From NCBI RefSeq assembly GCF_019343455.1, contig NZ_CP049362.1, positions 1,364,001 to 1,428,000 on the forward strand: a stretch of DNA of 64,000 bases, given 5' to 3'. The translations under genes and the position numbers were made by a program. The notes under the pieces were generated by a model. It was not told the DNA's origin and did no database searches. It saw only the letters and a list, made by a program, of their open reading frames with translations. Below, in pieces: positions 1 through 64,000 of the stretch. Source of the DNA: Alcaligenes ammonioxydans. GTDB taxonomy: Bacteria; Pseudomonadota; Gammaproteobacteria; Burkholderiales; Burkholderiaceae_B. Position 1 is the first letter of the stretch, and every line of letters begins with the position of its first letter.

Positions 1-492
1 CACCTGGCCGGAGAAATGCTCTACGATCTGCGTGGTGCGGCCTTATTGCATATCCCTTACCGAGGCTGCGGCCCGGCCTTGAACGATGTGGTCGCCGGGC
101 AGGTGCCGATTGGCATCGTCACCTTGTCCAGCGCAGCTACCTTGATCGAATCCGGACATCTGCGCGCTCTGGCGGTCACCTCTGCCCAGCGCAGTCCGGT
201 ACTGCCTGATGTGCCGACGGTGGCTGAAGTGAGCAAGACAGGGTTTGAACTGGATCAGTGGCATGGCTTGCTGGCTCCTTCCCACACCCCCGAACCCATC
301 ATCACTACGCTGAATCGTGTCGTGCAAAAAGCCTTGACGGACCCCGCCCTGCAGGCGGAATTGCTGGCATTGGGTTATACGCCGCAAGAAGGAAACGAGT
401 CTGCCCGGCCCAGCGGCTTCAAGGCCATGATCTGGAACGATATCGACCGGTTCGGGGCCCTGTCGTCCAAAATAGGCTTGCAGGTGGATTGA
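1..492 (+). CDS. Bug-family (tripartite tricarboxylate transporter) solute-binding protein, C-terminal part
   Basis: The reading frame is open from the first base, so the gene begins outside the window and 163 residues remain. The fragment has the C-terminal lobe typical of Bug/TctC periplasmic binding proteins: a HIPYRG-type stretch near the start, then a segment resembling the family pattern of a predicted low-abundance residue loop (LRALAVTSAQR, LPDVPTVAE) and a final amphipathic helical region. These proteins bind carboxylates or similar small organic acids in the periplasm and deliver them to TctAB-type membrane proteins, although many are orphans. No TctAB genes follow here. The ligand cannot be told from this part. 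Confidence 0.85.
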   Translation, partial: HLAGEMLYDLRGAALLHIPYRGCGPALNDVVAGQVPIGIVTLSSAATLIESGHLRALAVTSAQRSPVLPDVPTVAEVSKTGFELDQWHGLLAPSHTPEPIITTLNRVVQKALTDPALQAELLALGYTPQEGNESARPSGFKAMIWNDIDRFGALSSKIGLQVD

Positions 493-691
493 TGCGGCAG
501 CGGTGTGGCCTTGAGTGCGAGGCCGTTTTTTCAGGTGCGGATCGCCCCTTGCCCGCGCATGCACGCAGAGTCAGAATCAGGCAGCCGTTTCAGGCTGCCT
601 GGCTGAGGCTAAACATCGTCGGGGCACAGAAAGAGGGCTCGAGCAGCGTGTCAGCGACGTAGACGGAACGCGGAAAACGGCCTGCAGGTGG

Positions 692-964
692 TTAAAAGAA
701 GCTGTCTTCCTCAGGCGTTTCAGGAACAGGCTGGGTGGCAAACCAGTGTTTCTCCAACAGCAGCGTATGCGTCAAACCGTCCTTGCTGCAGTGAGAGTCA
801 ATCTCGATCTGGCCGCGCTGGCTGCCACCTTCATTGAAGTTGTCGGCCTCGACTTCGGCAGCGGCCATATACGCCTGTAGGTTCAGCTCAGGCTGACCAC
901 GATCCAGCACAAACTGACGAATGGCTTCCGCGCCTAACTCATTGAGGGTATAGGTGTAGTTCAT
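692..964 (-). CDS. Small conserved-looking hypothetical protein
   Basis: A 90-residue protein of unknown function. The start ATG is preceded at a good distance by an AGGAGC ribosome binding site, which supports it as a real gene. It has no signal peptide or membrane segment. The sequence is acidic, and the last dozen residues are rich in Pro and Glu and end in Phe-Phe. There is one Cys (SHCSKD). It is a single-gene unit between the Bug gene and the GntP permease, with no functional hint from its neighbours. Confidence 0.6.
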   Translation of the reverse strand: MNYTYTLNELGAEAIRQFVLDRGQPELNLQAYMAAAEVEADNFNEGGSQRGQIEIDSHCSKDGLTHTLLLEKHWFATQPVPETPEEDSFF

Positions 965-1065
965 GGCGTGCTCCTGATTATGGCTAATGATAATACGGGC
1001 CCCTACGCGTGAATCCTAGCATGCTCAGTCTCAACAACGGATAGCAAAGCGTTACCGGTTTTGGA

Positions 1066-1101
1066 TAAAAAAACAGCGATGTGCGAGGGGCACACCGCTG
1101 T
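1066..1101 (-). terminator. Rho-independent terminator of the GntP-type permease gene
   Basis: Read on the minus strand, ACAGCGGTGTGC pairs with GCACATCGCTGT (one G-T wobble) around a CCCTC-type loop and is followed by seven T residues. It lies about 25 bases past the permease stop codon. Confidence 0.85.
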
Positions 1102-1127
1102 GGACAAGGCCATTTTAGGCAGACGGT

Positions 1128-2531
1128 TTAAAAGCTGCCAAAAATCGTACCCAGCGTAATCACGGTGATCAGCGCCACAATAGGGGCTGCCATCGTCACC
1201 ATGGCGATATTGCCGTAGGACTGGCGGTGGTTCAGCTTGCAGATGGACAGCAAGGTGATGATGGCCCCGCAATGGGGCAGGGTGTCCAGGCCACCTGCGG
1301 CCATCACGGCGACACGGTGCAGCAATTCGGGGCTGATGCCGGCTTGTTGAGCCATGGCCAGATAGTCCGGGCCCAGGGTCTGCAAGGCAATGCTCAAGCC
1401 GCCCGAGGATGAGCCGGTAATACCGGCCAGCGTGGTCATGGCGACTGCCTCGGAAATCAGTGGATTGCCCGGTGCCACGTTCAGTACAAAGTCCCGAATA
1501 ATCGCAAAGCCTGCCAGGCTGGCAATGACCGCACCGTAACCAACTTCAGAGGCGGTATTGAACAAGGGCAGCATAAAACCGAATACCCCTTTGTTGATGC
1601 TTTCGCGCAGGTTTTTCCAATGCCCCAGACGGCTGATGATCAAGACCAGAATGGCCGTGATCAACGCAATAATCAGCGCCCACAGACCGGTAATTTTGGC
1701 CGGGTCCAGCTGAGGGAAGCGCTCGGCCATGAACCCGAAGTTTGTGTCGGGGAAAATGCCATAGGTGAACAGGGCATTGACGCCGATCACCAGAATCAAA
1801 GGCAGCAAAGCCAGGAAGATGGGCATGGGTTTCTCACCTTCCGTGCTATCGGGGGTGCTGGCGTCGAACTTATCCTGCCCATGATCCCCGTAGGTCTCGC
1901 CTTGGGCAATGGCCTTGCGAGCCCGTGACTGCAGCCACCACAAGCCACCGAAGGCCATGATCAAGGCACCAATAATTCCCAGTCCGGGCGCTGCAAACAC
2001 GTTGGTGCCGTAGTAAGGGATAGGTATGGCGTTCTGGATGGCGGGCGTGCCGGGCAGGGCGGTCATGGTAAAGGTAAAGGAGCCCAGGGCAATGGAGGCG
2101 GGAATCAGACGCTTGGGAATGCCCGCGGCACGAAACAGATCCTTGGCAATGGGATAGATAGCAAAGGCCACGACAAACAAGGACACGCCGCCATAGGTCA
2201 GCACAGCACACACCATCACAATAGTGGCAATCGCGTGGCGATGCCCCAGCTTATGGGTGATCCACTTGGCAATGGCCTGCGCCGCTCCGGAGTCCGCCAT
2301 CAACTGACCAAACAGGGCGCCCAGCAAGAAGATGGGCAGGAACTGCAGCACATAGCCGCTCAGTGCGCTCATGAAGGTGGAGGTATAGATGGGCAGCAAA
2401 AACCCGGAATCCCCCGAAAGCAGCACGGCCAAAGCGGCCATCAAGGGAGCCAGCAACAGAACCGTCACCCCCCGATAAGCAAAAAACATCAGCAGTAAAA
2501 GCGAGACAACGATAGCAAGCGTACTGGCCAT
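1128..2531 (-). CDS. GntP-family permease (gluconate/organic acid:H+ symporter type)
   Basis: A 467-residue inner-membrane transporter made almost wholly of hydrophobic helices, as in the GntP family (about 440-470 residues, 12-14 helices). Recognisable family stretches are the N-terminal LLAPLMAAL, the FLLGALFGQLMADSG motif near residue 90 and the LPHCGAIITLL motif near the C-terminus. GntP members import gluconate, hydroxy acids or similar anions; the substrate here is not known. The ATG at 2531 was chosen because AGGAAC lies upstream of it; a TTG six bases further upstream is less likely. It is a single-gene unit with its own terminator. Confidence 0.85.
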   Translation of the reverse strand: MASTLAIVVSLLLLMFFAYRGVTVLLLAPLMAALAVLLSGDSGFLLPIYTSTFMSALSGYVLQFLPIFLLGALFGQLMADSGAAQAIAKWITHKLGHRHAIATIVMVCAVLTYGGVSLFVVAFAIYPIAKDLFRAAGIPKRLIPASIALGSFTFTMTALPGTPAIQNAIPIPYYGTNVFAAPGLGIIGALIMAFGGLWWLQSRARKAIAQGETYGDHGQDKFDASTPDSTEGEKPMPIFLALLPLILVIGVNALFTYGIFPDTNFGFMAERFPQLDPAKITGLWALIIALITAILVLIISRLGHWKNLRESINKGVFGFMLPLFNTASEVGYGAVIASLAGFAIIRDFVLNVAPGNPLISEAVAMTTLAGITGSSSGGLSIALQTLGPDYLAMAQQAGISPELLHRVAVMAAGGLDTLPHCGAIITLLSICKLNHRQSYGNIAMVTMAAPIVALITVITLGTIFGSF

Positions 2532-2816
2532 AAACAAAGTTCCTGTGCAAGGTCCGGATCACGGACGTCAGTAAATGAGGTGGGGTCGAACGCCAAGCAG
2601 GCAGTGTAGCAACAGGCAATGACAAAACGGCTTGATAGCGCGCAAGACGGGGACCGGGCCCCAAAGACGGAGTTGCATCGGGTTTCTTACATCTTGTTTC
2701 TTGATGATGAGAACGGGCTAGGGTTACGGGAAATGGGTAAAGCTAGTAAATACAAGGGCTTAGCGGTTTTATGGGTGGAAGACATCAAAAAAAGTAAAAA
2801 ATTTCGAGAGAAGTGC

Positions 2817-2844
2817 TTGCCAAAAGAAGAAACCTTGCTATAAT
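2817..2844 (+). promoter_or_regulatory. Sigma-70 promoter of tRNA-Met
   Basis: TTGCCA (2817-2822) and a perfect TATAAT (2839-2844) are separated by 16 bases. The -10 box ends nine bases before the mature tRNA 5' end, so the 5' leader is very short. Confidence 0.85.
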
Positions 2845-2853
2845 TTCTTCTTC

Positions 2854-2930
2854 GGCGCATTAGCTCAGCAGGTTAGAGCGACGGAATCATAATCCGCAGG
2901 TCCCCTGTTCGAATCAGGGATGCGCCACCA
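2854..2930 (+). tRNA. tRNA with CAU anticodon, probably elongator tRNA-Met
   Basis: A complete 77-base cloverleaf. The acceptor stem is GGCGCAT/ATGCGCC with an encoded CCA end, the D-arm contains AGCTCAGCAGGTTAGAGC, and the T-arm is CCCTG-TTCGAAT-CAGGG. The anticodon loop ATCATAA gives anticodon CAT. The first pair of the anticodon stem is an A-C mismatch; the other four pair normally. CAT anticodons serve elongator Met, initiator Met and lysidine-modified tRNA-Ile. The first acceptor pair is G-C, so it is not an initiator. Elongator Met is preferred over Ile2 by overall resemblance. Confidence 0.93.
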
Positions 2931-2936
2931 AAATTT

Positions 2937-2970
2937 AAGCGGCTCACAGCAATGTGAGCCGCTTTTTCTT
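2937..2970 (+). terminator. Rho-independent terminator of tRNA-Met
   Basis: A perfect 12-base inverted repeat (AAGCGGCTCACA / TGTGAGCCGCTT) with a GCAA loop, followed by TTTCTTT, lies seven bases past the tRNA CCA end. Confidence 0.92.
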
Positions 2971-3700
2971 TGCTCCGCCGTTTTGGTCGTGCTGCGCGCA
3001 ATCTATTTGGTAGGGCTTGCCTTGCCGCCGCCACGGTTTTGGGCCTAGTGCGCCATTCTGCTTGCCGACTAGTGCCCAGGCTGATGCTGTGTCTGGTGGA
3101 TGTGACCGATACTCTTTGCTTGGTCTGTGTCCGCTTTGGCGGGTAAGTCACGGTGTTGCAATTTGCTGTTCGGGGCGCTGGCAGCGTCGCGTGCTCTGAC
3201 AAATCTAACGCTTAAGCTACCGTCCCTAATGGATGACCACTCGCGTCAGCGATGAGCGGGAGACTCGTGGTCTTGGGGTTGTCCGTATTGCTCATTCGAT
3301 TACATGTGCAGATGCGATGCGGCTGTGTTGCACTGCGTATTTCATCGCTGTAGTTATGTCTCTTTCTGGGTCAAAGAATGAGCAGGGAAGGCTGCCCCCT
3401 TTGAGAAACGGCTCTCGCCGTGTGGGACGTATGGTTTTAGTGGCCCGCCCAGCAGTGGCCTTGTTGTGGGGTAGGCATGGGTGCTTGCCTGGGTGTCTGC
3501 TCGGGGCCTATTCGAGCCGGTTTGCTCAATCCCTGCTATGCTCAACTTGGCTGAGGGCTTGTTCGTGATGATTTGACCCATCAGTTGTGCCTTTATACCT
3601 TAAGGCACTGCCGAATATCCTCTTGTCTGTTTCCTGTTGCCACGCATAAACCGGGCACATGGGAAACAAGTGCGAATTTAATCAAACTGGAGAGAGAGAC
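2971..3700. other. Long stretch with no convincing gene
   Basis: About 730 bases lie between the tRNA terminator and the small basic protein. The open frames here (for example 3233-3568 plus and 2873-3202 minus) lack ribosome binding sites and have no recognisable protein character, and the minus one runs back over the tRNA. I see no RNA family. A small RNA or decayed gene cannot be excluded. Confidence 0.5.
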
Positions 3701-3868
3701 ATGGGTACTAAAATTGTGACTGAAGCTGATCGTAAGCGTACTCCGGCCCCCGCCGCTCCCAAGGGTGTCACCCTTAGCACAAAGTGCCGGGGTCAACGTG
3801 TTAGTCAGGAGCGTGGTGCGCATACTCGCAACAAGAAAAATCCTGGCAAGCGCGCACATTCGGGGTAA
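3701..3868 (+). CDS. Small, strongly basic protein of unknown function
   Basis: A 55-residue protein. The ATG at 3701 follows a purine-rich GGAGAGAGAG stretch, a fair ribosome binding site; the longer frame from 3659 has no such site. The product is rich in Arg and Lys, mostly in its second half (TRNKKNPGKRAHSG), with a flexible Pro-Ala segment at residues 14-20 and one Cys. This composition suits a nucleic-acid-binding or ribosome-associated small protein, but no family is recognised. It is followed by a strong terminator at 4008, so it may be a monocistronic unit. Confidence 0.55.
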   Translation: MGTKIVTEADRKRTPAPAAPKGVTLSTKCRGQRVSQERGAHTRNKKNPGKRAHSG

Positions 3869-4007
3869 TGTCCTGGGGGGCGTCACTGGTGTTCTTATGC
3901 CTTCTTGGTGATGCCACTGGCCCCTGTTTTTTACGCTTGTCCGCCCGCCGTTCCAGACGACGCTATAGTGCGGCAAGGTGAATCAGTAATGCGGCATTCA
4001 GATAAAG

Positions 4008-4044
4008 AAAACGGCCACCCAGCAAGGGTGGCCGTTTTTTTTTT
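4008..4044 (+). terminator. Rho-independent terminator
   Basis: ACGGCCACCC pairs with GGGTGGCCGT around AGCAA, followed by ten T residues. It terminates plus-strand transcription from the small basic protein gene about 140 bases upstream. The next 200 bases up to 4252 hold no gene I can support. Confidence 0.9.
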
Positions 4045-4252
4045 GGTGTTCAAACCGTCGGTGATGGACTCTGGGCTCATAGAGTTTGGGTGGTGCGGAG
4101 AGAGGGCGATTAGCTCTGTTTTTTGCCGCACAGTGTCTGGCCCCTAATCCCTCAATGCCAATGCGCATGGCCTTTCCTGCTGCGCATGAGCGCCTTTCTT
4201 GTCAGGATAAGCCCTCTATAAGACGGGTCCAGTGGGCTGCACGGCTTGCGGT

Positions 4253-4957
4253 TTACACCGAACGTGTCAGCCCTCCATCCACTTTGATGTTCTGACCCGT
4301 AATGTAAGCGGCGCCGTCTGACAGCAGGAACGAAATGGTCGCCGCAATTTCCTCGGCCTTGCCATAGCGCCCCATCGGTACGCTGTCGCGCCGCTCGTCG
4401 GTCGCTGGCAGGCTGTCAATCCAGCCAGGCAGCACGTTGTTCATGCGCACATTTTGGGCTGCATAGCTATCCGCAAAAATCTTGGTGAAGCTTGCCAATC
4501 CGGCGCGGAATACCGCCGAAGTGGGGAACATTTCCGCAGGCTCAAACGCCCAGGCGGTCGAGATGTTCACGATAGCGCCGCCGCCTTGCGCTGCCATGAT
4601 GGGGGCCACCAGTCGGGCGGGGCGCACAGCATTCAAGAAGTAGATGTCCATGCCTGTGTGCCAGTCTTCGTCGCTGATGTCCAGGATGGGGCCGCGTGGG
4701 CCGTGCCCGGCCGAGCTGACCAGTGCGTCAATGCGTCCCCATCGGTGCATGGCCATGTCGACCAGTCGTTTCAAGTCCTCGTTGCACTGGTTGGATCCCG
4801 TCAGTCCGATGCCGCCTAGTTCCTTGGCCAGTGCCTCCCCTTTGCCGGATGAGGACAGGATGGCGACCTGATAGCCATCTTGAGCCAGTCGACGTGCGGC
4901 CGCGGCCCCCATGCCGGATCCCCCAGCGCTGATAAGAGCAACTTTTTCTATAGTCAT
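4253..4957 (-). CDS. SDR-family protein lacking the usual Tyr-x3-Lys pair
   Basis: A 234-residue protein with the short-chain dehydrogenase/reductase fold. The nucleotide-binding loop is SAGGSGMG (residues 10-17) in place of TGxxxGxG, followed by a beta-strand ALVSSAGHG in place of NNAG and the catalytic-site Ser133 in NISTAW. The position of the catalytic Tyr-x3-Lys is Ser147-Ala-Val-Phe-Arg151, so both standard proton-relay residues are changed. The C-terminal GQNIKVDGG is typical. It may bind a dinucleotide but work by other residues, or have a non-redox role. It is divergent from the LysR gene at 5062, which probably controls it. Confidence 0.85.
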   Translation of the reverse strand: MTIEKVALISAGGSGMGAAAARRLAQDGYQVAILSSSGKGEALAKELGGIGLTGSNQCNEDLKRLVDMAMHRWGRIDALVSSAGHGPRGPILDISDEDWHTGMDIYFLNAVRPARLVAPIMAAQGGGAIVNISTAWAFEPAEMFPTSAVFRAGLASFTKIFADSYAAQNVRMNNVLPGWIDSLPATDERRDSVPMGRYGKAEEIAATISFLLSDGAAYITGQNIKVDGGLTRSV

Positions 4958-5061
4958 ATAAGGCTCCTTGTTAAGTGATTAACGTTATTATTTCAGTCTG
5001 ATGGGAAAAAATCAGGCGTTAAATAAACGTCTTAGACTGTAGAAAAACTATTGCCTATACC

Positions 5062-5955
5062 ATGAGCTCCTCACGTCGTTCCCTGCCTTCCTTAAATGCC
5101 TTGCGCGCCTTCGAAGTGTCGGGGCGCAGGCTCAGTTTCCGAGCAGCGGCTCAGGAGCTGGGGGTGACGCAGGGGGCGGTGGCGCAGCAAGTCAGGGCCT
5201 TGGAAGAGCATTTAGGTGTGGTGTTGTTTCAACGTCGGCCGCGTGGACTGCACTTGACGGGGCGGGGGGCGGCGTATCTGGCCGATGTCACCCGTGCTTT
5301 TGATACGCTAAGCGAGGCGACAGGGCGTTTACTAACGCGCCCGGATACCGTCACCATCAGTGTCACGCCCACCGTTGCGGCCAAGCTATTGATTCCACGG
5401 CTGGGAGATTTGCAAACTCTGCTGCCGGATGTGGAGTTGCGCACCGTGGCAACGGAAGCCTTGTCGGATTTTGAACGCGACCAGGTCGATATTGCGGTGC
5501 GTCTGACTCGTCCTCCCTTTGCGGCGGATCTAGAGGCACAGTTGTTGTTTCGTCAAGATGTGGTCGCGGTAGCCAGCCCTGGACTGGTAGGGAATGCCGC
5601 ACTGCCTTTGTCCATGGAGCAGTTGCATGCCTTGCCGCTGTTGCATGATGCGCAGAATCATTGGGCTGCTTTCTTGAAAACCCCTAGAAAACTGCCCGGT
5701 GCGGTGTTCAATCAGACCACTCTGGCACTGGATGCCGCATTAGCCGGCCAAGGGGTGGCATTGGCTTGCAAGGCGTTTGTAGCCAGGGATCTGGCGGCCG
5801 GCCGTTTGGTGCAGGTGGCGCATGCGGGGACCGTGGGCGCGGACTTTTATTTGCTGCGCAAGCGTTCGACCCCCGCCCGAAAGTCGGTCGAGGCGGTATG
5901 GGACTGGTGTTTGCATAGGCTATTAATTGACTTGCCTGACGCGCCGCTCATTTGA
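5062..5955 (+). CDS. LysR-family transcriptional regulator
   Basis: A 297-residue regulator. Residues 8-66 form the winged helix-turn-helix (LRAFEVSGRRLSFRAAAQEL, then VTQGAVAQQVRALE), of the GcvA-like subgroup. The rest is a periplasmic-binding-protein-like effector domain. The effector is unknown. It is transcribed away from the atypical SDR with a 104-base shared control region, the classic LysR arrangement, so it probably regulates that gene and itself. The region holds A+T-rich partial repeats around CGTTA, but I could not fix a single T-N11-A site. Confidence 0.88.
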   Translation: MSSSRRSLPSLNALRAFEVSGRRLSFRAAAQELGVTQGAVAQQVRALEEHLGVVLFQRRPRGLHLTGRGAAYLADVTRAFDTLSEATGRLLTRPDTVTISVTPTVAAKLLIPRLGDLQTLLPDVELRTVATEALSDFERDQVDIAVRLTRPPFAADLEAQLLFRQDVVAVASPGLVGNAALPLSMEQLHALPLLHDAQNHWAAFLKTPRKLPGAVFNQTTLALDAALAGQGVALACKAFVARDLAAGRLVQVAHAGTVGADFYLLRKRSTPARKSVEAVWDWCLHRLLIDLPDAPLI

Positions 5956-6104
5956 CCGGTTCTTGGCCGGACTGTGCCTTGGCGACGAGGCTGGCGCAGT
6001 ATCGCGCTGGTCTTGCGTGGGGTGTTTTTGGTGTTCCTGATGCGAGGGGCTACACTGGCCGCACTTCTGGTGCGGTAGCACCCAGCTTTTTACAGGAAAA
6101 AAAT

Positions 6105-6449
6105 ATGAGCACACCGCTTCCCTGTCCTCAGTGCACCTTGGAAAATACTTACCATGACACCGAGCAATGGGTCTGTGCCGATTGTGGCTATGAATGGCAA
6201 GATAATCATCAAACGACGGATGTCGAAATGGACGAGGACGAGCTGATTGTCAAAGACAGCAACGGCAATGTGCTGCTTGCGGGCGACGATGTGATTCTGA
6301 TCCGGGATTTGAAGGTCAAAGGTTCCAATACCCTGAAAAAGGGTGCCAAGGCCAAAGGCATTCGTCTGGTTCGAGGTGACCATGAGGTCGATTGCAAAAT
6401 TGATGGCATCAGCTACTTGCTGAAAGCCATGTATTTGAAGAAAGCCTGA
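6105..6449 (+). CDS. yjdM: YjdM/PhnA-type zinc-ribbon protein
   Basis: A 114-residue protein. The N-terminal zinc ribbon has CPQC (residues 7-10) and CADC (25-28), with the motif ending in GYEW. The PhnA C-terminal domain follows (VKDSNGNVLLAGDDVILIRDLKVKG in shorter pieces, then SNTLKKGAKAKGIRLV). The family was once called alkylphosphonate utilisation protein because it lies near phn genes in E. coli; its true role is unclear. The ATG at 6105 follows an AGGAAAAA site. The frame extends upstream to 5952 but without a site. The next element is a strong terminator. Confidence 0.9.
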   Translation: MSTPLPCPQCTLENTYHDTEQWVCADCGYEWQDNHQTTDVEMDEDELIVKDSNGNVLLAGDDVILIRDLKVKGSNTLKKGAKAKGIRLVRGDHEVDCKIDGISYLLKAMYLKKA

Positions 6450-6472
6450 GCATTCAGGCTGGGTTTCGCCAG

Positions 6473-6502
6473 GCGCCGCATTGTAATGCGGCGCTTTTTT
6501 TT
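6473..6502 (+). terminator. Rho-independent terminator of the yjdM-like gene
   Basis: GCGCCGCAT pairs with ATGCGGCGC around TGTA and is followed by eight T residues. Confidence 0.9.
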
Positions 6503-6585
6503 ATGCCTGATCGCCAAGGGAGTGACAGCGATCAGCACATTCAAGGAGTTCTGACAGCGGTAAATCAGATGCCTGGCGCGTATAT

Positions 6586-6604
6586 AATAATGAGAATGAT
6601 TATT
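6586..6604 (+). promoter_or_regulatory. Fur-box-like site upstream of the ECF sigma factor
   Basis: The 19 bases AATAATGAGAATGATTATT match 15 of 19 positions of the classic Fur consensus (three GATAAT-type hexamers). The site ends 25 bases before the sigma factor ATG, where it would block a promoter when iron is plentiful. Confidence 0.82.
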
Positions 6605-6629
6605 GATTATATAAATTGATCGCCTTTTC

Positions 6630-7124
6630 ATGTCCAAGCTGACGGCGGCCTTTCTGGCCCATTATCCGGATCTGATCCGCTATTTGCGCAGGCGCACGCA
6701 TTGTCCTGAACTGGCACAGGACTGCGCGCATGACACCTGGTTGCGCTTGCTGGAAAAGGGCAAGCAGGTGCAGGCCGATAACCATCGCGCGTATGTATTC
6801 AAAGTGGCGGCCAATATCGCTGCAGACTGGTATCGACGCCATACGCGTGAGCAGCGTGCTGTCGACGGGTACGCTTTGAGCATCGCCCATCACCATGCCC
6901 CTGATACCTATGAGGAAGTGCTGGCCAAAGAGATCTTGCAGCGTTTAGAGCACGCTTTGATGGCCCAATCCCCCCGCAGCGTGCGTATCTTCATGATGCA
7001 TCGTTGCGAGGAGCTGAGTTATGCCCAGATTGCCCAAAAGCTGGGTGTCTCCGAAAGTACGATTGAGAAGCATATGATGCGCATCTTGCTGGTGGCCCAT
7101 CATGTTCTGATGACGACGGCATGA
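6630..7124 (+). CDS. ECF sigma-70 factor, FecI type
   Basis: A 164-residue extracytoplasmic-function sigma factor. Residues 8-75 are region 2 (HYPDLIRYLRRRTHCPELAQ, then AHDTWLRLL), and residues 105-160 are region 4 with the helix-turn-helix (LSYAQIAQKLGVSESTIEKH). This is the iron-uptake (FecI-like) group: it overlaps a FecR-type anti-sigma gene by four bases (ATGA) and is followed by a transducer-type TonB receptor. It should direct transcription of the receptor operon when the receptor signals ligand binding. A Fur-box-like site sits just upstream. Confidence 0.93.
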   Translation: MSKLTAAFLAHYPDLIRYLRRRTHCPELAQDCAHDTWLRLLEKGKQVQADNHRAYVFKVAANIAADWYRRHTREQRAVDGYALSIAHHHAPDTYEEVLAKEILQRLEHALMAQSPRSVRIFMMHRCEELSYAQIAQKLGVSESTIEKHMMRILLVAHHVLMTTA

Positions 7125-8056
7125 GCGCGCTGCCTGATCCGACCTGGAGCCCAGTCGATGAGGACGCGGCCCGTTGGGTATTGCGCAACGCCCAGGGCAG
7201 GCTGCCGCCAGGGGGCAGGGCCGAGTTTGAGGCCTGGTACGCGGCCGATCCCTTGCACGCGCGAACCTACGATGCCCTGGCGGCAAGTTGGCGACGACTG
7301 GGGCAGTTGAGGGTGTTGCCGGTCGCGCGCAAGAGAGGCAAGCCTGGTTTCAAGGCCTTGTTGGGGGCCTGTGCAATGGTGGCTGCGTCTTTGCTTGCCT
7401 GGCAAACCTGGCAGCAACACGGAACGATCAGCAGCGGGATAGCGTTGACCCGGCTGACTTTGCCAGATGGTTCCTTAGCGATTCTGGACGCGCACACGCG
7501 TGTACGTTTGCACTTTGAAAAGGGGCAGCGACACGTTCAGCTGGAGGCGGGCCGGGCCTTTTTCCAGGTAGTGCCGAGCAATGACAAGACAGGTCCCTTT
7601 ACGGTGGTGGCGGGCCCGGCGCAGGCGACGGCCTTGGGTACACAGTATGAGGTCAGTCTGAACGGCCAGCTCAGCCGCGTTGCGGTTTACGAACACACGG
7701 TACGTGTGCAGTGCCACGTTTGCGACACCGCCCAAGCTGTGATCCTGCAGCCCGGTGAGCGTGCCACCGTGACCGGCAGACGGCTGCAGACGCTGAGTTC
7801 ACCGCCGGGAGAGGCGGACACAGCCCCGGCCTGGACACGCGGCTTGCTCAGTGTTGATGATATGAGTGTGCATGAGTTGGCCCGTCAGTTGGGCCAGTAC
7901 ACGAAGCGCCTTATCTGGGTGGTGAATGAGCGGGCAGGTTCCACCCGTGTGTCCGGGGTGGTGCGAGCTGCTCAACCTGCCGCCGCCTTGAGTCTGTTGC
8001 TTGCCGGCAGTGACGTGAGTATCAGGGAATTGCCGGGAGTCATAGTTATTTACTAA
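7121..8056 (+). CDS. FecR-family anti-sigma factor / signal transducer
   Basis: A 311-residue inner-membrane protein. Residues 10-55 form the cytoplasmic sigma-binding domain (DUF4880 type; ARWVLRNAQGRL, FEAWYAADPLHARTYD). One membrane helix lies at about 76-93. The periplasmic FecR domain covers about 105-200 (LTLPDGSLAILDAHTRVRL), and the last 70 residues are the receptor-contacting domain (LSVDDMSVHELARQLGQYT). It relays receptor occupancy to the sigma factor. It is translationally coupled to the sigma gene. The stop codon lies inside the second Fur-box-like site. Confidence 0.92.
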   Translation: MSALPDPTWSPVDEDAARWVLRNAQGRLPPGGRAEFEAWYAADPLHARTYDALAASWRRLGQLRVLPVARKRGKPGFKALLGACAMVAASLLAWQTWQQHGTISSGIALTRLTLPDGSLAILDAHTRVRLHFEKGQRHVQLEAGRAFFQVVPSNDKTGPFTVVAGPAQATALGTQYEVSLNGQLSRVAVYEHTVRVQCHVCDTAQAVILQPGERATVTGRRLQTLSSPPGEADTAPAWTRGLLSVDDMSVHELARQLGQYTKRLIWVVNERAGSTRVSGVVRAAQPAAALSLLLAGSDVSIRELPGVIVIY

Positions 8057-8070
8057 TGATAGTTATTATC
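8052..8070 (+). promoter_or_regulatory. Second Fur-box-like site, upstream of the TonB receptor
   Basis: ACTAATGATAGTTATTATC matches the Fur consensus at 15 of 19 positions. It overlaps the fecR-like stop codon and lies 88 bases before the receptor ATG, which suggests that the receptor has its own iron-repressed promoter besides sigma-dependent read-out. Confidence 0.75.
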
Positions 8071-8157
8071 AATTAAAAAATACGATGGCAACCCGGGGTG
8101 AGGGGAGACGGATAGCACAGCGTCCTGATAGTAGTTGTTTAAATAGGATGCTCAATC

Positions 8158-10875
8158 ATGAAGTGCGCTTTGCAGTACACGCCGTCTGTTCTTGCCCTGC
8201 GCAGGCAAACGCTTGCTGAGATGGCGGCCGACCTCGGTCCCTCGCATCGGCCAGGACGTCTGAAACCGGGACCATTGGTGTTATGGATTGCCAGCATGCT
8301 GCTGGTTTTTCCACCTGCACAGGTGCGGGCTGACGACGCTTTGGTGTTGAACATGAGCCCTCAAGCGCTGGCAGACGCGCTTTTGCAGATAGGGCGTCAG
8401 GCTCAGGTGGAAATCGCATTCTCACCTGGGCAGGTTCGGGAGAAACAGGCCGTGGCCCTGCAGGGTGAGCTGACGGTCGAGCAGGCACTGGACGATTTGC
8501 TGGCCCCCTGGGGGCTGGCCGCGCGTCAGCAGGGGGCGCGTCGTTATACGGTAGTGACGGCGACGGTGCCCAAGGGCTTGTCGGTGCTGGAACCTGTGCG
8601 TGTTCAGGGCCAGCGCATCGGCGAACGTGTTTACTCCCGAGGGGATATGGATCAGCGGCCCGCCGGCAATCGGGACGTGTCCAGTTTGCTGGCCGATCAC
8701 CCCGCGGTGCGTCAGGATGATGCCGCGCAAAGCGGTGTGAATCGAGGTTCCCTGGCGCTGCAAGATATCAGTTTCTACGGGGCCAGCCCTTTTCAGAACC
8801 AGTTCCAGATTGACGGCATTAGCGCCACCAACCAGATCGACCCTGCCAGCCGCAATTTGAATCTGCAGGTGGGCAATGTACCGGCCTATGCCCAGGCTTA
8901 CAACCTGGATACGCACCTGCTGGAAAGCGTGACGGTACTCGATAGTAGTATCCCTGTGGACTATGGTCGTTTCACGGGGGGTGTGGTCGATGCCAGGGTA
9001 CGTAATCCCCAAGGCGACAACAGTGTCCGGTTTGATTTCAGCTACAACTCCTCGGGGCTGACTGCGCAGAAGATTGCGCCCGAACAAAAGAAGAATTTTG
9101 AGGCGGGCAAACCCGGTTTTTCTCCGGTCTGGACCAAACGGTTCACCTCGGCAATGCTTGACGTGGGATGGACACAGGATACGGCAGCCCTGATCCACCT
9201 CTCCCGACGTCAGTCCACGATTGATCGGTCCATGCGTGTGCGCCACGATACGGTCTTCACGGATTTGAAGACGCGCTCCATAGACCGGGTCGATAATGGG
9301 TTTGTCAAAATTCATACTCGCTGGAGTGCCGACACCGACTCCGCCTTGACCCTCAAGTATGCGGATCGTCGTGAGGATCTGGTGGACTCGGGCAGTTTGG
9401 CCGACCAGATTCAGTGGCAGCACCAGCAACAATCCTACGGTCTGGGGTTTGATCTGAACCATGATCTGCGCTGGGGGCAGGCGCGTGTGCAACTGGGTTA
9501 TGACCAGATGAACAGTTACCGCCATTCTGACGGTACCGACTATATGGTCCACATGATGTATCAGCCCACGGGTCGCCTGGATTACACCTATATCACCGGT
9601 GGCTTTGGACAGGAATCGACCGAACAGCGCAATCTGACCTTGAAGTCCCGACTGGAGTTCAAGCCGGTTCAGACCGGGGCAATTGAACATGCCACGTATG
9701 CCGGTGTTGAGCTGGCCCATACCCAGGGCGAATTCGTGCGTCAGAAGGATGCTTACGGCGGTAATACTCGCCATTTCAGCAATGGTCAGCCCGATAAGCT
9801 GCAGACCTTGAACTACTACCAGGCCGGCAATGTGGGGGTCAGCTATACCGCTGCGTCGGTTTACCTGTCTGATCGTTTGTCATGGCAGCGGCTGGCCCTG
9901 ACCGGCGGTTTGCGTGTGGACAGGGACAATTATTTCGGCAACACCAATGTGGCGCCACGTACCTTGTTGGAGTGGGATGTGCTCGGGACAGGGGAAACGC
10001 GTTTGTCGGGCGGCTGGTCCCGTTATTACGGCATGGACATTCTTGGGACCGCCATGCGTGAGCGCAAGAGCCAATTGCACACCTTGTTAATCACCGGAGG
10101 TAATCGGGTAGATCGACCTTCCCATACCGCCTATACGCTTGACGGCTTGCGCACGCCCTATGACGACGAGTGGGCTCTGCGTGTGCAGCAACAGTTGTCA
10201 AGCACGGTGGTCGCCGAGTTGGGCTATGTGCGTCGTTATGGCCGCCAACAGGTCTCTATCGAAGGCACGAGCAAAACTGGCTACCTCTACACCAATAAGG
10301 GACACGCCAAAACCGATGCCTTCACCTTGAGTGTAAAGAGCATTGCACCCTGGGCGGTGGGGCCGAGTCGATGGACGGCGCATCTGGATATCACCCATCA
10401 GCGCAGCAAGCGCAATACCAAACTGGCCGATGGTTATGAGGGCGCCGCCGAGGAGATGGACGACGACATTTACTACAATGGCGACCTGATCCGTCGAGGT
10501 GACCGTCCCGTAGGAGATTACAACCTGCCGTGGCGTGTCAGTGCGGGTCTTACAGGAAGGTGGGCATCGTATGGTCTGCAACTTAGTAACCGCATTCATT
10601 GGAATGGCGCCCGTAAGGATGTGCATTATCTGGGCCTGAATCGGAGTGACGGGCGGGAAAAATACGAGTCTGGCCGGGTAGGTTCTTACTGGACCTGGGA
10701 TATGCGTCTGGACTGGGAGCCGACGATGTTCAAAGGCTTGGGCGTGGGGCTGGATGTGCTGAATGTGCTGGACAAGCAAGCGCCTTTGGTGATCAGCACG
10801 CCGAACTCGGCAAGCAGCCAGAACCTTTATCGGACAGGAAGAGAGCTGTGGTTGCGCGCTTCGTACCGTTATTGA
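8158..10875 (+). CDS. TonB-dependent transducer-type outer-membrane receptor (FecA/FpvA-like)
   Basis: A 905-residue outer-membrane protein. A long N-terminal leader has a hydrophobic core at about residues 40-55 and a likely cleavage after VRA (about 58). Residues 62-125 form the STN signalling domain (LVLNMSPQALADALLQIGRQ), which marks receptors that signal to FecR. The plug domain follows at about 150-285 (QNQFQIDGIS, VPVDYGRFTGGVVDAR-like segment), then a long beta-barrel ending in the aromatic residue Tyr (RASYRY). It imports an iron-siderophore, haem or another metal complex; the ligand is not evident. It overlaps the peroxidase gene by 28 bases, so the two form one transcript. Confidence 0.93.
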   Translation: MKCALQYTPSVLALRRQTLAEMAADLGPSHRPGRLKPGPLVLWIASMLLVFPPAQVRADDALVLNMSPQALADALLQIGRQAQVEIAFSPGQVREKQAVALQGELTVEQALDDLLAPWGLAARQQGARRYTVVTATVPKGLSVLEPVRVQGQRIGERVYSRGDMDQRPAGNRDVSSLLADHPAVRQDDAAQSGVNRGSLALQDISFYGASPFQNQFQIDGISATNQIDPASRNLNLQVGNVPAYAQAYNLDTHLLESVTVLDSSIPVDYGRFTGGVVDARVRNPQGDNSVRFDFSYNSSGLTAQKIAPEQKKNFEAGKPGFSPVWTKRFTSAMLDVGWTQDTAALIHLSRRQSTIDRSMRVRHDTVFTDLKTRSIDRVDNGFVKIHTRWSADTDSALTLKYADRREDLVDSGSLADQIQWQHQQQSYGLGFDLNHDLRWGQARVQLGYDQMNSYRHSDGTDYMVHMMYQPTGRLDYTYITGGFGQESTEQRNLTLKSRLEFKPVQTGAIEHATYAGVELAHTQGEFVRQKDAYGGNTRHFSNGQPDKLQTLNYYQAGNVGVSYTAASVYLSDRLSWQRLALTGGLRVDRDNYFGNTNVAPRTLLEWDVLGTGETRLSGGWSRYYGMDILGTAMRERKSQLHTLLITGGNRVDRPSHTAYTLDGLRTPYDDEWALRVQQQLSSTVVAELGYVRRYGRQQVSIEGTSKTGYLYTNKGHAKTDAFTLSVKSIAPWAVGPSRWTAHLDITHQRSKRNTKLADGYEGAAEEMDDDIYYNGDLIRRGDRPVGDYNLPWRVSAGLTGRWASYGLQLSNRIHWNGARKDVHYLGLNRSDGREKYESGRVGSYWTWDMRLDWEPTMFKGLGVGLDVLNVLDKQAPLVISTPNSASSQNLYRTGRELWLRASYRY

Positions 10876-12077
10876 AGATCAAACGGCGCGGCGTCGTCTG
10901 GCTGAGGGTGGCGCTGGGAACCCTGTTGTCCGGTGCGGCCTGCGCGGCCTCTGTGACGACTACGTCCAATGCAGGGGGCGATGATCCCGAGGTGGAGCTT
11001 GCCCGCTGGTCGCCCGGTCTGGAAGCGACGTCCCCATCTTGCTGGCAGGAGGGCGAACTTGATGCCGCTTGCCTGCGCACACGCTATGAGCATGTTCCGC
11101 GTCAATGGCCGGCCCCTGATATGGATGAGGCAGAGCGGTGGCTGGAGTGGGGGCCGATACCAGGCCCAGGCTCGGACGCACAGCATGAGGCAGCCCAGGA
11201 TGCCAGTAACAAGCAGATTGTGGCCTTGGGCGCGCGCCTGTTTTTTGATAAGCGGCTCTCGCGTCGGCAACAGATCTCCTGCGCATCCTGTCATCAGCCC
11301 GACAAATCATTTAGCGATGGCAAGGCATTGGCGATTGGGGAGGACGGTCTGATGGGCAAGCGTCGTACGCCACCCTTATTCGCTGCGCCATTTGCCAAAG
11401 ACTTGTTCTGGGATGGTCGGGTGCAGACTTTGCAGGATCAGGTGCTCGGTCCGATTGAAAACCCGGTGGAAATGAATCATGCCTTGCGCGATCTGATTGT
11501 GCGCCTGCGCACCTTGGACGATTATCCCCAGGCGTTTCAACAGGCCTTTGGACCGGCCTGGAACGCTGGGGTGGATGCCCAAGGACTGGCACGGGCGCTG
11601 GCCGCCTATGTGGTCACCCTTCGACCGGCCGCAACGCGTTTTGACGATTTTCTCGCGGGTAATGTGGCTGCCTTGAATGATCAGGAGCTCACTGGCCTGC
11701 ACTTGTTTCGCACCAAGGCGCGCTGCATGAACTGCCATAACGGCCCCTTGCTGACGGATAACCGCTTTCACAATATAGGCCTGTCTTTCTATGGACGTCG
11801 CTTGCAGGACCTGGGCCGGTTTGAGTGGTCTCGCGACCCGGCCGACCTGGGGCTGTTTCGTACCCCCAGCTTGCGCAACGTCGCGCGGGCGGGGCCCTGG
11901 ATGCACAATGGCTTGTTCCCGAGTCTGGAGGGTGTCGTACGCATGTACGATGCGGGCATGATCCCTGACGCTGGGCAAGCCGGTCCGTTGATACCACGTA
12001 AGTCACCACGCATACGAAAGCTGAATTTGAGTGAGGCGGAAATCCAGGCTTTGTTGGCGTTTTTACAGGTGCTGTGA
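10848..12077 (+). CDS. MauG/CcpA-like diheme cytochrome c peroxidase family protein
   Basis: A 409-residue exported protein with a signal-type hydrophobic stretch at about 15-33. Two c-type haem sites are seen: CASCH (145-149) and CMNCH (293-297). The inter-haem tryptophan motif DLFWDGR (Trp188) is present, as is the family segment FRTPSLRNVA with a following WMHNG. Such enzymes reduce H2O2 or, like MauG and MbnH, oxidise aromatic residues of a partner protein. Being encoded downstream of a TonB receptor, with a 28-base overlap, suggests a periplasmic role in processing the imported ligand or in handling peroxide during iron uptake. No MbnP-like partner is seen. Start choice is uncertain. Confidence 0.9.
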   Translation: MVARFVPLLKIKRRGVVWLRVALGTLLSGAACAASVTTTSNAGGDDPEVELARWSPGLEATSPSCWQEGELDAACLRTRYEHVPRQWPAPDMDEAERWLEWGPIPGPGSDAQHEAAQDASNKQIVALGARLFFDKRLSRRQQISCASCHQPDKSFSDGKALAIGEDGLMGKRRTPPLFAAPFAKDLFWDGRVQTLQDQVLGPIENPVEMNHALRDLIVRLRTLDDYPQAFQQAFGPAWNAGVDAQGLARALAAYVVTLRPAATRFDDFLAGNVAALNDQELTGLHLFRTKARCMNCHNGPLLTDNRFHNIGLSFYGRRLQDLGRFEWSRDPADLGLFRTPSLRNVARAGPWMHNGLFPSLEGVVRMYDAGMIPDAGQAGPLIPRKSPRIRKLNLSEAEIQALLAFLQVL

Positions 12078-12115
12078 CACGTGTGGCTCAAGAAGCGAGC
12101 CGTGGGCCCATAAAA

Positions 12116-12143
12116 AAACGATAGTGGCAGACCACTATCGTTT
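12116..12143. terminator. Bidirectional terminator between convergent operons
   Basis: AAACGATAGTGG and CCACTATCGTTT form a perfect 12-base stem around CAGA. A run of A residues on its left gives a T-tract for minus-strand transcripts, so it chiefly ends the TRAP operon; the plus strand has only TTT. Confidence 0.85.
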
Positions 12144-12218
12144 GGAGGTAGTTGCCGCGGCGAGGGGTTCCGATTGATCTCAGGACCGGGTTCCTCTGCC
12201 ACGGCAAGGACGTCGGCT

Positions 12219-13316
12219 TTATTTCAGGCAGGCTTTGATTTTGTCCAGATCGGGCCCCTCGATGGGACGGCCAAGATTGAACGGCATAGAGGTTTCGCGC
12301 CAGTCTTTGTAGTCGTGCAGGTACTCCATCTGGCTGGCATACACCTTGGCGGCATCCGGGTTGCTGCAAGCCATGGCAATCATGACTTCATTGGTGACTT
12401 GCTGAATGGTTTTCAGGCTCTCATCGTCCATGCGGTGGATTTCCACCCCGGCTTTCTGAAAGGTGCGCAAGCCTTCGGTCGCTTTCTTTTCAGTAAAAGC
12501 GATGGACCACATCATGGTGGCATCGGCTGCGATTTTCAGTTTTTCCTTGGCCGAGTCGCTCAGGGCATCCCAGGCGGCTTTGTTGATCATGACGCCAAAG
12601 ACGGATGCAGACTGGTGCCAGCCGGGCGTTGTCCAGTGCTTGGTGACTTGATGAAGGCCGGCAGACACATCCACGTTAGGAGTGGAGAATTCGGCGCCTT
12701 CGATCACCCCCCGCTCCAGTGACTGATACAGCTCTTGCCCAGCCATGGAAACCTGAGTGCCGCCAATTTTTTCCAGTACCTTGCCTTGCTCCAGTCCGGA
12801 CAGACGCAGGCGCTTACCCTTGATTTCCTCCAGGTTGCGAATCGGAACGTTGGTATGGAAACCGGATTCATTATTGGTGATGGCGTAGGGGAGGTAGACC
12901 ATGCCATATTTGCCATAAATCTCGTTATAAAGCTCGGCGCCTCCCCATTCCTTGATCCAGTTGGCGTAGTCCACCGCATTGAATAGACTGGAGTGAGTCC
13001 CCAAGGGGGAGAAGGCCGGGTTGCGGCCTGCCCAGTACCCTGGCCAATCAGCCCCTGCCTGAATGGTGCCGGACTCAACGGCACTAAAGACCTCGCCGGT
13101 AGGGACAAGGGCGCCGCCTTCGTAGAACTCGATTTTCAGTTCATCTCCAACCAGTTTATTGGCTAGATCGACCCATTTTTTGTCCAGTTCCACCAATTCG
13201 ATCGAGGCTGGCCAGGTGCTGGTCATGGTCCATTTCTGGGCGGCCTGGCTCAGGCCCGTCATGCCTAGCAAAGCCAGACCGGTCAAGGCGCCAAGTGCCT
13301 TTTTTGTCAGTTTCAT
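12219..13316 (-). CDS. dctP: TRAP transporter solute-binding protein (DctP family)
   Basis: A 365-residue periplasmic protein. The start at 13316 gives a clean signal peptide (MKLTKKALGALTGLALLG...SQA) with cleavage before AQKW; the longer frame adds 28 residues with no signal character. The mature part shows the DctP/TAXI-like 7TM-independent fold, with TSTWPASIE at the mouth of the pocket and the conserved arginine region KGKRLRLSG. It captures an organic acid (possibly an alpha-keto acid or lactate-type ligand) for the DctQM membrane proteins encoded upstream. The gene order here is Q-M-P on the minus strand, with 17 bases between dctM and dctP. Confidence 0.92.
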   Translation of the reverse strand: MKLTKKALGALTGLALLGMTGLSQAAQKWTMTSTWPASIELVELDKKWVDLANKLVGDELKIEFYEGGALVPTGEVFSAVESGTIQAGADWPGYWAGRNPAFSPLGTHSSLFNAVDYANWIKEWGGAELYNEIYGKYGMVYLPYAITNNESGFHTNVPIRNLEEIKGKRLRLSGLEQGKVLEKIGGTQVSMAGQELYQSLERGVIEGAEFSTPNVDVSAGLHQVTKHWTTPGWHQSASVFGVMINKAAWDALSDSAKEKLKIAADATMMWSIAFTEKKATEGLRTFQKAGVEIHRMDDESLKTIQQVTNEVMIAMACSNPDAAKVYASQMEYLHDYKDWRETSMPFNLGRPIEGPDLDKIKACLK

Positions 13317-13333
13317 TATGTCTCCTTGTTGTA

Positions 13334-14656
13334 TTAGGTTCCGTACAGCACGGTGGGTAACCAAGTGGCCAGACCAGGGAAAATGGCCAGCAAGATGCAC
13401 ATCAAAATAATCAGGCCGATAAAGGGGATGACGCCGGTAATGATCTCCATGGTCTTGACCGATTTGGGTGTGATGGCCCGCAAATAGAACAGGGCATAAC
13501 CGAAAGGCGGGGTCAAAAAGGACGTTTGCAGGACAACCGAAACCAGAATCACAAACCAGAGCAGGCTGATGCCCATCTCCTGCACAATCGGCAGCAGGAT
13601 GGGGAAAGACAGCAGGACGATGCCGGTCCAGTCCAGAAAGCAGCCCAGAATAAAGATGATCAGCAGCATGACGACGATCAGCAGCCAGGGTTCCATGTCT
13701 AAACCGCGCATGATGTCCTGGGCAGCGCCCAAACCGCCGGTGATGTTAAAGACCCCGGTAAAGGCCGTGGCACCGACCACAATGAACAGAATCATGGAGG
13801 AGGTGCGACCGGTTTCATACAGGGCATTGAGAAAAATGGACCATTTGAACTTGCCCCGGAAAATCACGATCAGCAAGGACAGCAGCACCCCGATAGCGGA
13901 GGCTTCGGTGGCCGTGGCAATGCCGGCCAGCATGGAACCTAAAATGCCCAGAATCAGAAAGATGGGTGGCACGGCTTCCACCAGCAGCATGCGGATCAAG
14001 GCGGGCCTGGAGATCTTTTCATCGGGCTCCACGGAAGGGGCGCGTTCAGGATGACGCCAGGCAACAAACACGACCCACAGGGCATAGAGCAGGCCCAGCA
14101 GCACGCCAGGAATCAGCGCGCCGGCAAACAGCTCGCCAATCGACAGTGGGGAGTAGCTGGCCATCAGGATCAGCATGATGGACGGCGGGATCAGGATGCC
14201 CAGGCAGCCCGAAGCGGCAATCACACCGGTGGTCAACTTGGGGCAATAGCCATAGCGCAGCATGGGGCGCAGTGCCATCATGCCGGTAACCGTAATCGAG
14301 GCGCCGATAATGCCGGTGGTGGCTGCCAGCAAGATGGAGATAAATACCACAGCCAGCGCCAGCCCACCCCGAACGCGAGACATCAGCAGGCGCAAGGCCT
14401 CAAACATCTTGTCGGTGACTTCTGAGTCGGACAGAAAACGTGCCATCAGAATAAACAGCGGGATGGCAATCAGCGTGTAGTTGTCCAGGACATCGCCGTA
14501 AATGCGGTTAACCACAATGCCCAGAACCATGGGTTTGCCCGCCACCAGCGCGCCGATGACAGCCGTGCTGCCCAGAACAAAGGCCAAGGGGTGTCCCATG
14601 AACAGCCCCAGCAACAGCAGGCCACCCATGACAAGTGCAATCAATTCAGGCGTCAT
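13334..14656 (-). CDS. dctM: TRAP transporter large membrane subunit (DctM)
   Basis: A 440-residue inner-membrane protein with about 12 helices, the length usual for DctM. It starts MTPELIALVMGG at 14656; the frame runs further upstream but without family character and inside dctQ. Typical stretches are GHPLAFVLGS, the AATTGIIGASITVTGMMALP-like segment and the ILIPPSIMLILMA motif. It forms the Na+-driven transport channel with DctQ. It overlaps the dctQ 3' end by 11 bases, which indicates coupled translation. Confidence 0.93.
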   Translation of the reverse strand: MTPELIALVMGGLLLLGLFMGHPLAFVLGSTAVIGALVAGKPMVLGIVVNRIYGDVLDNYTLIAIPLFILMARFLSDSEVTDKMFEALRLLMSRVRGGLALAVVFISILLAATTGIIGASITVTGMMALRPMLRYGYCPKLTTGVIAASGCLGILIPPSIMLILMASYSPLSIGELFAGALIPGVLLGLLYALWVVFVAWRHPERAPSVEPDEKISRPALIRMLLVEAVPPIFLILGILGSMLAGIATATEASAIGVLLSLLIVIFRGKFKWSIFLNALYETGRTSSMILFIVVGATAFTGVFNITGGLGAAQDIMRGLDMEPWLLIVVMLLIIFILGCFLDWTGIVLLSFPILLPIVQEMGISLLWFVILVSVVLQTSFLTPPFGYALFYLRAITPKSVKTMEIITGVIPFIGLIILMCILLAIFPGLATWLPTVLYGT

Positions 14657-15146
14657 GGCGGGGGGCGTCCTTCTGACTGAGCAAACGGATAACTTCAGCA
14701 ATTCCCTGGAGCAGCAGCAAGGCGGCCGCCAGAACCATGGAGAGTTTGAGTGGATAAACAGGTAATTGGACCGCGCCGTAGGTGGTCTCGCCTTGAGCCC
14801 AGGAGCGCATGGCAAAGTCATAGCTGCGGGTCAGGAAAACCCAGGCGAAGGGGAAAAAGAAAATCAGGTAACCTGCAATTTCCGTCCATTTGCGGACGGC
14901 AGGAGAAAAGCGCTGGATGAGCAGATCGACGCGGACGTGGGCCTGGTGCTTGAGTGCGTAGGCGCCCAACATCAGAAAGTAAAACCCATATAGCTGCTTG
15001 GTGACGTCAAAAGTCCAGCGTGTGGGCTGGTTCATCACGTAGCGCATGAAGACTTCGTAAATAATGATGGTGGAAAAAATGATGGCGATAAAGGAAATAA
15101 GCTTCCCTATCCATTCATTGAGCGAGTCGATTAGACGTAAAACCAT
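14646..15146 (-). CDS. dctQ: TRAP transporter small membrane subunit (DctQ)
   Basis: A 166-residue protein with four membrane helices (about 17-37, 50-66, 88-106 and 130-150), as in DctQ. The pattern EVFMRYVMNQPTRWTFDVT at residues 31-49 is a hallmark of the family. It is first in the operon dctQ-dctM-dctP. The 236 bases upstream to the next hairpin carry no gene and must hold the operon promoter; no particular regulator site could be named. Confidence 0.92.
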   Translation of the reverse strand: MVLRLIDSLNEWIGKLISFIAIIFSTIIIYEVFMRYVMNQPTRWTFDVTKQLYGFYFLMLGAYALKHQAHVRVDLLIQRFSPAVRKWTEIAGYLIFFFPFAWVFLTRSYDFAMRSWAQGETTYGAVQLPVYPLKLSMVLAAALLLLQGIAEVIRLLSQKDAPRHDA

Positions 15147-15382
15147 GCTTGTCCCTTTTGTACATTCTTATTGGCTACACATCGGGTTTAGTCTATGAGT
15201 AAGCTTTGCCGTGTCACAACTTGGGTTTACCCTTACGTCAACCTGAGAGAAGGCATTAAGGGTAATAAGGTGTAAATGAGGGCGTGTAAAAGGTTTTTCC
15301 GTCTGAATCTGTGTTATTGGCGTGAAATATCGGGGGCCTAAAGGGTTGGGGGCTCTCGGCTACCGCTTGTCTGCACATAGAA

Positions 15383-15406
15383 AAAGCCACCCCAAAGGGT
15401 GGCTTT
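15383..15406 (-). terminator. Terminator of the cycA-like gene
   Basis: AAAGCCACCC and GGGTGGCTTT pair around CAAA; on the minus strand the stem is followed by TTTTT. It lies about 150 bases past the cycA stop. A second perfect 10-base stem without a T-tract (15517-15542, AACACGGCCC/GGGCCGTGTT) lies just past the stop and may protect the mRNA end. Confidence 0.8.
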
Positions 15407-15556
15407 CGAGTGCCGGGCTTCAGCCCTTGCTCCAGGTCTACTCTCCCACGATTGCAGGATGAGAGGTCGTCTGTGGGTGCGGACCTACGCCTGTGGAGCC
15501 AGCCCCTGGCTGCGGCAACACGGCCCCTGGCAGGGCCGTGTTGGGCGCAGGGGATC

Positions 15557-16963
15557 TTAACGGACGCTTTGCGCCGCCAGGCCCAGGGCCAGATGCTGTT
15601 TCATGCGTTTCTTGTAGAAAGGCAGGCAGATGAACAGCGCCAGGAACCAGAACGGCGTGGCAATCAGGCCGATCAGGGTTTCTTCTTCCTGGCTGAACAG
15701 ATAGAGCGCGAAGGCAAAGAAAGCCAGGGTCAGGTAACACATGGGAATCGCAAAGGGCATTTTGTAGCTCGATGCGGCATGGGCTTCGGGGCGAACCCGG
15801 CGGTACTTCAGGTAGGTGATCAGGATCACGGCCCAGACAAAGATAAAGCAGATGCTGGCCACGGTGGTCACGATGGTGAACACACGCATGACATCGCCTT
15901 CTGCATACAGCAGGAACAGGCTGGACAGCAACAGGGCGCAAGAATAGATCAGGCCATTGCGGGGGGTACCATTGCGCGACAGCTGGCTGAATGCTTCAGG
16001 AGCCAGCTTGTTCTTGGACAGACCGTACAACATGCGGCCTGTCGAGAACATGCCGCTGTTGGCCGAGGACAGGGCCGAGGTCAACACCACGAAGTTGATG
16101 ATGGCAGCGGCTGCACCTACGCCGATCAGCAAGAACATGTTCACAAAGGGGCTCTTGTTGGGGGCCACAATATCCCAGGGAGTGACGGTCATGATGGCGG
16201 TCAGGGCCAGCACGTAAAACACAATCACGCGAACGGGAATCTTGTTGATGGCTTTGGGCAGGTTCTTGGCAGGGTCCGCTGTTTCAGCCGAGGCCGTACC
16301 CACCAGCTCAATACCCACGAATGCGAAGATGGCGATCTGGAAGGCAGCAAAAAAGCCACCCAGGCCATTGGGGAACATCCCGCCCCGATCCCACAAGTGG
16401 GTCAGGCTGGCTTTTTCACCGGTTGGGCCCACAAAGCCGGTAAACAGCAGATACGCACCCACGCCAATCAGGGCCACAATGGCAATAATCTTGACCAGTG
16501 CAAACCAGAACTCCAGCTCACCAAATAATTTGGCCGACAGCAGATTAAAGACCAGCAAAAAAGCAATGCAGGCCAGTCCTGGTAACCACAATGGAATATC
16601 CGGCCACCAGAATTGGGTATAGCCGGTAATGGCCACAATATCTGCAATCCCAATGACTACCCAGCAAAACCAATAACTCCAGCCCAGAAAATAGCCCATG
16701 GTCGGGCCTAGAATATCGGCGGCGAAATCGACAAAAGATTTGTATTCCAGATTATGCAGAAGCAATTCTCCCATTGCCCGCATAACAAAAAACAAAAAGA
16801 ACCCGATGATCATGTACGTAAACAAGACCGAGGGGCCGGCCAGGCTGATCGTGCGGCCTGATCCCATAAATAGCCCTGTGCCGATAGCGCCTCCAATTGC
16901 TATCAGTTGCAGGTGCCGGTTTTTCAACGAGCGCTGCAGTCCAGATGAATGTTGCTGAGACAC
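15557..16963 (-). CDS. cycA: Amino acid permease, D-serine/D-alanine/glycine transporter (CycA-like)
   Basis: A 468-residue inner-membrane permease of the APC superfamily with 12 helices. The first helix carries GGAIGTGLFMGSG, followed by the family pattern of EYKSFVDFAADILGP and SANSGMFSTGRMLYGLS. Close resemblance to CycA and the glycine riboswitch in its leader both point to glycine (and D-Ala/D-Ser) uptake by H+ symport. The start is GTG at 16963 with AGGAGA a few bases upstream. The 5' leader is unusually long, about 460 bases from the riboswitch start. Confidence 0.93.
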   Translation of the reverse strand: MSQQHSSGLQRSLKNRHLQLIAIGGAIGTGLFMGSGRTISLAGPSVLFTYMIIGFFLFFVMRAMGELLLHNLEYKSFVDFAADILGPTMGYFLGWSYWFCWVVIGIADIVAITGYTQFWWPDIPLWLPGLACIAFLLVFNLLSAKLFGELEFWFALVKIIAIVALIGVGAYLLFTGFVGPTGEKASLTHLWDRGGMFPNGLGGFFAAFQIAIFAFVGIELVGTASAETADPAKNLPKAINKIPVRVIVFYVLALTAIMTVTPWDIVAPNKSPFVNMFLLIGVGAAAAIINFVVLTSALSSANSGMFSTGRMLYGLSKNKLAPEAFSQLSRNGTPRNGLIYSCALLLSSLFLLYAEGDVMRVFTIVTTVASICFIFVWAVILITYLKYRRVRPEAHAASSYKMPFAIPMCYLTLAFFAFALYLFSQEEETLIGLIATPFWFLALFICLPFYKKRMKQHLALGLAAQSVR

Positions 16964-17040
16964 ACTGTTCTCCTGATTTTTATTCGTTCAAATGCGTAAT
17001 TATGACTGTGCTGCGAGAAAACAAAGGGTACAACCCGTCC

Positions 17041-17088
17041 TCAAGGACGGTTTTCTTGATACCGATCTAAATATGATGGGGAGCGCAC
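17041..17088 (-). CDS. Possible 15-residue leader peptide in the cycA 5' region
   Basis: On the minus strand a strong AGGAGGA (17094-17100) lies six bases before a GTG that opens a 15-codon frame ending in TGA. It falls between the glycine riboswitch and cycA. The stop is within a short hairpin (CCGTCCTTGAGGACGG), and the ribosome site lies within a longer imperfect stem (17084-17140). The peptide would be MRSPSYLDRYQENRP and has no glycine. It could be a real regulatory upstream frame or a chance one. Confidence 0.3.
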   Translation of the reverse strand: MRSPSYLDRYQENRP

Positions 17089-17233
17089 AACAGTCCTCCT
17101 TGTTCTGATGACATGAAATGTCAGAACAGACCTGTGTGCGATTAAAAATAGAAATAAAGTAGTGGTGGGTCAGGCGTCCAGAAAAGGCACCTGACTATCT
17201 GCTCATAGATAGACTCCGGACAAATAGGTGAAC

Positions 17234-17427
17234 AAAGACCATATGGTCTCTGTACCCCCTCTGTCCGTTTACCTGAGAGCTTATCCATCGGTTCGCGATG
17301 GTCCCCTTCGGTGGGCACGGGTGTGCCTCTCTCCAGATGGTCAAAGGTTCAGGATTCTTTTGCCTGAGAGATTCCGGGGTCGTTGCTCCGTCGGCGCTTC
17401 ATCAATGTGAAGACTCTCACCTGAACC
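17234..17427 (-). promoter_or_regulatory. Tandem glycine riboswitch upstream of cycA
   Basis: Two glycine aptamers in a row on the minus strand. Aptamer 1 (17346-17427) is closed by GGTTCAGG/CCTGAACC and holds GTGAGAG, CGCCGACGGAGCAA and CTCTCAGGCAAA. Aptamer 2 (about 17253-17345) holds CTGGAGAG, CACCGAAGGGG, CTCTCAGGTAAA and GGACAGAGGGG. These are the conserved cores of the family. The 3' flank has the palindrome AGACCATATGGTCT (17236-17249), whose right half can instead pair with GACCAT at the 5' side of aptamer 2. That gives two exclusive folds, a plausible switch. Whether glycine turns expression on or off is not settled. Confidence 0.93.
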
Positions 17428-17685
17428 GTTATTGACGCCGCTATTGTATAGACAGGCAAAAAGCGATGACTACTAGCGTTAACCTGTAGTGTTTTAAGAC
17501 GGGTAATTCTTGTTTCTTGGCCGGTTTTGTGGCTATGTGGGACCGCAGACATGAGGCGCAGAACGCTTGGCAGCTGGGCACTGAAGCGGGCCGATGCGAT
17601 GCATCAGAGGGTCGACAGGCTTAAGAGCGTTTAGCAAGCGGGTGTCAATGACAAGCAAGGCGTAACGCAAGGGGAGTGACTAAGG

Positions 17686-18117
17686 TTATGGCGGGTCCTG
17701 CTCAAGCCGCAGCTCGCGGCTATGAATCGTGCGACCGAAGTGATGTTTCCACAGCTTGATGCCCATCGCGCCGGATCGATCCAGCGATGAACCCACGGTT
17801 AGATCGGTAATCAGGGTGGGATGCAGCCCAGCATCAAACAAGGCAAAACCCGCAGCCAGCACGCAGGTATCGGTCTGAATACCGCAGACCAGAATGCGAT
17901 CGGCCTGATACTGCCGCAGATACTCCATTGCAGCAGGGCTGGGTGTGTAACCATGCTTGATGAAGATGGCGTCGGCATCGATCAGGCAGCAATCATCGCG
18001 CGGCGGACACCAGCCGAGCTGACTGAGGAAAGGGGTTTGGGACTCGTCATGCTGCTCGATCAGCGCCTGCAGCAATGCTAGCCTCAGGAGCGTCGGGCAG
18101 CCTGCAGGGTGGTCCAT
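17686..18117 (-). pseudogene. N-terminally truncated isochorismatase/cysteine hydrolase-family gene
   Basis: A 143-residue frame matching only the C-terminal three quarters of an isochorismatase-fold hydrolase. It keeps the region with the catalytic Lys (AIFIKHGYTP) and the nucleophile Cys (GIQTDTCVLAAGF), but the first beta-strand with the catalytic Asp (usually IDMQ) is missing. The frame begins 24 bases past the stop of the transporter gene, leaving no room for that part. It may be a remnant of a deletion, or a short protein that lacks activity. No ribosome site was seen before the ATG. Confidence 0.6.
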
Positions 18118-18140
18118 CAAACCCCTATTGAAACACGGGC

Positions 18141-19148
18141 TCAGGAGTTGGGGCGTGCCCAGACCAGGCGCGAGCCAATCACGATCCCCAGCACCGCCAG
18201 CAAGGAGGTGGCGGACAAGGTAGACAGGCCACTCAAGCCCTGGCCGATGGTGCAGCCCAGGGCCAGCACACCGCCTACGCCCATCAGGGTGCCGCCGGTC
18301 ATGGCACGCAGCATGTGGCGCGGTGATTCAAAGCCTTCCAGTTTCCAGCGTCGGCGCAGCAGAGCACTCAGGCAGGAACCGGCCAGCACACCCGCCACCA
18401 TCAGGATGGTAAAGCGTGGACTCATGCCGGTGGAGATCATGGCGTATTGAATACTTTCCCCAATCGGGGCCACAAAGCTCAGCGAGCTGACGGGCACAGG
18501 CTCGAAGGGGTCATCGCCCAGCCAACCGGTGGTCAGCCAGCCTGCTACGATCAGCAGCCCGATAAAGGCGCCTGCCAGCAGATCACTCAGCCGCTGGCCG
18601 TCCAGACGGGGGCGCAGGGAAAAGGCGATTAAAGCGGCAACGAGCAGCGCAATGACGATGGATCGTACGGGGCCTGCGGGCAGGGTGACGGCAGGCAGGG
18701 TGATGCTGCTGACTTGGGCGAGGTTCATGCGTAGCGGGGCCAGCAGTCCGGTCAAGGTCATGTAAGCGGCGATACCCAGGCATAACAGCACTACAAAAGA
18801 GCGCAAATTACCTTGCCCCAACAGAATCAGAGCGCGGGCACCGCAGCCATTGGCCAAGGTCATTCCTATACCAAACAGCACGCCACCGACCGGCACCAGC
18901 AGCCAGGAAAAGGTCGGATTCAGGTACAAGACCTTGTCCAGGCTGATCAGCCCACTGCCTGCAGCCAGTTGTGTACCGGCCAGGGCCACGGCCAGCGCCA
19001 GGGCAAAGCCCTGGAGCTTGTAGCCGCTGCGCCCGGACCAGCGCTCGGTTAAACCACGATAAAAGCAAAAACCACTGAGCTGGCCACTCATGCCAAAGAG
19101 CAGACCAATGGCCAAGCTGACCCACAGTACAAGTTCTGTATTCATCAT
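18141..19148 (-). CDS. YeeE/YedE-family sulfur-compound transporter (SoxT-like)
   Basis: A 335-residue inner-membrane protein with about nine or ten helices. It has the conserved Cys motifs of YeeE/YedE thiosulfate transporters: SGFCFYRG near residue 28, LANGCGARAL near residue 100 and LGCTIGQG near residue 305. In known YeeE the cysteines pass thiosulfate through the membrane. Placement 32 bases after the sulfide dehydrogenase flavoprotein suggests it moves a sulfur species or takes part in sulfur sensing, as SoxT does. Confidence 0.88.
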   Translation of the reverse strand: MMNTELVLWVSLAIGLLFGMSGQLSGFCFYRGLTERWSGRSGYKLQGFALALAVALAGTQLAAGSGLISLDKVLYLNPTFSWLLVPVGGVLFGIGMTLANGCGARALILLGQGNLRSFVVLLCLGIAAYMTLTGLLAPLRMNLAQVSSITLPAVTLPAGPVRSIVIALLVAALIAFSLRPRLDGQRLSDLLAGAFIGLLIVAGWLTTGWLGDDPFEPVPVSSLSFVAPIGESIQYAMISTGMSPRFTILMVAGVLAGSCLSALLRRRWKLEGFESPRHMLRAMTGGTLMGVGGVLALGCTIGQGLSGLSTLSATSLLAVLGIVIGSRLVWARPNS

Positions 19149-19180
19149 GTGCGCTGGAGAGGGAACGGGATTGAAACCAC

Positions 19181-20476
19181 TTAGCCTTGGGTGCCCCAGA
19201 TGTCGCGACTGATTGCGGCATACCAGGCCTCGCCATACTGGGCTTCCTGCTTGCGAAAGGCCGGGCTGGCTTCTTTGGGGCTGACCCCGCCGGAGGCTTC
19301 GGCCAACTTGTCATCGGCAAAGGCGTACAAATGCCCCACGGAAATGCCATAGTCAGGAGCGATCAAACTGTAGCAGGTATTGCTCAGGGTCGCCTGTGGC
19401 ACGGGCTTGCCGTTCAAGGCATTGATGATGGCAGCCGCTGCCAGCTTGGCTTGTGTGTTGGCCGAGAAGCCGGACTTGGGCATGGGCGAGGCAATGGTGG
19501 CATCGCCCACCACATAGATGTCTTTGACCTGCTCGGATTCGAAGGTATGCGGGTCAATGGGCACCCAGCCGCTGGCGTTGGTGACACCGGCCTGTTCGGC
19601 AATGGTTCCCGCTTTTTGAGGCGGAATCACGTTGAGCACATCGGCCTTGTGGATTTCGCCAAACTCGGTTTCCACGCTGAGCTTGGCGGCATCCACGCGG
19701 GTGACTTTGCCGTCCTTGGAGAAGGGCACCCATTCGATCATGTCGCCATAGACGTGTTTCCAACCGTCCTGAAACAGGCCTTGTTTGGAGAAGCTGTCTT
19801 TGGCATCCAGAATCAGAATCTTGGACTTGGGTTTGTTCTGCTTGAAGTAGTGAGCCACCATGCTGGCGCGCTCGTAGGGGCCAGGCGGGCAGCGGAATGG
19901 GTTTTCGGGGGCCACCATAATAAAAGTGCCGCCGTTGGGCATGGCATCGAGCTGGCGTTTGAGCAGCCGGGTTTGCTCACCGGCTTTCCAGGCATGCGGC
20001 GCCAACAAGGCGGCGGCCTCGTCATACCCTTCCAGGGTGTTCCAGCGAAAATCAATGCCAGGCGAGAGCAGCAGCTTGTCGTAGGACAGCGTCTGGCCTT
20101 TGGACAGGCTCAGGGTTTTGGCCTGGGAGTCCACTGCCGTTGCCCGATCGTGGATCACCTCAATACCCGCTGCACGCAGGTCCTCAAAGCCGTGGCCCTG
20201 CTGTTCAAAGCGGCGCAGACCGGCCAGATACAGATTGCTGAATGGGCAGGTGTAGAAGGTGGTGGCCGGTTCGATCAAGGTTACTTTCAGGGATGGATCG
20301 CCGCGCTTGAGGTAGCGGGCCGCAGTGGCACCGCCAAAGCCGCCACCGACCACAATCACATGGGCGGAACGGCTGCGTGCATACACCGGCAAGGCACTCA
20401 GAGCCAGGCCAGCGGCACTGGTCTTACCGACACGGCTCAGCCATTGGCGACGGGAGGAGTTTACGGGTGTGCTCAT
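19181..20476 (-). CDS. Flavocytochrome c sulfide dehydrogenase flavoprotein subunit (FccB/SoxF-like)
   Basis: A 431-residue exported flavoprotein. A Tat signal is clear (SRRQWL at residues 8-13, then a hydrophobic stretch). The FAD-binding motif VVGGGFGGATAARYL follows, and a second dinucleotide region contains YVVGDATI. Two cysteines known in sulfide dehydrogenases to form the redox-active disulfide are kept: RCPPGPYER and SNTCYSL. It oxidises sulfide to sulfur or polysulfide in the periplasm and passes electrons to its cytochrome partner, encoded two bases upstream (20479-20838). Confidence 0.93.
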   Translation of the reverse strand: MSTPVNSSRRQWLSRVGKTSAAGLALSALPVYARSRSAHVIVVGGGFGGATAARYLKRGDPSLKVTLIEPATTFYTCPFSNLYLAGLRRFEQQGHGFEDLRAAGIEVIHDRATAVDSQAKTLSLSKGQTLSYDKLLLSPGIDFRWNTLEGYDEAAALLAPHAWKAGEQTRLLKRQLDAMPNGGTFIMVAPENPFRCPPGPYERASMVAHYFKQNKPKSKILILDAKDSFSKQGLFQDGWKHVYGDMIEWVPFSKDGKVTRVDAAKLSVETEFGEIHKADVLNVIPPQKAGTIAEQAGVTNASGWVPIDPHTFESEQVKDIYVVGDATIASPMPKSGFSANTQAKLAAAAIINALNGKPVPQATLSNTCYSLIAPDYGISVGHLYAFADDKLAEASGGVSPKEASPAFRKQEAQYGEAWYAAISRDIWGTQG

Positions 20477-20478
20477 GC

Positions 20479-20838
20479 TTAACGTCCTTGCGCCATGCTG
20501 ACAGGGGTGGAGGGAAGTGTCGAGAAGTACTGGGCCAGAGCTTGCAGATCCGCATCCTGGTAGCCTTTGACCAGACGGTTCATGATGGTGGTGCCAGCCG
20601 GGGGATTGTCAGAGGCAAAGGCACGCAACTGCTCCAGCAAGGCGGCCTGGGGACGGCCTGCCAGCGAGGGAATGATGGTGGTGGAACGTCCATCCGGGCC
20701 GTGACAGTTCGCACAGGAGCTGGCTACGGTCTTGATATCCAGCGTGGAACTGGCCCAGGCCGGTGCCGCGGCACTGCTGGCCGCCAGCAAGGCGGGGGCG
20801 AAAAGGAGACGACCTACCAGAGAGAGGGACATGGGCAT
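20479..20838 (-). CDS. Monoheme cytochrome c, FccA/SoxE-like partner of the flavoprotein
   Basis: About 119 residues: a signal peptide (ending near SAAAPAWA), one haem site CANCH with the following GPDGRS, and a likely axial Met in TTIMNRL. This is the size of a class I cytochrome c. It ends two bases before the flavoprotein start, so the two are co-translated and should form an FccAB-type complex that takes electrons from sulfide. Two ATGs (20838, 20832) and an upstream TTG are possible starts; 20838 is used here without strong ribosome-site support. Confidence 0.87.
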   Translation of the reverse strand: MPMSLSLVGRLLFAPALLAASSAAAPAWASSTLDIKTVASSCANCHGPDGRSTTIIPSLAGRPQAALLEQLRAFASDNPPAGTTIMNRLVKGYQDADLQALAQYFSTLPSTPVSMAQGR

Positions 20839-20994
20839 TCTTCTTGTCAATGTGCTTCGTTGCAGGAAAAGACGCTCAGCGTAGCATTCTCCTTACGCCC
20901 ACTTTGTATGACTATATAGAACGCTGTTATGAGTTCAGCGCCCAATAGGGGCGCCGAGATGGGGGTAGGGAGTCTGATGGGAACCGAGCAATAA

Positions 20995-21321
20995 TCAGTC
21001 GCTGATGCTCAGCTCGGTCTGGCCGGTGATGACAGCGCCCTGGTCGTCCGTCCAGCTCATCTCCAGAACCCCTGAGCGTCGTGCGACAAAAGTAAATTCA
21101 AGGTAGGGGTTTTGGGAAATGGCGGTTTCCGGTTGCCAATTGAACAAGAGTTCACCGTTAAAGGTGGCCTTGAATTCGTGGATGATGTTGCGTGGCACAA
21201 CCTGACCTTCTTTGTTCAGGCGCAGGCCGCTTTCCATGCGGTGTTCTACCAGCGCACGCACGCGCACGATCTCGCCTGTCTTGGGCGTGGCGTTGCTGAT
21301 CCAGATACGGGGTTTACTCAT
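20995..21321 (-). CDS. soxZ: Sulfur carrier complex subunit SoxZ
   Basis: A 108-residue protein with the full SoxZ pattern: RIWISNATPKTGEIVRVRAL at the start, the conserved Met-rich HRMESGLR segment and the WTDDQG turn near the end. It has no signal peptide and is presumably exported with SoxY. It forms the periplasmic SoxYZ carrier. It lies 13 bases after soxY. Confidence 0.95.
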   Translation of the reverse strand: MSKPRIWISNATPKTGEIVRVRALVEHRMESGLRLNKEGQVVPRNIIHEFKATFNGELLFNWQPETAISQNPYLEFTFVARRSGVLEMSWTDDQGAVITGQTELSISD

Positions 21322-21334
21322 GAGGGGCTCTTGT

Positions 21335-21838
21335 TTACATGCCGCAGCCGCCAGCGGTCACGGTGATGTGATGCTGGGCGCTCAGAACGCGGCCATCGCT
21401 CAACCGTGCCAGGGCACGGATGGTTTGGGTTTCAATCAGACGCAGGCGCACGGCGACTTCCGTTGTACCTGCCAGGGCGGTAAAGCGAAAGCGGCAGGCC
21501 AGGGGGTGTGGGTTGCCCTGGGCCAGAATGATCAGCTCCTGGCAGTACAGCTCGTCATTGACGGGTAGGTCCAGCACGACCTTGACGGGCACTGCGGCGG
21601 GGTTGTCTCCAAGGGCGGGCATGTCCAGTTTCAAGCCTTTTTCCTCAGGGGTCGCGCCGTTCAGGAACTCGTTCACCACCGCCTGGACCTGGGCGGCGGT
21701 GGCCGGCTTGAGCAATTGATCAAAAGCGACTTGTGCATGCAGATTGACGGGCAGCCAGGCGGCGCCCAGTCCGGCCGCACTGCCCAGCAACAGCTGGCGA
21801 CGACGCACGAAACGGGAGGGAAGTTTAGAGGAAGTCAT
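21335..21838 (-). CDS. soxY: Sulfur carrier protein SoxY
   Basis: A 167-residue protein. A Tat signal is present (VRRRQLLLGSAAGLG). The C-terminal swinging arm ends GGCGM; the Cys there carries the sulfur intermediate. In most SoxY proteins the arm reads GGCGG, so the last residue differs. The ATG at 21838 lies inside the 3' end of the upstream flavoprotein gene (14-base overlap), which points to coupled translation. No SoxAX or SoxB is found in the window, so SoxYZ here may trap sulfur from a sulfide dehydrogenase instead of feeding the full Sox cycle. Confidence 0.93.
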   Translation of the reverse strand: MTSSKLPSRFVRRRQLLLGSAAGLGAAWLPVNLHAQVAFDQLLKPATAAQVQAVVNEFLNGATPEEKGLKLDMPALGDNPAAVPVKVVLDLPVNDELYCQELIILAQGNPHPLACRFRFTALAGTTEVAVRLRLIETQTIRALARLSDGRVLSAQHHITVTAGGCGM

Positions 21839-23153
21839 TGAAACGGCTCTGGATCCACTGAAAATCTTCTTGAACAAGGTCGGGGGTGCGAACATCCATA
21901 TCAATCTGTGTTTGCAGCACCTTGCCGCTGGCATCCAGCTCGTACTCAAACTTGACCGAAATTTCTTCTTGCGGGTCCCCATTCACCATCATGTAGCACA
22001 GGTTGTCGGGGAGTACCGGCACGACTTCCTTGCCTGCAATCCGTTCGGCCAGGTTCTGGGAAACGATTTTCGCCACGGCATGCGCAACGTGCGCGCTCTT
22101 GGGATAGTGGCCGAACTGATCGGAAATAAAGCCCATCGAGTCACCCACCACATAGACATTGTCGTCGTCGCGTGCGGTGAACAGGCGCGGATCAATATTG
22201 GCCCAGCCGGTGGGTTTGCCGTCAGGGCCTGTGCCCACCAGACCCGCGTTCCAGACCATGTCGGCCGCCTGATGCGGAGGCATGAGCACGGCATCGTCGA
22301 AATCAAAGTCGCCTGCAGTGGTCTTGATGTGTTTTTTGAAGGGGTCGACTTCACGCACCCGTGCATTGGGGACATGGGTGATGATGTCCGGGTACAGCTC
22401 CTGGAACGCGGCGCGGTAGCCCTCGCCAATCGGGGCGATATTGGGCTTGGGGTCCAGAATGATGATCTTGCCTGGAATCTTGTTGGTCTTGATGTGCCAG
22501 GCCATCAAACAGGCGCGTTCGTAGGGCGAGGGCGGACAGCGGTGGGGCGGCGGGGGCAGCGTCATGACAATGGTGCCGCCCTTGAAGGCCTTGAGCTTGT
22601 TCTTCAAAGCAAACATCTCGGCGTTCGGGATGTAGGCATTGGGAAAGTGCTGGCGTGTGTATTCCGCGGCGTAGGTGTCATTGCCAAACCAGGCGTCATA
22701 GGCATTGCGTATGCCGCCCGACAGGATCAGGTAGTCGTATTCCAGCGCGCCCTGGGTGGTACGTACGGTTTTCTTGTCGCGTTCGATGGCTGTGACTTCG
22801 GCATGCACCAAGCTGTACCCATACTTGATCGAAGGAGCCAGCATGTCATGGTTCAGGAAATCAGTGTTGACGATATCAATCAGCCACTTGTTGCTCATGG
22901 GCCCCGACCAGAAGGTGGGGTTGCGCTCGATCAGCACAACCTGAGCTTGGGGAACCAGCTTGGACAGATACTTGGCAGCGGTCATCCCGCCCCAACCGCC
23001 GCCACAAATCACAATGCGCGGGCCTTTGGTGTGGCGCGGCAGGATCTGACTGGTGTTGGTGATGATGGCGGGGGCTGAAAGGCTGGTGGAAGGAAGAACA
23101 ATTGTTCCGAGTGCGGCGGCTGGGGTGGCCAGCAGAAAATTTCTACGATTCAT
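21825..23153 (-). CDS. Second FccB/SoxF-like flavoprotein
   Basis: A 442-residue Tat-exported flavoprotein (NRRNFLLATPAAALG at residues 2-16). The FAD motif is VICGGGWGGMTAAKYL. Both cysteines of the sulfide dehydrogenase disulfide are kept in context (HRCPPSPYERAC, DNLCYMM), and YVVGDSMGF is the second flavin contact. It differs clearly from the 19181 protein, with an extended proline run PPPPHR. The start at 23153 has AGGAAC upstream; the longer frame to 23186 does not. First gene of the minus-strand run leading into soxYZ, it may load sulfur directly onto SoxY. Confidence 0.9.
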   Translation of the reverse strand: MNRRNFLLATPAAALGTIVLPSTSLSAPAIITNTSQILPRHTKGPRIVICGGGWGGMTAAKYLSKLVPQAQVVLIERNPTFWSGPMSNKWLIDIVNTDFLNHDMLAPSIKYGYSLVHAEVTAIERDKKTVRTTQGALEYDYLILSGGIRNAYDAWFGNDTYAAEYTRQHFPNAYIPNAEMFALKNKLKAFKGGTIVMTLPPPPHRCPPSPYERACLMAWHIKTNKIPGKIIILDPKPNIAPIGEGYRAAFQELYPDIITHVPNARVREVDPFKKHIKTTAGDFDFDDAVLMPPHQAADMVWNAGLVGTGPDGKPTGWANIDPRLFTARDDDNVYVVGDSMGFISDQFGHYPKSAHVAHAVAKIVSQNLAERIAGKEVVPVLPDNLCYMMVNGDPQEEISVKFEYELDASGKVLQTQIDMDVRTPDLVQEDFQWIQSRFNDFL

Positions 23154-23541
23154 TGTTATGTTCCTCGTGATCATGACATGACACACGTCAATCCTGGTAA
23201 GTAGACCGCTTGGTGCGAGCCAGTATAGCCAAGACTGTCGGGGCTGCGTGGGGTTTTTTGCCGGGCCAAGGCGTTGAAACCAAGGTTAGAGGCCGCTCAG
23301 GCACGGTGCAGCAGCGCAGTTCAGTGCGGGTGGGGGAAGAACGAAGTGGGGGGGAGGGCTGGTCGTGCGGTGGAAACGTCGGACTGCGGGTAAGGGTTAA
23401 CACTCGGAAATGCTCAGGAAACAACAGAAAAACCGGATTTTTTGGATTAAAACGTAACGGCGCTATCTTTGTGCACAAAATCGGAGGATAGTGCAGGGAG
23501 AGAAATTTTTTCTCTGTTCGTTTTTACATTTAGGACTTATT
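23154..23541. other. Divergent control region of the sox-type operon and cold-shock gene
   Basis: No gene is supported here. Close to the cold-shock gene lies a perfect hairpin AGAGAAA-TTT-TTTCTCT (23499-23515), in the probable 5' leader, where structured RNA is common in cold-shock mRNAs. A GGAGGATAGTG at 23484-23493 could start a longer frame (86 residues) in phase with the cold-shock protein, but its added N-terminus is hydrophobic and unlike the family. Confidence 0.45.
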
Positions 23542-23751
23542 TTGAAGACAGAAATTGGTATTGTGAAGTGGTTCAACAGCGAAAAAGGCTTCGGATTCAT
23601 CGTGCCGGAGAACGGCGGCAAGGATCTCTTCGCACACCACAGTGAAATTCAGGGAACCGGGTTCAAAACATTGGAAGAGAACCAACGCGTTTCCTTCATC
23701 GAAGGTGCAGGCCAAAAAGGCCCATGCGCAACTAAAATCCAAATTCTTTGA
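23542..23751 (+). CDS. Cold-shock domain protein (CspA family)
   Basis: A 69-residue single-stranded nucleic-acid-binding protein. It has the family core [17 protein letters not shown] (RNP1 is KGFGFI) and RNP2-like DLFAHHSEI. It acts as an RNA chaperone at low temperature or during growth transitions. The start is taken as TTG at 23542, with AGGAC seven bases upstream, because this gives the normal length; an upstream GTG would add 17 unlikely residues. A terminator follows. Confidence 0.9.
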
Positions 23752-23791
23752 TGATGGGCTTGCCTGAACCGGCAAGCACCGCGTCAAACTG

Positions 23792-23827
23792 AAAAGGCCG
23801 GAACCCGCCAAGGTTCCGGCCTTTTTT
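23792..23827 (+). terminator. Rho-independent terminator of the cold-shock gene
   Basis: GGCCGGAACC pairs with GGTTCCGGCC around CGCCAA and is flanked by AAAA and TTTTTT. Confidence 0.93.
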
Positions 23828-23923
23828 AATGCTTGGCAAGCTGCCACCTGCAATCCAGAGATGGGCGCTGCGTGCTCTACCAGCAGTAGGTCCGATGTCG
23901 GGCAGCTGGAGCGACACGTCGCT

Positions 23924-25279
23924 TTAGAGCGGCGTTGACGCGCTTAGTGGTACGGTTAGCCGAGCCTCCAGACCGCCACCTTGCCGGTTCAGCAGCTCCA
24001 GCGTTCCTCCATGCTGGGTGGCGATGGCGTTCACGATGGACAAGCCCAGTCCGTAACCGGCCTGTTGCTGTGAGCCACGCCAGAAGCGGTTCATAGCCAG
24101 ATCGCGTTCGCTCTCGCTCAAGCCAGGGCCATTATCCAATACGCTGATACGCAGGTATCCCGGTTCTCCCGCCTCAATTCGCAGGCTGATGGCTGCCAAG
24201 GCCTTGGCATAGCGCAGGGCATTATCGATCAGGTTCTGTATGGCTACTGTCAGCAAGGACTTTTCAATTTGCACCGGTCCGGGTTGAGTGTGTGTGTCCA
24301 GCGTGATGGCGTCGATGGTGTCACCATGGATGGCCTTGAGCGCATGTAAAGCTGCATAGACGGCTTCATCGGCCTGACTGCTTTCCTGACTCGCGCCCTG
24401 GCCGTCCAGCCGAGCCAGCTCCAGCAGCCTTTGCAGGATATTTTGCAGTTGCTGCACACCCTGATCGGCCTGACTTAAGGCGGCATCCAGCGTGTCACGC
24501 TCGCCAGGACGTTGGGCCGCCAAATGAGCCACTTGAAGGTGGGTTTTGATGCCTGTCAGCGGGGTGCGCAATTCGTGGGCTGCGCTATCGGTAAAGCGGC
24601 GTTCACGCATGATGGCGGCCTGTTGCCGCTCCAGCAGCGCTTCAATCGTACGCAGCAGCGGCTGCAGCTCCACCGGGGCTTTGACCTGGGGAAGCGGGCT
24701 GTCGTCACCGGGACGGCGGCGGGCCAGCAAATCCCGAATCCGCTCCAGAGGGGCCAGCCCGTGACCGATCCCTATCCACAACAGGAGCAGACTGCCAAAC
24801 AGGGCCACTACGAAAGGCAGCCCGGCCGAGAGCATGATTTCCCGTACCAGGGATTCGCGTATCTCGATGCTGTCAGCGGCGGCAATCTGGATATGCCCCT
24901 CGCGCAGGACAAAGGTGCGCCAGCGCTTGCCGCCATGGATATGGGTGCCAAAGCCCAAGGCCACTTGCGACATGTCCGGACTGCCGGCGGTACGGCTGAC
25001 TGCCTGAATCTCCACTTCACTGCGCACCACGCTGATCTCGCAGGCAACCCCGTCGCGGGCAATGATGTCCAAGGGGCGTTCGGCTGACTGGGCCAACTCC
25101 TGTAGATTCGGAAATTGGGCCACCAGCCCGGCCACCATTCGCGCCGAGGCCGCCAGACGGCTGTCCAGCGCCTCACGCAGGGAATGGCGCGCATCCATCA
25201 GCATCCAGGCCGCCACGGCACTCCATAGCACGGTCAGGGAAATGCCGATCACCAGCAGCAACCTCAGGCGCAAACTCAT
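23924..25279 (-). CDS. Sensor histidine kinase (QseC/TctE-like)
   Basis: A 451-residue membrane kinase. Two membrane helices (about 5-27 and 150-172) bracket a periplasmic sensor part of about 120 residues. A HAMP-like linker follows, then the phospho-acceptor site HELRTPLTGIK and the ATP-binding boxes NLIDNALRYA, DNGPGL and GYGLGLSIV. It starts 13 bases after the response regulator stop, so the two form an operon. The signal is unknown. It lies between the sulfur genes and the oxidase-thiosulfate operon and may control either. Confidence 0.93.
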   Translation of the reverse strand: MSLRLRLLLVIGISLTVLWSAVAAWMLMDARHSLREALDSRLAASARMVAGLVAQFPNLQELAQSAERPLDIIARDGVACEISVVRSEVEIQAVSRTAGSPDMSQVALGFGTHIHGGKRWRTFVLREGHIQIAAADSIEIRESLVREIMLSAGLPFVVALFGSLLLLWIGIGHGLAPLERIRDLLARRRPGDDSPLPQVKAPVELQPLLRTIEALLERQQAAIMRERRFTDSAAHELRTPLTGIKTHLQVAHLAAQRPGERDTLDAALSQADQGVQQLQNILQRLLELARLDGQGASQESSQADEAVYAALHALKAIHGDTIDAITLDTHTQPGPVQIEKSLLTVAIQNLIDNALRYAKALAAISLRIEAGEPGYLRISVLDNGPGLSESERDLAMNRFWRGSQQQAGYGLGLSIVNAIATQHGGTLELLNRQGGGLEARLTVPLSASTPL

Positions 25280-25291
25280 GTTGTTTCTTTC

Positions 25292-25954
25292 CTAGCCCGC
25301 CGGCCCCAGTCGGTAGCCCAGACCGCGAACGGTCTCAACGATATGGCTGCCCAGCTTGCGCCGCAAATGGTAGATATGGACATTGATGGCATTGCTTTCC
25401 AGATCCTGGTCGTACCCGTAGACGCTGTCACACAGCTGTTCGGCACTCAGAATGGCATGGGGTTTGTTGAGCAGGGCGCGCAACAGGGACAGTTCGCGCC
25501 GGGCCAGGCTGACTGGCTTGCCATCCAGAGTGACATGGCCGGTCGACGCACAGAAGCTTAATCGTCCATATTCAATGCAGTCGGTTTCGTGACCGGCCAA
25601 GCGTCGTGTCAGCACATGCAGACGCGCCAGCAGCTCGTCCAGGTCAAAAGGCTTGATGACGTAGTCATCGCCTCCGCCCAACAAGCCCTCGACCCGGTGA
25701 TGCAGCGCATCGCGGGCGGTCAGGATCAGAATGGGCAGTTTGCGGCCCTGATCGCGCCAGCGGCGCAGCAGCGTCAGTCCGTCCTGATCGGGCAAGCCCA
25801 GATCCAGAATACAGACATCAAAGTGCGAGGACAGCAAGGCCGTATCGGCCAGACTGGCGGTGCCTACGTGGTCCACCGTCAAGCCGTGCAATCGCAGGCC
25901 GGCCACAATTCCGCTGGCGACCAGCGCGTCATCTTCAACCAGTAAGACGTGCAT
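25292..25954 (-). CDS. OmpR-family response regulator (QseB-like)
   Basis: A 220-residue regulator. The receiver domain has acidic residues in LLVEDDALV, the phospho-site Asp in CILDLGLPDQDG, and the Lys in YVIKPFDLDELLARL. The C-terminal winged helix shows LTRREL-like LARRELSLLRALL and a final GLGYRL. The start at 25954 is the usual MxVLLVEDD; the longer frame is unlikely. It is divergent from the ccoN-like gene with about 250 bases between, a natural position for direct control of that operon. Confidence 0.93.
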   Translation of the reverse strand: MHVLLVEDDALVASGIVAGLRLHGLTVDHVGTASLADTALLSSHFDVCILDLGLPDQDGLTLLRRWRDQGRKLPILILTARDALHHRVEGLLGGGDDYVIKPFDLDELLARLHVLTRRLAGHETDCIEYGRLSFCASTGHVTLDGKPVSLARRELSLLRALLNKPHAILSAEQLCDSVYGYDQDLESNAINVHIYHLRRKLGSHIVETVRGLGYRLGPAG

Positions 25955-26207
25955 TCTCCCCCCTTGTCGCGAATGCGGCGTGTTCAGGCAAAGCCTGATG
26001 TTCATTACGTTTCGGCGTTCATGTTAGCAGTCTTGAGGCGGGCGGCAAAAGGCGCCTCTCTCTTAATTTGGCCTTAATCCTGATCCTCTACTGTGAGCTA
26101 GATTGCATTGCATTTGCATCTCGGTACTTACTTTTTTAATAAAACCGGCTGGGGCAATGACGTTTCTCCAGGCTTAGCCGCATGATCGATCTCGGGCATT
26201 TATTCAC

Positions 26208-27803
26208 ATGACTCCTATATTGGGAATATTACTGGCGACCAGTTTTGTCGCCTCTTTGGTGGCACTGGGCATTCTTGTCTGGGCCGTTGCAAACAAACTG
26301 ATTTTCGTCGGCAAGAACGAGGCTGAAACCATCTTCATGAAAGGGGAGTTGGGCCAGCCTGACGATAGCGCTTCCTTTGGGGAGAAGAGCGAGGCGCAGG
26401 CGCATCGTTTTGACGTGTTGCGTGCCGGCATTGATCGCAGTGGCCGAGGGCCGGTTTTGCTGTTGGTGACGGTCGGAATTACCTGGCTGCTGATAGGCTC
26501 GGTGTTTGGCGTGATGGCATCGCTCAAACTGCACTGGCCCGACTGGCTGGCCGATGTGGCCCAGGTGACGTTTGGACGGGCGCGCACCTTGCACCTGAAT
26601 ATTGTGGCCTATGGCTGGTTGTCGGTGACCGGAATCGGTGTGGCCTTGTGGCTGTTGCCACGCATTTTTCATACGCCCTTGCGACGGCCCAATATGGTGT
26701 ACTTCGGTGCCGCCTTGTGGACCCTGGGGGTCTTGGGCGGCACGCTGGCCGTTGCCAGTGGCTGGTCCGATGGCATTGAGTGGCTGGAGTTCCCCTGGCA
26801 GATCGATATTTTGCTGGCGGTAGGCGGTTTTTTCCTGGCCTGGCCGGCTATTGAAACTGCGGCCAAGCGCAAGTCGCGCCATATCTATGTGTCAGGCTGG
26901 TACTTTCTGGCTGGCATGGTGTGGTTTCCCTTCCTTTTCCTGGTATCGAATATCCCGGGCCTGCACATCGGTGCTCAGCAAGCTACCGTGAACTGGTGGT
27001 TTGCTCACAATGTGCTGGGTCTGTGGTTGACGCCGATGGGCGTGGGGGCGGCGTACTACATCATCCCTAAAATCATTGGCAAGCCCGTGTATTCCTACAA
27101 CGTGTCTTTGCTGGGTTTCTGGAGCCTGGCGCTGTTCTACAGTCAGGTGGGCATGCATCACTTGATGGGGGGGCCGGTGCCGACCTGGGCCGTCACCCTT
27201 TCCGTGGTGCATAGCATCATGATGTTTGTGCCTGTGATTGCGGTAGCCATCAACCAGCACGTCACGGTGGCGCAGAACTTGTGGGCCTTCAAGCAATCCA
27301 TGGCCTTGCGTTTTGTCTGGATTGGCGCACTGATGTACACCCTGTCCTCTTTCCAGGGGTCGCTGGAGGCCATCCGTTCGGTGAACTCGGTGACGCACTT
27401 TACGCATTACACCGTCGGTCACGCCCATCTGGGCGCCTACGGCTTTGTGTCCATGGTGATGTTTGGCACTTTGTATTACATGATGCCGCACATTCTGGGA
27501 CGTCGCTGGCCCTTTCCGGCGCTGATCAAGACCCATTTCTGGCTGGTGACGGCAGGCTTCACGATTTATGTGCTGGCCTTGAGCATTGCCGGGGTCGTGC
27601 AGGGCATGGGTCTGATGGACCCGGGCGCCAGTTTCGGCGAGATCACTCGCAAGATGGTTCCGTATCTGGAGGCCCGCTCGATCGGCGGCACCATGATGAC
27701 CTTGGGTCATTTCATTTTTGCGGCTCACTTTGCCTTGCTGCTGTTGCGCAAAGACACCGCTGTTAATGCGACTCCTACACTTGCTCGGGCAGATGCATCA
27801 TGA
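26208..27803 (+). CDS. ccoN: cbb3-type cytochrome c oxidase catalytic subunit (CcoN-like)
   Basis: A 531-residue inner-membrane subunit of a haem-copper oxidase. Seen ligands are His129 (low-spin haem), His267, His317 and His318 (CuB), and His405/His407 near the haems. Tyr311 lies six residues before the His pair, the spacing of the cross-linked Tyr in CcoN, so it is an oxidase and not a NO reductase. The N-terminus has an extra membrane helix (about 5-27) and a charged linker to residue 80, somewhat like a fused CcoS; this is only a resemblance. It overlaps ccoO by four bases. No CcoG/H/I/S accessory genes lie here. Confidence 0.92.
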   Translation: MTPILGILLATSFVASLVALGILVWAVANKLIFVGKNEAETIFMKGELGQPDDSASFGEKSEAQAHRFDVLRAGIDRSGRGPVLLLVTVGITWLLIGSVFGVMASLKLHWPDWLADVAQVTFGRARTLHLNIVAYGWLSVTGIGVALWLLPRIFHTPLRRPNMVYFGAALWTLGVLGGTLAVASGWSDGIEWLEFPWQIDILLAVGGFFLAWPAIETAAKRKSRHIYVSGWYFLAGMVWFPFLFLVSNIPGLHIGAQQATVNWWFAHNVLGLWLTPMGVGAAYYIIPKIIGKPVYSYNVSLLGFWSLALFYSQVGMHHLMGGPVPTWAVTLSVVHSIMMFVPVIAVAINQHVTVAQNLWAFKQSMALRFVWIGALMYTLSSFQGSLEAIRSVNSVTHFTHYTVGHAHLGAYGFVSMVMFGTLYYMMPHILGRRWPFPALIKTHFWLVTAGFTIYVLALSIAGVVQGMGLMDPGASFGEITRKMVPYLEARSIGGTMMTLGHFIFAAHFALLLLRKDTAVNATPTLARADAS

Positions 27804-28450
27804 ACCGACTCTTACCTTTACTCATCGGAGCCATTGGCGTTTTGCTGCTGGCCACTCTCATGCTGGTGATTCTGCCGGCTTGGCAATTGCGCACCTCGGA
27901 GCCTCCTGCGCCATTGAAGCCCTATACCGTCCAGCAGTTGCAGGGCCGTGATCAGTACGTGGCGAACGGCTGCTTGTACTGTCACAGCCAGCAGCCCCGC
28001 TCGAGCGGTCAGACTCTGTTTGACACCGCCCGTGGCTGGGGGCGTGCTTCTACGCCCGGTGACTATTTTTACGACTCGCCCCACTTGCTGGGAACGATGC
28101 GTACCGGTCCGGACCTGTTCAACGTCGCAGCGCGCATGAAAAGTCGGGATTGGCACTTGACTCACCTGTACCAGCCGCGTGCGATTTTCGACTGGAGCCT
28201 GATGCCATCCTACCCTTATATGTTCGAACTGAAAGCTCAGCTCGAACCGGGCGATGTGCTTGTGCGTCTTCCCGAATCCTTGCAGCCAGAGGGCAAGCAT
28301 GTGGTTGCCCGCCAGGAAGCCCTGGATCTGGTCGAGTATTTGCTGGCCTTGGATCGCACCTACGCGACTACAAGCCAGGAGTTGGATAAACGCGACCGCG
28401 GCTACGACCGCCGCCCTGGCGAGACCTTGATGGACTCGGGCGCTCAATAG
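27800..28450 (+). CDS. ccoO: cbb3-type oxidase monoheme subunit (CcoO-like)
   Basis: A 216-residue membrane-anchored cytochrome c. One helix (about 6-26) anchors it, with the haem site CLYCH at 58-62 followed by SQQPR, and the axial Met segment SLMPSYPYMF. These are CcoO hallmarks (the family usually has GCYNCHSQMIRP). It accepts electrons from a c-type donor and passes them to CcoN. Its start overlaps the ccoN stop (ATGA). Confidence 0.93.
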   Translation: MNRLLPLLIGAIGVLLLATLMLVILPAWQLRTSEPPAPLKPYTVQQLQGRDQYVANGCLYCHSQQPRSSGQTLFDTARGWGRASTPGDYFYDSPHLLGTMRTGPDLFNVAARMKSRDWHLTHLYQPRAIFDWSLMPSYPYMFELKAQLEPGDVLVRLPESLQPEGKHVVARQEALDLVEYLLALDRTYATTSQELDKRDRGYDRRPGETLMDSGAQ

Positions 28451-28458
28451 GACATGTC

Positions 28459-29268
28459 ATGACAAAGAAAAAAGATTCGAGTTCGCCTCTGGTCGAGAAT
28501 ATTGACCCTAGTTTTGAGCCATGGGAGCCACCGCGTCCCATTCCGATTTTTCTGCTGGCCGTGCTGGTGGCGCTGGCCTTGGCGGGCGTGGGCCTTTATC
28601 TGCATGATCTGGCCCCGCATGCCGCGCCAGATGAGTCCACTGTCATCGGCTCTCACGGCGGTGGTACGCCAGTCGTGCCGGCAATGGCTGCTTCAAGGGA
28701 TGCACCGGTGCTGGTGCATTCGGGGCAGGGCAGTGTGTGGAGCTGCGCCTCCTGTCACGGTGAGGCGGGTGAAGGCGCGGGTATCACCCCTCGTCTGGCC
28801 GGTATTTCAGAGGCATATCTGCTCAAGCAGCTCGAGGATTTTGCCAGTGGCGCACGTTTGAATGAGTCCATGCAGTATGTGGCTCGTGGCTTGCAACCGG
28901 CGGATATGAAAGAGCTGGCCAGCTACTACGCCAAGCTGCCTGTCCCCGCTATTGCAGTACCCAGTTCGGACGCGGATCTGGCGCGTGGGCAGGCCTTGTT
29001 CCAGAAAGGAGACTGGAAGCAGAACGTGCCCGCCTGCATCAGCTGTCACGGCAGCCAAGGTGAAGGGGTAGGGGCTGCGTTCCCGCCGCTGGCGGCTCAA
29101 CAGGCGGACTACCTGTTCAGTCAGCTGTCGGCCTGGAAAGGCGGTCATCGTCACAATTCGCCGCAAACGCTGATGGATGATATTGCCTCGCGCCTGTCCT
29201 ACGAGGACCTGTATGCGGTTTCCTACTACGCCGCCTCCTTGCCAGCCCCTGGCACGCAGGCGAAATAA
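28459..29268 (+). CDS. Membrane-anchored diheme cytochrome c (CcoP position)
   Basis: A 269-residue protein with one membrane helix at about 29-48 and two class I cytochrome domains, with haem sites CASCH (96-100) and CISCH (193-197). It sits in the CcoP place of the operon and has the same architecture, but each domain resembles the soluble c4 type (GEAGEGAGITPRLAG; GSQGEGVGAAFPPLA) more than classic CcoP. It would carry electrons from the TsdA-like enzyme or a soluble cytochrome to CcoO. AGGA lies six bases before its ATG. Confidence 0.9.
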   Translation: MTKKKDSSSPLVENIDPSFEPWEPPRPIPIFLLAVLVALALAGVGLYLHDLAPHAAPDESTVIGSHGGGTPVVPAMAASRDAPVLVHSGQGSVWSCASCHGEAGEGAGITPRLAGISEAYLLKQLEDFASGARLNESMQYVARGLQPADMKELASYYAKLPVPAIAVPSSDADLARGQALFQKGDWKQNVPACISCHGSQGEGVGAAFPPLAAQQADYLFSQLSAWKGGHRHNSPQTLMDDIASRLSYEDLYAVSYYAASLPAPGTQAK

Positions 29269-29289
29269 GATCAGAACAGAGAGTTTTTT

Positions 29290-30378
29290 ATGAAAGATAC
29301 GCAAGAGCAGGGTCGTGGCAAACCCGTCATGTCGGGCGGACGCAGACTGGCCTGGGGGGCCGGTATAGGGGTATTGCTGTTTGCCATCGGATATGGTCTG
29401 AACGCCAGGGGCTGGTTGTCTTTTTCCCTGGGCTCGCCCGATTCGGCGACGATTAAGGTGGGCGATGTCGGTTACAGCCGTGAGGCCATGCAAGCCGATC
29501 GAGAGGCGCAAAGCAAGGACAAGCTCGCGGTCACGGCGGGAATGCCGGTGGGCCCGGACGGCTACTTTGTGCCGCCTGCCGAGAGCAGCATTCCCGACAC
29601 ACCATACGGGGAAGCCGTTCGGCGTGGACAACAGATTTTTATGGAAACCTCCACGACAGTGTCGGATCACGTGGGCAACACACTGGCCTGTGTGAACTGC
29701 CACCTGGATGCCGGGCGCCGTGAGCATTCAGCGCCCATGTGGGGGGCTTATGTCAGCTACCCGGCGTACCGTTCCAAGACCAAGGCCATCAGTACCCTGG
29801 AAGATCGCATTATTGGTTGTTTTACCTATTCGATGAATGCCCAGGCTTCTTCTACGGGCGTGGCGCCACCGGCAGGCAGCGACGTCTACCGTGATTTGAT
29901 GACCTATATGTACTGGATGTCTGACGGGGCGCCGACCGGTCAGAAGTTGCCTGGCGCCGGCTTTCCCAAGGTGAAAAAGACGGAGCTGGGCTATGACGTC
30001 GCGCGGGGTAAAGAGGTTTACACCAATAATTGTGTGCTGTGTCACGCGGTGGATGGTCAGGGACAGAAGGATGCTGAAAGTGGCGTGGTCTTCCCGCCTT
30101 TATGGGGGAATAACTCCTACAACTGGGGAGCGGGGATGGCACGTATTGATACGGCAGCGGGTTTCATCAAGGCCAATATGCCTTTGGGTAAACCATTTTC
30201 CCTGACCGATCAAGAAGCCTGGGATGTTGCCGCTTACATCAACAGTCATGAGCGTCCCAAAGATCCTCGTCAGACAGGGACGCTGGAGCAGGCTCGCGTG
30301 GAATTTCACGATGGAGAGGAAAGCTACTACGGCAAGAAAGTGAACGGCCTTGTGTTGGGTGGGGGCGTGGACAAGTAA
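29290..30378 (+). CDS. tsdA: Thiosulfate dehydrogenase TsdA-like diheme cytochrome c
   Basis: A 362-residue periplasmic diheme cytochrome with an N-terminal membrane anchor (about 18-38). Haem 1 is CVNCHLDAGR (134-138), and Cys177 in LEDRIIGCFTYSMN matches the unusual axial cysteine of TsdA. Haem 2 is CVLCH (248-252). The closing NMPLGKPFSLTDQEAWDVA is also TsdA-like. TsdA joins two thiosulfates into tetrathionate (or the reverse). The N-terminal anchor, rather than a cleaved signal, would fix it beside the oxidase encoded upstream. It is last in the operon; no terminator was seen after it. Confidence 0.88.
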   Translation: MKDTQEQGRGKPVMSGGRRLAWGAGIGVLLFAIGYGLNARGWLSFSLGSPDSATIKVGDVGYSREAMQADREAQSKDKLAVTAGMPVGPDGYFVPPAESSIPDTPYGEAVRRGQQIFMETSTTVSDHVGNTLACVNCHLDAGRREHSAPMWGAYVSYPAYRSKTKAISTLEDRIIGCFTYSMNAQASSTGVAPPAGSDVYRDLMTYMYWMSDGAPTGQKLPGAGFPKVKKTELGYDVARGKEVYTNNCVLCHAVDGQGQKDAESGVVFPPLWGNNSYNWGAGMARIDTAAGFIKANMPLGKPFSLTDQEAWDVAAYINSHERPKDPRQTGTLEQARVEFHDGEESYYGKKVNGLVLGGGVDK

Positions 30379-30712
30379 ATGTTGGGCTGTTGGAAAGCGA
30401 GGTCGTAGGACGCCGGTACTGGGGATTTGCCGATTGATTGCTTCCTTGGACCCATAAGCAAAGTAATTGGGCAGCGGTTTGTGCCGTAAACACCCAATGA
30501 AATCAGGTCGATGGATGTTATGCACAAGCAGTTATCGGCAGTTGCAGCATCCGGCTGTCCAGTGACCTTGATGGACTGGGCTGAAAAGCACCCCATTAAA
30601 CGGCGGATTATCCAGCATATGGTTGTTATTAATATCATAAAGAGATAAAAACCATACCTTATCTGCTTGGCACTCGCCGACCTGTTCCAACTTTTTTGAC
30701 CTCTTTTTTCGA
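30379..30712. other. Intergenic stretch after tsdA with nothing recognised
   Basis: The 334 bases before the lipoprotein gene carry no supported gene and no clear terminator. The last 120 bases become A+T-rich and probably contain the lipoprotein promoter. Confidence 0.5.
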
Positions 30713-31162
30713 ATGATTCCCTTTAAACAACTTGGCATCTGCGCCTTTGCTCTCGTGCTGGCAGGCTGTGCCGCACATCGGGCTCCTTCCCGCTTTGAGG
30801 GCAAACCTGTATCGGAAGCCGTGAACGCCATGCCCAAACGTTTGCAACAGTCTGGAATAACCAACGATGGCAAACCCTACTATTACTGGATATTTGACGA
30901 AGTTGAAACGGTGACATTCACAGATAGCTACGCCTATCACAACACCGATCGGCCTGGTATGACCACAGGCCTGTATTTTTATGAACGCGAACTGCCTCGC
31001 AAGTGCTCTGTGGTAGTGGTGTATGACGAAGCCACGCAAATCGTGACCGACTTCCAGGTCAATAAAACCCGCAACGCCAAATGCCGGAAAATGGAATCGT
31101 ATCTGGACGGCAGCGCCTACAAACCCGGCTTTCTGCTGCAGTTCAAAGATCCTCTGCGTTAG
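30713..31162 (+). CDS. Small outer-membrane or periplasmic lipoprotein of unknown function
   Basis: A 149-residue lipoprotein. The signal peptide ends in the lipobox LAGC (Cys19). The mature part has a region rich in Tyr and acidic residues (YYYWIFDEVETVTFTDSY) and two further cysteines (KCSVVV and AKCRKM) that could pair. No family is recognised. It is transcribed alone between the tsdA operon and the convergent phosphatase gene. Confidence 0.7.
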   Translation: MIPFKQLGICAFALVLAGCAAHRAPSRFEGKPVSEAVNAMPKRLQQSGITNDGKPYYYWIFDEVETVTFTDSYAYHNTDRPGMTTGLYFYERELPRKCSVVVVYDEATQIVTDFQVNKTRNAKCRKMESYLDGSAYKPGFLLQFKDPLR

Positions 31163-31306
31163 AGACATCATTACAGACAGCAGAGTTAGGGCGATGTCTT
31201 GATGGGGTGGTCATCCGCCTGTTCTTTTCTAGGGGATGACCGATGTTCAAGCCGGTGCAGAGACAGCGTGAGGGAAGAAGCCCGCACCAGCATTGACGAA
31301 AAACGC

Positions 31307-31981
31307 CTACAAAGCCACCAAGCGCTTCAAGTCCAGCAAGGTGAAATGCCCATGATCCAGCCACCCGCCGGTATCAATGAAAAACACATTGCCCAATTGC
31401 CGCATTTTGTGCGTTGTCTGGTGCCCATGCACCAAGGCTCGCACGCCACTGACCAGACCGTCGTAGCCCGTCACATAGCGGTCTCTGGACCACATGCAAA
31501 CATAGCGGTCATTGGCATCGAAAGCCTGGGTATGGATGTGTTGCCAGTCTTCGTAGGGGAAGTCGGCATGCACCATACCCACTAAACCCAGGGGCGTTTC
31601 AATTTCCATTGCCAAAGGCAGGGCTTGCAGGCGTTGCGCGATAAGGGATTGTTCGTCCGGTGTGCAGTCGTCCAGCCATAGCCCGCCATGCACACGATGG
31701 TCTACTTCTTGAATCGCTTGTCCAATCGCCCGCCGCCAGGTCAGTTGTTCGTGATTGCCACAAATTGCGTGAAACCAGGGCAGGTCAAGCCAGTCTAGAA
31801 CCTGGTGCGACTCCGGGCCGCGATCTACCAAGTCCCCCACTGAAAAAAGCCGGTCCTTGGAGGGATTAAACCGAATCCGTTCTAAAGACTTCTTCAGCTT
31901 GGTGAAGCAACCGTGAATATCTCCCACGGCAATATCGCGTCCCAAGGTATTTGGCTTAAAGCGGGCTACATGCATTGTCAT
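31307..31981 (-). CDS. PPP-type metallophosphatase (PrpA/PrpB-like)
   Basis: A 224-residue metallophosphoesterase of the serine/threonine phosphatase type. The metal-binding motifs are complete: GDIHGC, GDLVDRG and GNHEQ, with later His residues in MVHADF and HGHQTTH. Proteins of this group remove phosphate from proteins or small phosphoesters; the target is not known. The start at 31981 is chosen because the family begins just before the first motif; the longer frame has no support. Confidence 0.9.
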   Translation of the reverse strand: MTMHVARFKPNTLGRDIAVGDIHGCFTKLKKSLERIRFNPSKDRLFSVGDLVDRGPESHQVLDWLDLPWFHAICGNHEQLTWRRAIGQAIQEVDHRVHGGLWLDDCTPDEQSLIAQRLQALPLAMEIETPLGLVGMVHADFPYEDWQHIHTQAFDANDRYVCMWSRDRYVTGYDGLVSGVRALVHGHQTTHKMRQLGNVFFIDTGGWLDHGHFTLLDLKRLVAL

Positions 31982-32241
31982 GTTCGGGCTGGGTGATACG
32001 TGCCCATCACGGTACTCATAGCCGGGACTGGAGTCAAGAAAGGCACGGCCTGGCGTAACCTTGCGTGTTGGACAAGCGGTCACGCCCGCCAGGCATCCGG
32101 GTAGCGTCAGGGTTGATCGGCCTGCTTCCGATAAACCTTAGTCTGAGCAGACTACGCGATGGGACAAGCAGACCGTGTTGGATGGCTTGGTCTAAAATCC
32201 CTGGAGCTTACTATTTTTTCTCTCTGAATTCCGAGGTTTTC

Positions 32242-33375
32242 ATGTCTCACACCAATACGCCTGTTGATCCGGACGGCCTGCTTGAGTATTCGGTGGTCTA
32301 CACCGATCGCGCGCTAAACCACATGTCGAAAACCTTCCAGGAAGTGATGCGCGAAATCTCTCGCACGCTCAAGCTGGTCTATCAGGCTCACTCGGCGATT
32401 GTGGTGCCGGGCAGCGGGTCGTTCGGCATGGAGGCGGTCGCCCGTCAGTTTGCGACTAATCGCAAGTGCATGGTGATTCGTAACGGCTGGTTCAGCTACC
32501 GATGGACGCAGATTTTCGATATGGGCTCCATCCCTGCCAGCACGACGGTTCTGAAAGCTCGTCCGATCGAGCCAGGGACGCAGGCGGCCTACGCGCCTGC
32601 GCCTGTCGAGGAAGTGATCGCCGCGATTCAGGCTGAAAAGCCGGCCCTGGTGTTTGCCCCGCATGTGGAGACGGCCTCGGGCATTATGCTGCCAGATGAC
32701 TATATGCGTCAGGTAGCAGATGCGGTGCATGCGGTCGGCGGACTGTTTGTGCTGGATTGCATTGCCTCTGGCACCGTCTGGGTGGATATGAAGCATGTGG
32801 GCGTGGATGTCTTGATTAGCGCGCCACAAAAAGGTTGGACCGGTTCAGCGTGTTGCGGCCTGGTGATGTTGAGCGAGCGGGCTCGTCAGCACATTGACAG
32901 TACAACCAGCACCAGTTTTGTCTGCGATCTGCGCAAGTGGCTGCAGATTATGGAAACCTATGAAAATGGGGCTCACGCCTACCACGCGACTTTGCCTACG
33001 GATTCGTTGAAGGTTCTGCAAGAGGCGATGGCCGAGACCGAAGCGCTGGGTTTTGACTGGGTCCGCAATCGTCAGCTTGAGCTGGGTCGCAAAGTGCGCG
33101 CTCTGTTGAGTGAGCACGGTTTTCGCAGCGTGGCCGCGCCGGGTTTTGAGGCCCCGGGCGTTGTCGTGTGCTACACCACGGACGACGGGATTCATTCGGC
33201 GGCGAAGTTTGCCAAGGCTGGCTTGCAAGCGGCGTCGGGCGTGCCTTTGCAGTGTGATGAACCTGCCGATTTCAAGACTTTCCGCATTGGTTTGTTTGGC
33301 CTGGACAAGCTGACTCATATCGAGCGTTCTGTAGAACGCTTGGCCCAAGCCCTGGATGCCATTGAGGCGCAGTAA
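32242..33375 (+). CDS. Class V aminotransferase (alanine/serine-glyoxylate or phosphonate type)
   Basis: A 377-residue PLP enzyme. The PLP lysine is in SAPQKGWTG. Other family marks are the GSGSFGMEAV region that holds the phosphate, the VFAPHVETASGIMLP segment and LDCIASGT with the Asp that touches PLP. Enzymes of this group transfer amino groups between alanine, serine or 2-aminoethylphosphonate and glyoxylate or pyruvate. The exact substrate is uncertain. CGAGG lies upstream of the ATG. It stands alone. Confidence 0.88.
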   Translation: MSHTNTPVDPDGLLEYSVVYTDRALNHMSKTFQEVMREISRTLKLVYQAHSAIVVPGSGSFGMEAVARQFATNRKCMVIRNGWFSYRWTQIFDMGSIPASTTVLKARPIEPGTQAAYAPAPVEEVIAAIQAEKPALVFAPHVETASGIMLPDDYMRQVADAVHAVGGLFVLDCIASGTVWVDMKHVGVDVLISAPQKGWTGSACCGLVMLSERARQHIDSTTSTSFVCDLRKWLQIMETYENGAHAYHATLPTDSLKVLQEAMAETEALGFDWVRNRQLELGRKVRALLSEHGFRSVAAPGFEAPGVVVCYTTDDGIHSAAKFAKAGLQAASGVPLQCDEPADFKTFRIGLFGLDKLTHIERSVERLAQALDAIEAQ

Positions 33376-33408
33376 GGCGTGGGTGCACACCTTTTTTGCC
33401 CCCATGAA

Positions 33409-33432
33409 AAGGGAGCCGCGAGAGGCTCCCTT
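33409..33432 (-). terminator. Terminator between convergent genes
   Basis: AAGGGAGCC pairs with GGCTCCCTT around GCGAGA. The minus strand reads into TTTT, so it mainly serves the efflux-related operon ending at 33546. Confidence 0.6.
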
Positions 33433-33545
33433 CGTGGATGACTGGGCTCGGCCGGAGCCCCTGCCCCGATTGACTGGGCCGGCATTCGAGGCAGGCCCAG
33501 CCGGATGGCAGGGTTGGCCAGCCGCCGCTGCTTAAGATTGAGGGT

Positions 33546-35027
33546 TTAGGGCTCTTTGGGCGCCTGGTTGAGTTCACCCATGGCAAAAGCGAGATTGACG
33601 GAGCCCACCAGCCCTGCCGTATGGGCCAGAGTCTGGGCCTCCTGGGCGCCCAGCAGCCCCGTGTGGGCTTCGGTCAGCAAGGTCATGCCGGTCAGACCTT
33701 CCTGATAAGACTCCAGCGCGCCCTGGTAGGTGATCTGGGCGGCCTCGACCAGACTGCTGGCGGCCTGGTGGGATTCCAGAGCTGCGCGCAAGGCATCGGC
33801 GGCGATGATCAGTTGCTTGTAGGCATCCTGCTCGGTCTTGACGACACGTTCGCGCGCAGTGTCAGCGCGTAACTGGGCTTCGCGCACTTGCTTGTTGCGC
33901 AATCCTGCATCGTAAAGCGGGATGCTTAAGGCCAGCACGGCCCCCCGGGAGGAGGCTTGGGGGCTGATCTCTGGCAGGCTGCCGACGCTCAGTGAGCCCA
34001 TGCGCTTGGACATGAAGCCCATGAGTGCCAATTTGGGCATGAAGCTCGCTTCGGCAGATTCGATGCCCGCCAGACTGGCTTGATGCGCGGCTTGCAATGC
34101 CTGAACATCAGGGCGCTGTGCAATGGCTTTTTTCAGGATTGCGTTGCCGGGAATGTCCAGGTCTTCCGGCAAGGGCCGCGAGGCGCTGTCCGCGACCGAA
34201 AGCTCCGCCTCGGGCGACAGGCCAATGGCCCCCAATAACGTCTGATAGGACTGCCGTGCCAGTGTGCTGGCATTGACGTGATGCAAACGGGCCTGTGCCT
34301 TGAGTTGCCGCGCCTGGGCCACTTCGATCTGGGTGCCCAGGCCATTGCGTTGCCGCTCCAGAGCAATGTCTTCGATCAAGGTGGCATTTTTCAGACCTTG
34401 AGCAGAGATGCGCGCGCGCTGACGGGCCGAGTTGTAGTTGAAATAGCTGATGGACACCTCGGCAATAACGGCCTGGTGGACACCGCTGAAGGTGATCCGG
34501 CTGGCCATGGCCAGTTTGTCCGCCGCCTTTTGCAAGGCTGCCCGCTTGCCAAAATCGAACAGCAGCCATTTCAAGGTAAGCGAAGGGACGGCACCACTTA
34601 AATGGGTGTCGTAGTCCACATCGATTTCTCTGCCCAGAATGTGAACACTGTCATCCCGATCACTGCGTATATAGCCGCCCACCACACTGGCAGAAATAAG
34701 CGGCAGGTAGGCGCTTTGCACCATGCCGGCGGCTTCCGCAGCTTGCTGGGCCTCGCCCCAGGCGATACGGGTGCTGGGATTGAGGCGTTGCGCCAGATCG
34801 ATCAGTTCAGGCAGGCTGTATTCGTGACCCGCCCGGATCGTAGGGATGGGCTGGCTGGACTCGGGGCCCGGCTCGTTGGCCAGTGTCAGTCGGGGCGGCT
34901 CAGGGGCATCCTGGCCGGAGGCGGGTGAAGCGACGGACCGATGATCCGGAGCCGCACAGGCCGTCAGGATCAGGACGGCGGTCACGCTCAGGCTAAGACG
35001 CAGAGCAGGCAAACAAGACATAAACAT
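33546..35027 (-). CDS. TolC/MdtP-like outer-membrane efflux lipoprotein
   Basis: A 493-residue outer-membrane factor with a lipobox (LTAC near residue 23). It has the two repeated coiled-coil regions of the TolC family, with family stretches LIDLAQRLNPSTRIAW, LTLKWLLFDFGKR and LALSIPLYDAGLR. It forms the outer-membrane tunnel of a tripartite pump. In E. coli the matching MdtP sits beside MdtN and MdtO. Here the MdtN/MdtO-like genes are 4 kb away in the opposite direction. It is last in a four-gene minus-strand run, four bases after the MarC gene. Confidence 0.88.
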   Translation of the reverse strand: MFMSCLPALRLSLSVTAVLILTACAAPDHRSVASPASGQDAPEPPRLTLANEPGPESSQPIPTIRAGHEYSLPELIDLAQRLNPSTRIAWGEAQQAAEAAGMVQSAYLPLISASVVGGYIRSDRDDSVHILGREIDVDYDTHLSGAVPSLTLKWLLFDFGKRAALQKAADKLAMASRITFSGVHQAVIAEVSISYFNYNSARQRARISAQGLKNATLIEDIALERQRNGLGTQIEVAQARQLKAQARLHHVNASTLARQSYQTLLGAIGLSPEAELSVADSASRPLPEDLDIPGNAILKKAIAQRPDVQALQAAHQASLAGIESAEASFMPKLALMGFMSKRMGSLSVGSLPEISPQASSRGAVLALSIPLYDAGLRNKQVREAQLRADTARERVVKTEQDAYKQLIIAADALRAALESHQAASSLVEAAQITYQGALESYQEGLTGMTLLTEAHTGLLGAQEAQTLAHTAGLVGSVNLAFAMGELNQAPKEP

Positions 35028-35031
35028 ACAC

Positions 35032-35718
35032 TCAGGAGGCGGCAGAATGGGTTAGCAGCGTGGCAGCATACTGCTGACCGCCTTCCAGGACCAGCTGCAC
35101 GGCCATGCAAACCAATAAAAACCCCATGATGCGTGAGATGGCATCGACGCCGCCATGACCAATGACACGCACGATGCTCAAGGAGGAGCGCAGGCAGATG
35201 AAAAAAATCAGGCCGATCAGAACCGCCAGAATCACAGGGGCCACCATTAGGACCCATTGGGCATACTGTCCGCGCATGCCATGCATTTGGGACGAGGCAC
35301 TGAGGACCAGAGCCATGGTGCCGGGCCCCACAGTGGATGGCAGCGTCAAGGGCACAAACGCGATATTGTTGTGCGAGGCCGTATGTTGATCGTTGGCCTG
35401 GGACACCATGTCACTGACAGCGGGAGGAAACAGCATGCGGAAACCGATGTAGGCCACGATCAGGCCGCCCGCGATACGTATGTCCACCATGGAAATGCCC
35501 AGGGCCGATGTAATCCACAACCCGGCGTAATAGGTCACCAGCAGGGCCAGGATCACGCATAGCGTTGCCTGGCGCAGCTGCTGTTTTTTTTCCTCTGCAC
35601 TCAGGCTCTCGCCTAAAGACAAGTACATCACCATGGCGGTTAAGGGGTTGGCCATGGGCAGCAAAAATGCCAGCCCCAGGCCGATCAGTTTGAATAGCTG
35701 CATGATGTCGTCTGGCAT
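35032..35718 (-). CDS. MarC-family integral membrane protein
   Basis: A 228-residue protein with six membrane helices in two similar halves, the MarC (NAAT) pattern: LPMANPLTAMVMYLSL in the first half and LPSTVGPGTMALVLSAS in the second. The function of the family is unsettled; it was once wrongly tied to multiple antibiotic resistance. AGGAGATCCC precedes the ATG. It lies 21 bases after the amidohydrolase gene. Confidence 0.9.
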   Translation of the reverse strand: MPDDIMQLFKLIGLGLAFLLPMANPLTAMVMYLSLGESLSAEEKKQQLRQATLCVILALLVTYYAGLWITSALGISMVDIRIAGGLIVAYIGFRMLFPPAVSDMVSQANDQHTASHNNIAFVPLTLPSTVGPGTMALVLSASSQMHGMRGQYAQWVLMVAPVILAVLIGLIFFICLRSSLSIVRVIGHGGVDAISRIMGFLLVCMAVQLVLEGGQQYAATLLTHSAAS

Positions 35719-35739
35719 GGGATCTCCTGGGGGTGAGGG

Positions 35740-37212
35740 TCAGGCGGGCAGGGCGTTCTTGTAGATTTTGCCATCCTTGATGATCAGCAGCAGGTTCTGG
35801 TCGGGCTGTTCCAGAAAGTCCAGACTGTGTTCGGGCTCGCCATCGATCAGCAGCAGATCGGCCAGAGCGCCAGGGCGAATGACGCCGAGCTCGCCTTCAT
35901 ATGGCTGGCGCAGGCCGGACAGTTGCAGCAGGCGGCCATTGTCTCCTGTCGCCATTTTCAGCACCTTGAGCGGTTCATAAAAACGGGTCAGTTTGGACAG
36001 CATCCGGCCGTGATGGGGAAGATGAGCGGGGGTAAACAAAATATCCGTGCCCCAGGCGGTCTGGATCTGGTATTTGTCGGCCAGTTCGTAGGCACGTACA
36101 GTGCCCACGGCAACCTGCTGCTGCTTGGCTTTGCTGTGTGGGTCGCGCTGGACGTTGGCATCCTCGTCGGCCAGGAATGGTTGCAAACTCCACCACACGC
36201 CTTCGCCGGCCATCATGCGGGCCGTTTCGTCGTCTGCCAGTTGGCCATGCTCGATGGATTTGACTCCCGCCTTGATGGCACGCTGGATGCCGCGCGCACA
36301 GTAAACGTGCACCATTACGTAGGTGCCCCAGTCGCTGGCGGCGCCGACGGCGGCGCGCAGCTCTGCATCGCTAAACTGCAATCCCTCCAGGGGGTCGTAC
36401 AAGGACGTCACTCCGCCCCCAGCCATCAGCTTGATCTGACTGGCCCCCAACATCAGTTGCTCACGCACGCGACGCAGAACCTGGTCGGGCCCATCGGCAA
36501 TACAGGTGACCCCGGCCCGTTCGGTGTGACTCAGATCGCCCTGCGCCCGGGGGACTTCGTAACGCATCCGGAAGTCGGCGTGCCCCCCGGTTTGCGCAAT
36601 CATCGCCCCGCTGGGGTAGATGCGGGGACCGTGCAGCAAGCCCATATCAATACCGCGTTTTAGCGAGAAGCTGGGGCCACCGGCATCGCGCACGGTGGTA
36701 AAGCCGCGCAGCAAGGTACGCTCGGCTTCTTTGCTGGCAATCAAATGCAGATCAGCCGGGTCGGCCATCATGGCGGTCATCTGGTCTACTGCACACAGCA
36801 GACTATGCCAGTGTGCGTCAATCAGCCCGGGCATCAGCACTTTATTCTGACAATCCATGACGGTGGCATCGGCGGGAATCTCGGCTACCGGCATGACCGC
36901 TGTGATTCGACCCTGATCAATCTGAACGGCCAGACCGTTTTTCAACTCGGTGCTCTGGCCATCGAACAGGCGCAGATTGCTCAGAATGAGTTTTGGGGAC
37001 AGGGCGAGCGGCTTTTGCTCCAAGGCATTGTTGGACTGGAAGGCCGGACCTGTTGGGGTGGCGTTGGGAGCAAAGCTGGCCGCTGCGCTCAGACGCTTGT
37101 GAATGAAAGGGATGGAGGGGTGCGCGCAAACACAGGCCGGCACACCGTGGCGATAAGCCAGACGTTGTTGGCGCAGAGCAGGGGAATGGCCCAGGTAAGA
37201 ATAGGTCTGCAT
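35740..37212 (-). CDS. Metal-dependent amidohydrolase (imidazolonepropionase/dipeptidase-like)
   Basis: A 490-residue amidohydrolase. The first metal motif DAHWHS, a later HVYCARG (His), IEHGQL (His) and WGTDILF (Asp) make up the usual site. About 75 N-terminal residues before the family fold (SPKLILSNLRLFDG) have no known domain. The related family hydrolyses Xaa-Pro or other small amide compounds; the substrate is not known. The start at 37212 is the first ATG after the antiporter stop; no strong ribosome site was found. Confidence 0.85.
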   Translation of the reverse strand: MQTYSYLGHSPALRQQRLAYRHGVPACVCAHPSIPFIHKRLSAAASFAPNATPTGPAFQSNNALEQKPLALSPKLILSNLRLFDGQSTELKNGLAVQIDQGRITAVMPVAEIPADATVMDCQNKVLMPGLIDAHWHSLLCAVDQMTAMMADPADLHLIASKEAERTLLRGFTTVRDAGGPSFSLKRGIDMGLLHGPRIYPSGAMIAQTGGHADFRMRYEVPRAQGDLSHTERAGVTCIADGPDQVLRRVREQLMLGASQIKLMAGGGVTSLYDPLEGLQFSDAELRAAVGAASDWGTYVMVHVYCARGIQRAIKAGVKSIEHGQLADDETARMMAGEGVWWSLQPFLADEDANVQRDPHSKAKQQQVAVGTVRAYELADKYQIQTAWGTDILFTPAHLPHHGRMLSKLTRFYEPLKVLKMATGDNGRLLQLSGLRQPYEGELGVIRPGALADLLLIDGEPEHSLDFLEQPDQNLLLIIKDGKIYKNALPA

Positions 37213-37256
37213 GGCATCCTGAAAAATCAAAGGTAGGGGAAAGAGAAAGAGCGGAC

Positions 37257-38891
37257 TCAAGACATGCGCAATTCGATCAGGTCCAGTAATCGGACCCGTT
37301 CGCGAGCGATTTCATCGGATATCTGACGGGTACGCGCCAGGGTGTAAACGGCGTTGCGAGCCGCGCGGATGGCTTGGATTTGCATGTTTTTCTCCAACTC
37401 CTGTTCGGCCAGATCCTGGTCAACCCCTTCGGCGGGCGGGCTATGGGCAATGGCGCTCAGGACCCGGTCGGCCATGGCGGTGTAGCGCGTTCCGGAGGAC
37501 TCGGGATTGTGGGCAATCAGTTCATTCAGTGTTTGCGCGACCGATTGCGCACTGGCGTGTCGCACGGCCTGCTCGGCCAGTTCTTCCTGCTCCTGGCGGC
37601 GTCGCAAAGTCGGAAAGGAGACGCGTTTCATCAGGGGAGGTAAAACCAGGCTGGCGGTCAGCAGCGAGACGATAATGACGACCGAGGCCAGAAAGATCGC
37701 CAGGTCGCGGGCCGGGAAGGGACTGCCGTCCGTTAAGGTCAGCGGCAAGGTCATGACACCGGCCAGGGTGACGGCGCCCCGCACCCCCGCAACCGACAGG
37801 ACCAGCACCAGCAGCGGATTGGCCTGAGCGGTTTCGTCGTGATGACGCAGCCCCAGTAGTGAAAGGCCTCGTCGCAGCCATAAATAGCCGTACACGCATA
37901 AAAACCGCAGTGCAATCAAGGTGGTACACATGGCCACCGCATACACCAGCAGCCAGGCAGGATTGTGGTGGCCGGTTTCTTGGACCACCTGTACCGCGCC
38001 CCGAAAAATGGCTGGCAACTGTTCGCCCAGCAGGACAAACATCATGCCGTTCAAGCTCAGTTGCACGGTGTCCCACACGGTCTTGCGCTGCATGCGGGTG
38101 GCGGCCAGCGCATTGCCCGAGAGTTCGGCATAGCTCATGGTAACGCCCGCCGCTACAGCAGCCAGAATGCCGGACGCTTCCCATTGCTCGGCCAGGTAGT
38201 AGGACGCAAAGGGCAGCAGCAGGCTGAACAGGACTTCGGCCCCGGGCTCCTCGCCCCAGCGGCGCACAAAGAGATTGCGCACCAGCAGCAGGGCGCGCGT
38301 GGTTGCCACACCCACGGCCAGGCCGACAAGCGTTAGCCACAGGAAGTTCTGGCTGGCTGCCGTGACTGAAAAAGAGCCGCCCAGAGCCAGGGCGACAGCA
38401 AGCCGAAACGCCACCAGTCCGCTGGCGTCATTGAACAGGGATTCACCTTCGAGCAGGGCTTGCAGTCGTGGCGGCAAGGGCACGCGCCGGGTAATGGCGG
38501 AAACGGCGACCGGGTCGGTTGGCGAAACAATGGCGGCCAATGCAAAAGCGACTGGCAAGGGCATGGCGGGAATAAGCCAGTGCAAAACATGCCCCAAGCC
38601 GAACACGGTCAAAAATACCAGAATGAAAGCCAGAACCAGAATGCCGATCCGATCTCGAATTAAACCTTCTTTGGAAATGCGCCAGCCGTCCAGAAAGAGC
38701 AGGGGCGGCAGAAACAGATAAAAGAACAGGTCCGGATTCAGGGTGATGCCGTGATTGAACCAACCTGCGATCAAAAAGCCGATCAGGATCTGCACCAAAG
38801 GGGCAGGGATGGCAACGGGAATCATCTTTACCATGCTGTTGCTGATTAAAACGGCAGCCAGCATGCTCAAGGTCAGGTTTACGTCGTCCAT
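37257..38891 (-). CDS. CPA1-type Na+/H+ antiporter
   Basis: A 544-residue membrane antiporter with 12 or 13 helices in the first 420 residues and a soluble C-terminal part of about 120 residues. The conserved ion site is present: SPTDPVAVSAI and the EGESLFNDASG motif with the Asn-Asp pair. The FLPPLLFLDGW and VRGAVTLAG stretches are also typical of the family. It exchanges Na+ (or K+) for H+. It is first in a minus-strand run with the amidohydrolase, MarC and TolC-like genes. Confidence 0.92.
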   Translation of the reverse strand: MDDVNLTLSMLAAVLISNSMVKMIPVAIPAPLVQILIGFLIAGWFNHGITLNPDLFFYLFLPPLLFLDGWRISKEGLIRDRIGILVLAFILVFLTVFGLGHVLHWLIPAMPLPVAFALAAIVSPTDPVAVSAITRRVPLPPRLQALLEGESLFNDASGLVAFRLAVALALGGSFSVTAASQNFLWLTLVGLAVGVATTRALLLVRNLFVRRWGEEPGAEVLFSLLLPFASYYLAEQWEASGILAAVAAGVTMSYAELSGNALAATRMQRKTVWDTVQLSLNGMMFVLLGEQLPAIFRGAVQVVQETGHHNPAWLLVYAVAMCTTLIALRFLCVYGYLWLRRGLSLLGLRHHDETAQANPLLVLVLSVAGVRGAVTLAGVMTLPLTLTDGSPFPARDLAIFLASVVIIVSLLTASLVLPPLMKRVSFPTLRRRQEQEELAEQAVRHASAQSVAQTLNELIAHNPESSGTRYTAMADRVLSAIAHSPPAEGVDQDLAEQELEKNMQIQAIRAARNAVYTLARTRQISDEIARERVRLLDLIELRMS

Positions 38892-39094
38892 GGCGATTCT
38901 GTATAAATGACGGTGGTCATTGAGGCCCTATCAGAAAGTTGCTTGTCACTATACGCGTAAAAATGCGAGAGACACAGATGTACGATCCGGCAGGAATAAA
39001 AGGTCTATGCCTGAAAGGGCTCAGGTACAATTCCTCGCAGTTATCTGAGCAAGATACGGGGATCGTATTAAAAATAATCGGGGGGGTGCCACGC

Positions 39095-39349
39095 ATGCGT
39101 GCGCTTACAGCCAGTCTGACAGTGCTGCCTTTGTTGGGCGGATGTTCTCTTGCGCCTTCGGTCTATATGGCAGGCTCGTATTTCCCCGCCTGGCTGGTGT
39201 GCGTGCTGCTTGCCGTGCTGTTGACCGTGTTGATTCGTTGGGGGTTGATCCGTGTGGGTGTGGACGATGCCCTGCCCATGCGCCTGCCCGTCTACGCCTG
39301 TTTGACGCTGGCATTGACGTTTGCCGCACTTCTTCTTTTCTTCGAGTAA
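39095..39349 (+). CDS. ytcA: YtcA-family small membrane lipoprotein
   Basis: An 84-residue protein. A lipobox-like LLGGCS lies at residues 13-18, followed by two membrane helices (about 30-50 and 63-82). This size and the pattern SVYMAGSYFPAWL match YtcA, the small protein encoded just before mdtN in E. coli. Its role is unknown; it seems to be an accessory of MdtNO-type pumps. The ATG at 39095 follows a run of G residues. It ends seven bases before the HlyD gene. Confidence 0.85.
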   Translation: MRALTASLTVLPLLGGCSLAPSVYMAGSYFPAWLVCVLLAVLLTVLIRWGLIRVGVDDALPMRLPVYACLTLALTFAALLLFFE

Positions 39350-39356
39350 CTGAGCC

Positions 39357-40406
39357 ATGACCCAGGCACAGACATCTTCTTCTCGTAAAGGCCTTGCCCG
39401 TGTATTGAGCGTGCTGATTGTTGTTGCCGCGCTTATCCTGGCCTGGTGGTATTTGCAGCGTTTGGCCAATAATCCCCTGTCTGAAGATGCGGTGATTGGC
39501 GCTGACGTTGTTCACATTTCCAGCTCCCTGCCCGGGCGCATTGAGCGCATGGCGGTGCAGGATGGGCAGTATGTCAGCCGCGATGACTTGCTCTTTACCG
39601 TAGACCCGGTGTTTTATCAGCTGCGTCTGGAGCAGGCCCAGGCAGAGCTGGCGCTGGCTCAGGCCACGCTGGACATGAAGCAGCGGGCCGTGCGGGCAGA
39701 GGGACATAATGCGGTCATTGCCGACGACCAGATCACCCGCGCCAAGACCAATCTGGCCATGGCTGCGCAAAGCCAGCGCCGCCTGGCGAACCTGGCGGCC
39801 AAAGGCTACGTTTCTCAGCAGCAGCTGGATGAGGCCAATACCTTGCTGCGCGATGCCCAGGTCACCTTGAAACAGGCCACAGAGCAGTCGGGTGCTGCCC
39901 AGGCGCTGGTGGGCAATACCCAGGCCGAGGAAGCGATGGTGCAAGCGCGCCAGGCCGGCTTGGCGATGGCCCAGCGCGATCTGGAACATACCCAGGTCAA
40001 GGCTCCGCACAATGGCCGTATCGTCGGTCTGCGTGTCGGGTCGGGAGAGCATTTGATGCCGGGCATTTCTGTGTTCACCTTGCTTGATACCGACTCCTGG
40101 TATGTCACTGGCATGTACCGTGAAACCGACCTGAAAGAGATCAAGCCTGGCCATTGCGCGACGGTCTACGTGCTGTCGGACCCTTCGCGCAAGCTCTCGG
40201 GCAAAGTCGAGGAAATCGGCTGGGGCGTGAGTAGTCAGGAGCAGATCAACCTGCCGCGCAGCCTGCCTTACATACAAAAATCCCTGAACTGGGTACGGGT
40301 GGCGCAACGCTTCCCGGTGCGCATTCGTCTGGATGCCCCCCCTGCGGATCTGATGCGCATGGGCGCCTCGGCCACCACCATCATTCATCGCGATGGCAAC
40401 TGCTGA
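39357..40406 (+). CDS. mdtN: MdtN/HlyD-family membrane-fusion protein of an efflux pump
   Basis: A 349-residue adaptor. One membrane anchor (about 14-32), then the biotinyl-lipoyl half-motif (GADVVHISSSLPGRIERMAVQDGQYV), a long coiled-coil hairpin (about 90-200, rich in Gln, Ala and Leu), and the second half-motif (HTQVKAPHNGRIVGL). It bridges the inner-membrane FUSC protein to an outer-membrane channel. It overlaps the FUSC gene by 14 bases. Order YtcA-MdtN-MdtO matches E. coli. Confidence 0.9.
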   Translation: MTQAQTSSSRKGLARVLSVLIVVAALILAWWYLQRLANNPLSEDAVIGADVVHISSSLPGRIERMAVQDGQYVSRDDLLFTVDPVFYQLRLEQAQAELALAQATLDMKQRAVRAEGHNAVIADDQITRAKTNLAMAAQSQRRLANLAAKGYVSQQQLDEANTLLRDAQVTLKQATEQSGAAQALVGNTQAEEAMVQARQAGLAMAQRDLEHTQVKAPHNGRIVGLRVGSGEHLMPGISVFTLLDTDSWYVTGMYRETDLKEIKPGHCATVYVLSDPSRKLSGKVEEIGWGVSSQEQINLPRSLPYIQKSLNWVRVAQRFPVRIRLDAPPADLMRMGASATTIIHRDGNC

Positions 40407-42144
40407 AACCGGCTCGCTGGGTCTGGCCCGGCTGGTCTGGCAGGATCTGCAGCCCACTCCCGGCCGTTTGGCGCTGAGCTGGCGCGTAGCAGTCTTGTGC
40501 GCCCTGATGGTGTTGTTGGCCATGAACTACGGCATTCCCGAGTCGGCCGTCAGCTGCTTCGTCATCTTTTTTGTGATGAAGTCCGATGCGGGTGAAAGTT
40601 CGGTGCTGGCCCTGGCGCTGGTCGTGCTGGTGTCGGTGGTGGTGCTGTTGATGGTGCCGTTGATTCAGGTCACGATCCAGTTCCCGGCCTGGCGTCTGCT
40701 GGCCATGGTGCTCACTTCCTTTGTGCTGCTGTTTCTGGGCGTGGCCAGCAAGCTGGGGCCGCTGGGGGGCATTATTGCCTTGGTCATCGCTTTTGTACTG
40801 ACCTTGCTCGGTTATGTGCCTTTTGGCGAAATTGCTACCCGTGCGGTGCTCTATGCCTGGTTGATGACCGCCTCGCCCATGGCCTTGGTACTGATCTTCA
40901 ATCTGTGTTTTGGTTTGTACCCGCACAAGGTGTTGCGTCGCGAACTGGCTGCTCGTTTGCGACTGGCCGCGCAGGGCTTGCAGGGGCAGGCCGATACACA
41001 GGATTTGTGGGATGAACTGGCGTTGGGCGTCAGCGCCCAACAGAAGCGATTGGGATGGATCAGATTGTTTCACTTGCGGCCTGCTCATGAGCAGGCAGAG
41101 CTGGAGCAAGCTATTCTCAATGTGTACCGAGCCTTGCTGGCGGTGGCTGTCTTGCGGGATCAAGGTCTGGATACGGAGCAGTCGGCCGTCTTTGCTCCGT
41201 ATTGTGAACGCAGTGCTCAAGCCATCGAGCAGGGGCGCCTGCCGTCAGGTCAGGACTTGCCCGAGCTGTCTGCTTCCAGTGCCTTGGCCGTGCAGGACTT
41301 GCGCGATGCCTTGTTGGCCTTGTCGGGAGCCGTGTCCATTGGCAAGGCGGACCCCGAGAAGGAGTCTTTCATGGTCCCTGATGCGTTCCGTAACCCGGTT
41401 TATCAGCATCATGCCCTGAAGGCGACGGCAGCCGCTGTATTGTGTTATCTGATCTACAGCGCGGCGGACTGGCAGGGTATTCATACCGCCATGATTACCT
41501 GTTATGTGGCTGCCTTGGGTTCGACCGGGGAAACCGTTCACAAGCTGGCCTTGCGGATTGTGGGATGCCTGCTTGGGGCGGCGCTCGGCTTTGTGACGAT
41601 CTTGTTCATCATGCCGTATTTGCAGGATATTGGCGCCTTGATGGCTTTGGTGTTTCTGGTGTCCTTGCTGGGTGCCTGGGTGTTTTACGGGCCCGAACGT
41701 ATTTCTTATGCCGGTATTCAAATTGCTTTTGCCTTTTATCTGGTGGTTTTGCAGGGCTTTGGCCCCAGCTTCGATCTGGACTCGGCCCGTGACCGGGTGA
41801 TTGGTATTTTGCTGGGCAATGCGGTGATGTATCTGATGTTTACCCAGGTCTGGCCTGTCAGTATCGCGGGGTCGGTGCGTCAGCGCCTGGGCAAGGCAGC
41901 GGAAGGTCTGGTGGGTTTGGGAGCCATGTGGCAAACGCGCCCGGCCCAGGCCGTGCAGCAGTCGGCCAGCGTGGCCCAGGAGTTGTCGGCAGCCAAATAT
42001 GGGCTGGCCCTCATGCAGCTTGAACCGGGACGCCTGCGCCCCGAGCCCGCGCAGATTCAGGCGATGCAGGCCCAGTGGCAGGAGCTGCGACAGCAGTTCA
42101 TCGGCCAGGCCTATGTGCCGGTATCGGACCGGCAAAGCGATTGA
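40393..42144 (+). CDS. mdtO: FUSC-family inner-membrane efflux protein (MdtO-like)
   Basis: A 583-residue protein with two blocks of about five or six membrane helices (about 25-160 and 340-490) around a soluble domain, as in MdtO and AaeB. It is expected to work with the HlyD protein to export aromatic acids or drugs such as puromycin. The start ATG is inside the HlyD 3' end, in another frame. Its outer-membrane partner is probably the TolC-like protein at 33546. Confidence 0.88.
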   Translation: MATAETGSLGLARLVWQDLQPTPGRLALSWRVAVLCALMVLLAMNYGIPESAVSCFVIFFVMKSDAGESSVLALALVVLVSVVVLLMVPLIQVTIQFPAWRLLAMVLTSFVLLFLGVASKLGPLGGIIALVIAFVLTLLGYVPFGEIATRAVLYAWLMTASPMALVLIFNLCFGLYPHKVLRRELAARLRLAAQGLQGQADTQDLWDELALGVSAQQKRLGWIRLFHLRPAHEQAELEQAILNVYRALLAVAVLRDQGLDTEQSAVFAPYCERSAQAIEQGRLPSGQDLPELSASSALAVQDLRDALLALSGAVSIGKADPEKESFMVPDAFRNPVYQHHALKATAAAVLCYLIYSAADWQGIHTAMITCYVAALGSTGETVHKLALRIVGCLLGAALGFVTILFIMPYLQDIGALMALVFLVSLLGAWVFYGPERISYAGIQIAFAFYLVVLQGFGPSFDLDSARDRVIGILLGNAVMYLMFTQVWPVSIAGSVRQRLGKAAEGLVGLGAMWQTRPAQAVQQSASVAQELSAAKYGLALMQLEPGRLRPEPAQIQAMQAQWQELRQQFIGQAYVPVSDRQSD

Positions 42145-42461
42145 TAACCCTCATTACCCAGAGGTGATTTTCCTGTCCCGGACGGCTCGTAGAATGAGCC
42201 TCACTTCCCATTATCGGGATCAAAAGAAGCGCCGCAAAGGCCTCGGTTCGGTCGGAGACACCCCCGTATACCTCTTCTTTCTGCCCATGTCTGCATTCTG
42301 TTGCGGGCAGGGGCAGGACTTGTCTTTGCTCAACGCCCGCTTTTGATTCAGGTCGTGAGAGGCGCCTTGCCCCTGGGGGGGCGGGACCTGTCCATTACTG
42401 ATTCCTGATGACGGCAACGCACCGTTTCAGACATCACAATACTGATAAAGGAGCATGGAGT
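42145..42461 (+). promoter_or_regulatory. Structured region upstream of the purine-type permease
   Basis: No gene is supported. Several stems can form: TCCCG...CGGGA enclosing GGCTC/GAGCC (42176-42222), GCGGGC/GCCCGC followed by TTTT (42303-42344), and CAGGTC/GACCTG (42349-42390) enclosing GCCCC/GGGGC. The 42303-42344 stem could be a weak terminator or attenuator. I could not match this to a known purine riboswitch. Confidence 0.35.
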
Positions 42462-43841
42462 ATGGCTGAGCAAGAATCCGCATTGCGGCCAGGGCAGGAG
42501 GCCTTGGCTCCGCCGCTTACGGGTGGTTGGTTGCAACAACATTTTGCGTATACAGAGCGCGGCAGTTCCCTGCGTCAGGAGGTATTGGCAGGGCTGACCA
42601 CCTTTCTGGCAATGGTGTATTCCGTATTTGTCGTGCCTTCCATGCTGGGTAAGGCGGGTTTTGATACTTCCGCTGTTTTCGTGGCGGTCTGTCTGACCAG
42701 CGCCCTGGGCTCTTTGCTGATGGGGTTCTGGGCGAATCTGCCTATTGCCGTGGGCTGCGCCCTGTCTCTGACGGCATTTATGGCTTTCGATCTGGTTCTG
42801 GGGCAGCAGCTCAGTCCAGCCGTGGCGCTGGGCGCGGTCTTTCTGATGGGTTTGATCTTCACCCTGATTTCGGCCACTGGCATTCGTACCTGGATCTTGC
42901 GCAATCTGCCGTTGGGAATCGCGCACGGCACGGGCATAGGCATTGGTCTGTTCCTATTGATGATTGCCTCCAATGAAGTGGGCCTGGTCACTCGCAATAC
43001 GGGCGCCGGTTTGCCAGTTGCTTTGGGGGATGTAACTTCCATGCCAGTCTGGCTGAGCGTCGTGGGTCTGGCAGCGATTTTTGGACTGGAGCGACGCCGC
43101 GTAACCGGGGGCATTTTGCTGGTGATACTGGGCTTGTCTGCCATCGGCCTGGTGTTCGATCCCAATGTGCGTTTTACAGGCCTGTTCGCCATGCCCAGCT
43201 TGTTGGGGGAGCACTCTCTGATTGGGACTATGGATATTGGCGGCGCTTTGAACGCGGTTGTGTTGCCCAGTGTGCTGGCCTTGGTGATGACAGCGGTGTT
43301 TGATGCGACAGGGACGATTCGCGCGGTGGCAGGCAATGCCGGACAGTTGGACAAGGACGGCCAGATCATCAATGGCAGTCGTGCCTTGACAACGGACTCC
43401 CTCAGCTCCCTGGTGTCGGCCAGTCTGGGGGCGTCGCCCGCTGCTGCCTATATTGAGTCTGCTGCCGGTACCGCGGCAGGGGGGCGGACTGGTTTGACCG
43501 CAGTGGTGGTCGGGCTGGGCTTTTTGATGCTGATTTTCCTCTCGCCTCTGGCTGCATTGGTACCCTCCTATGCAACGGCACCGGCCCTCATGTATGTGGG
43601 CTTGCTGATGTTGGGTGGCGTGCGTCATCTGAATACCGACGATACGGTCGATACGATGGCAGGCCTGGTGTGCGCGGTGTTTATCGTGCTGACTGTCAAT
43701 ATTGTCACGGGCATCATGCTGGGTTTTTGTACGTTGGTGCTGGGGCGCCTGTTTTCAGGTGAGCTGCGCCGCCTCAATGTAGGTACCGTGCTGATTGCCC
43801 TTGCCTTGGCCGTCTTCTATCTGGGTGGTTGGGCCTTGTAA
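42462..43841 (+). CDS. NCS2/AzgA-type purine (adenine/guanine/hypoxanthine) permease
   Basis: A 459-residue transporter with about 13-14 helices. It has the AzgA-like N-terminus ([22 protein letters not shown]) and the conserved motifs [19 protein letters not shown] and DATGTIRAV. Members import adenine, guanine or hypoxanthine with H+. The ATG at 42462 has AAGGAG eight bases upstream. It is apparently monocistronic; the HAD phosphatase follows 54 bases later. Confidence 0.9.
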
Positions 43842-43895
43842 AGCTTGACTTGGGAAGCATGGCTTTCCCCCGTACACTAGCTCTTTTTTTCCACA

Positions 43896-44522
43896 ATGAA
43901 AGGGGCGCGTGTGCTGGTCGCATTTGATTTTGATGGCACCATTACAGACCGGGACAGCTTGCAGGACTTCATCCGTCGCATGCGAGGCTGGCCGGTCTGT
44001 ATTCGGGCCTACCTGGCTTGTGTGCCGCGCTTTCTCGTTTGGGATCGGGGGCCGCTGCGTCGTCAGGCGATCAAGCATTGTTTTCTGCGCAGTGCCCTGG
44101 GTGGATTGAGCCGTGCGCAGGTTCAGGCCTTGGCAGACGTTTATGTACGGGATTATCTGCCACGGATTCTACGCCCGGAGATGATGGAACGGGTTCGTGC
44201 GCATCGTGAGCGAGGGGACACGGTGTTGTTGGTCAGTGCCTCGCCGTCCATATATTTACAGCTCTGGGCGCACGAGCAGGGGATGGCTCAGGTGCTGGCG
44301 ACCGATTTGGCATTTGATGAGCACAAAGGTTGTAGGGGCCTGGCCAGCGCCAATTGCTGGGGAGAGGAAAAAGTGCGTCGCCTTCAGGCATGGCTGGGTG
44401 ACAAGCCCGTGGAGCTGGACATGGCTTATGGTGACAGCCCAGGTGACGGACCGATGCTGGCGCATACGCGCCAGCCCTGGTTGCGGGGGCGTGATGCGGC
44501 ACTGCCGAGAATGGAGGGCTGA
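43896..44522 (+). CDS. HAD-superfamily phosphatase, subfamily IB
   Basis: A 208-residue HAD hydrolase. The nucleophile motif is FDFDGTITDRD (residues 10-20), motif II is LVSASPSIY, and the acidic motif IV is YGDSPGDGPML. The helical cap of subfamily IB (phosphoserine-phosphatase-like) lies between. It acts on a small phosphate ester; the substrate is not known. Confidence 0.9.
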   Translation: MKGARVLVAFDFDGTITDRDSLQDFIRRMRGWPVCIRAYLACVPRFLVWDRGPLRRQAIKHCFLRSALGGLSRAQVQALADVYVRDYLPRILRPEMMERVRAHRERGDTVLLVSASPSIYLQLWAHEQGMAQVLATDLAFDEHKGCRGLASANCWGEEKVRRLQAWLGDKPVELDMAYGDSPGDGPMLAHTRQPWLRGRDAALPRMEG

Positions 44523-44578
44523 ACAGAGGCGGCTGCTTTCGGGGCCGACAATCTGGGTGCCCACGGCGAGATCGTAAA

Positions 44579-44611
44579 ATGCCCGACCCACATGTGTTGC
44601 GGGACGGGCAT
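44579..44611 (-). terminator. Terminator of the HdeD gene
   Basis: ATGCCCG pairs with CGGGCAT, with an inner CCC/GGG across one A-A mismatch. The minus strand continues with TTT, about 80 bases past the HdeD stop. Confidence 0.7.
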
Positions 44612-44687
44612 GGTGTGATGAGCCAGTCAGGTCAAAGACGCTCGTCGTGTTCAGGGCGGCGAGCACTCAGGGTCGGCTCAGGTGACA

Positions 44688-45263
44688 TCAGGCTTCGTTG
44701 CGTTTGATGGCCATGCCCAGCAACAGGCTGGCCCAACCTTGAGTCAGCAGGTCGATCCCCAGGATCAGGCCTAAAATCCAGACACTATTGCCTGGCCAGC
44801 CAGCAGCAATGATCAGCCCCGCCGCCAGCGTGATCAGTCCGGAAAAGGCCATCCAGCCGCCGCCAGCCTGGGCGCGATTCTGAAACCAGATCCACAGCCG
44901 GAATGCTCCGGATGCGATCAGGAAAGCGCCAAAAACCAGGGTCAGCACTGTCGCGCCCATCAGAGGATTGCTAATGGCAATCAGACCGGCGAACAAGTAC
45001 AAAATGCCACTCAAACTCCAGAATAGAAAGCCACGCCAGCCTTTGGAGCTCCAGGCATGGATAAGATGCAGCACTCCGCCTATGCTCATCAGGATACCGA
45101 TGTAAACGACGCTGGCAACCGTGGCACCTACGACATAGATCAAGGCGATCAGACCCAGAATAATCAGGGCGATGCCCAGACCAATAAACCATCCTGGCTT
45201 CAAAGGTAGTTGACGTAGCAATTCAGAGCGATTGGTGTCATGAGGACGTGAGGCCATCTGCAT
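44688..45263 (-). CDS. HdeD-family membrane protein
   Basis: A 191-residue protein with six short membrane helices in pairs, the HdeD pattern (GWFIGLGIALIILGLIALI; GWRGFLFWSLSGILYLFAGL). In E. coli HdeD helps acid resistance at high cell density; the mechanism is unknown. AAGGAGT lies upstream of the ATG. It stands alone between two terminators. Confidence 0.9.
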   Translation of the reverse strand: MQMASRPHDTNRSELLRQLPLKPGWFIGLGIALIILGLIALIYVVGATVASVVYIGILMSIGGVLHLIHAWSSKGWRGFLFWSLSGILYLFAGLIAISNPLMGATVLTLVFGAFLIASGAFRLWIWFQNRAQAGGGWMAFSGLITLAAGLIIAAGWPGNSVWILGLILGIDLLTQGWASLLLGMAIKRNEA

Positions 45264-45367
45264 ACTCCTTGCAAGGTTAAACCGGCGCTACGGTCTTAAC
45301 TGTACTCCAGACCCGGGCAGGGGCCTAGTGTTACGCAAAGGCAGGGGCATTGTGTCTGAAGGGCGAC

Positions 45368-45395
45368 GGCCAAAAGACGAAGGCCAAAAGACGAA
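45368..45395 (+). repeat. Two-copy tandem repeat of a 14-base unit
   Basis: GGCCAAAAGACGAA occurs twice back to back and is followed by a third GGCC. It lies in the 350-base gap between HdeD and the copper operon. It is too short for a CRISPR and looks like replication slippage. Confidence 0.8.
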
Positions 45396-45419
45396 GGCCC
45401 TACCGTTGCGGTAGGGCCT
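45395..45419. terminator. Strong hairpin in the HdeD-copper operon gap
   Basis: AGGCCCTACC pairs perfectly with GGTAGGGCCT around GTTGC. There is no clean T-tract, although the minus strand continues TTCGTCTTTTG. A second stem, ACTGACA/TGTCAGT, is at 45486-45502. One or both probably end the copper operon transcript. Confidence 0.55.
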
Positions 45420-45615
45420 GTGGCCGCTCTGGCGGCGGTGAACTACCATGATGGCAGTTTTGGAAAGCTACGTTTCAGGCAGCTTACTGACACTTTGTCA
45501 GTGATTTCACTGTACGTCAGCTAATCAAAACCTGCCAATTATGGAAAACCCGCAAATGTGAAACCCGGCCTTTTCTTCCATGAACGGAGCGGCTATCGGG
45601 CCGGATGACACGGGT

Positions 45616-46098
45616 TCAATGGCCGCCGTGCGCACCGTGGTGGCCTTGGCCCGCCTTGCTGTTCAAGGCGCGTACGGGGGCATGAACCTTCAGCTCCTCT
45701 TTCTGGCCGGCGGCATTCAGGATCTCCAAAGTGAGATCCACGGAGCTGCCCACTTCAAGCTGCTTGTCCAAACCCAGCAGCATGATGTGGTAGCCGCCCG
45801 GTTTCAAGTCCACTGCTGTATCCGCGGGCAGGTCGATTTTCTCAACCTGGCGCATACGCATGACCTCATTGTCCATAGCCATTTCGTGCACTTCAACCTG
45901 TTTGCTCAAGCTGCTGCTGGCACCCAGCAATTGGGCGTTGTCAGTGGACTTGAGCACCATGAAGGCGCCGGTCGCCTGTTGGCCAGGAACGGTGGCGCGT
46001 ACCCAGGGATCAGTCACAGTGACTTCGGCCTGCGCCAGAGTGGGCAGGCTCAACAAAGCGGCCAGGGAGAATAGAGAGCTCGCAATCGTACGTTTCAT
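45616..46098 (-). CDS. Periplasmic copper chaperone PCu(A)C
   Basis: A 160-residue periplasmic protein with a signal peptide (cleavage after AQA, about residue 24). The full copper motif H-x10-M-x21-H-x-M is present as His71, Met82, His104 and Met106. The C-terminus is rich in His (GHHGAHGGH), an extra metal handle. It delivers Cu(I) to the CuA or CuB sites of terminal oxidases, together with SCO. The start at 46098 has AGGAT upstream and gives a good signal peptide. It lies 20 bases after the sco gene. Confidence 0.93.
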   Translation of the reverse strand: MKRTIASSLFSLAALLSLPTLAQAEVTVTDPWVRATVPGQQATGAFMVLKSTDNAQLLGASSSLSKQVEVHEMAMDNEVMRMRQVEKIDLPADTAVDLKPGGYHIMLLGLDKQLEVGSSVDLTLEILNAAGQKEELKVHAPVRALNSKAGQGHHGAHGGH

Positions 46099-46118
46099 AT
46101 TGGTTATCCTGTTGGGGT

Positions 46119-46736
46119 TCACTTGCTCAAAGCCAGCACCTGGCGGATATCAGCCGCGGCTTCGTCAGCCGTTTGCGTATGGCGCAGGGCAATTTGCAGC
46201 TTGCCTTGGGTGTCATACACATAGGTCAAGGCACTGTGGTCCATGGTGTAGCTGGAGCCGGTCGGAACCTTTTGGTAAAAGACTTTGAAGTCGCTGGCGG
46301 TTTTGGCCAGCTCTTCTTCGGTGGGGCGCAGAGCCACGAAACCGGGGTCAAAAGCTTGCATATAGGCACGCAGCAGTTCGGGCGTGTCGCGCTCTGGGTC
46401 AATGGAGATAAACAAGACCTGCAGCTTGTCGCCATCCTCACCGAGCTGCTCCTTGATGTCGACGGCACGAGTCAGTGCAGTCGGGCAGACGTCAGGGCAT
46501 TGGGTAAACCCAAAAAAGATCAGCACGATCTTGCCACGGTAGTCCGCCATCGTACGACGTTGGCCTTCGGTATCCAGCAAGCTGAAATCCTTGGCAAAGT
46601 CGGCGCTGCTCATGTCCACCCCTTCCAGGTTACGGAAGGCTGGTTGCTTGGGGGCCTTGTCGCCGCAGGCGCTCAGGACCAAAGGAGTCGCCAGCATGGC
46701 AAGCAAAAGCTGGCGGCGAGAGAAGGAGGCGTTCAT
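46119..46736 (-). CDS. SCO1/SenC-family copper chaperone
   Basis: A 205-residue lipoprotein (lipobox LSAC at residues 21-24; residues 6-20 form the hydrophobic part of the signal). The copper ligands are CPDVC (Cys80, Cys84) and His167 in MDHSAL, in a thioredoxin fold. It metallates the CuA centre of cytochrome oxidases or keeps its cysteines reduced. In one operon with DUF2946 and PCu(A)C. Confidence 0.94.
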   Translation of the reverse strand: MNASFSRRQLLLAMLATPLVLSACGDKAPKQPAFRNLEGVDMSSADFAKDFSLLDTEGQRRTMADYRGKIVLIFFGFTQCPDVCPTALTRAVDIKEQLGEDGDKLQVLFISIDPERDTPELLRAYMQAFDPGFVALRPTEEELAKTASDFKVFYQKVPTGSSYTMDHSALTYVYDTQGKLQIALRHTQTADEAAADIRQVLALSK

Positions 46737-46792
46737 AGAAATATCCCGCTAATTGACAACATAAGGTGGCCGCGTCGGGCAGCCGGGGCAGG

Positions 46793-47206
46793 TCAGCAAG
46801 CGAGCGAGGAAGGCGGGCCGCGCGCACTCAGGGGCGGGCCCGTTAGGGGAAGAACGGGAGCCGCCGCCTGTTGGGCAGTGTCCCAGATATGAGGGAGTGT
46901 GGGTGCCAGATCCCAGGCGGGACTGGGCCCATCGTTAAGAGCTTTTTGCGCCTGGGCCTGCGCGAACAGACAGGCGGCATGCAGGCTGTGCTGCTCATCG
47001 TGTTTTGGGTCGGGGAGCTGAGCGCTCCATTGCGCCAGGAAGGGGTCGCCTTGAACGCACAGGCTCAGGGCGGCGGCGTTGTCCGGATTGGCACTCGGCA
47101 TGTAGCCGTTGGGGATCAGTCCGCGCAGCAGCAGGGCGCACAGTGCCAGCACCAGTAAAAACCGGCTGCGAGTACCCGAGAAGGAAAGTGCGCAGTGCCT
47201 GATCAT
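46793..47206 (-). CDS. DUF2946-family copper-linked protein
   Basis: A 137-residue protein with one N-terminal hydrophobic segment (about 15-29) followed by LIPNGYMPS, a cysteine (LCVQGDPF), the HSLHAACLFAQ region with His and Cys, and a C-terminal RGPPSS, which is typical of DUF2946. Such proteins are often encoded with SCO, PCu(A)C or copper TonB receptors and may bind copper. It is first in the copper operon. Confidence 0.85.
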   Translation of the reverse strand: MIRHCALSFSGTRSRFLLVLALCALLLRGLIPNGYMPSANPDNAAALSLCVQGDPFLAQWSAQLPDPKHDEQHSLHAACLFAQAQAQKALNDGPSPAWDLAPTLPHIWDTAQQAAAPVLPLTGPPLSARGPPSSLAC

Positions 47207-47288
47207 GATCTCAGCATTCTAGTACAGATGGAAATCTGTTTGCCCAGATTCTGTGGCACAGTATTTGCCTATCATCAAGGAGCTTGAT

Positions 47289-47453
47289 ATGCGACAGATT
47301 TATGGAGTGCTGGGCGCTTTGCTCATGGTCGGCGGACTGATGGCGTGCTCAACTGCGGATCGTTCCTCTGACACAGGCTGGAGTCGGTCATCCGGCGTGC
47401 AGGTGTATGGAGAAGTGGATGCCGGAATAGGGACAGTGCAGCAGTCTCGTTAG
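47289..47453 (+). CDS. Very small lipoprotein
   Basis: A 54-residue lipoprotein. The signal ends in LMAC (Cys20), and the mature peptide of about 34 residues has VQVYGEVDAGIGTV at its end. AAGGAG lies at a good distance before the ATG. The last codons and the stop fall in an 8-base hairpin (47441-47462). Function unknown. It is convergent with the glutamate-synthase-like gene. Confidence 0.65.
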   Translation: MRQIYGVLGALLMVGGLMACSTADRSSDTGWSRSSGVQVYGEVDAGIGTVQQSR

Positions 47454-47474
47454 GGAGACTGCCGCCATCGCTGC

Positions 47475-49181
47475 TCAGGCCAGCGCCTGGCCCGCGCTGT
47501 CAGCCATATCCTGTTTTTTGATGATGTCGTCCGGCTCGGCCTCATCGTTCAGGTACGACAAGGCTTTGCTCAGGCTGTAAGCCGGCTCGAAAGAGTCGGG
47601 GTTGGCCATGGGCCAGCCCACCCGGAAAATGGTTTGGCGGTAGTGGCCGCGCAATAGCTCACCTTTCTTCAAATCGGGGAACAGGGCCGACAGAACCCGG
47701 ACTTCGCCGTTGCTGATGCGGCGGGCAATATGGTGGGGGCGCAGCTGGTTAGGGTGCTCCAGCCCGGCAGCACCCAGCAGCTCGGCCAGCGCTTTGAGCG
47801 TATTGCCGTGGAAACTGGCCACGCGCAAGGATTTGTCGTCAACCACCAGCGCTTTTTGACGCTGCGGGTCTTGGGTAGCCACGCCTGTCGGGCATTTGTC
47901 GGTATGACAAGCCTGGGCCTGGATGCAGCCCACCGCAAACATGAAGCCGCGGGCGCTATTGCACCAGTCCGCGCCCAGGGCCATGATGCGTGCCATGTCA
48001 AAAGCACTGATGATCTTGCCCGAGGCGCCCAGACGAATCTGCTCACGCAGGCCGATGCCGACCAAGGTGTTATGAACCAGACGCAAGGCTTCGCGCAAGG
48101 GAGTGCCCACATGGTCAATGAACTCGACGGGAGAAGCTCCGGTTCCGCCTTCGGCCCCATCGACGACGATAAAGTCGGGAGTAATGCCGGTTTTGAGCAT
48201 GGCTTTGGCAATTGCAAACCATTCCCAGGGGTGTCCGATGCACAGTTTAAAGCCCACCGGTTTGCCGCCGGACAAGGTACGTAGTTGAGCGACGAACTCC
48301 AATAGCTCCACGGGTGTGCGGAACGCGCTGTGACTGGCCGGGGAGTTGCAATCCACGCCCTCCGGGACGCCCCGCGCCAGCGCGATTTCGGCCGTCACTT
48401 TGGTGCCGGGCAAGATGCCGCCGTGGCCAGGCTTGGCCCCTTGCGACAGCTTGATTTCAATCATCTTGATGTGATCCTGGGTCGCACGCTCGGCGAAACG
48501 CTCGGGTGAGAAGTTGCCGTGCTCATCGCGGCAACCAAAATAGCCCGACCCGATGTTCCAGATCAGATCTCCGCCATGGCGCAGATGATACGTGCTGATT
48601 CCGCCTTCGCCTGTATCGTGGGCAAAGTTGCCCATTTTGGCGCCCTTGTTCAGCGCCAGAATGGCATTGGCCGACAGCGCCCCAAAACTCATGGCCGAGA
48701 TGTTCAGCACAGACAGCGAGTAGGGCTGCGTACAGTCTGGCCCGCCCACCTGCACTCGGAACTGCGAGTCCTTGATGTGTTTGGGCGTCATGGAGTGGTT
48801 GATCCACTCGTAGCCGTTGTTATAGACCTCTTGATGGGTGCCAAAGGGCTGCTTGTCGATCTGCTGTTTGGCACGCTGGTACACCAAGGAGCGATCGGCA
48901 CGCGAGAAGGGCAGTTGCTGCTCATCGCCTTCCAGGAAGTACTGGCGAATTTCAGGTCGAATGGCTTCAAAAATAAAGCGCAGATTGCCAATAACCGGGT
49001 AATTGCGACGAATGGCATGACGAGTCTGAGTGATATCGACCAAACCTTGCACGCATAGGGCCAGCCCGGGAATGGCCAGCCATAACCAGCTCGCGCTCTT
49101 GAACAGGGACAACAGCAAGAAAAAGGCGGTAAGACCAATGATGATGTAGAAGGCGGTGTAGCGTGTCAGCCACTTTTGCAT
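47475..49181 (-). CDS. FMN-binding glutamate-synthase-like protein, membrane-anchored
   Basis: A 568-residue protein. Two membrane helices (about 9-45) are followed by the FMN-binding barrel of glutamate synthase large subunit: the SFGALSANAILALNKGAK region, KLSQGAKPGHGGILP, and GAEGGTGASP. The iron-sulfur cysteines are present (VGCIQAQACHTDKCPTG). The N-terminal glutaminase domain of GltB is absent, so it cannot be an ordinary glutamate synthase. Its substrate is unknown. The start at 49181 has CAGGAG upstream. Confidence 0.9.
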   Translation of the reverse strand: MQKWLTRYTAFYIIIGLTAFFLLLSLFKSASWLWLAIPGLALCVQGLVDITQTRHAIRRNYPVIGNLRFIFEAIRPEIRQYFLEGDEQQLPFSRADRSLVYQRAKQQIDKQPFGTHQEVYNNGYEWINHSMTPKHIKDSQFRVQVGGPDCTQPYSLSVLNISAMSFGALSANAILALNKGAKMGNFAHDTGEGGISTYHLRHGGDLIWNIGSGYFGCRDEHGNFSPERFAERATQDHIKMIEIKLSQGAKPGHGGILPGTKVTAEIALARGVPEGVDCNSPASHSAFRTPVELLEFVAQLRTLSGGKPVGFKLCIGHPWEWFAIAKAMLKTGITPDFIVVDGAEGGTGASPVEFIDHVGTPLREALRLVHNTLVGIGLREQIRLGASGKIISAFDMARIMALGADWCNSARGFMFAVGCIQAQACHTDKCPTGVATQDPQRQKALVVDDKSLRVASFHGNTLKALAELLGAAGLEHPNQLRPHHIARRISNGEVRVLSALFPDLKKGELLRGHYRQTIFRVGWPMANPDSFEPAYSLSKALSYLNDEAEPDDIIKKQDMADSAGQALA

Positions 49182-49486
49182 AAAGACTCCTGCCATAAAA
49201 ACGGGGTGAGGGAACAGGATTTCGGGTACCTGCCCATCAGGATGCCCACATCATAGAACGGCCCCGTACGGTTTGACTATGCCTGGGCTGCGATAGTTAA
49301 TGAAAACTGACAATGAAAGGCGACCTTGCAGAAAAAGTCCCGATTTGCTGCAAAGGGTTGACGTAGAAAAAGCCTTGGAAACGGGGCAGACAGGCTTGTG
49401 CCGCCACGGCGAGCAGCGGTTTGCATTCGAGCGCCAGGTCCTTGAGACAAGCCGTAGCGCAAGTGGCACTCTGCGCCACGACTCGA

Positions 49487-49521
49487 CAATTGAATAGATA
49501 GGTGAGCTATCTATATAATTG
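49487..49521 (+). promoter_or_regulatory. Promoter overlapped by a 35-base palindrome, probable MarR operator
   Basis: TTGAAT (49490-49495) and a perfect TATAAT (49514-49519), 18 bases apart, form the promoter of the FUSC-MarR operon. Almost all of it lies in an inverted repeat: CAATT (49487-49491), TAGATAG (49495-49501), a five-base centre GTGAG, CTATCTA (49507-49513) and AATTG (49517-49521). MarR proteins bind such palindromes and block the promoter. The 300 bases before it hold no supported gene. Confidence 0.8.
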
Positions 49522-49553
49522 AAGTTTCGCTCGTTTAGACGTCCCTTTCTTTT

Positions 49554-51473
49554 ATGTCTGTTTCTTTTCCCTGGCTCCAGCTGGACAGGCCTGCGCTGCT
49601 GCATGGTTTAAACATGGCGTTGGCTGCCGGCTTGTCGTTTGCGATTGCGGTTTTGCTGTCTGTCGACAACCCGTTCTGGGCCGCCATGCCAGTGTGGGTT
49701 CTGTCCCAGCCCTATCGGGGACTGGTGTATGAGCGCGCCTTGTGGCGAATAGTGGGAACCCTGGCAGGGGCAGGGCTGGGGCTGGCCTTTCTGCATTTGC
49801 CCCACCCTTATTGGCAATTGCTGGGCATGGCCCTGGTAGTCGGGGTGGCCTCCGCCTTGACCCATGTGTTGCGGGGTGCCTTGTCATATTTGCCCATGTT
49901 GGCGGGCATCACGATTGGCGTGGTGGTCCTGCCCTCGGTGCTCTCGCCAGACAGCTCCTTGGATCTGGCGTTGTCGCGCGTGCAGTGCACCCTGATCGGG
50001 GTAGTGGTCACTACCGTCCTGTGCTCCCGCACGACGCCGCATAGCCAGCGCCAAACGTATTACCAACGGGTGCGTGTTCTGGCGGCGGACGCTTTGCGTC
50101 TGGCGGCGCATGCGCTGGGCCCTGCTTATAAAGAGTCGGACCCGGCCCTGTCCGCACGGATAAGGCAGGAAATAGTGGACTTGGATGCTCAGGCCCGTAT
50201 TACGGCTGCCGGTTCCTGGGATGCTTATCGTCGCCTGCCCTATGTGGACGTATTTTTATATGCCGTGATCGAGCTGTTGGCCGCCAGTGAGCTGATTGTG
50301 CGCCAAAGAGAGCGGGGTCGTTTGCCCGCCGCCGATGAGGCGCAGTTCTTGCTGGAGCAGGCGCAGCGTCTGGAGCAGGGGCATTCTTTGACGGTGTTGG
50401 AAAAAACCGGCGTCAGGCCGCCCGAGCAAATCAGTTTGGCGCGGTTGCGTCGAGCCATGGGGCAGATTCGGCGGGCTGAAACGGGTCTGTTTGCCGCTCG
50501 GACACCAGCCCGTCGGGGCCCTCACCGGTTCTTGGCCACCCCGGCACGGTCGGTGGACTGGCCTCTGGCAACACGTACCGGCTTGATTAGCGCCTTGGCT
50601 ACCTTCAGTGCAGGGGCGCTTGCCTTTGCCTTGTCCAGTCCGGCACTGGAGCTGATGGCGATGGGGGTATGTACTTTCTCCATTATTTTGGGCTCCATGC
50701 CACGTCCGCAGCTGATGAGTCGCACCATGTTCACCGGAATTACGGTGGGCGTGCTGGTGGCCAGCCTCTATCGCTATCTGATTCAGGGCTATTTGGTGAC
50801 GGACTGGCAGGTCATCGTTTCAGTGCTGCCTTTTGTGGTGGTGGGTGGTTTGTTGCGGGCCAATCGCCCCACATCTGCTTGGGCGCTGGATGCCAATATG
50901 TGTTTCCAACTGGCCAGTCAGGCGGGTATGGCAGCCGTTAGCTGGCCGTTCATCATCAAGGAGTCCGTGCCTTTGCTGGCGGGTTCTGCGGTGGTATGCA
51001 GCGCCTTTTTTCTGTTGCCGCGTCGTACCCACCCGCGTGGGCAGGCTTTGGTGCGGCGGGTGGTGCGCGAGCTGTATCCCTTGATCCGTCGTTCCCGGCC
51101 ACGCCTGTTTCGCGTCTGGCGGGCACGGGTGGCCCGGCAGTGGGTGCGCCTGCTGCACTGGATGGGGGAGCAAGCGCCGCAGGGTCTGGTGTCGCTGATC
51201 AATCTGGGGCATGGGATTGTGGCATTGAAGCGTCTGGGCAGGCGGGGCGCGCCGCAGCAGACTTGCGTCAGTCTGGTATGTGAACTGCTGGAGGGGTTTG
51301 AGAGCCAGCCGCAGGAGCTGGCTCAACAGTTGCTGCGTATCAGTCAATCTTGTGCCGATCCTGTGCTGGCAGAGGCGATCCGGGATGTTGCTCAGTCCTT
51401 GCTGGGGGCTACTCCCGTTCTGGTTTATGCTTACCCCCCTAATACGGTGCCTCGTGCTGTGGAGTCGACCTGA
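49554..51473 (+). CDS. FUSC-family efflux protein (aromatic acid exporter type)
   Basis: A 639-residue inner-membrane protein with an N-terminal block of helices (about 15-160), a soluble part (about 165-330) and a second block (about 340-495), then a soluble tail. Family marks are NPFWAAMPVWVLSQP, and RGLVYERALWRIVGTLAGA. Related proteins export aromatic acids such as p-hydroxybenzoate. It is translated together with the MarR gene (TGATG overlap). It is not close to the FUSC protein at 40393, which has a different domain pattern. Confidence 0.87.
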   Translation: MSVSFPWLQLDRPALLHGLNMALAAGLSFAIAVLLSVDNPFWAAMPVWVLSQPYRGLVYERALWRIVGTLAGAGLGLAFLHLPHPYWQLLGMALVVGVASALTHVLRGALSYLPMLAGITIGVVVLPSVLSPDSSLDLALSRVQCTLIGVVVTTVLCSRTTPHSQRQTYYQRVRVLAADALRLAAHALGPAYKESDPALSARIRQEIVDLDAQARITAAGSWDAYRRLPYVDVFLYAVIELLAASELIVRQRERGRLPAADEAQFLLEQAQRLEQGHSLTVLEKTGVRPPEQISLARLRRAMGQIRRAETGLFAARTPARRGPHRFLATPARSVDWPLATRTGLISALATFSAGALAFALSSPALELMAMGVCTFSIILGSMPRPQLMSRTMFTGITVGVLVASLYRYLIQGYLVTDWQVIVSVLPFVVVGGLLRANRPTSAWALDANMCFQLASQAGMAAVSWPFIIKESVPLLAGSAVVCSAFFLLPRRTHPRGQALVRRVVRELYPLIRRSRPRLFRVWRARVARQWVRLLHWMGEQAPQGLVSLINLGHGIVALKRLGRRGAPQQTCVSLVCELLEGFESQPQELAQQLLRISQSCADPVLAEAIRDVAQSLLGATPVLVYAYPPNTVPRAVEST

Positions 51474-51961
51474 TGAATCACCAACTGTATGAACGGTTTG
51501 GCTTGTCCATGATTGTGCTGGCGCGTCTTTACCGTCGTGAGCTGGATCAGACGCTGGGGCGTTACGGTGTGTCCGAGGCCACCATCCTGCCTATTCGTTA
51601 TCTGGCTCAGCTGGGCGAACCCATACGTCAAGGCCAGTTGGCGCGCATGATGCGTCTGGAGGGCCCGACACTGGTTCGTCTGATTGATCAATTGGAATCG
51701 ACGGGTTTGCTCGAACGTGTGCCCGACGAGCAGGACAAGCGGGCGCGGCTATTGTGTCTGACGGACAAAGGACGTGACTTTCATGCGCATTTGCTGGAAC
51801 TGTTGCGCCAGTCGCGCGCCCCCTTGTTTGCCGGCATTCCCGAACAGGATATTAAGGCGGCCTTGCGCTGTTTTGACATGTTGGCCAGCAATCTGGGCCT
51901 GAAAGCCAGCGATATGAGCAGCCTGTTTGGACAGCATTCAGGGCAGGTTGCTGACACGTAA
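51473..51961 (+). CDS. MarR-family transcriptional regulator
   Basis: A 162-residue regulator with the MarR winged helix at about 35-105 (IRQGQLARMMRLEGPTLVRL, then the wing GLLERVPDEQDKRARLLCLT with the Asp-Lys-Arg tip). It overlaps the FUSC stop by one base, so it is co-expressed with the pump it probably represses. The palindrome at 49487 is its probable operator. The usual inducer of such systems is a phenolic compound. Confidence 0.93.
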   Translation: MNHQLYERFGLSMIVLARLYRRELDQTLGRYGVSEATILPIRYLAQLGEPIRQGQLARMMRLEGPTLVRLIDQLESTGLLERVPDEQDKRARLLCLTDKGRDFHAHLLELLRQSRAPLFAGIPEQDIKAALRCFDMLASNLGLKASDMSSLFGQHSGQVADT

Positions 51962-52062
51962 GCGCATGTTCCAGATGGTGAGAGAACGCGGAACTTTATT
52001 TCCTGCCGTATTTCTTTATGTTTGAATAAACCGTCCTTGTGTCCTGATAAGGAGGGTTTGTC

Positions 52063-52593
52063 ATGAAAGATCTGGATCTGGCTAGCCTGGTCAATATCCT
52101 GAGCGATGCCAAGCTGACGCTGGCAACGGCGGAATCATGCACGGCGGGTTTGATTGCATCCACCCTGGCCGACCAGAAGGGGGCGGCAGCCGTACTCGAC
52201 TGCGCGTTTGTGACCTATTCGCCACAAGCCAAGTATCGTTGTCTGGGCGTGGACCAAAGCGTGCTGTCGGAAAACAATCTGTGCAGTGAAGCGGTAGCCA
52301 GAGCCATGGCCAAAGGCGCAGCGCAACTGACTCCGGCCAATCTGATCATTGCCAATACCGGCGTGGCCGATGATATTGCCGAGCCACAGATTCCCGCCGG
52401 AACGCAGTGCTTTGCGTGGCTGTTCAAGCCGCAGGACAAGTTTGATCCTTTGGTCGTGTATACCGAGACGATTGTGTTTGACGGCACACGGGATGAAATC
52501 CGTCAGCAAAGCGCGCGCTATGCCCTGGGCCGTATAGAACACTGGCTGCGGCTGGCCAAACAGGAACGCCAGGGCGTGGGCCCTGGCGTTTGA
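52063..52593 (+). CDS. pncC: CinA-family nicotinamide-nucleotide amidohydrolase (PncC-like)
   Basis: A 176-residue stand-alone C-terminal CinA domain. It has TAESCTAGLIASTL and NTGVAD, the hallmarks of the enzyme that deamidates NMN to nicotinate mononucleotide in NAD salvage. AAGGAGG lies before the ATG. The last codons lie in a strong hairpin (52565-52590). It is convergent with acnA. Confidence 0.88.
   Translation: MKDLDLASLVNILSDAKLTLATAESCTAGLIASTLADQKGAAAVLDCAFVTYSPQAKYRCLGVDQSVLSENNLCSEAVARAMAKGAAQLTPANLIIANTGVADDIAEPQIPAGTQCFAWLFKPQDKFDPLVVYTETIVFDGTRDEIRQQSARYALGRIEHWLRLAKQERQGVGPGV
52565..52590. terminator. Perfect hairpin at the 3' end of the CinA gene
   Basis: AACGCCAGGGC pairs with GCCCTGGCGTT around GTGG (11 base pairs). 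It lies within the final CinA codons and just before the TGA, followed by TTT. It probably ends transcription from both sides, as acnA ends at 52631. Confidence 0.65.
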
Positions 52594-52630
52594 GAGAAGC
52601 GACAGCCTGTTGGCCTAAGCCAGGGTAGGC

Positions 52631-55285
52631 TTAGTCCTCCAGGTACTTGCGCCAGACGCGGGGCAGGATGCCGCCGTGACGCCAATACTCCATGTCCTCG
52701 ACAGTATCCAGTCGTACAGTGACCGGTACGGACTGGGTGCTGCCATCCAGACGGTGGATAATCAGCTGGGCTTGCGAACGTACGCCCAGGTTTTCTTCCA
52801 GACCCTTGACGTCAAAGGTTTCGGTTCCATCCAGGCCCAATGTGTCGGCATTGGTGCCTTCCTGAAACTGCAGGGGCAGCACACCCATACCGACCAGGTT
52901 GGTGCGGTGGATACGCTCGAAGCCTTCGGCAACCACCGCTTTCACCCCCAGCAGTGCCGGACCTTTGGCCGCCGAGTCACGGGACGAGCCGCAACCGTAG
53001 TTCTTGCCGGCGATGACCAGCAGCGGAACCTGGCGTTCCTGATAAGTTTGAGCAGCTTCAAAAATGCGCATCACTTCACCCTCGGGCATCACCTTGGTGA
53101 CCCCGCCTTCCACGCCGGGAACAATCTTGTTGCGCAGACGGATGTTGGCGAAAGTCGCACGCTTGACCACTTCATGGTTGGCACGGCGCGTGGTGTAGTT
53201 GTTGAAGTCTTTTTGCTCCACCCCCTTGGACAGCAGGAAGTCAGCGGCAGGCGTGCCCAGGCTGATCGAACCGGAGGGCGAGATATGGTCCGTGGTGATG
53301 GAATCACCCAAAATGGCCAGTGGGCGCATACCGTGCAAGTTGGCCACGGGGGCAGGCTCGCGCTGCAGGCCGTCAAAGTAAGGCGGTTTGCGGATGTAGG
53401 TACTGTCGGCTTCCCAGGGGTAGTGACCGCCATTGCTTTCGCGGGCCAGGGCGTCCCAAGGCTCGCCACCGTCGTACAGCTCGGCGTAGCGTTCGATGAA
53501 CAGATCGCGGTCGTAAGCGCCGTGGATGGCTTCTTGCACTTCGGCGGATTTGGGCCAGATGTCGCTCAGGTAGACGTCTTTACCGTCCTGATCTTTGCCC
53601 AGCGGGTCGCGGGTCAGGTCCACATTCAGATTGCCGGCCAGGGCGTAGGCCACGACCAGAGCGGGTGATGCCAGGTAAGCGGCACGCACGTTGGCGTGAA
53701 TGCGGCCTTCAAAGTTGCGGTTGCCCGACAGCACGGCGGTGGCGATCAGCTTTTCCGATTCAATCGCGTTGACGATATTGGCAGGTAGCGGTCCCGAACC
53801 ACCGTTACACGTGGTGCAGCCAAAACCGGCAATGTTGAAACCCAGCACGTCCAGATCATCCTGCAACTGGGCGCGTTCCAGCACGTCGGCGGTCACCTGG
53901 CTACCTGGCACCAGCGAGGTCTTGACCCAAGGTTTGCTGCGCAGGCCACGAGCGACAGCGTTACGCGCAAGCAGGCCGGCGGCCATCATATTGGCGGGGT
54001 TGGCCGTATTGGTACAGGAGGTAATGGCGGCAATGACCACATCGCCATCATTTAACACGAAGTCCTCGCCTTCCACGGGCACTGCGCGTTGCGGATCGTA
54101 AGGACGGCCGGCAATTTTCTGGTGATGGGCGGGGAAGGACTGGGCCGCGGTATCCAGATCCAGGTGATCTTCAGGATTGCTGGGGCCGGCCAAGCTGGGT
54201 TTGATGCTGCTCAGATCCAGCTTCAGCACGGTGTCGTACACGGGAGCGGGAGCGGCCGGATCACGCCACAGCTTTTGTACCTTGCTGTACTGCTCGACCA
54301 GATCAATCTGCTCTTGTGGGCGGCCTGTCATGTGCATGTAATGCAGTGCCGCGTCATCGATCGGGAAGAACACCGCAGTGGCGCCGTATTCTGGTGCCAT
54401 ATTGGCGATCATGCCGCGGTCGCCCAGGGACAGCTCGTCCACGCTGGGGCCAAAGAACTCGACAAACTTGCCCACTACCCCCAGCTCGCGCAGTTTCTGG
54501 GTAATGACCAGCACCAGATCGGTAGGCAATACGCCGTCGTTTAGCTTGCCGCTCAGTTCAATGCCGACCACCGCTGGCAAGGCAATCGCCACGGGCAGGC
54601 CCACCATCACCGCTTCAGCTTCAATGCCACCCACGCCCCAGCCTAGAATGCCCAGGCCGTTGACCATGGGCGTGTGGCTGTCGGTGCCCACGCAGCTATC
54701 GGGGTAGACCAGATCCACATCCTTGCCTTCTTCGGTCCAGACGACCTGACCAATATGCTCAATGTGCAACTGGTGCATGATGCCTTTGCCGGGCGGAACC
54801 ACTTTGACGCCGTCAAAGTTGCTCGAACACCAGCGCAAAAAGGCAAAGCGTTCGCCATTACGCTCGTACTCGCGGGCCAGATTGATGTCGGCTGCCTTGG
54901 GGTTGGCCCAGCTGTCCACTTGCAGGGAATGGTCGATAATGACGTCGATAGGGACTTGGGGACGCACGCGGCTGGCGTCGCCTCCGGCCGCTTGTACGCC
55001 TTCGCGCAAGGCCGCCATGTCCAGCAACATTACCAAACCCAGAATGTCCTGACCAAATACGCGGGCAGGGTAGAAGGTGATGCCATCGCCCACCTTGCGC
55101 TGGAGCAGGGAATCGATTTCCTGATCCACGTCGGCGTGACGCACGGCCTTTTGACGACAGAGGTTTTCCAGCAAGACACGCAGCGAATAGGGCAGCTTTT
55201 CAATACCGGGTATGTCGGCAATGGGAACGTAACGCACGGAACGTCCGTTCAGGGACAGCGTTTGTAGGGCAAGAGACTGGGACAT
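52631..55285 (-). CDS. acnA: Aconitate hydratase AcnA
   Basis: An 884-residue aconitase, the normal length for AcnA. The three [4Fe-4S] cysteines are in SCTNTANP and FGCTTCNGGSG. The substrate regions DSHTPMVNG and SSRDSAAKGP are also present, the latter in the C-terminal swivel domain. It converts citrate to isocitrate via cis-aconitate. The start at 55285 (MSQSLALQ) gives a typical N-terminus, although the ribosome site is weak. It is divergent from a GntR regulator with a shared control region, and the PrpF-like gene lies nearby. It resembles AcnA more than the AcnD of the methylcitrate pathway, but this was not tested. Confidence 0.93.
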   Translation of the reverse strand: MSQSLALQTLSLNGRSVRYVPIADIPGIEKLPYSLRVLLENLCRQKAVRHADVDQEIDSLLQRKVGDGITFYPARVFGQDILGLVMLLDMAALREGVQAAGGDASRVRPQVPIDVIIDHSLQVDSWANPKAADINLAREYERNGERFAFLRWCSSNFDGVKVVPPGKGIMHQLHIEHIGQVVWTEEGKDVDLVYPDSCVGTDSHTPMVNGLGILGWGVGGIEAEAVMVGLPVAIALPAVVGIELSGKLNDGVLPTDLVLVITQKLRELGVVGKFVEFFGPSVDELSLGDRGMIANMAPEYGATAVFFPIDDAALHYMHMTGRPQEQIDLVEQYSKVQKLWRDPAAPAPVYDTVLKLDLSSIKPSLAGPSNPEDHLDLDTAAQSFPAHHQKIAGRPYDPQRAVPVEGEDFVLNDGDVVIAAITSCTNTANPANMMAAGLLARNAVARGLRSKPWVKTSLVPGSQVTADVLERAQLQDDLDVLGFNIAGFGCTTCNGGSGPLPANIVNAIESEKLIATAVLSGNRNFEGRIHANVRAAYLASPALVVAYALAGNLNVDLTRDPLGKDQDGKDVYLSDIWPKSAEVQEAIHGAYDRDLFIERYAELYDGGEPWDALARESNGGHYPWEADSTYIRKPPYFDGLQREPAPVANLHGMRPLAILGDSITTDHISPSGSISLGTPAADFLLSKGVEQKDFNNYTTRRANHEVVKRATFANIRLRNKIVPGVEGGVTKVMPEGEVMRIFEAAQTYQERQVPLLVIAGKNYGCGSSRDSAAKGPALLGVKAVVAEGFERIHRTNLVGMGVLPLQFQEGTNADTLGLDGTETFDVKGLEENLGVRSQAQLIIHRLDGSTQSVPVTVRLDTVEDMEYWRHGGILPRVWRKYLED

Positions 55286-55398
55286 GGCAAACGATTCATC
55301 CGTAGTAAGTAGCCAGACAGACAGGGCCCGCCTGGGCAAGAGTAATCAATAAAGTTATGCGTCTGGAGCCTTGAAAAAACAATTGAATTGTATTTTGT

Positions 55399-55413
55399 TT
55401 GTATATAGTACAA
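55399..55413 (+). promoter_or_regulatory. Probable GntR operator between acnA and the GntR gene
   Basis: TTGTATATAGTACAA is an inverted repeat, TTGTA-N5-TACAA, of the kind bound by FCD-type GntR regulators. It lies in the 169-base divergent region, where it can control both genes. An extra ATTGTA half-site lies just before it. Confidence 0.6.
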
Positions 55414-55454
55414 TAAAATGATTGAGAATCGCGTTGATTTTTAGGAAAACCGGC

Positions 55455-56459
55455 ATGAAAGGCCAATCCAATTCTTTGCATGTCACCTTGGCGCATCGCC
55501 TGCTGGACTACGTGCGGGCAGGGCATTTGCAGGCCGGGCATCACTTGACGGAACAATCGCTGGCCCACGCGCTGGGTGCATCGCGCTCGCCCATACGGGG
55601 AGCGCTGGCCTATCTGGCGGAAAAAGGCATTGTGGGCGCCCAGCCGCCCCGGCGGGGTTTGTACCTGTTGAAAGGGGCCGATCAGCTCGGTGTGATCGAA
55701 GAAGAGCTGGGCACCAGCCAGGATGACCAGATCTATTTGCAGCTGGCTCGAGACAAGCTCTCCGGAATTTGGGGCGACACCTTGTCGGAAAACGATGCCA
55801 TGCGTCGTTATGGCCTGACGCGTGAGCGTGTGCGTCGTGTTCTGGCCCGCGCCGCCAATGAAGGCTGGATGGAACAGCGTGCCAGCAAGGGCTGGTCGTT
55901 TCTACCCATGATTGACGGCCCCCAGGCTTGTGAGGAGAGCTATACCTTGCGGCAGATGCTGGAGCCGGCGGCCATGCTGCTGCCCAGCTTTGCAATTGAC
56001 TCGGCCGTCTTGCGCCGGGTGCGTCTGCAACAGCAAGCCTTGGCCGATGGGGGGTGGCGATATGCGGGACATGCTGAAATGTATCAGGCCAATGCGACGT
56101 TCCATGAGGCTTTGGCCTCCTTGTCGGGCAATCGTTTTATCGCTCAGACCGTCACCCGTCAGAACCAGTTGCGGCGCCTGCTGGAATACCAGGAAACGCT
56201 GGATCGGGAGCGTATTCGTCGTCAGTGTCTGGAGCATCTGGCGATTCTGGATTTGCTGGAAAAGGGCGAACGCGCCCAGGCCTCAGCTTTGCTAGCCCGC
56301 CATCTGGGCAATGCCAGTGAGGAAAAAGTGCAGCAGTTGGAACGACAACAGCGCACGATCCGATCAGACTTTGTTAGTGAACCGATAGTCTCTCACGCCG
56401 AACCCATGCAGGAGACGGCGCAGTTTTCTTTAATGGCGCAAGCCAAGAACCAGGAATGA
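55455..56459 (+). CDS. GntR-family regulator with two winged-helix regions and an FCD domain
   Basis: A 334-residue regulator. The first winged helix covers about 10-75 (LTEQSLAHALGASRSPIRGAL). A second HTH-like region follows at about 100-155 (LSENDAMRRYGLTRERVRRVL, then EGWMEQRASKGWSFLP). The FCD effector domain comes last, with its metal and ligand residues (ANATFHEALASLSGNRF and ARHLGNASEEKV). GntR proteins of the FCD type bind organic acids. AGGAAA precedes the ATG at 55455. The PrpF-like gene starts right after it. Confidence 0.85.
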   Translation: MKGQSNSLHVTLAHRLLDYVRAGHLQAGHHLTEQSLAHALGASRSPIRGALAYLAEKGIVGAQPPRRGLYLLKGADQLGVIEEELGTSQDDQIYLQLARDKLSGIWGDTLSENDAMRRYGLTRERVRRVLARAANEGWMEQRASKGWSFLPMIDGPQACEESYTLRQMLEPAAMLLPSFAIDSAVLRRVRLQQQALADGGWRYAGHAEMYQANATFHEALASLSGNRFIAQTVTRQNQLRRLLEYQETLDRERIRRQCLEHLAILDLLEKGERAQASALLARHLGNASEEKVQQLERQQRTIRSDFVSEPIVSHAEPMQETAQFSLMAQAKNQE

Positions 56460-56463
56460 CGTG

Positions 56464-57624
56464 ATGAAACAAAAATCCCTTCCCGCCGTGTTCATGCGTG
56501 GTGGCACCAGCAAAGCCTTGATGCTCAATATCGCAGATCTGCCTGCCAAGCGCGAGGACTGGACACCGTTGTTTGCGGCGGCCATGGGCACGCCCGACCC
56601 GTACGGTCGTCAACTGGACGGTATGGGTGGCGGGGTCTCCTCACTGTCCAAGGTGTGTATTATCGGCCCGTCCAGCCATCCGGACGCCGATGTGGACTAC
56701 ACCTTTGCACAAGTGGCGATCAAGGAAGAGAAGGTGGATTACCGCGGCAACTGCGGCAATATGAGCTCGGCAGTCGGCCCCTATGCCGTTGAACAAGGCA
56801 TGGTCAAGGTGGAGGATGGCGAAGCGTGTGTGCGCATCCTGAACACCAATACCAACAAGATCATCCATGCGCATTTCACCGTCGAAGATGGCCAGCCCCG
56901 GTATGACGGTGATCTGTCCATTCCCGGCGTAGGTGGTACCGGTTCGCCTATCCGTCTGGACTTTGTGGAACCGGGCGGTGCCTCGACCGGCTCCCTATTG
57001 CCTAGCGGTGAATTGACCGAATGGCTGGATGTGCCGGGCGTGGGCCGTATTGAAGTCTCGCTGGTGGATGCAGCCAATGCCGCTGTTTTTGTACGCGCTG
57101 CCGATGTGGGTCTGACTGGTCTGGAACTGCCTGATTGGCTGGAGGCGCATCCTGACGTGCTGGAGCGTCTGGACGCCATCCGCGTGCAGGCTTCGGTACG
57201 CATGGGCATTGCGCCCGATGTGGAAGCTGCGCGTCAGATTCGCATCGTGCCGTTTGTCTGCATTGTGTCACCTGCCCAGGACAACCCCACGCTGTCGGGT
57301 GAGGTGGTGCCTGCCAAGGATATTGATCTGGTGGCCCGTGTGATTTCCAATGGTCAGCCGCACCGCGCCTTGCCTTTGACGATCTCGCTGTGTACCGCGG
57401 TGGCCGCTCGGCTGACGGGCAGCCTGCCCTCACAATGTCTGTCCGACTCCGTCGCTCCTCAAGGCCCCTTGCGTCTGGGCATGCCTTCCGGCGTGCTGAC
57501 CGTAGGCGCGGAAGTGGAAAAGAAAGACGGCCAGTGGTTTGCCAAGGCCGGTTCGTTCTACCGTACGGCGCGCCGTCTGTTTGATGGCCGTGTCTGGGTT
57601 CCCGGCAAGGCCTTGAAAGACTAA
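56464..57624 (+). CDS. PrpF-family isomerase (aconitate/4-oxalomesaconate type)
   Basis: A 386-residue protein of the PrpF family, with two similar halves of the diaminopimelate-epimerase fold. It opens with PAVFMRGGTSKALM, and the DGMGGGVSSLSKVCI and DYRGNCGNMSSAVGP motifs carry the catalytic Lys and Cys. PrpF interconverts cis- and trans-aconitate (or methylaconitate); related enzymes tautomerise 4-oxalomesaconate. It directly follows a GntR regulator that is divergent from acnA, so trans-aconitate use is a good guess. Its stop overlaps the AraC gene stop by four bases. Confidence 0.88.
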   Translation: MKQKSLPAVFMRGGTSKALMLNIADLPAKREDWTPLFAAAMGTPDPYGRQLDGMGGGVSSLSKVCIIGPSSHPDADVDYTFAQVAIKEEKVDYRGNCGNMSSAVGPYAVEQGMVKVEDGEACVRILNTNTNKIIHAHFTVEDGQPRYDGDLSIPGVGGTGSPIRLDFVEPGGASTGSLLPSGELTEWLDVPGVGRIEVSLVDAANAAVFVRAADVGLTGLELPDWLEAHPDVLERLDAIRVQASVRMGIAPDVEAARQIRIVPFVCIVSPAQDNPTLSGEVVPAKDIDLVARVISNGQPHRALPLTISLCTAVAARLTGSLPSQCLSDSVAPQGPLRLGMPSGVLTVGAEVEKKDGQWFAKAGSFYRTARRLFDGRVWVPGKALKD

Positions 57625-58607
57625 TCGACGATGCGCAAGTCCTGCGAGGGCGAACGCCCGAAGCGGGACTTGTAGTCGGCACAGAAGCGGCCGAAATGGT
57701 TGAAACCGCAGCGCAAGGCAATCTCGCTGACCTGGGTGCCAGGTGTGGCGGTGCGGATAGCCTGCTGGGCCGCTTCCAGACGAATCTGCTTTAAAAATTG
57801 CATGGGGCTCAGGCCCCGTTCCGTACGAAATGCCAGCGTCAGGCTGCGGACACTGGCACAGGCTGCGGTAGCGATTTGTTCCAGCGTCAGGGCCTGGTCC
57901 AGACTGGCGCGCATGAAATCTTCCGCCCTTTGTACCCGGCGCGAACTGGCCGGGCGCACAGTTTGCTGCAACTGCCGGCTGTAATTGCCGGGTTGGGTAT
58001 GAAACAGATGCAGCAACAGATTGTCCTCGGCCTGGCGCGACCATTGATCCATTTCCGGAGGCAGATGTCCGCCATAAGCCAGCAGGCTGCCAATTTGATG
58101 CTGCCAGGCACAGCCTTGCGGTGAGTCCAAGGGCATGCCAGCGGCAAACTCAATGGGCCGGTCCAGGCTCAGGCCCAAGGTTTGGCGGGCCACCTCTTCC
58201 AGCCTGTAGCGCGGGATCTTCACCAAAAACTGTTCACAGCCTTGCTCCCAGTCCAGCTCGACTTGCAAAGAAGGGGAGATGACGCTGGCGACTTTGGGGT
58301 TGGCCTGGACGTACTCCCGACCAACCCGGATACAGGATCGTCCCTGTATCGGCACCTGAAACAGCAGGAAATCTTCCAGAATCCCCGGCGACACCTGCAC
58401 GGCCGCACCATATTTAAGCAAGACAAAGGAAAAGCTGTGGCTGCTCGCATAGCGCAGCGAGGCATCGACCGGGCCGTCATTCCAGGTCAGGCGATGCTCG
58501 GTCAAAAAGCCGGCAGTCTCGCTGCGAGTCTGGTCTGGGCAGCGCGATTGAAAACGCGGCGCACTGTGTTGCAAGGGGGCCAAGCCTGACATAAACCACG
58601 CTTGCAT
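57621..58607 (-). CDS. AraC-family regulator of the Rieske oxygenase cluster
   Basis: A 328-residue regulator. The N-terminal 190 residues form an AraC-binding-like sensing domain. The C-terminal 105 residues hold two helix-turn-helix motifs (LTLEQIATAACASVRSLTLA and TQVSEIALRCGFNHFGRF) and end near FGRSPSQDL. It is divergent from the solute-binding protein that begins the catabolic run, with 305 bases between, so it likely activates it with an aromatic inducer. GGAG lies before the ATG at 58607; the frame also extends to a TTG at 58622. Confidence 0.9.
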   Translation of the reverse strand: MQAWFMSGLAPLQHSAPRFQSRCPDQTRSETAGFLTEHRLTWNDGPVDASLRYASSHSFSFVLLKYGAAVQVSPGILEDFLLFQVPIQGRSCIRVGREYVQANPKVASVISPSLQVELDWEQGCEQFLVKIPRYRLEEVARQTLGLSLDRPIEFAAGMPLDSPQGCAWQHQIGSLLAYGGHLPPEMDQWSRQAEDNLLLHLFHTQPGNYSRQLQQTVRPASSRRVQRAEDFMRASLDQALTLEQIATAACASVRSLTLAFRTERGLSPMQFLKQIRLEAAQQAIRTATPGTQVSEIALRCGFNHFGRFCADYKSRFGRSPSQDLRIVD

Positions 58608-58912
58608 GATGGGTGTCTCCAAATTTTTGCCGGTTAGGGATAAGGCTTGCCATATCTGGATAGCCGCCTGTTCTGAGCCGGTCTAATGTATTTCAAACCT
58701 AAAACAGTAATCCTGTCCCGGCACCTTAGCAGATTGGGATACGACTGGGAATTGCTGTATTCACGTAGTCTATTGGGCCCGTTTCCCCAGGCCTGCAGGA
58801 CAAGCGCCGCACAAACCACCGGCGTCAGTGATACACAGTTTCCGGCGTATTGGGGGTGATCCCAGGCAGACCTAAAGTCCAGTTTTTTGAAAGACAGAGG
58901 ACGGAGACAAAC
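58608..58912. other. Divergent control region of the AraC gene and catabolic cluster
   Basis: About 305 bases with no gene. It must hold both promoters and AraC sites. I found no clear paired direct repeats that could be called AraC sites. Confidence 0.4.
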
Positions 58913-60094
58913 ATGAAAAAGCAAGTGGCGTTTTGCATGAGCACGCTGGCCTTGGCCCTGGCCTGTAGCCCGGTGTCCAGTCAGGAAGTATTCAAGGTCG
59001 GTTTGCTCACGACCTTGTCCGGTCCCGGAGCGGCCATTGGCGCAGAAATTCGCGATGGGTTCGAGCTGGGCCTGACGCACTCGGGCGGCAAGCTCGGTGG
59101 CGTGGATGTGGCCCTGACGGTGCTGGACGATCAGCAAAAACCGATGGAAGGCCGTCAGGCCGTTGACCGTCTGGTCAAGCGCGACAAGGTCGACGTGATC
59201 ACCGGCATGGCCTTCTCCAATGTGCTGCTGCCCGTGATGCCGACGATTTTGAACAGTGACACCGTCTACATTTCCGCCAACACCGGCCCGGCCGATTACG
59301 CAGGCGAGCGTTGCCACCCCAATTTTTTCAGCGTGTCCTGGCAGAACGAGGATATTCCCGCCGCCATGGGCAAGTACGTGACCGATCAGGCGCACAAGAA
59401 AGTCTATTTGATCGCCCCCAACTATCCCGGTGGCCGTGAGTCCATTGAAGGCTTCAAGCGCTTGTTCAAGGGCGAGATTGCCGACGAAGTCTATGTGAAG
59501 GTCGGTCAGATGGATTATGCGGCCGAGCTGGCGCAAATGCGTGCGTCGGGCGCGGATGCGGTGTTCTTCTTCCTGCCCGGTGGCATGGGTGTGTCCTTTA
59601 TCAAGCAGCTGATCAACTCGGGCCTGTCCACGCAATTGGCGGTGTACACCCCCGGCTTCTCGGCCGATCAGGACACCATTGCTGCCATCGGTGAGTCCAT
59701 GAAAGGCATGGCCAATGCCGCTCAATGGTCACCGGATCTGGATAATCCGGTCAATAAACGCTTTGTAGCGGATTTTGAAAAAACCTATGGCCGCTTGCCG
59801 TCCATGTATGCCTCTCAGGGGTATGACGCTGCCCTGTTGCTCGATGGCGCACTGAAGGCCGACCCGAAAGCGGCAACCGATCGTGAGGCCTTGCGTAAAG
59901 CCTTGCGCAGCGCGCCGTTTGAGTCTGTGCGCGGGGCCTTTGCTTTCAACAACAACCAATATCCGGTGCAGACCTATTACATGCGCGAAGTGGCCCCGAA
60001 TGACAAGGGCCAGATGAGCAACAAGATTGTGTCCACCGTATTTGAGCAATTCCAGGATCATTTTGCGCCGCAGTGCAAGATGGAAAAGTCATAA
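58913..60094 (+). CDS. ABC transporter solute-binding protein (Leu/Ile/Val-type, aromatic acid)
   Basis: A 393-residue periplasmic protein. A signal peptide (MKKQVAFCMSTLALALACSP...) is followed by the type I binding-protein fold, with VGLLTTLSGPGAAIGAEIRDG and the hinge residues near DVITGMAFSN. Members bind branched-chain amino acids or aromatic carboxylates. No ABC permease or ATPase genes are in the window. Upstream of a Rieske oxygenase, it probably collects the oxygenase substrate. ACGGAG precedes the ATG at 58913. Confidence 0.9.
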   Translation: MKKQVAFCMSTLALALACSPVSSQEVFKVGLLTTLSGPGAAIGAEIRDGFELGLTHSGGKLGGVDVALTVLDDQQKPMEGRQAVDRLVKRDKVDVITGMAFSNVLLPVMPTILNSDTVYISANTGPADYAGERCHPNFFSVSWQNEDIPAAMGKYVTDQAHKKVYLIAPNYPGGRESIEGFKRLFKGEIADEVYVKVGQMDYAAELAQMRASGADAVFFFLPGGMGVSFIKQLINSGLSTQLAVYTPGFSADQDTIAAIGESMKGMANAAQWSPDLDNPVNKRFVADFEKTYGRLPSMYASQGYDAALLLDGALKADPKAATDREALRKALRSAPFESVRGAFAFNNNQYPVQTYYMREVAPNDKGQMSNKIVSTVFEQFQDHFAPQCKMEKS

Positions 60095-60133
60095 GGAGGA
60101 TGCGTCAAGCATCCGGCAGCAAGGAGGTTAATG

Positions 60134-61525
60134 ATGAGCTATAGCAACGAACAGCTGGCCGCACTGGTGCGGGGAGACAGCGTACATAAATCGGTCTATA
60201 CCGACCCTGAAATCTTCCGTCTGGAGATGGAACGCATTTATGGCCGTGCCTGGATTTACATTGGTCACGACAGCCAGGTGCCCAATCCGGGCGACTACCA
60301 CACGACCTTGTTGGGTGGTCAGGACGTCATCATGGTTCGCGGCAGCGACAAGAAGGTGTACGTGCTGTACAACCGCTGTCCCCATAAGGGTGCCAAAGTG
60401 GTGGCCGATGGGTGTGGCAATGCCGGCAAGTTCTTCCGTTGCCCCTACCACGCCTGGACGTTCAAGCTGGACGGTCAGCATTTGGCTGCGCCCATGAAAA
60501 ATGGCTTTGAGGGCACCTGCTTCGACCCCAAACATCCGGACTTTTCCATGCGCCGTGTGGCTCGTGTGGAAACGTACCGTGGTTTTGTGTTTGCCTGTCA
60601 AAGTGCCCACGGCCCGGATTTGAAGGAGTTTCTGGGGCCCATCATTAGTTCCATCGATAATCTGTGCGATCGCTCGCCGGTGGGGGAAGTGGAAGTGGCC
60701 GGCGGCAGCTTCAAGGTCTGGCAGCCGTCCAACTGGAAAGTGTTCTACGAGAATCTGCACGACACCATGCACGCGAATGTCACGCATGAGTCATCCTACG
60801 TGGCGGCCCGCGAGCAGGCCAAAGATTATGGCTCCATGCCGCTGGAGCTGCACATCATGGACGGCAACGGCGAGCCTTACGGTTTCTGGGAAAAGCTGGA
60901 CTTGTACGCCTTTGATAACGGACATGGCTACATGGAAGGCATTTTCAATCCCGGTGCCATTGAGACTGATCCTGTCACCAAGGCGCACTACGAAACCCTG
61001 AAACAAGCCTATGGCGAAGAAAAAGCCCTCAACATTCTGGGCGAGAACCGCCACAACAGCATCATTTACGGCAGTGGCTCGCCCCATACCGTATTCCAGC
61101 AGTTTCGCGTGATTCGTCCTGTGGCGGTGGATCGCACACATGTCGAAATTCAGTTGTTCCGCCTGAAAGGGGCGCCGGATGAAATTTACAAACGCGGCCT
61201 GATGTATGCCAACCTGATCAACTCCCCCTCGTCCAACGTGATGCCGGACGACATTGAGGTCTATGGTCGTTGCCAGGAAGGTAATAAAACCAACGGTGGC
61301 GACTGGATCAGCATGCATCGCTATGACGGCACTGACAAGGAAATTGAAGGCGGTATGGTGGCGACCAATGGCACCAGTGAACTGCCCATGCGTAACCAGT
61401 TCCGCGCCTGGAAGCATTTCATGACTACCAGCCTGTACGACGCGCCAGCGCAGTCGGAAGACAGTGGTAAAGCCACGGTGCGTTCGGCTTCCGGTGAGCC
61501 TATCGCCCCCGCCTCACAGGCTTAA
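60134..61525 (+). CDS. Rieske non-haem iron aromatic ring-hydroxylating oxygenase, alpha subunit
   Basis: A 463-residue catalytic subunit. The Rieske cluster ligands are Cys82, His84, Cys103 and His106 (RCPHKGAKVV, RCPYHAW). The mononuclear iron site has the spacing D-x2-H-x4-H as Asp210, His213 and His218, within NLHDTMHANVTH. It adds O2 to an aromatic acid or amine using electrons from a ferredoxin or reductase, which is not encoded here. The start at 60134 is six bases after AAGGAGG. It is 32 bases before the beta subunit. Confidence 0.93.
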   Translation: MSYSNEQLAALVRGDSVHKSVYTDPEIFRLEMERIYGRAWIYIGHDSQVPNPGDYHTTLLGGQDVIMVRGSDKKVYVLYNRCPHKGAKVVADGCGNAGKFFRCPYHAWTFKLDGQHLAAPMKNGFEGTCFDPKHPDFSMRRVARVETYRGFVFACQSAHGPDLKEFLGPIISSIDNLCDRSPVGEVEVAGGSFKVWQPSNWKVFYENLHDTMHANVTHESSYVAAREQAKDYGSMPLELHIMDGNGEPYGFWEKLDLYAFDNGHGYMEGIFNPGAIETDPVTKAHYETLKQAYGEEKALNILGENRHNSIIYGSGSPHTVFQQFRVIRPVAVDRTHVEIQLFRLKGAPDEIYKRGLMYANLINSPSSNVMPDDIEVYGRCQEGNKTNGGDWISMHRYDGTDKEIEGGMVATNGTSELPMRNQFRAWKHFMTTSLYDAPAQSEDSGKATVRSASGEPIAPASQA

Positions 61526-61557
61526 GCGGGCTGCTGTCCGAGCCAAGGAGAATTCTT

Positions 61558-62094
61558 ATGTTGTTTGATATTGATTTTGACGTCAGCGTGGATCAGGTCA
61601 CACCTGTGAACCTGAGCCTGGAAGCCATCCGCGAAGTGGAGCAGTTCATCTATCACGAGGCCCGCTTGCTGGACGAGCGCCGCTGGCAAGCATGGCTGGA
61701 TCTGTGGACCGAGGAAGGCATGTACTGGATTCCTCACAGCTACGATCAGCAAAGCCCGTACGAGCACATTTCCCTGTGCTGGGAAAACAAGCTGCTGCGT
61801 GAATTGCGTATTCGCCGCCTGGAAAACCACCGCAACTGGTCCCAGCAGCCGATTACCCAGTCCTGCCGCGTGCTGGGTAATGTGATGATAGACGGGACCG
61901 ATCCTGAAGGTTATCTGGTGGTGCGTTCCAGCTTTCACTCCATGGAATGGCGCGGCAAAGATCCGGTCCACCGGGTGGGTAGCCTGATTCACAAGCTGCA
62001 GGCCCAGGAGGGGGGTGGCTGGAAACTGCGTATGAAGCAGGTGAATCTGGTCGATCGTGATGCGGTCCACGGCGCCATTCAGGTGTACATCTGA
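61558..62094 (+). CDS. Aromatic ring-hydroxylating oxygenase, beta subunit
   Basis: A 178-residue small subunit with the cystatin-like fold of the ring-hydroxylating beta family: EVEQFIYHEARLLDERRWQAW at the start and a later RRLENHRNWSQ. It supports the alpha3-beta3 structure. AAGGAG lies before the ATG. It overlaps the next gene by one base (TGATG). Confidence 0.92.
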   Translation: MLFDIDFDVSVDQVTPVNLSLEAIREVEQFIYHEARLLDERRWQAWLDLWTEEGMYWIPHSYDQQSPYEHISLCWENKLLRELRIRRLENHRNWSQQPITQSCRVLGNVMIDGTDPEGYLVVRSSFHSMEWRGKDPVHRVGSLIHKLQAQEGGGWKLRMKQVNLVDRDAVHGAIQVYI

Positions 62095-62702
62095 TGTCGG
62101 CAGCCCATCACACCGCCTTGCTGGCTCTGCATTACCAAAACGACGTCCTGCATGCTGATGGCCTGATTCGTGTGGGGGTGGAGGCTGACAGCCCCCAGCG
62201 TCAGGCGCTGATCGAGGCCGCAGGCCGTCTGCTGGCACAGGCGCGTGCACAGGGCGTGCCCATTGTGCATGTGCGGGTGGGCTACCGGCCAGACTATGCC
62301 GATCTGCTGTGCAACGCCCCGATTTTGCACAATGTGAAACGCATCGGTGCCATGCAGACTGGCAGTTGGGGAGCCCAGTTCTTTGACGGGCTGGCTCCCT
62401 TGCCCAACGAGTTTGAAGTCCATCACACGCGCATCAACGCTTTCTTTGGTTCCGCGCTGGAGCCGGTGGTACGTCGTTTGGGCGTGGAGCGCTTGGTGAT
62501 TGCCGGTGTGGCCACCCATTCCGTGGTGGAAAGCACGGTGCGCCATGCGGTGGATATGGGCTATGAAGTGGCGGTGGTGGCCAGCGCCTGCGGCGCACCG
62601 CCCGCCACGCATGAAGCCTCCCTGGCCAGCATGAGCCTGATAGCGCATATTGATCGTGACGAAGATTGGGCAGCCGTCTTTGGCGCGCCACAAGCAGAGT
62701 AG
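62094..62702 (+). CDS. Isochorismatase-fold protein lacking the catalytic triad
   Basis: A 202-residue protein with the isochorismatase fold, but the three catalytic positions are changed. The usual Asp in IDMQND is His13 (ALHYQND), the usual Lys is His111 (VHHTRINAFFGS) and the usual nucleophile Cys is Val144 (GVATHSVVES). It should not work as a normal cysteine hydrolase and may bind metal through histidines or act as a non-catalytic partner. It overlaps the oxygenase beta gene by one base, so it is coupled to it. Confidence 0.85.
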   Translation: MSAAHHTALLALHYQNDVLHADGLIRVGVEADSPQRQALIEAAGRLLAQARAQGVPIVHVRVGYRPDYADLLCNAPILHNVKRIGAMQTGSWGAQFFDGLAPLPNEFEVHHTRINAFFGSALEPVVRRLGVERLVIAGVATHSVVESTVRHAVDMGYEVAVVASACGAPPATHEASLASMSLIAHIDRDEDWAAVFGAPQAE

Positions 62703-62711
62703 GAGAAGCCC

Positions 62712-63539
62712 ATGCAACAGGATATGCAGGTGAATTTACACGCTAAAGTTGCCATTGTGACCGGAGCTACCCAAGGGCTGGGAGCGGATATCGCTCTGGC
62801 TCTGTGTGCCGCTGGTGCGTGGGTGTTGGTGGTGGGTCGCAGCCAGGAAGAGGGACAGCGCACTGAAGCGCGCCTGCAGGCTGTGGGCAAGGCCCAGTTT
62901 CTGGCTGCCGATATTTGTGATGATGCGCAGCTCGATGCCTGCGTGCAGGCCGCATTGGCACAAACCGGACGCATCGACATTGTGGTGAACAATGCCTGCT
63001 CCTACGGGGACGAAGGGCTGGCTTCCAGCCGCGAGTTGTGGCATCAGACTTTGGATGTGAACCTGATCTCCAGCGCGATTCTGGCCCAGAAAGCCACGCC
63101 GCATATGGGCCCAGGCGGGGTCATCATCAATATGGGCAGTACCGGTGGGAAGTTTGGCGTGGCCGGACGCGCGCTGTACCCAGCGTCCAAAGCGGCCATT
63201 TTGCAGTTCACTAAAAGCTTGGCGGTGGAATTGGCCCCATCGGGGATTCGTGTCCTGACGGTTTCGCCCGCCTGGACCTGGTCGCCGTCCGTTGAGCGCA
63301 TGAGCGGTGGCTCGCGTGAACTGGCCAATCAGGTGGGCGCACAAGTTCATCCGTTGGGCCGAGTCGGTTCCGGCGAAGAGGTTGCCCAGGTGGTGTTGTT
63401 TGCTGTGTCGGGTGCCGCTTCCTGGATGACAGGGATCGACCTGCCCGTCGACGGTGGCTTTTCCGTGCTTGGGCCAGAGCAGGGCAAGTCGCCCCGTCAC
63501 TGGTTTGAACGCTGGCAGGCGCAGTCGTCTGGCTCATAA
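62712..63539 (+). CDS. Short-chain dehydrogenase/reductase (cis-diol dehydrogenase-like position)
   Basis: A 275-residue SDR with a complete catalytic set: TGATQGLG (17-24), NNAC (one change from NNAG), Ser143, Tyr156 and Lys160 in YPASKAA. DVNLIS is also normal. Its place after a ring-hydroxylating oxygenase suggests that it oxidises the cis-dihydrodiol or another alcohol product. AGGAGAAG lies before the ATG. It ends about 100 bases before the FAD oxidoreductase gene. Confidence 0.9.
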   Translation: MQQDMQVNLHAKVAIVTGATQGLGADIALALCAAGAWVLVVGRSQEEGQRTEARLQAVGKAQFLAADICDDAQLDACVQAALAQTGRIDIVVNNACSYGDEGLASSRELWHQTLDVNLISSAILAQKATPHMGPGGVIINMGSTGGKFGVAGRALYPASKAAILQFTKSLAVELAPSGIRVLTVSPAWTWSPSVERMSGGSRELANQVGAQVHPLGRVGSGEEVAQVVLFAVSGAASWMTGIDLPVDGGFSVLGPEQGKSPRHWFERWQAQSSGS

Positions 63540-63565
63540 ATAGAAAAGTGCGGTAAAAGATGCCC

Positions 63566-63623
63566 AGGGCTTGTTGACAGCTGTTTCTTGCGGCATGTTT
63601 ACAAGCCCTGAACCCGTTCAGGG
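63566..63623 (+). promoter_or_regulatory. Alternative stems between the SDR and FAD oxidoreductase genes
   Basis: AGGGCTTGT (63566-63574) can pair with ACAAGCCCT (63601-63609). The bases CCCT in that arm can instead pair within CCCTGAA-CCCG-TTCAGGG (63606-63623). The two stems exclude each other, an attenuator-like arrangement, but no T-tract follows. Confidence 0.4.
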
Positions 63624-63644
63624 CAATTTACAAAAAGGTGTGGG

Positions 63645-64000
63645 ATGACAGATTCAACAAATAACAAGTCATATGCCGTCATTGTGGTGGGCAGTGGCAT
63701 TAATTCCTTGGTGTGTGCGGCCTTGCTGGCCCAAAAAGGCAAGCAGGTTCTGGTGCTGGAGCGTAACGACCGTGCGGGTGGGTGTATCCGCACCGAGGAG
63801 CTGTTCCCCGGTTTTACCCATGAGCTGCTGTCATCCTGGTACCCCTTGTTTACCTCCGGGGCGGCGTATGCACGCCTGAAGGATGATCTGGCTGCCCAAG
63901 GGGTGGAGTTTCTGGAAAACGGCTATACCACCGGCGTGGTGGGCAGCGATGGCAAGGGCATGGCCCTGCGTCACGATGTGGGCGATTCGATTCAACGTAT
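63645..64000 (+). CDS. NAD(P)/FAD-dependent oxidoreductase, phytoene-dehydrogenase-like, N-terminal part
   Basis: The first 118 residues of a flavoprotein cut by the window end. It has the dinucleotide-binding VVGSGINSLVCAALL motif (residues 14-28), followed by VLVLERNDRAGGCIRTEEL, the shape of the phytoene-desaturase-like/amine-oxidase superfamily. A short GTGTGGG precedes the ATG at 63645. It probably belongs to the Rieske cluster. The substrate is unknown. Confidence 0.8.
   Translation, partial: MTDSTNNKSYAVIVVGSGINSLVCAALLAQKGKQVLVLERNDRAGGCIRTEELFPGFTHELLSSWYPLFTSGAAYARLKDDLAAQGVEFLENGYTTGVVGSDGKGMALRHDVGDSIQR

Follow-up and report, generated by a model that had tools for sequence, protein, structure and literature searches.

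An Alcaligenes operon predicted to link thiosulfate oxidation to oxygen reduction through a TsdB protein with an oxidase-type membrane anchor

A four-gene operon in a 64,000-nucleotide stretch of the Alcaligenes ammonioxydans genome (contig NZ_CP049362.1, positions 1,364,001 to 1,428,000; hereinafter, the window) quite probably encodes, judging from its sequence, a dedicated thiosulfate:oxygen oxidoreductase in which TsdB, known to accept electrons from TsdA, serves as an oxidase subunit. On balance, we also lean towards the view that a cbb3-type oxidase exchanged its cytochrome subunit for the acceptor of the dehydrogenase, with the anchor helix and its glutamate kept, and that the resulting complex would operate without bc1 or a diffusing cytochrome c. 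A sequence-only reading of this locus had suggested that the genes form a self-contained module running from thiosulfate to O2 through an oxidase of its own; the anatomy of the operon and its inheritance both point in this direction.

Components of the operon

The four genes are as tightly packed as the sequence-only reading had it, since the coordinates of the open reading frames (Table 1) give intergenic distances of -4, 8 and 21 bases. The product assignments of that reading, namely a CcoN-like subunit with all visible histidine ligands and the active-site tyrosine, a CcoO-like subunit, a dihaem cytochrome and a TsdA-like enzyme, are likewise borne out by the profile and structure matches given below.

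Table 1. Features of the operon and its upstream region (positions in the window)
Feature	Position	Strand	Basis or remark
ccoN-like catalytic subunit, C-family (cbb3-type) oxidase, 531 aa	26208..27803	+	residues 1-~39 FixS/CcoS-like
ccoO-like monohaem cytochrome c subunit, 216 aa	27800..28450	+	PF02433, one CXXCH; precedes the gene at 28459
tsdB, c4-type dihaem cytochrome, 269 aa, CcoP-like N-terminal membrane anchor	28459..29268	+	PDB matches, model
tsdB anchor segment, residues 19-51 (FEPWE...RPIP plus helix)	28513..28611	+	hhalign
tsdA, dihaem thiosulfate dehydrogenase, 362 aa, N-terminal hydrophobic segment (by eye)	29290..30378	+	PDB matches
direct repeat CTTAAT-N5-CTTAAT, putative PmrA/QseB-type box	26062..26078	+	sole match in 64 kb
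divergent response regulator, PmrA/QseB type	25292..26005	-	NCBIfam PmrA 215, QseB 210 bits, both below cut-offs
sensor histidine kinase, QseC-like	23924..25279	-	HisKA, HATPase_c, 2CSK_N

The CcoN protein matches PF00115 at 5e-79, and its top PDB match, both by sequence and by Foldseek, is CcoN of Pseudomonas stutzeri (3mk7). All haem and CuB histidines (H129, H267, H317, H318, H405 and H407) are present, as is the active-site tyrosine Y311 of helix VII, which aligns with a tyrosine of the P. stutzeri protein; these columns are identical in 91 or 92 of the 92 aligned rows (85 distinct, a few of them classical CcoN), the remainder being a gap. The CcoO protein matches PF02433 (FixO) at 2.6e-31 and contains a single CXXCH motif (CLYCH) at residue 58. 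Judged by the histidine ligands, the active-site tyrosine and the presence of CcoO, the pair has the features of a C-family oxidase. The NCBIfam ccoN equivalog scores 248.9 bits, under its cut-off of 583.15, and in the subfamily to which the window protein belongs a glutamine replaces the glutamate of classical CcoN (STFEG), with a glutamate four residues on. The description of the oxidase as small does not hold, given that CcoN has 531 residues against 474 positions in the classical ccoN model. Of the CcoG/H/I/S genes reported as missing, CcoG is encoded elsewhere, in the classical cco cluster located at 2.39 Mb, which also holds a separate FixS gene; the N-terminus of the window CcoN resembles FixS, albeit with a score below the cut-off, and this may account in part for the missing CcoS. 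FixS is the top Pfam family for six of seven such N-termini, three of which exceed the cut-off. The PF12156 (CcoI) profile gave no match in any control genome.

For the third gene, the TsdBA fusion 5lo9 is the top match in both sequence and fold, and cytochrome c4 matches as well. Identification of this gene as CcoP was rejected: the ccoP model gives 31.7 bits where its cut-off is 179.95, and in place of a dihaem CcoP with two membrane helices there is a TsdB with one predicted helix. As expected of TsdB, the gene encodes a c4-type dihaem cytochrome directly before tsdA; it is predicted not to be a soluble periplasmic carrier, as the model (mean pLDDT 84.5) has a membrane helix at residues 30-51 with an oxidase-type anchor. 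The TsdA protein matches 5lo9 (293 bits) and then Allochromatium vinosum TsdA (4wqc, 180.5 bits), and its haem sites are C134-H138 with C177 (haem-1 Cys) and C248-H252 with M297 (haem-2 Met). Two CXXCH motifs together with both of these ligands occur in all 25 oxidase-linked TsdA rows, the window's included. A SoxB search of the same genome gave no match, with control matches in other genomes all below the cut-off. A flavoprotein gene (21825-23186) was considered as a further member of the unit but found no support, being present in three Alcaligenes only among 30 loci, some of which have little upstream sequence.

Judging from the upstream sites, it is probably the adjacent two-component system, and not oxygen via FNR, that controls expression. 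The direct repeat upstream of ccoN, assigned by what we take to be the PmrA/QseB-type consensus, recurs in 17 of 20 other linked loci and in none of 28 stand-alone oxidase loci; the response regulator also adjoins the operon in L032-L034 (77-79%), where the sensor part of the histidine kinase is conserved too. At up to two mismatches (chance about 0.11 per locus), no FNR site was found upstream of the window ccoN, and 11 of 12 linked loci had none either, whereas the classical ccoN of the same genome is preceded by a perfect one, so that FNR control of the operon was rejected; 15 of the 28 stand-alone loci have a site. The stand-alone paralogue in this genome has neither a PmrA-type box nor an FNR site.

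The TsdB anchor and its inheritance

By profile comparison, the membrane helix of TsdB is homologous to the anchor of the CcoP-like third subunit in a subfamily of cbb3-type oxidases, most of which lack tsdBA. With hhalign, the anchors of anchored TsdB match those of the monohaem third subunits of stand-alone oxidases at 97.7%, as do the anchors of trihaem fusions (97.7%), and the monohaem anchors match the second helix of classical CcoP at 91%, versus 15.3% at most for control segments. Of these controls, the N-termini of TsdA and CcoN are more reliable than free TsdB, a weak one whose sequence is partly no true N-terminus. A motif had been used to excise the anchor sets, so that matching was favoured; when the selection was made with no motif, 86 of 88 distinct third genes showed P-x-E-x5-P, with gaps in the other two. 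The anchored and trihaem anchors give no direct profile match to classical CcoP (3.3% and 4.9%); their link to it goes via the monohaem subunits. In the alignment of monohaem anchors with CcoP, the invariant anchor glutamate, which is residue 23 of the window's TsdB, corresponds to a CcoP glutamate that presumably admits protons to the K channel; given such a role, the helix may have been retained because proton uptake needs it.

The gene order is not peculiar to this strain, recurring across several genera. Other Alcaligenes and Pusillimonas-type genomes have it unchanged; Paracoccus and Szabonella have the same order with a trihaem fusion as the third gene; and Halomonas, Marinobacter, Guyparkeria and Indioceanicola have one extra gene, with separate monohaem and TsdB genes. 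In Alcaligenes and its kin, which have the anchored TsdB, the monohaem gene is absent, and the Alcaligenes operon is without any other third subunit. In the sample, ccoO lies upstream and tsdA downstream of every one of the 21 distinct anchored TsdB genes. The anchor is absent from 77 of 98 distinct TsdB or c4 genes, and just five of these 77 have ccoO upstream, with the anchor on a separate monohaem gene in each. A search with TsdB as the query, which therefore yields a sample not chosen by the oxidase, gave ccoO or ccoN upstream of 18 of 18 anchored matches (some genomes counted twice). As many of the anchored rows come from close relatives, these counts do not represent independent events. 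The fusion of TsdB to a third-subunit anchor helix, and the company of this anchor with oxidase genes, went unseen in the sequence-only reading and are the strongest support for a module of the kind it proposed.

In a CcoN tree built by a quick method, the 17 linked CcoN form one clade (SH-aLRT 100). In the TsdA tree, from which two linked rows, the window's own among them, were omitted as too short, 24 linked rows and one unlinked row form one clade (support 100/99); with the window's TsdA and L214 added, the clade comprises 26 linked rows plus one unlinked (SH-aLRT 99). The unlinked row nested there has a lipoprotein-like N-terminus (by eye) and no anchor, with neither ccoN nor ccoO within the 12.8 kb fetched. 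In broad samples the linkage is rare: of 398 genomes of the phylum, 43 bear TsdA and two show the linkage, and one of these two (G516, L157) has an internally deleted ccoN with ccoO, tsdB and tsdA kept. Among 293 genomes around G516, 11 bear TsdA and G516 alone has ccoO upstream of tsdB; in 399 genomes of the order, the anchor is covered by the window's own match only; in 385 alphaproteobacteria, the sole trihaem match at 1e-45 has no anchor. The operon is also missing from two genomes of the same genus.

Proposed electron path and alternatives

TsdA would oxidize two thiosulfate molecules to tetrathionate in the periplasm and pass the electrons to TsdB, which would not be a free carrier, its membrane helix standing in for the third (CcoP-like) subunit. 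With the helix in this place, the two haems of TsdB would pass electrons to CcoO, and from there they would go on to CcoN, whose haem b/b3-CuB centre would reduce O2. The oxidase seems to have swapped one of its own subunits for TsdB, so thiosulfate and O2 are probably handled by one membrane complex. What the sequences show directly is the order of the genes, their domain content, ligand sets that are intact, the homology of the anchor and co-inheritance; the union of the four proteins in one complex, the direction of electron flow from TsdA via TsdB and CcoO to CcoN, and any proton pumping by the complex are inferred.

The genes might instead be merely co-transcribed, with electrons joining the cytochrome c pool, the oxidase also fed by bc1 and TsdB anchored for convenience. 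Besides a classical ccoNOP, the same genome encodes a second ccoNO paralogue and further haem-copper terminal oxidases, most sampled TsdBA pairs have no adjacent oxidase, and a cytochrome c4 chain is present in the bc1-cbb3 supercomplex structure 8smr, all of which would fit such an arrangement. We nevertheless regard it as unlikely, considering that the anchor is the oxidase subfamily's own, that the Alcaligenes operon offers no other third subunit, and that the sole lineage seen without the oxidase is also without the anchor. Far less probable is a role of the CcoN-like protein mainly as a nitric oxide reductase or a thiosulfate-fed O2/NO scavenger. NorB structures do match, ranking after cbb3, and the glutamine substitution with its shifted glutamate is compatible with this role, but the helix VII tyrosine, typical of O2 reductases, is found in 91 of 91 non-gap rows, and CcoN at 227.7 bits is far above NorB at 29.6 bits, so that NorB is not the closest family by sequence. 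Least credible of all is TsdA running in reverse as a tetrathionate reductase with an incidental oxidase. According to one study (PMC5146829), TsdA enzymes can be biased to reduction, and Campylobacter jejuni TsdA shares the asparagine before the haem-2 methionine; however, this residue is also found in 50 of 55 unlinked TsdA and, by alignment, in MpTsdBA, which is described as biased to oxidation, and electrons for such a reduction cannot come from an oxidase.

Direct electron transfer from TsdB to cbb3 was proposed earlier, in PMC9237845 (citing Kurth et al. 2016), on the ground that c4 cytochromes in general feed cbb3. A literature search, incomplete for key papers, found no paper on a TsdB-oxidase anchor fusion. 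With the two partners joined here by evolution, this proposed electron transfer becomes directly testable. If the dedicated oxidoreductase is real, a terminal oxidase would be devoted to a single inorganic donor; the graded gene arrangements show how a subunit can be replaced, and the genomic evidence suggests that thiosulfate can serve as an energy source for common heterotrophs, Alcaligenes among them.

Comparison with known systems

Compared with the cbb3-type CcoNOP oxidases, the window operon has the same catalytic subunit fold, ligands, tyrosine and CcoO, but lacks a dihaem CcoP, with TsdB as the third subunit, and its CcoN differs in the FixS-like N-terminus, Gln for Glu and a score below the ccoN cut-off. 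The domain content and the haem sites of both parts are those of TsdB-TsdA systems, including Marichromatium purpuratum TsdBA (5LO9), in which, unlike in the window, TsdB is fused to TsdA; the window TsdB differs in carrying an oxidase-type anchor helix and sitting in a ccoNO operon. The stand-alone ccoN-ccoO-monohaem operons of Marinobacter, Halomonas, Burkholderiales and Gemmatimonadota share the CcoN subfamily, CcoO and the anchor motif, but have a monohaem third subunit, no tsdBA following it and no PmrA-type box (0/28). Finally, the Pseudomonas aeruginosa bc1-cbb3 supercomplex (8SMR) similarly combines a c4-type cytochrome, by fold match, with cbb3; there, we take c4 to be a separate chain and the electrons to come from quinol via bc1.

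The operon and its third gene

The window lies in a 3.77 Mb genome, assembled as one contig, and among named species those of Alcaligenes are its closest relatives. The sequence-only reading of the four ORFs holds for strand and spacings alike. Pfam identifies COX1 in the first, FixO in the second, two cytochrome c stretches in the third, and cytochrome c together with SoxA-TsdA domains in the fourth. The P. stutzeri CcoN aligns with residues 89-512 of the CcoN-like protein, and the metal ligands and active-site tyrosine described earlier are conserved; its structure was modelled from 18 sequences (mean pLDDT 74.8), and the model has 3mk7 as its best structural match. The subfamily has a Gln (Q383) at the position of the classical CcoN Glu (STFEG) and a Glu (E387) four residues on. 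In TsdA, the two haem-binding sites are intact, as are the cysteine ligand of haem 1 and the methionine ligand of haem 2.

The third gene, previously read as a diheme cytochrome, proved to be TsdB-like: its product matches the TsdB half of 5lo9, a TsdBA fusion, with 123.6 bits, followed by cytochromes c4, and its predicted structure (mean pLDDT 84.5) likewise retrieves 5lo9 first and then c4. The assignment to CcoP was rejected (31.7 bits vs a cut-off of 179.95). Given that this protein is poor as CcoP and best as TsdB in both sequence and model, the operon reads as ccoN-ccoO-tsdB-tsdA without CcoP.

Of the accessory genes reported missing at the operon, a separate FixS (CcoS) and a CcoG gene sit with the classical ccoNOP cluster at 2.39 Mb. 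The first ~60 residues of CcoN give FixS (CcoS) the top score in six of the seven members given, above the Pfam cut-off in three; the window protein scores 13.7 bits, under the cut-off of 23.1. Because these N-termini resemble FixS, a CcoS-like function, i.e., a maturation segment, may be built into this CcoN subfamily. The genome also carries a second ccoN-ccoO-monohaem operon, followed by a SCO1/SenC protein gene and a COQ7-like gene.

Coordinates of the operon and of related features (window positions unless a locus is named)
Feature	Location	Strand	Remarks
ccoN	26208-27803	+	
ccoO	27800-28450	+	
tsdB	28459-29268	+	
tsdA	29290-30378	+	
FixS/CcoS-like N-terminus of CcoN	26208-26324	+	Pfam; window score below cut-off
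Gln at classical CcoN Glu	27354-27368		
Direct repeat CTTAAT-N5-CTTAAT	26062		between ccoN and divergent PmrA/QseB-type regulator
Flavocytochrome c sulfide dehydrogenase or SQR-like flavoprotein	21825-23186	-	
Second ccoN-ccoO-monohaem operon	L095 5547-10519		window's genome
Linked operon with ccoN internal deletion	L157 8642-9140		genome G516
Unanchored trihaem fusion	L158 4567-6819		monohaem-TsdB fusion adjoining tsdA, with no oxidase gene in the stretch
TsdA + classical ccoNOP	L175 2339-6915		same strand, TsdA directly upstream

Gene arrangements and the TsdB anchor

The search for the same gene order in other genomes, set beforehand, found linked loci (oxidase genes beside tsdBA) in several genera, beyond the window's strain. 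A scan of genome contigs with CcoN yielded 65 loci, 14 of which (L030-L039, L050, L073, L074 and L076) have tsdA and tsdB close downstream of ccoN; those without tsdBA are mostly ccoN-ccoO followed by a monohaem cytochrome (Marinobacter, Halomonas, Burkholderiales, Gemmatimonadota, Myxococcota and others). The tsdBA-bearing loci come in three forms that differ in the anchor, an N-terminal membrane helix segment resembling that of the CcoP-like subunit. In the five-gene form (Halomonas korlensis, Marinobacter aromaticivorans, a Halothiobacillaceae bin, Guyparkeria and an Indioceanicola plasmid), an anchored monohaem protein precedes a TsdB without anchor; in Paracoccus and Szabonella, a single trihaem reading frame combines the monohaem protein with TsdB; and in Alcaligenes, Pusillimonas and kin, and genome G516, TsdB is fused directly to the anchor. 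The 120 best-listed TsdB relatives comprise 65 anchored dihaem, 35 anchored trihaem and 20 other proteins, 19 of them without the anchor motif and a few plainly truncated. CcoN relatives of ~61-62% identity occur on plasmid records of Paracoccus aminovorans, P. versutus (plasmid typed conjugative) and Indioceanicola; tsdBA was confirmed on the latter two, which were the ones checked.

Profile comparison, with anchor sets cut out by motif, gave 99.4% for dihaem vs trihaem anchors, 97.7% for anchored TsdB vs the monohaem subunits of stand-alone oxidases (those without tsdBA), and 91% for these subunits vs the second helix of classical CcoP. Matched directly to classical CcoP, the anchors failed to align convincingly (dihaem 3.3%, trihaem 4.9%); control segments reached at most 15.3%. 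Since the sets had been motif-cut, the test was repeated motif-free: a haem-bearing gene starts -60 to +120 bases from 111 of 114 ccoO places (88 distinct), and P-x-E-x5-P is present in 86 of the 88 distinct third genes, the other two being gaps. In the profile alignment, the anchor Glu lines up with the second of the two Glu residues in the classical motif EEYNNPLP, a proton-entry residue of the K channel. CcoP helices by themselves are enough for assembly.

Inheritance with the oxidase and upstream region

The sample for co-occurrence comprised 98 complete, non-redundant genes for TsdB or c4, partly found through CcoN and hence biased; all 21 anchored TsdB genes in it have ccoO upstream and tsdA downstream. 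Among the 77 unanchored genes, some with an upstream view of at most about 600 bases, ccoO is upstream in five, all five-gene loci, and tsdA is absent downstream in 17. A family search with TsdB as query detected the anchored form in 18 of 250 genomes, with ccoO or ccoN upstream in all 18. The linked CcoN sequences group in a single clade (17 of 81 rows; SH-aLRT 100 by a quick method that gave long-branch warnings), and so do those of linked TsdA (24 of 79 rows, 100/99), where a single unlinked row is also placed, next to Paracoccus; including the window's TsdA left this unchanged (26 of 81 rows, SH-aLRT 99, quick method). The unlinked row comes from G688, whose trihaem fusion has, by eye, a lipoprotein-like N-terminus in place of the anchor, and neither ccoN nor ccoO was found in the 12.8 kb covered there; in this single natural case, oxidase and anchor are missing together. 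The anatomy of the module and its inheritance are matters of observation.

The module is rare in broad samples. TsdA is present at E 1e-30 in 43 of 398 phylum genomes, and among 46 stretches around it, some cut by contig ends, the oxidase occurs only in G000 and G516. A TsdB/c4 match at 1e-30 in 85 of 399 genomes of the order spans the anchor only in the window's own; the trihaem match at 1e-45 in alphaproteobacteria is confined to the unanchored G688 (1 of 385); and around G516, where TsdA at 1e-80 is found in 11 of 293 genomes, ccoO lies upstream of tsdB in G516 alone. These last three counts slightly lowered our confidence in direct coupling. The operon is absent from G004 and G005, both of the window's genus, the former carrying unanchored tsdBA. 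The G516 operon keeps ccoO, anchored tsdB, tsdA and, by eye, a CcoI-like ATPase gene beside its internally deleted ccoN. In G557, TsdA adjoins a classical ccoNOP; this TsdA-cbb3 association appears to be independent.

The direct repeat upstream of ccoN, a PmrA/QseB-type box by its consensus, has no second match in the window. Of the other linked loci given, 20 in number and several of them near copies of one another, 17 have it, those of Paracoccus, Szabonella and Indioceanicola among them; it is absent upstream in L039, L074 and L076, and was found in none of the 28 stand-alone loci given (28 of 51 from the CcoN scan). Shuffling reproduced it in 2 of 2000 versions of the window's own intergenic stretch and 0 of 2400 versions of 12 linked upstream stretches. 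A perfect FNR site precedes the genome's classical ccoN, and none was found before the window's ccoN or the stand-alone paralogue. The flavoprotein gene on the opposite strand lies close to the operon in the three loci from Alcaligenes; the rest of the loci given yielded no copy. In Halomonas, too, a published study describes a QseB gene located upstream of tsdB (PMC9237845).

Predicted coupling and known systems

Titles and abstract openings of the literature searched mention neither a ccoNO-tsdBA operon nor a CcoP-TsdB fusion, and tsdB, ccoO and thiosulfate together returned no paper; both are provisionally considered novel. A tsdA homologue is described in PMC9032823 for Guyparkeria B1-1 and SCN-R1, the latter being the strain of L076, with its function deemed too early to judge. 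We consider it quite probable that thiosulfate oxidation and O2 reduction are directly coupled in this module, with TsdB serving as an oxidase subunit. Electrons from thiosulfate would then pass through TsdB directly to O2 reduction, and complex formation, this electron flow and the attendant energy yield would be expected of the module. The fold matches of the predicted TsdB structure include the c4 chain of a known assembly, the bc1-cbb3 supercomplex.
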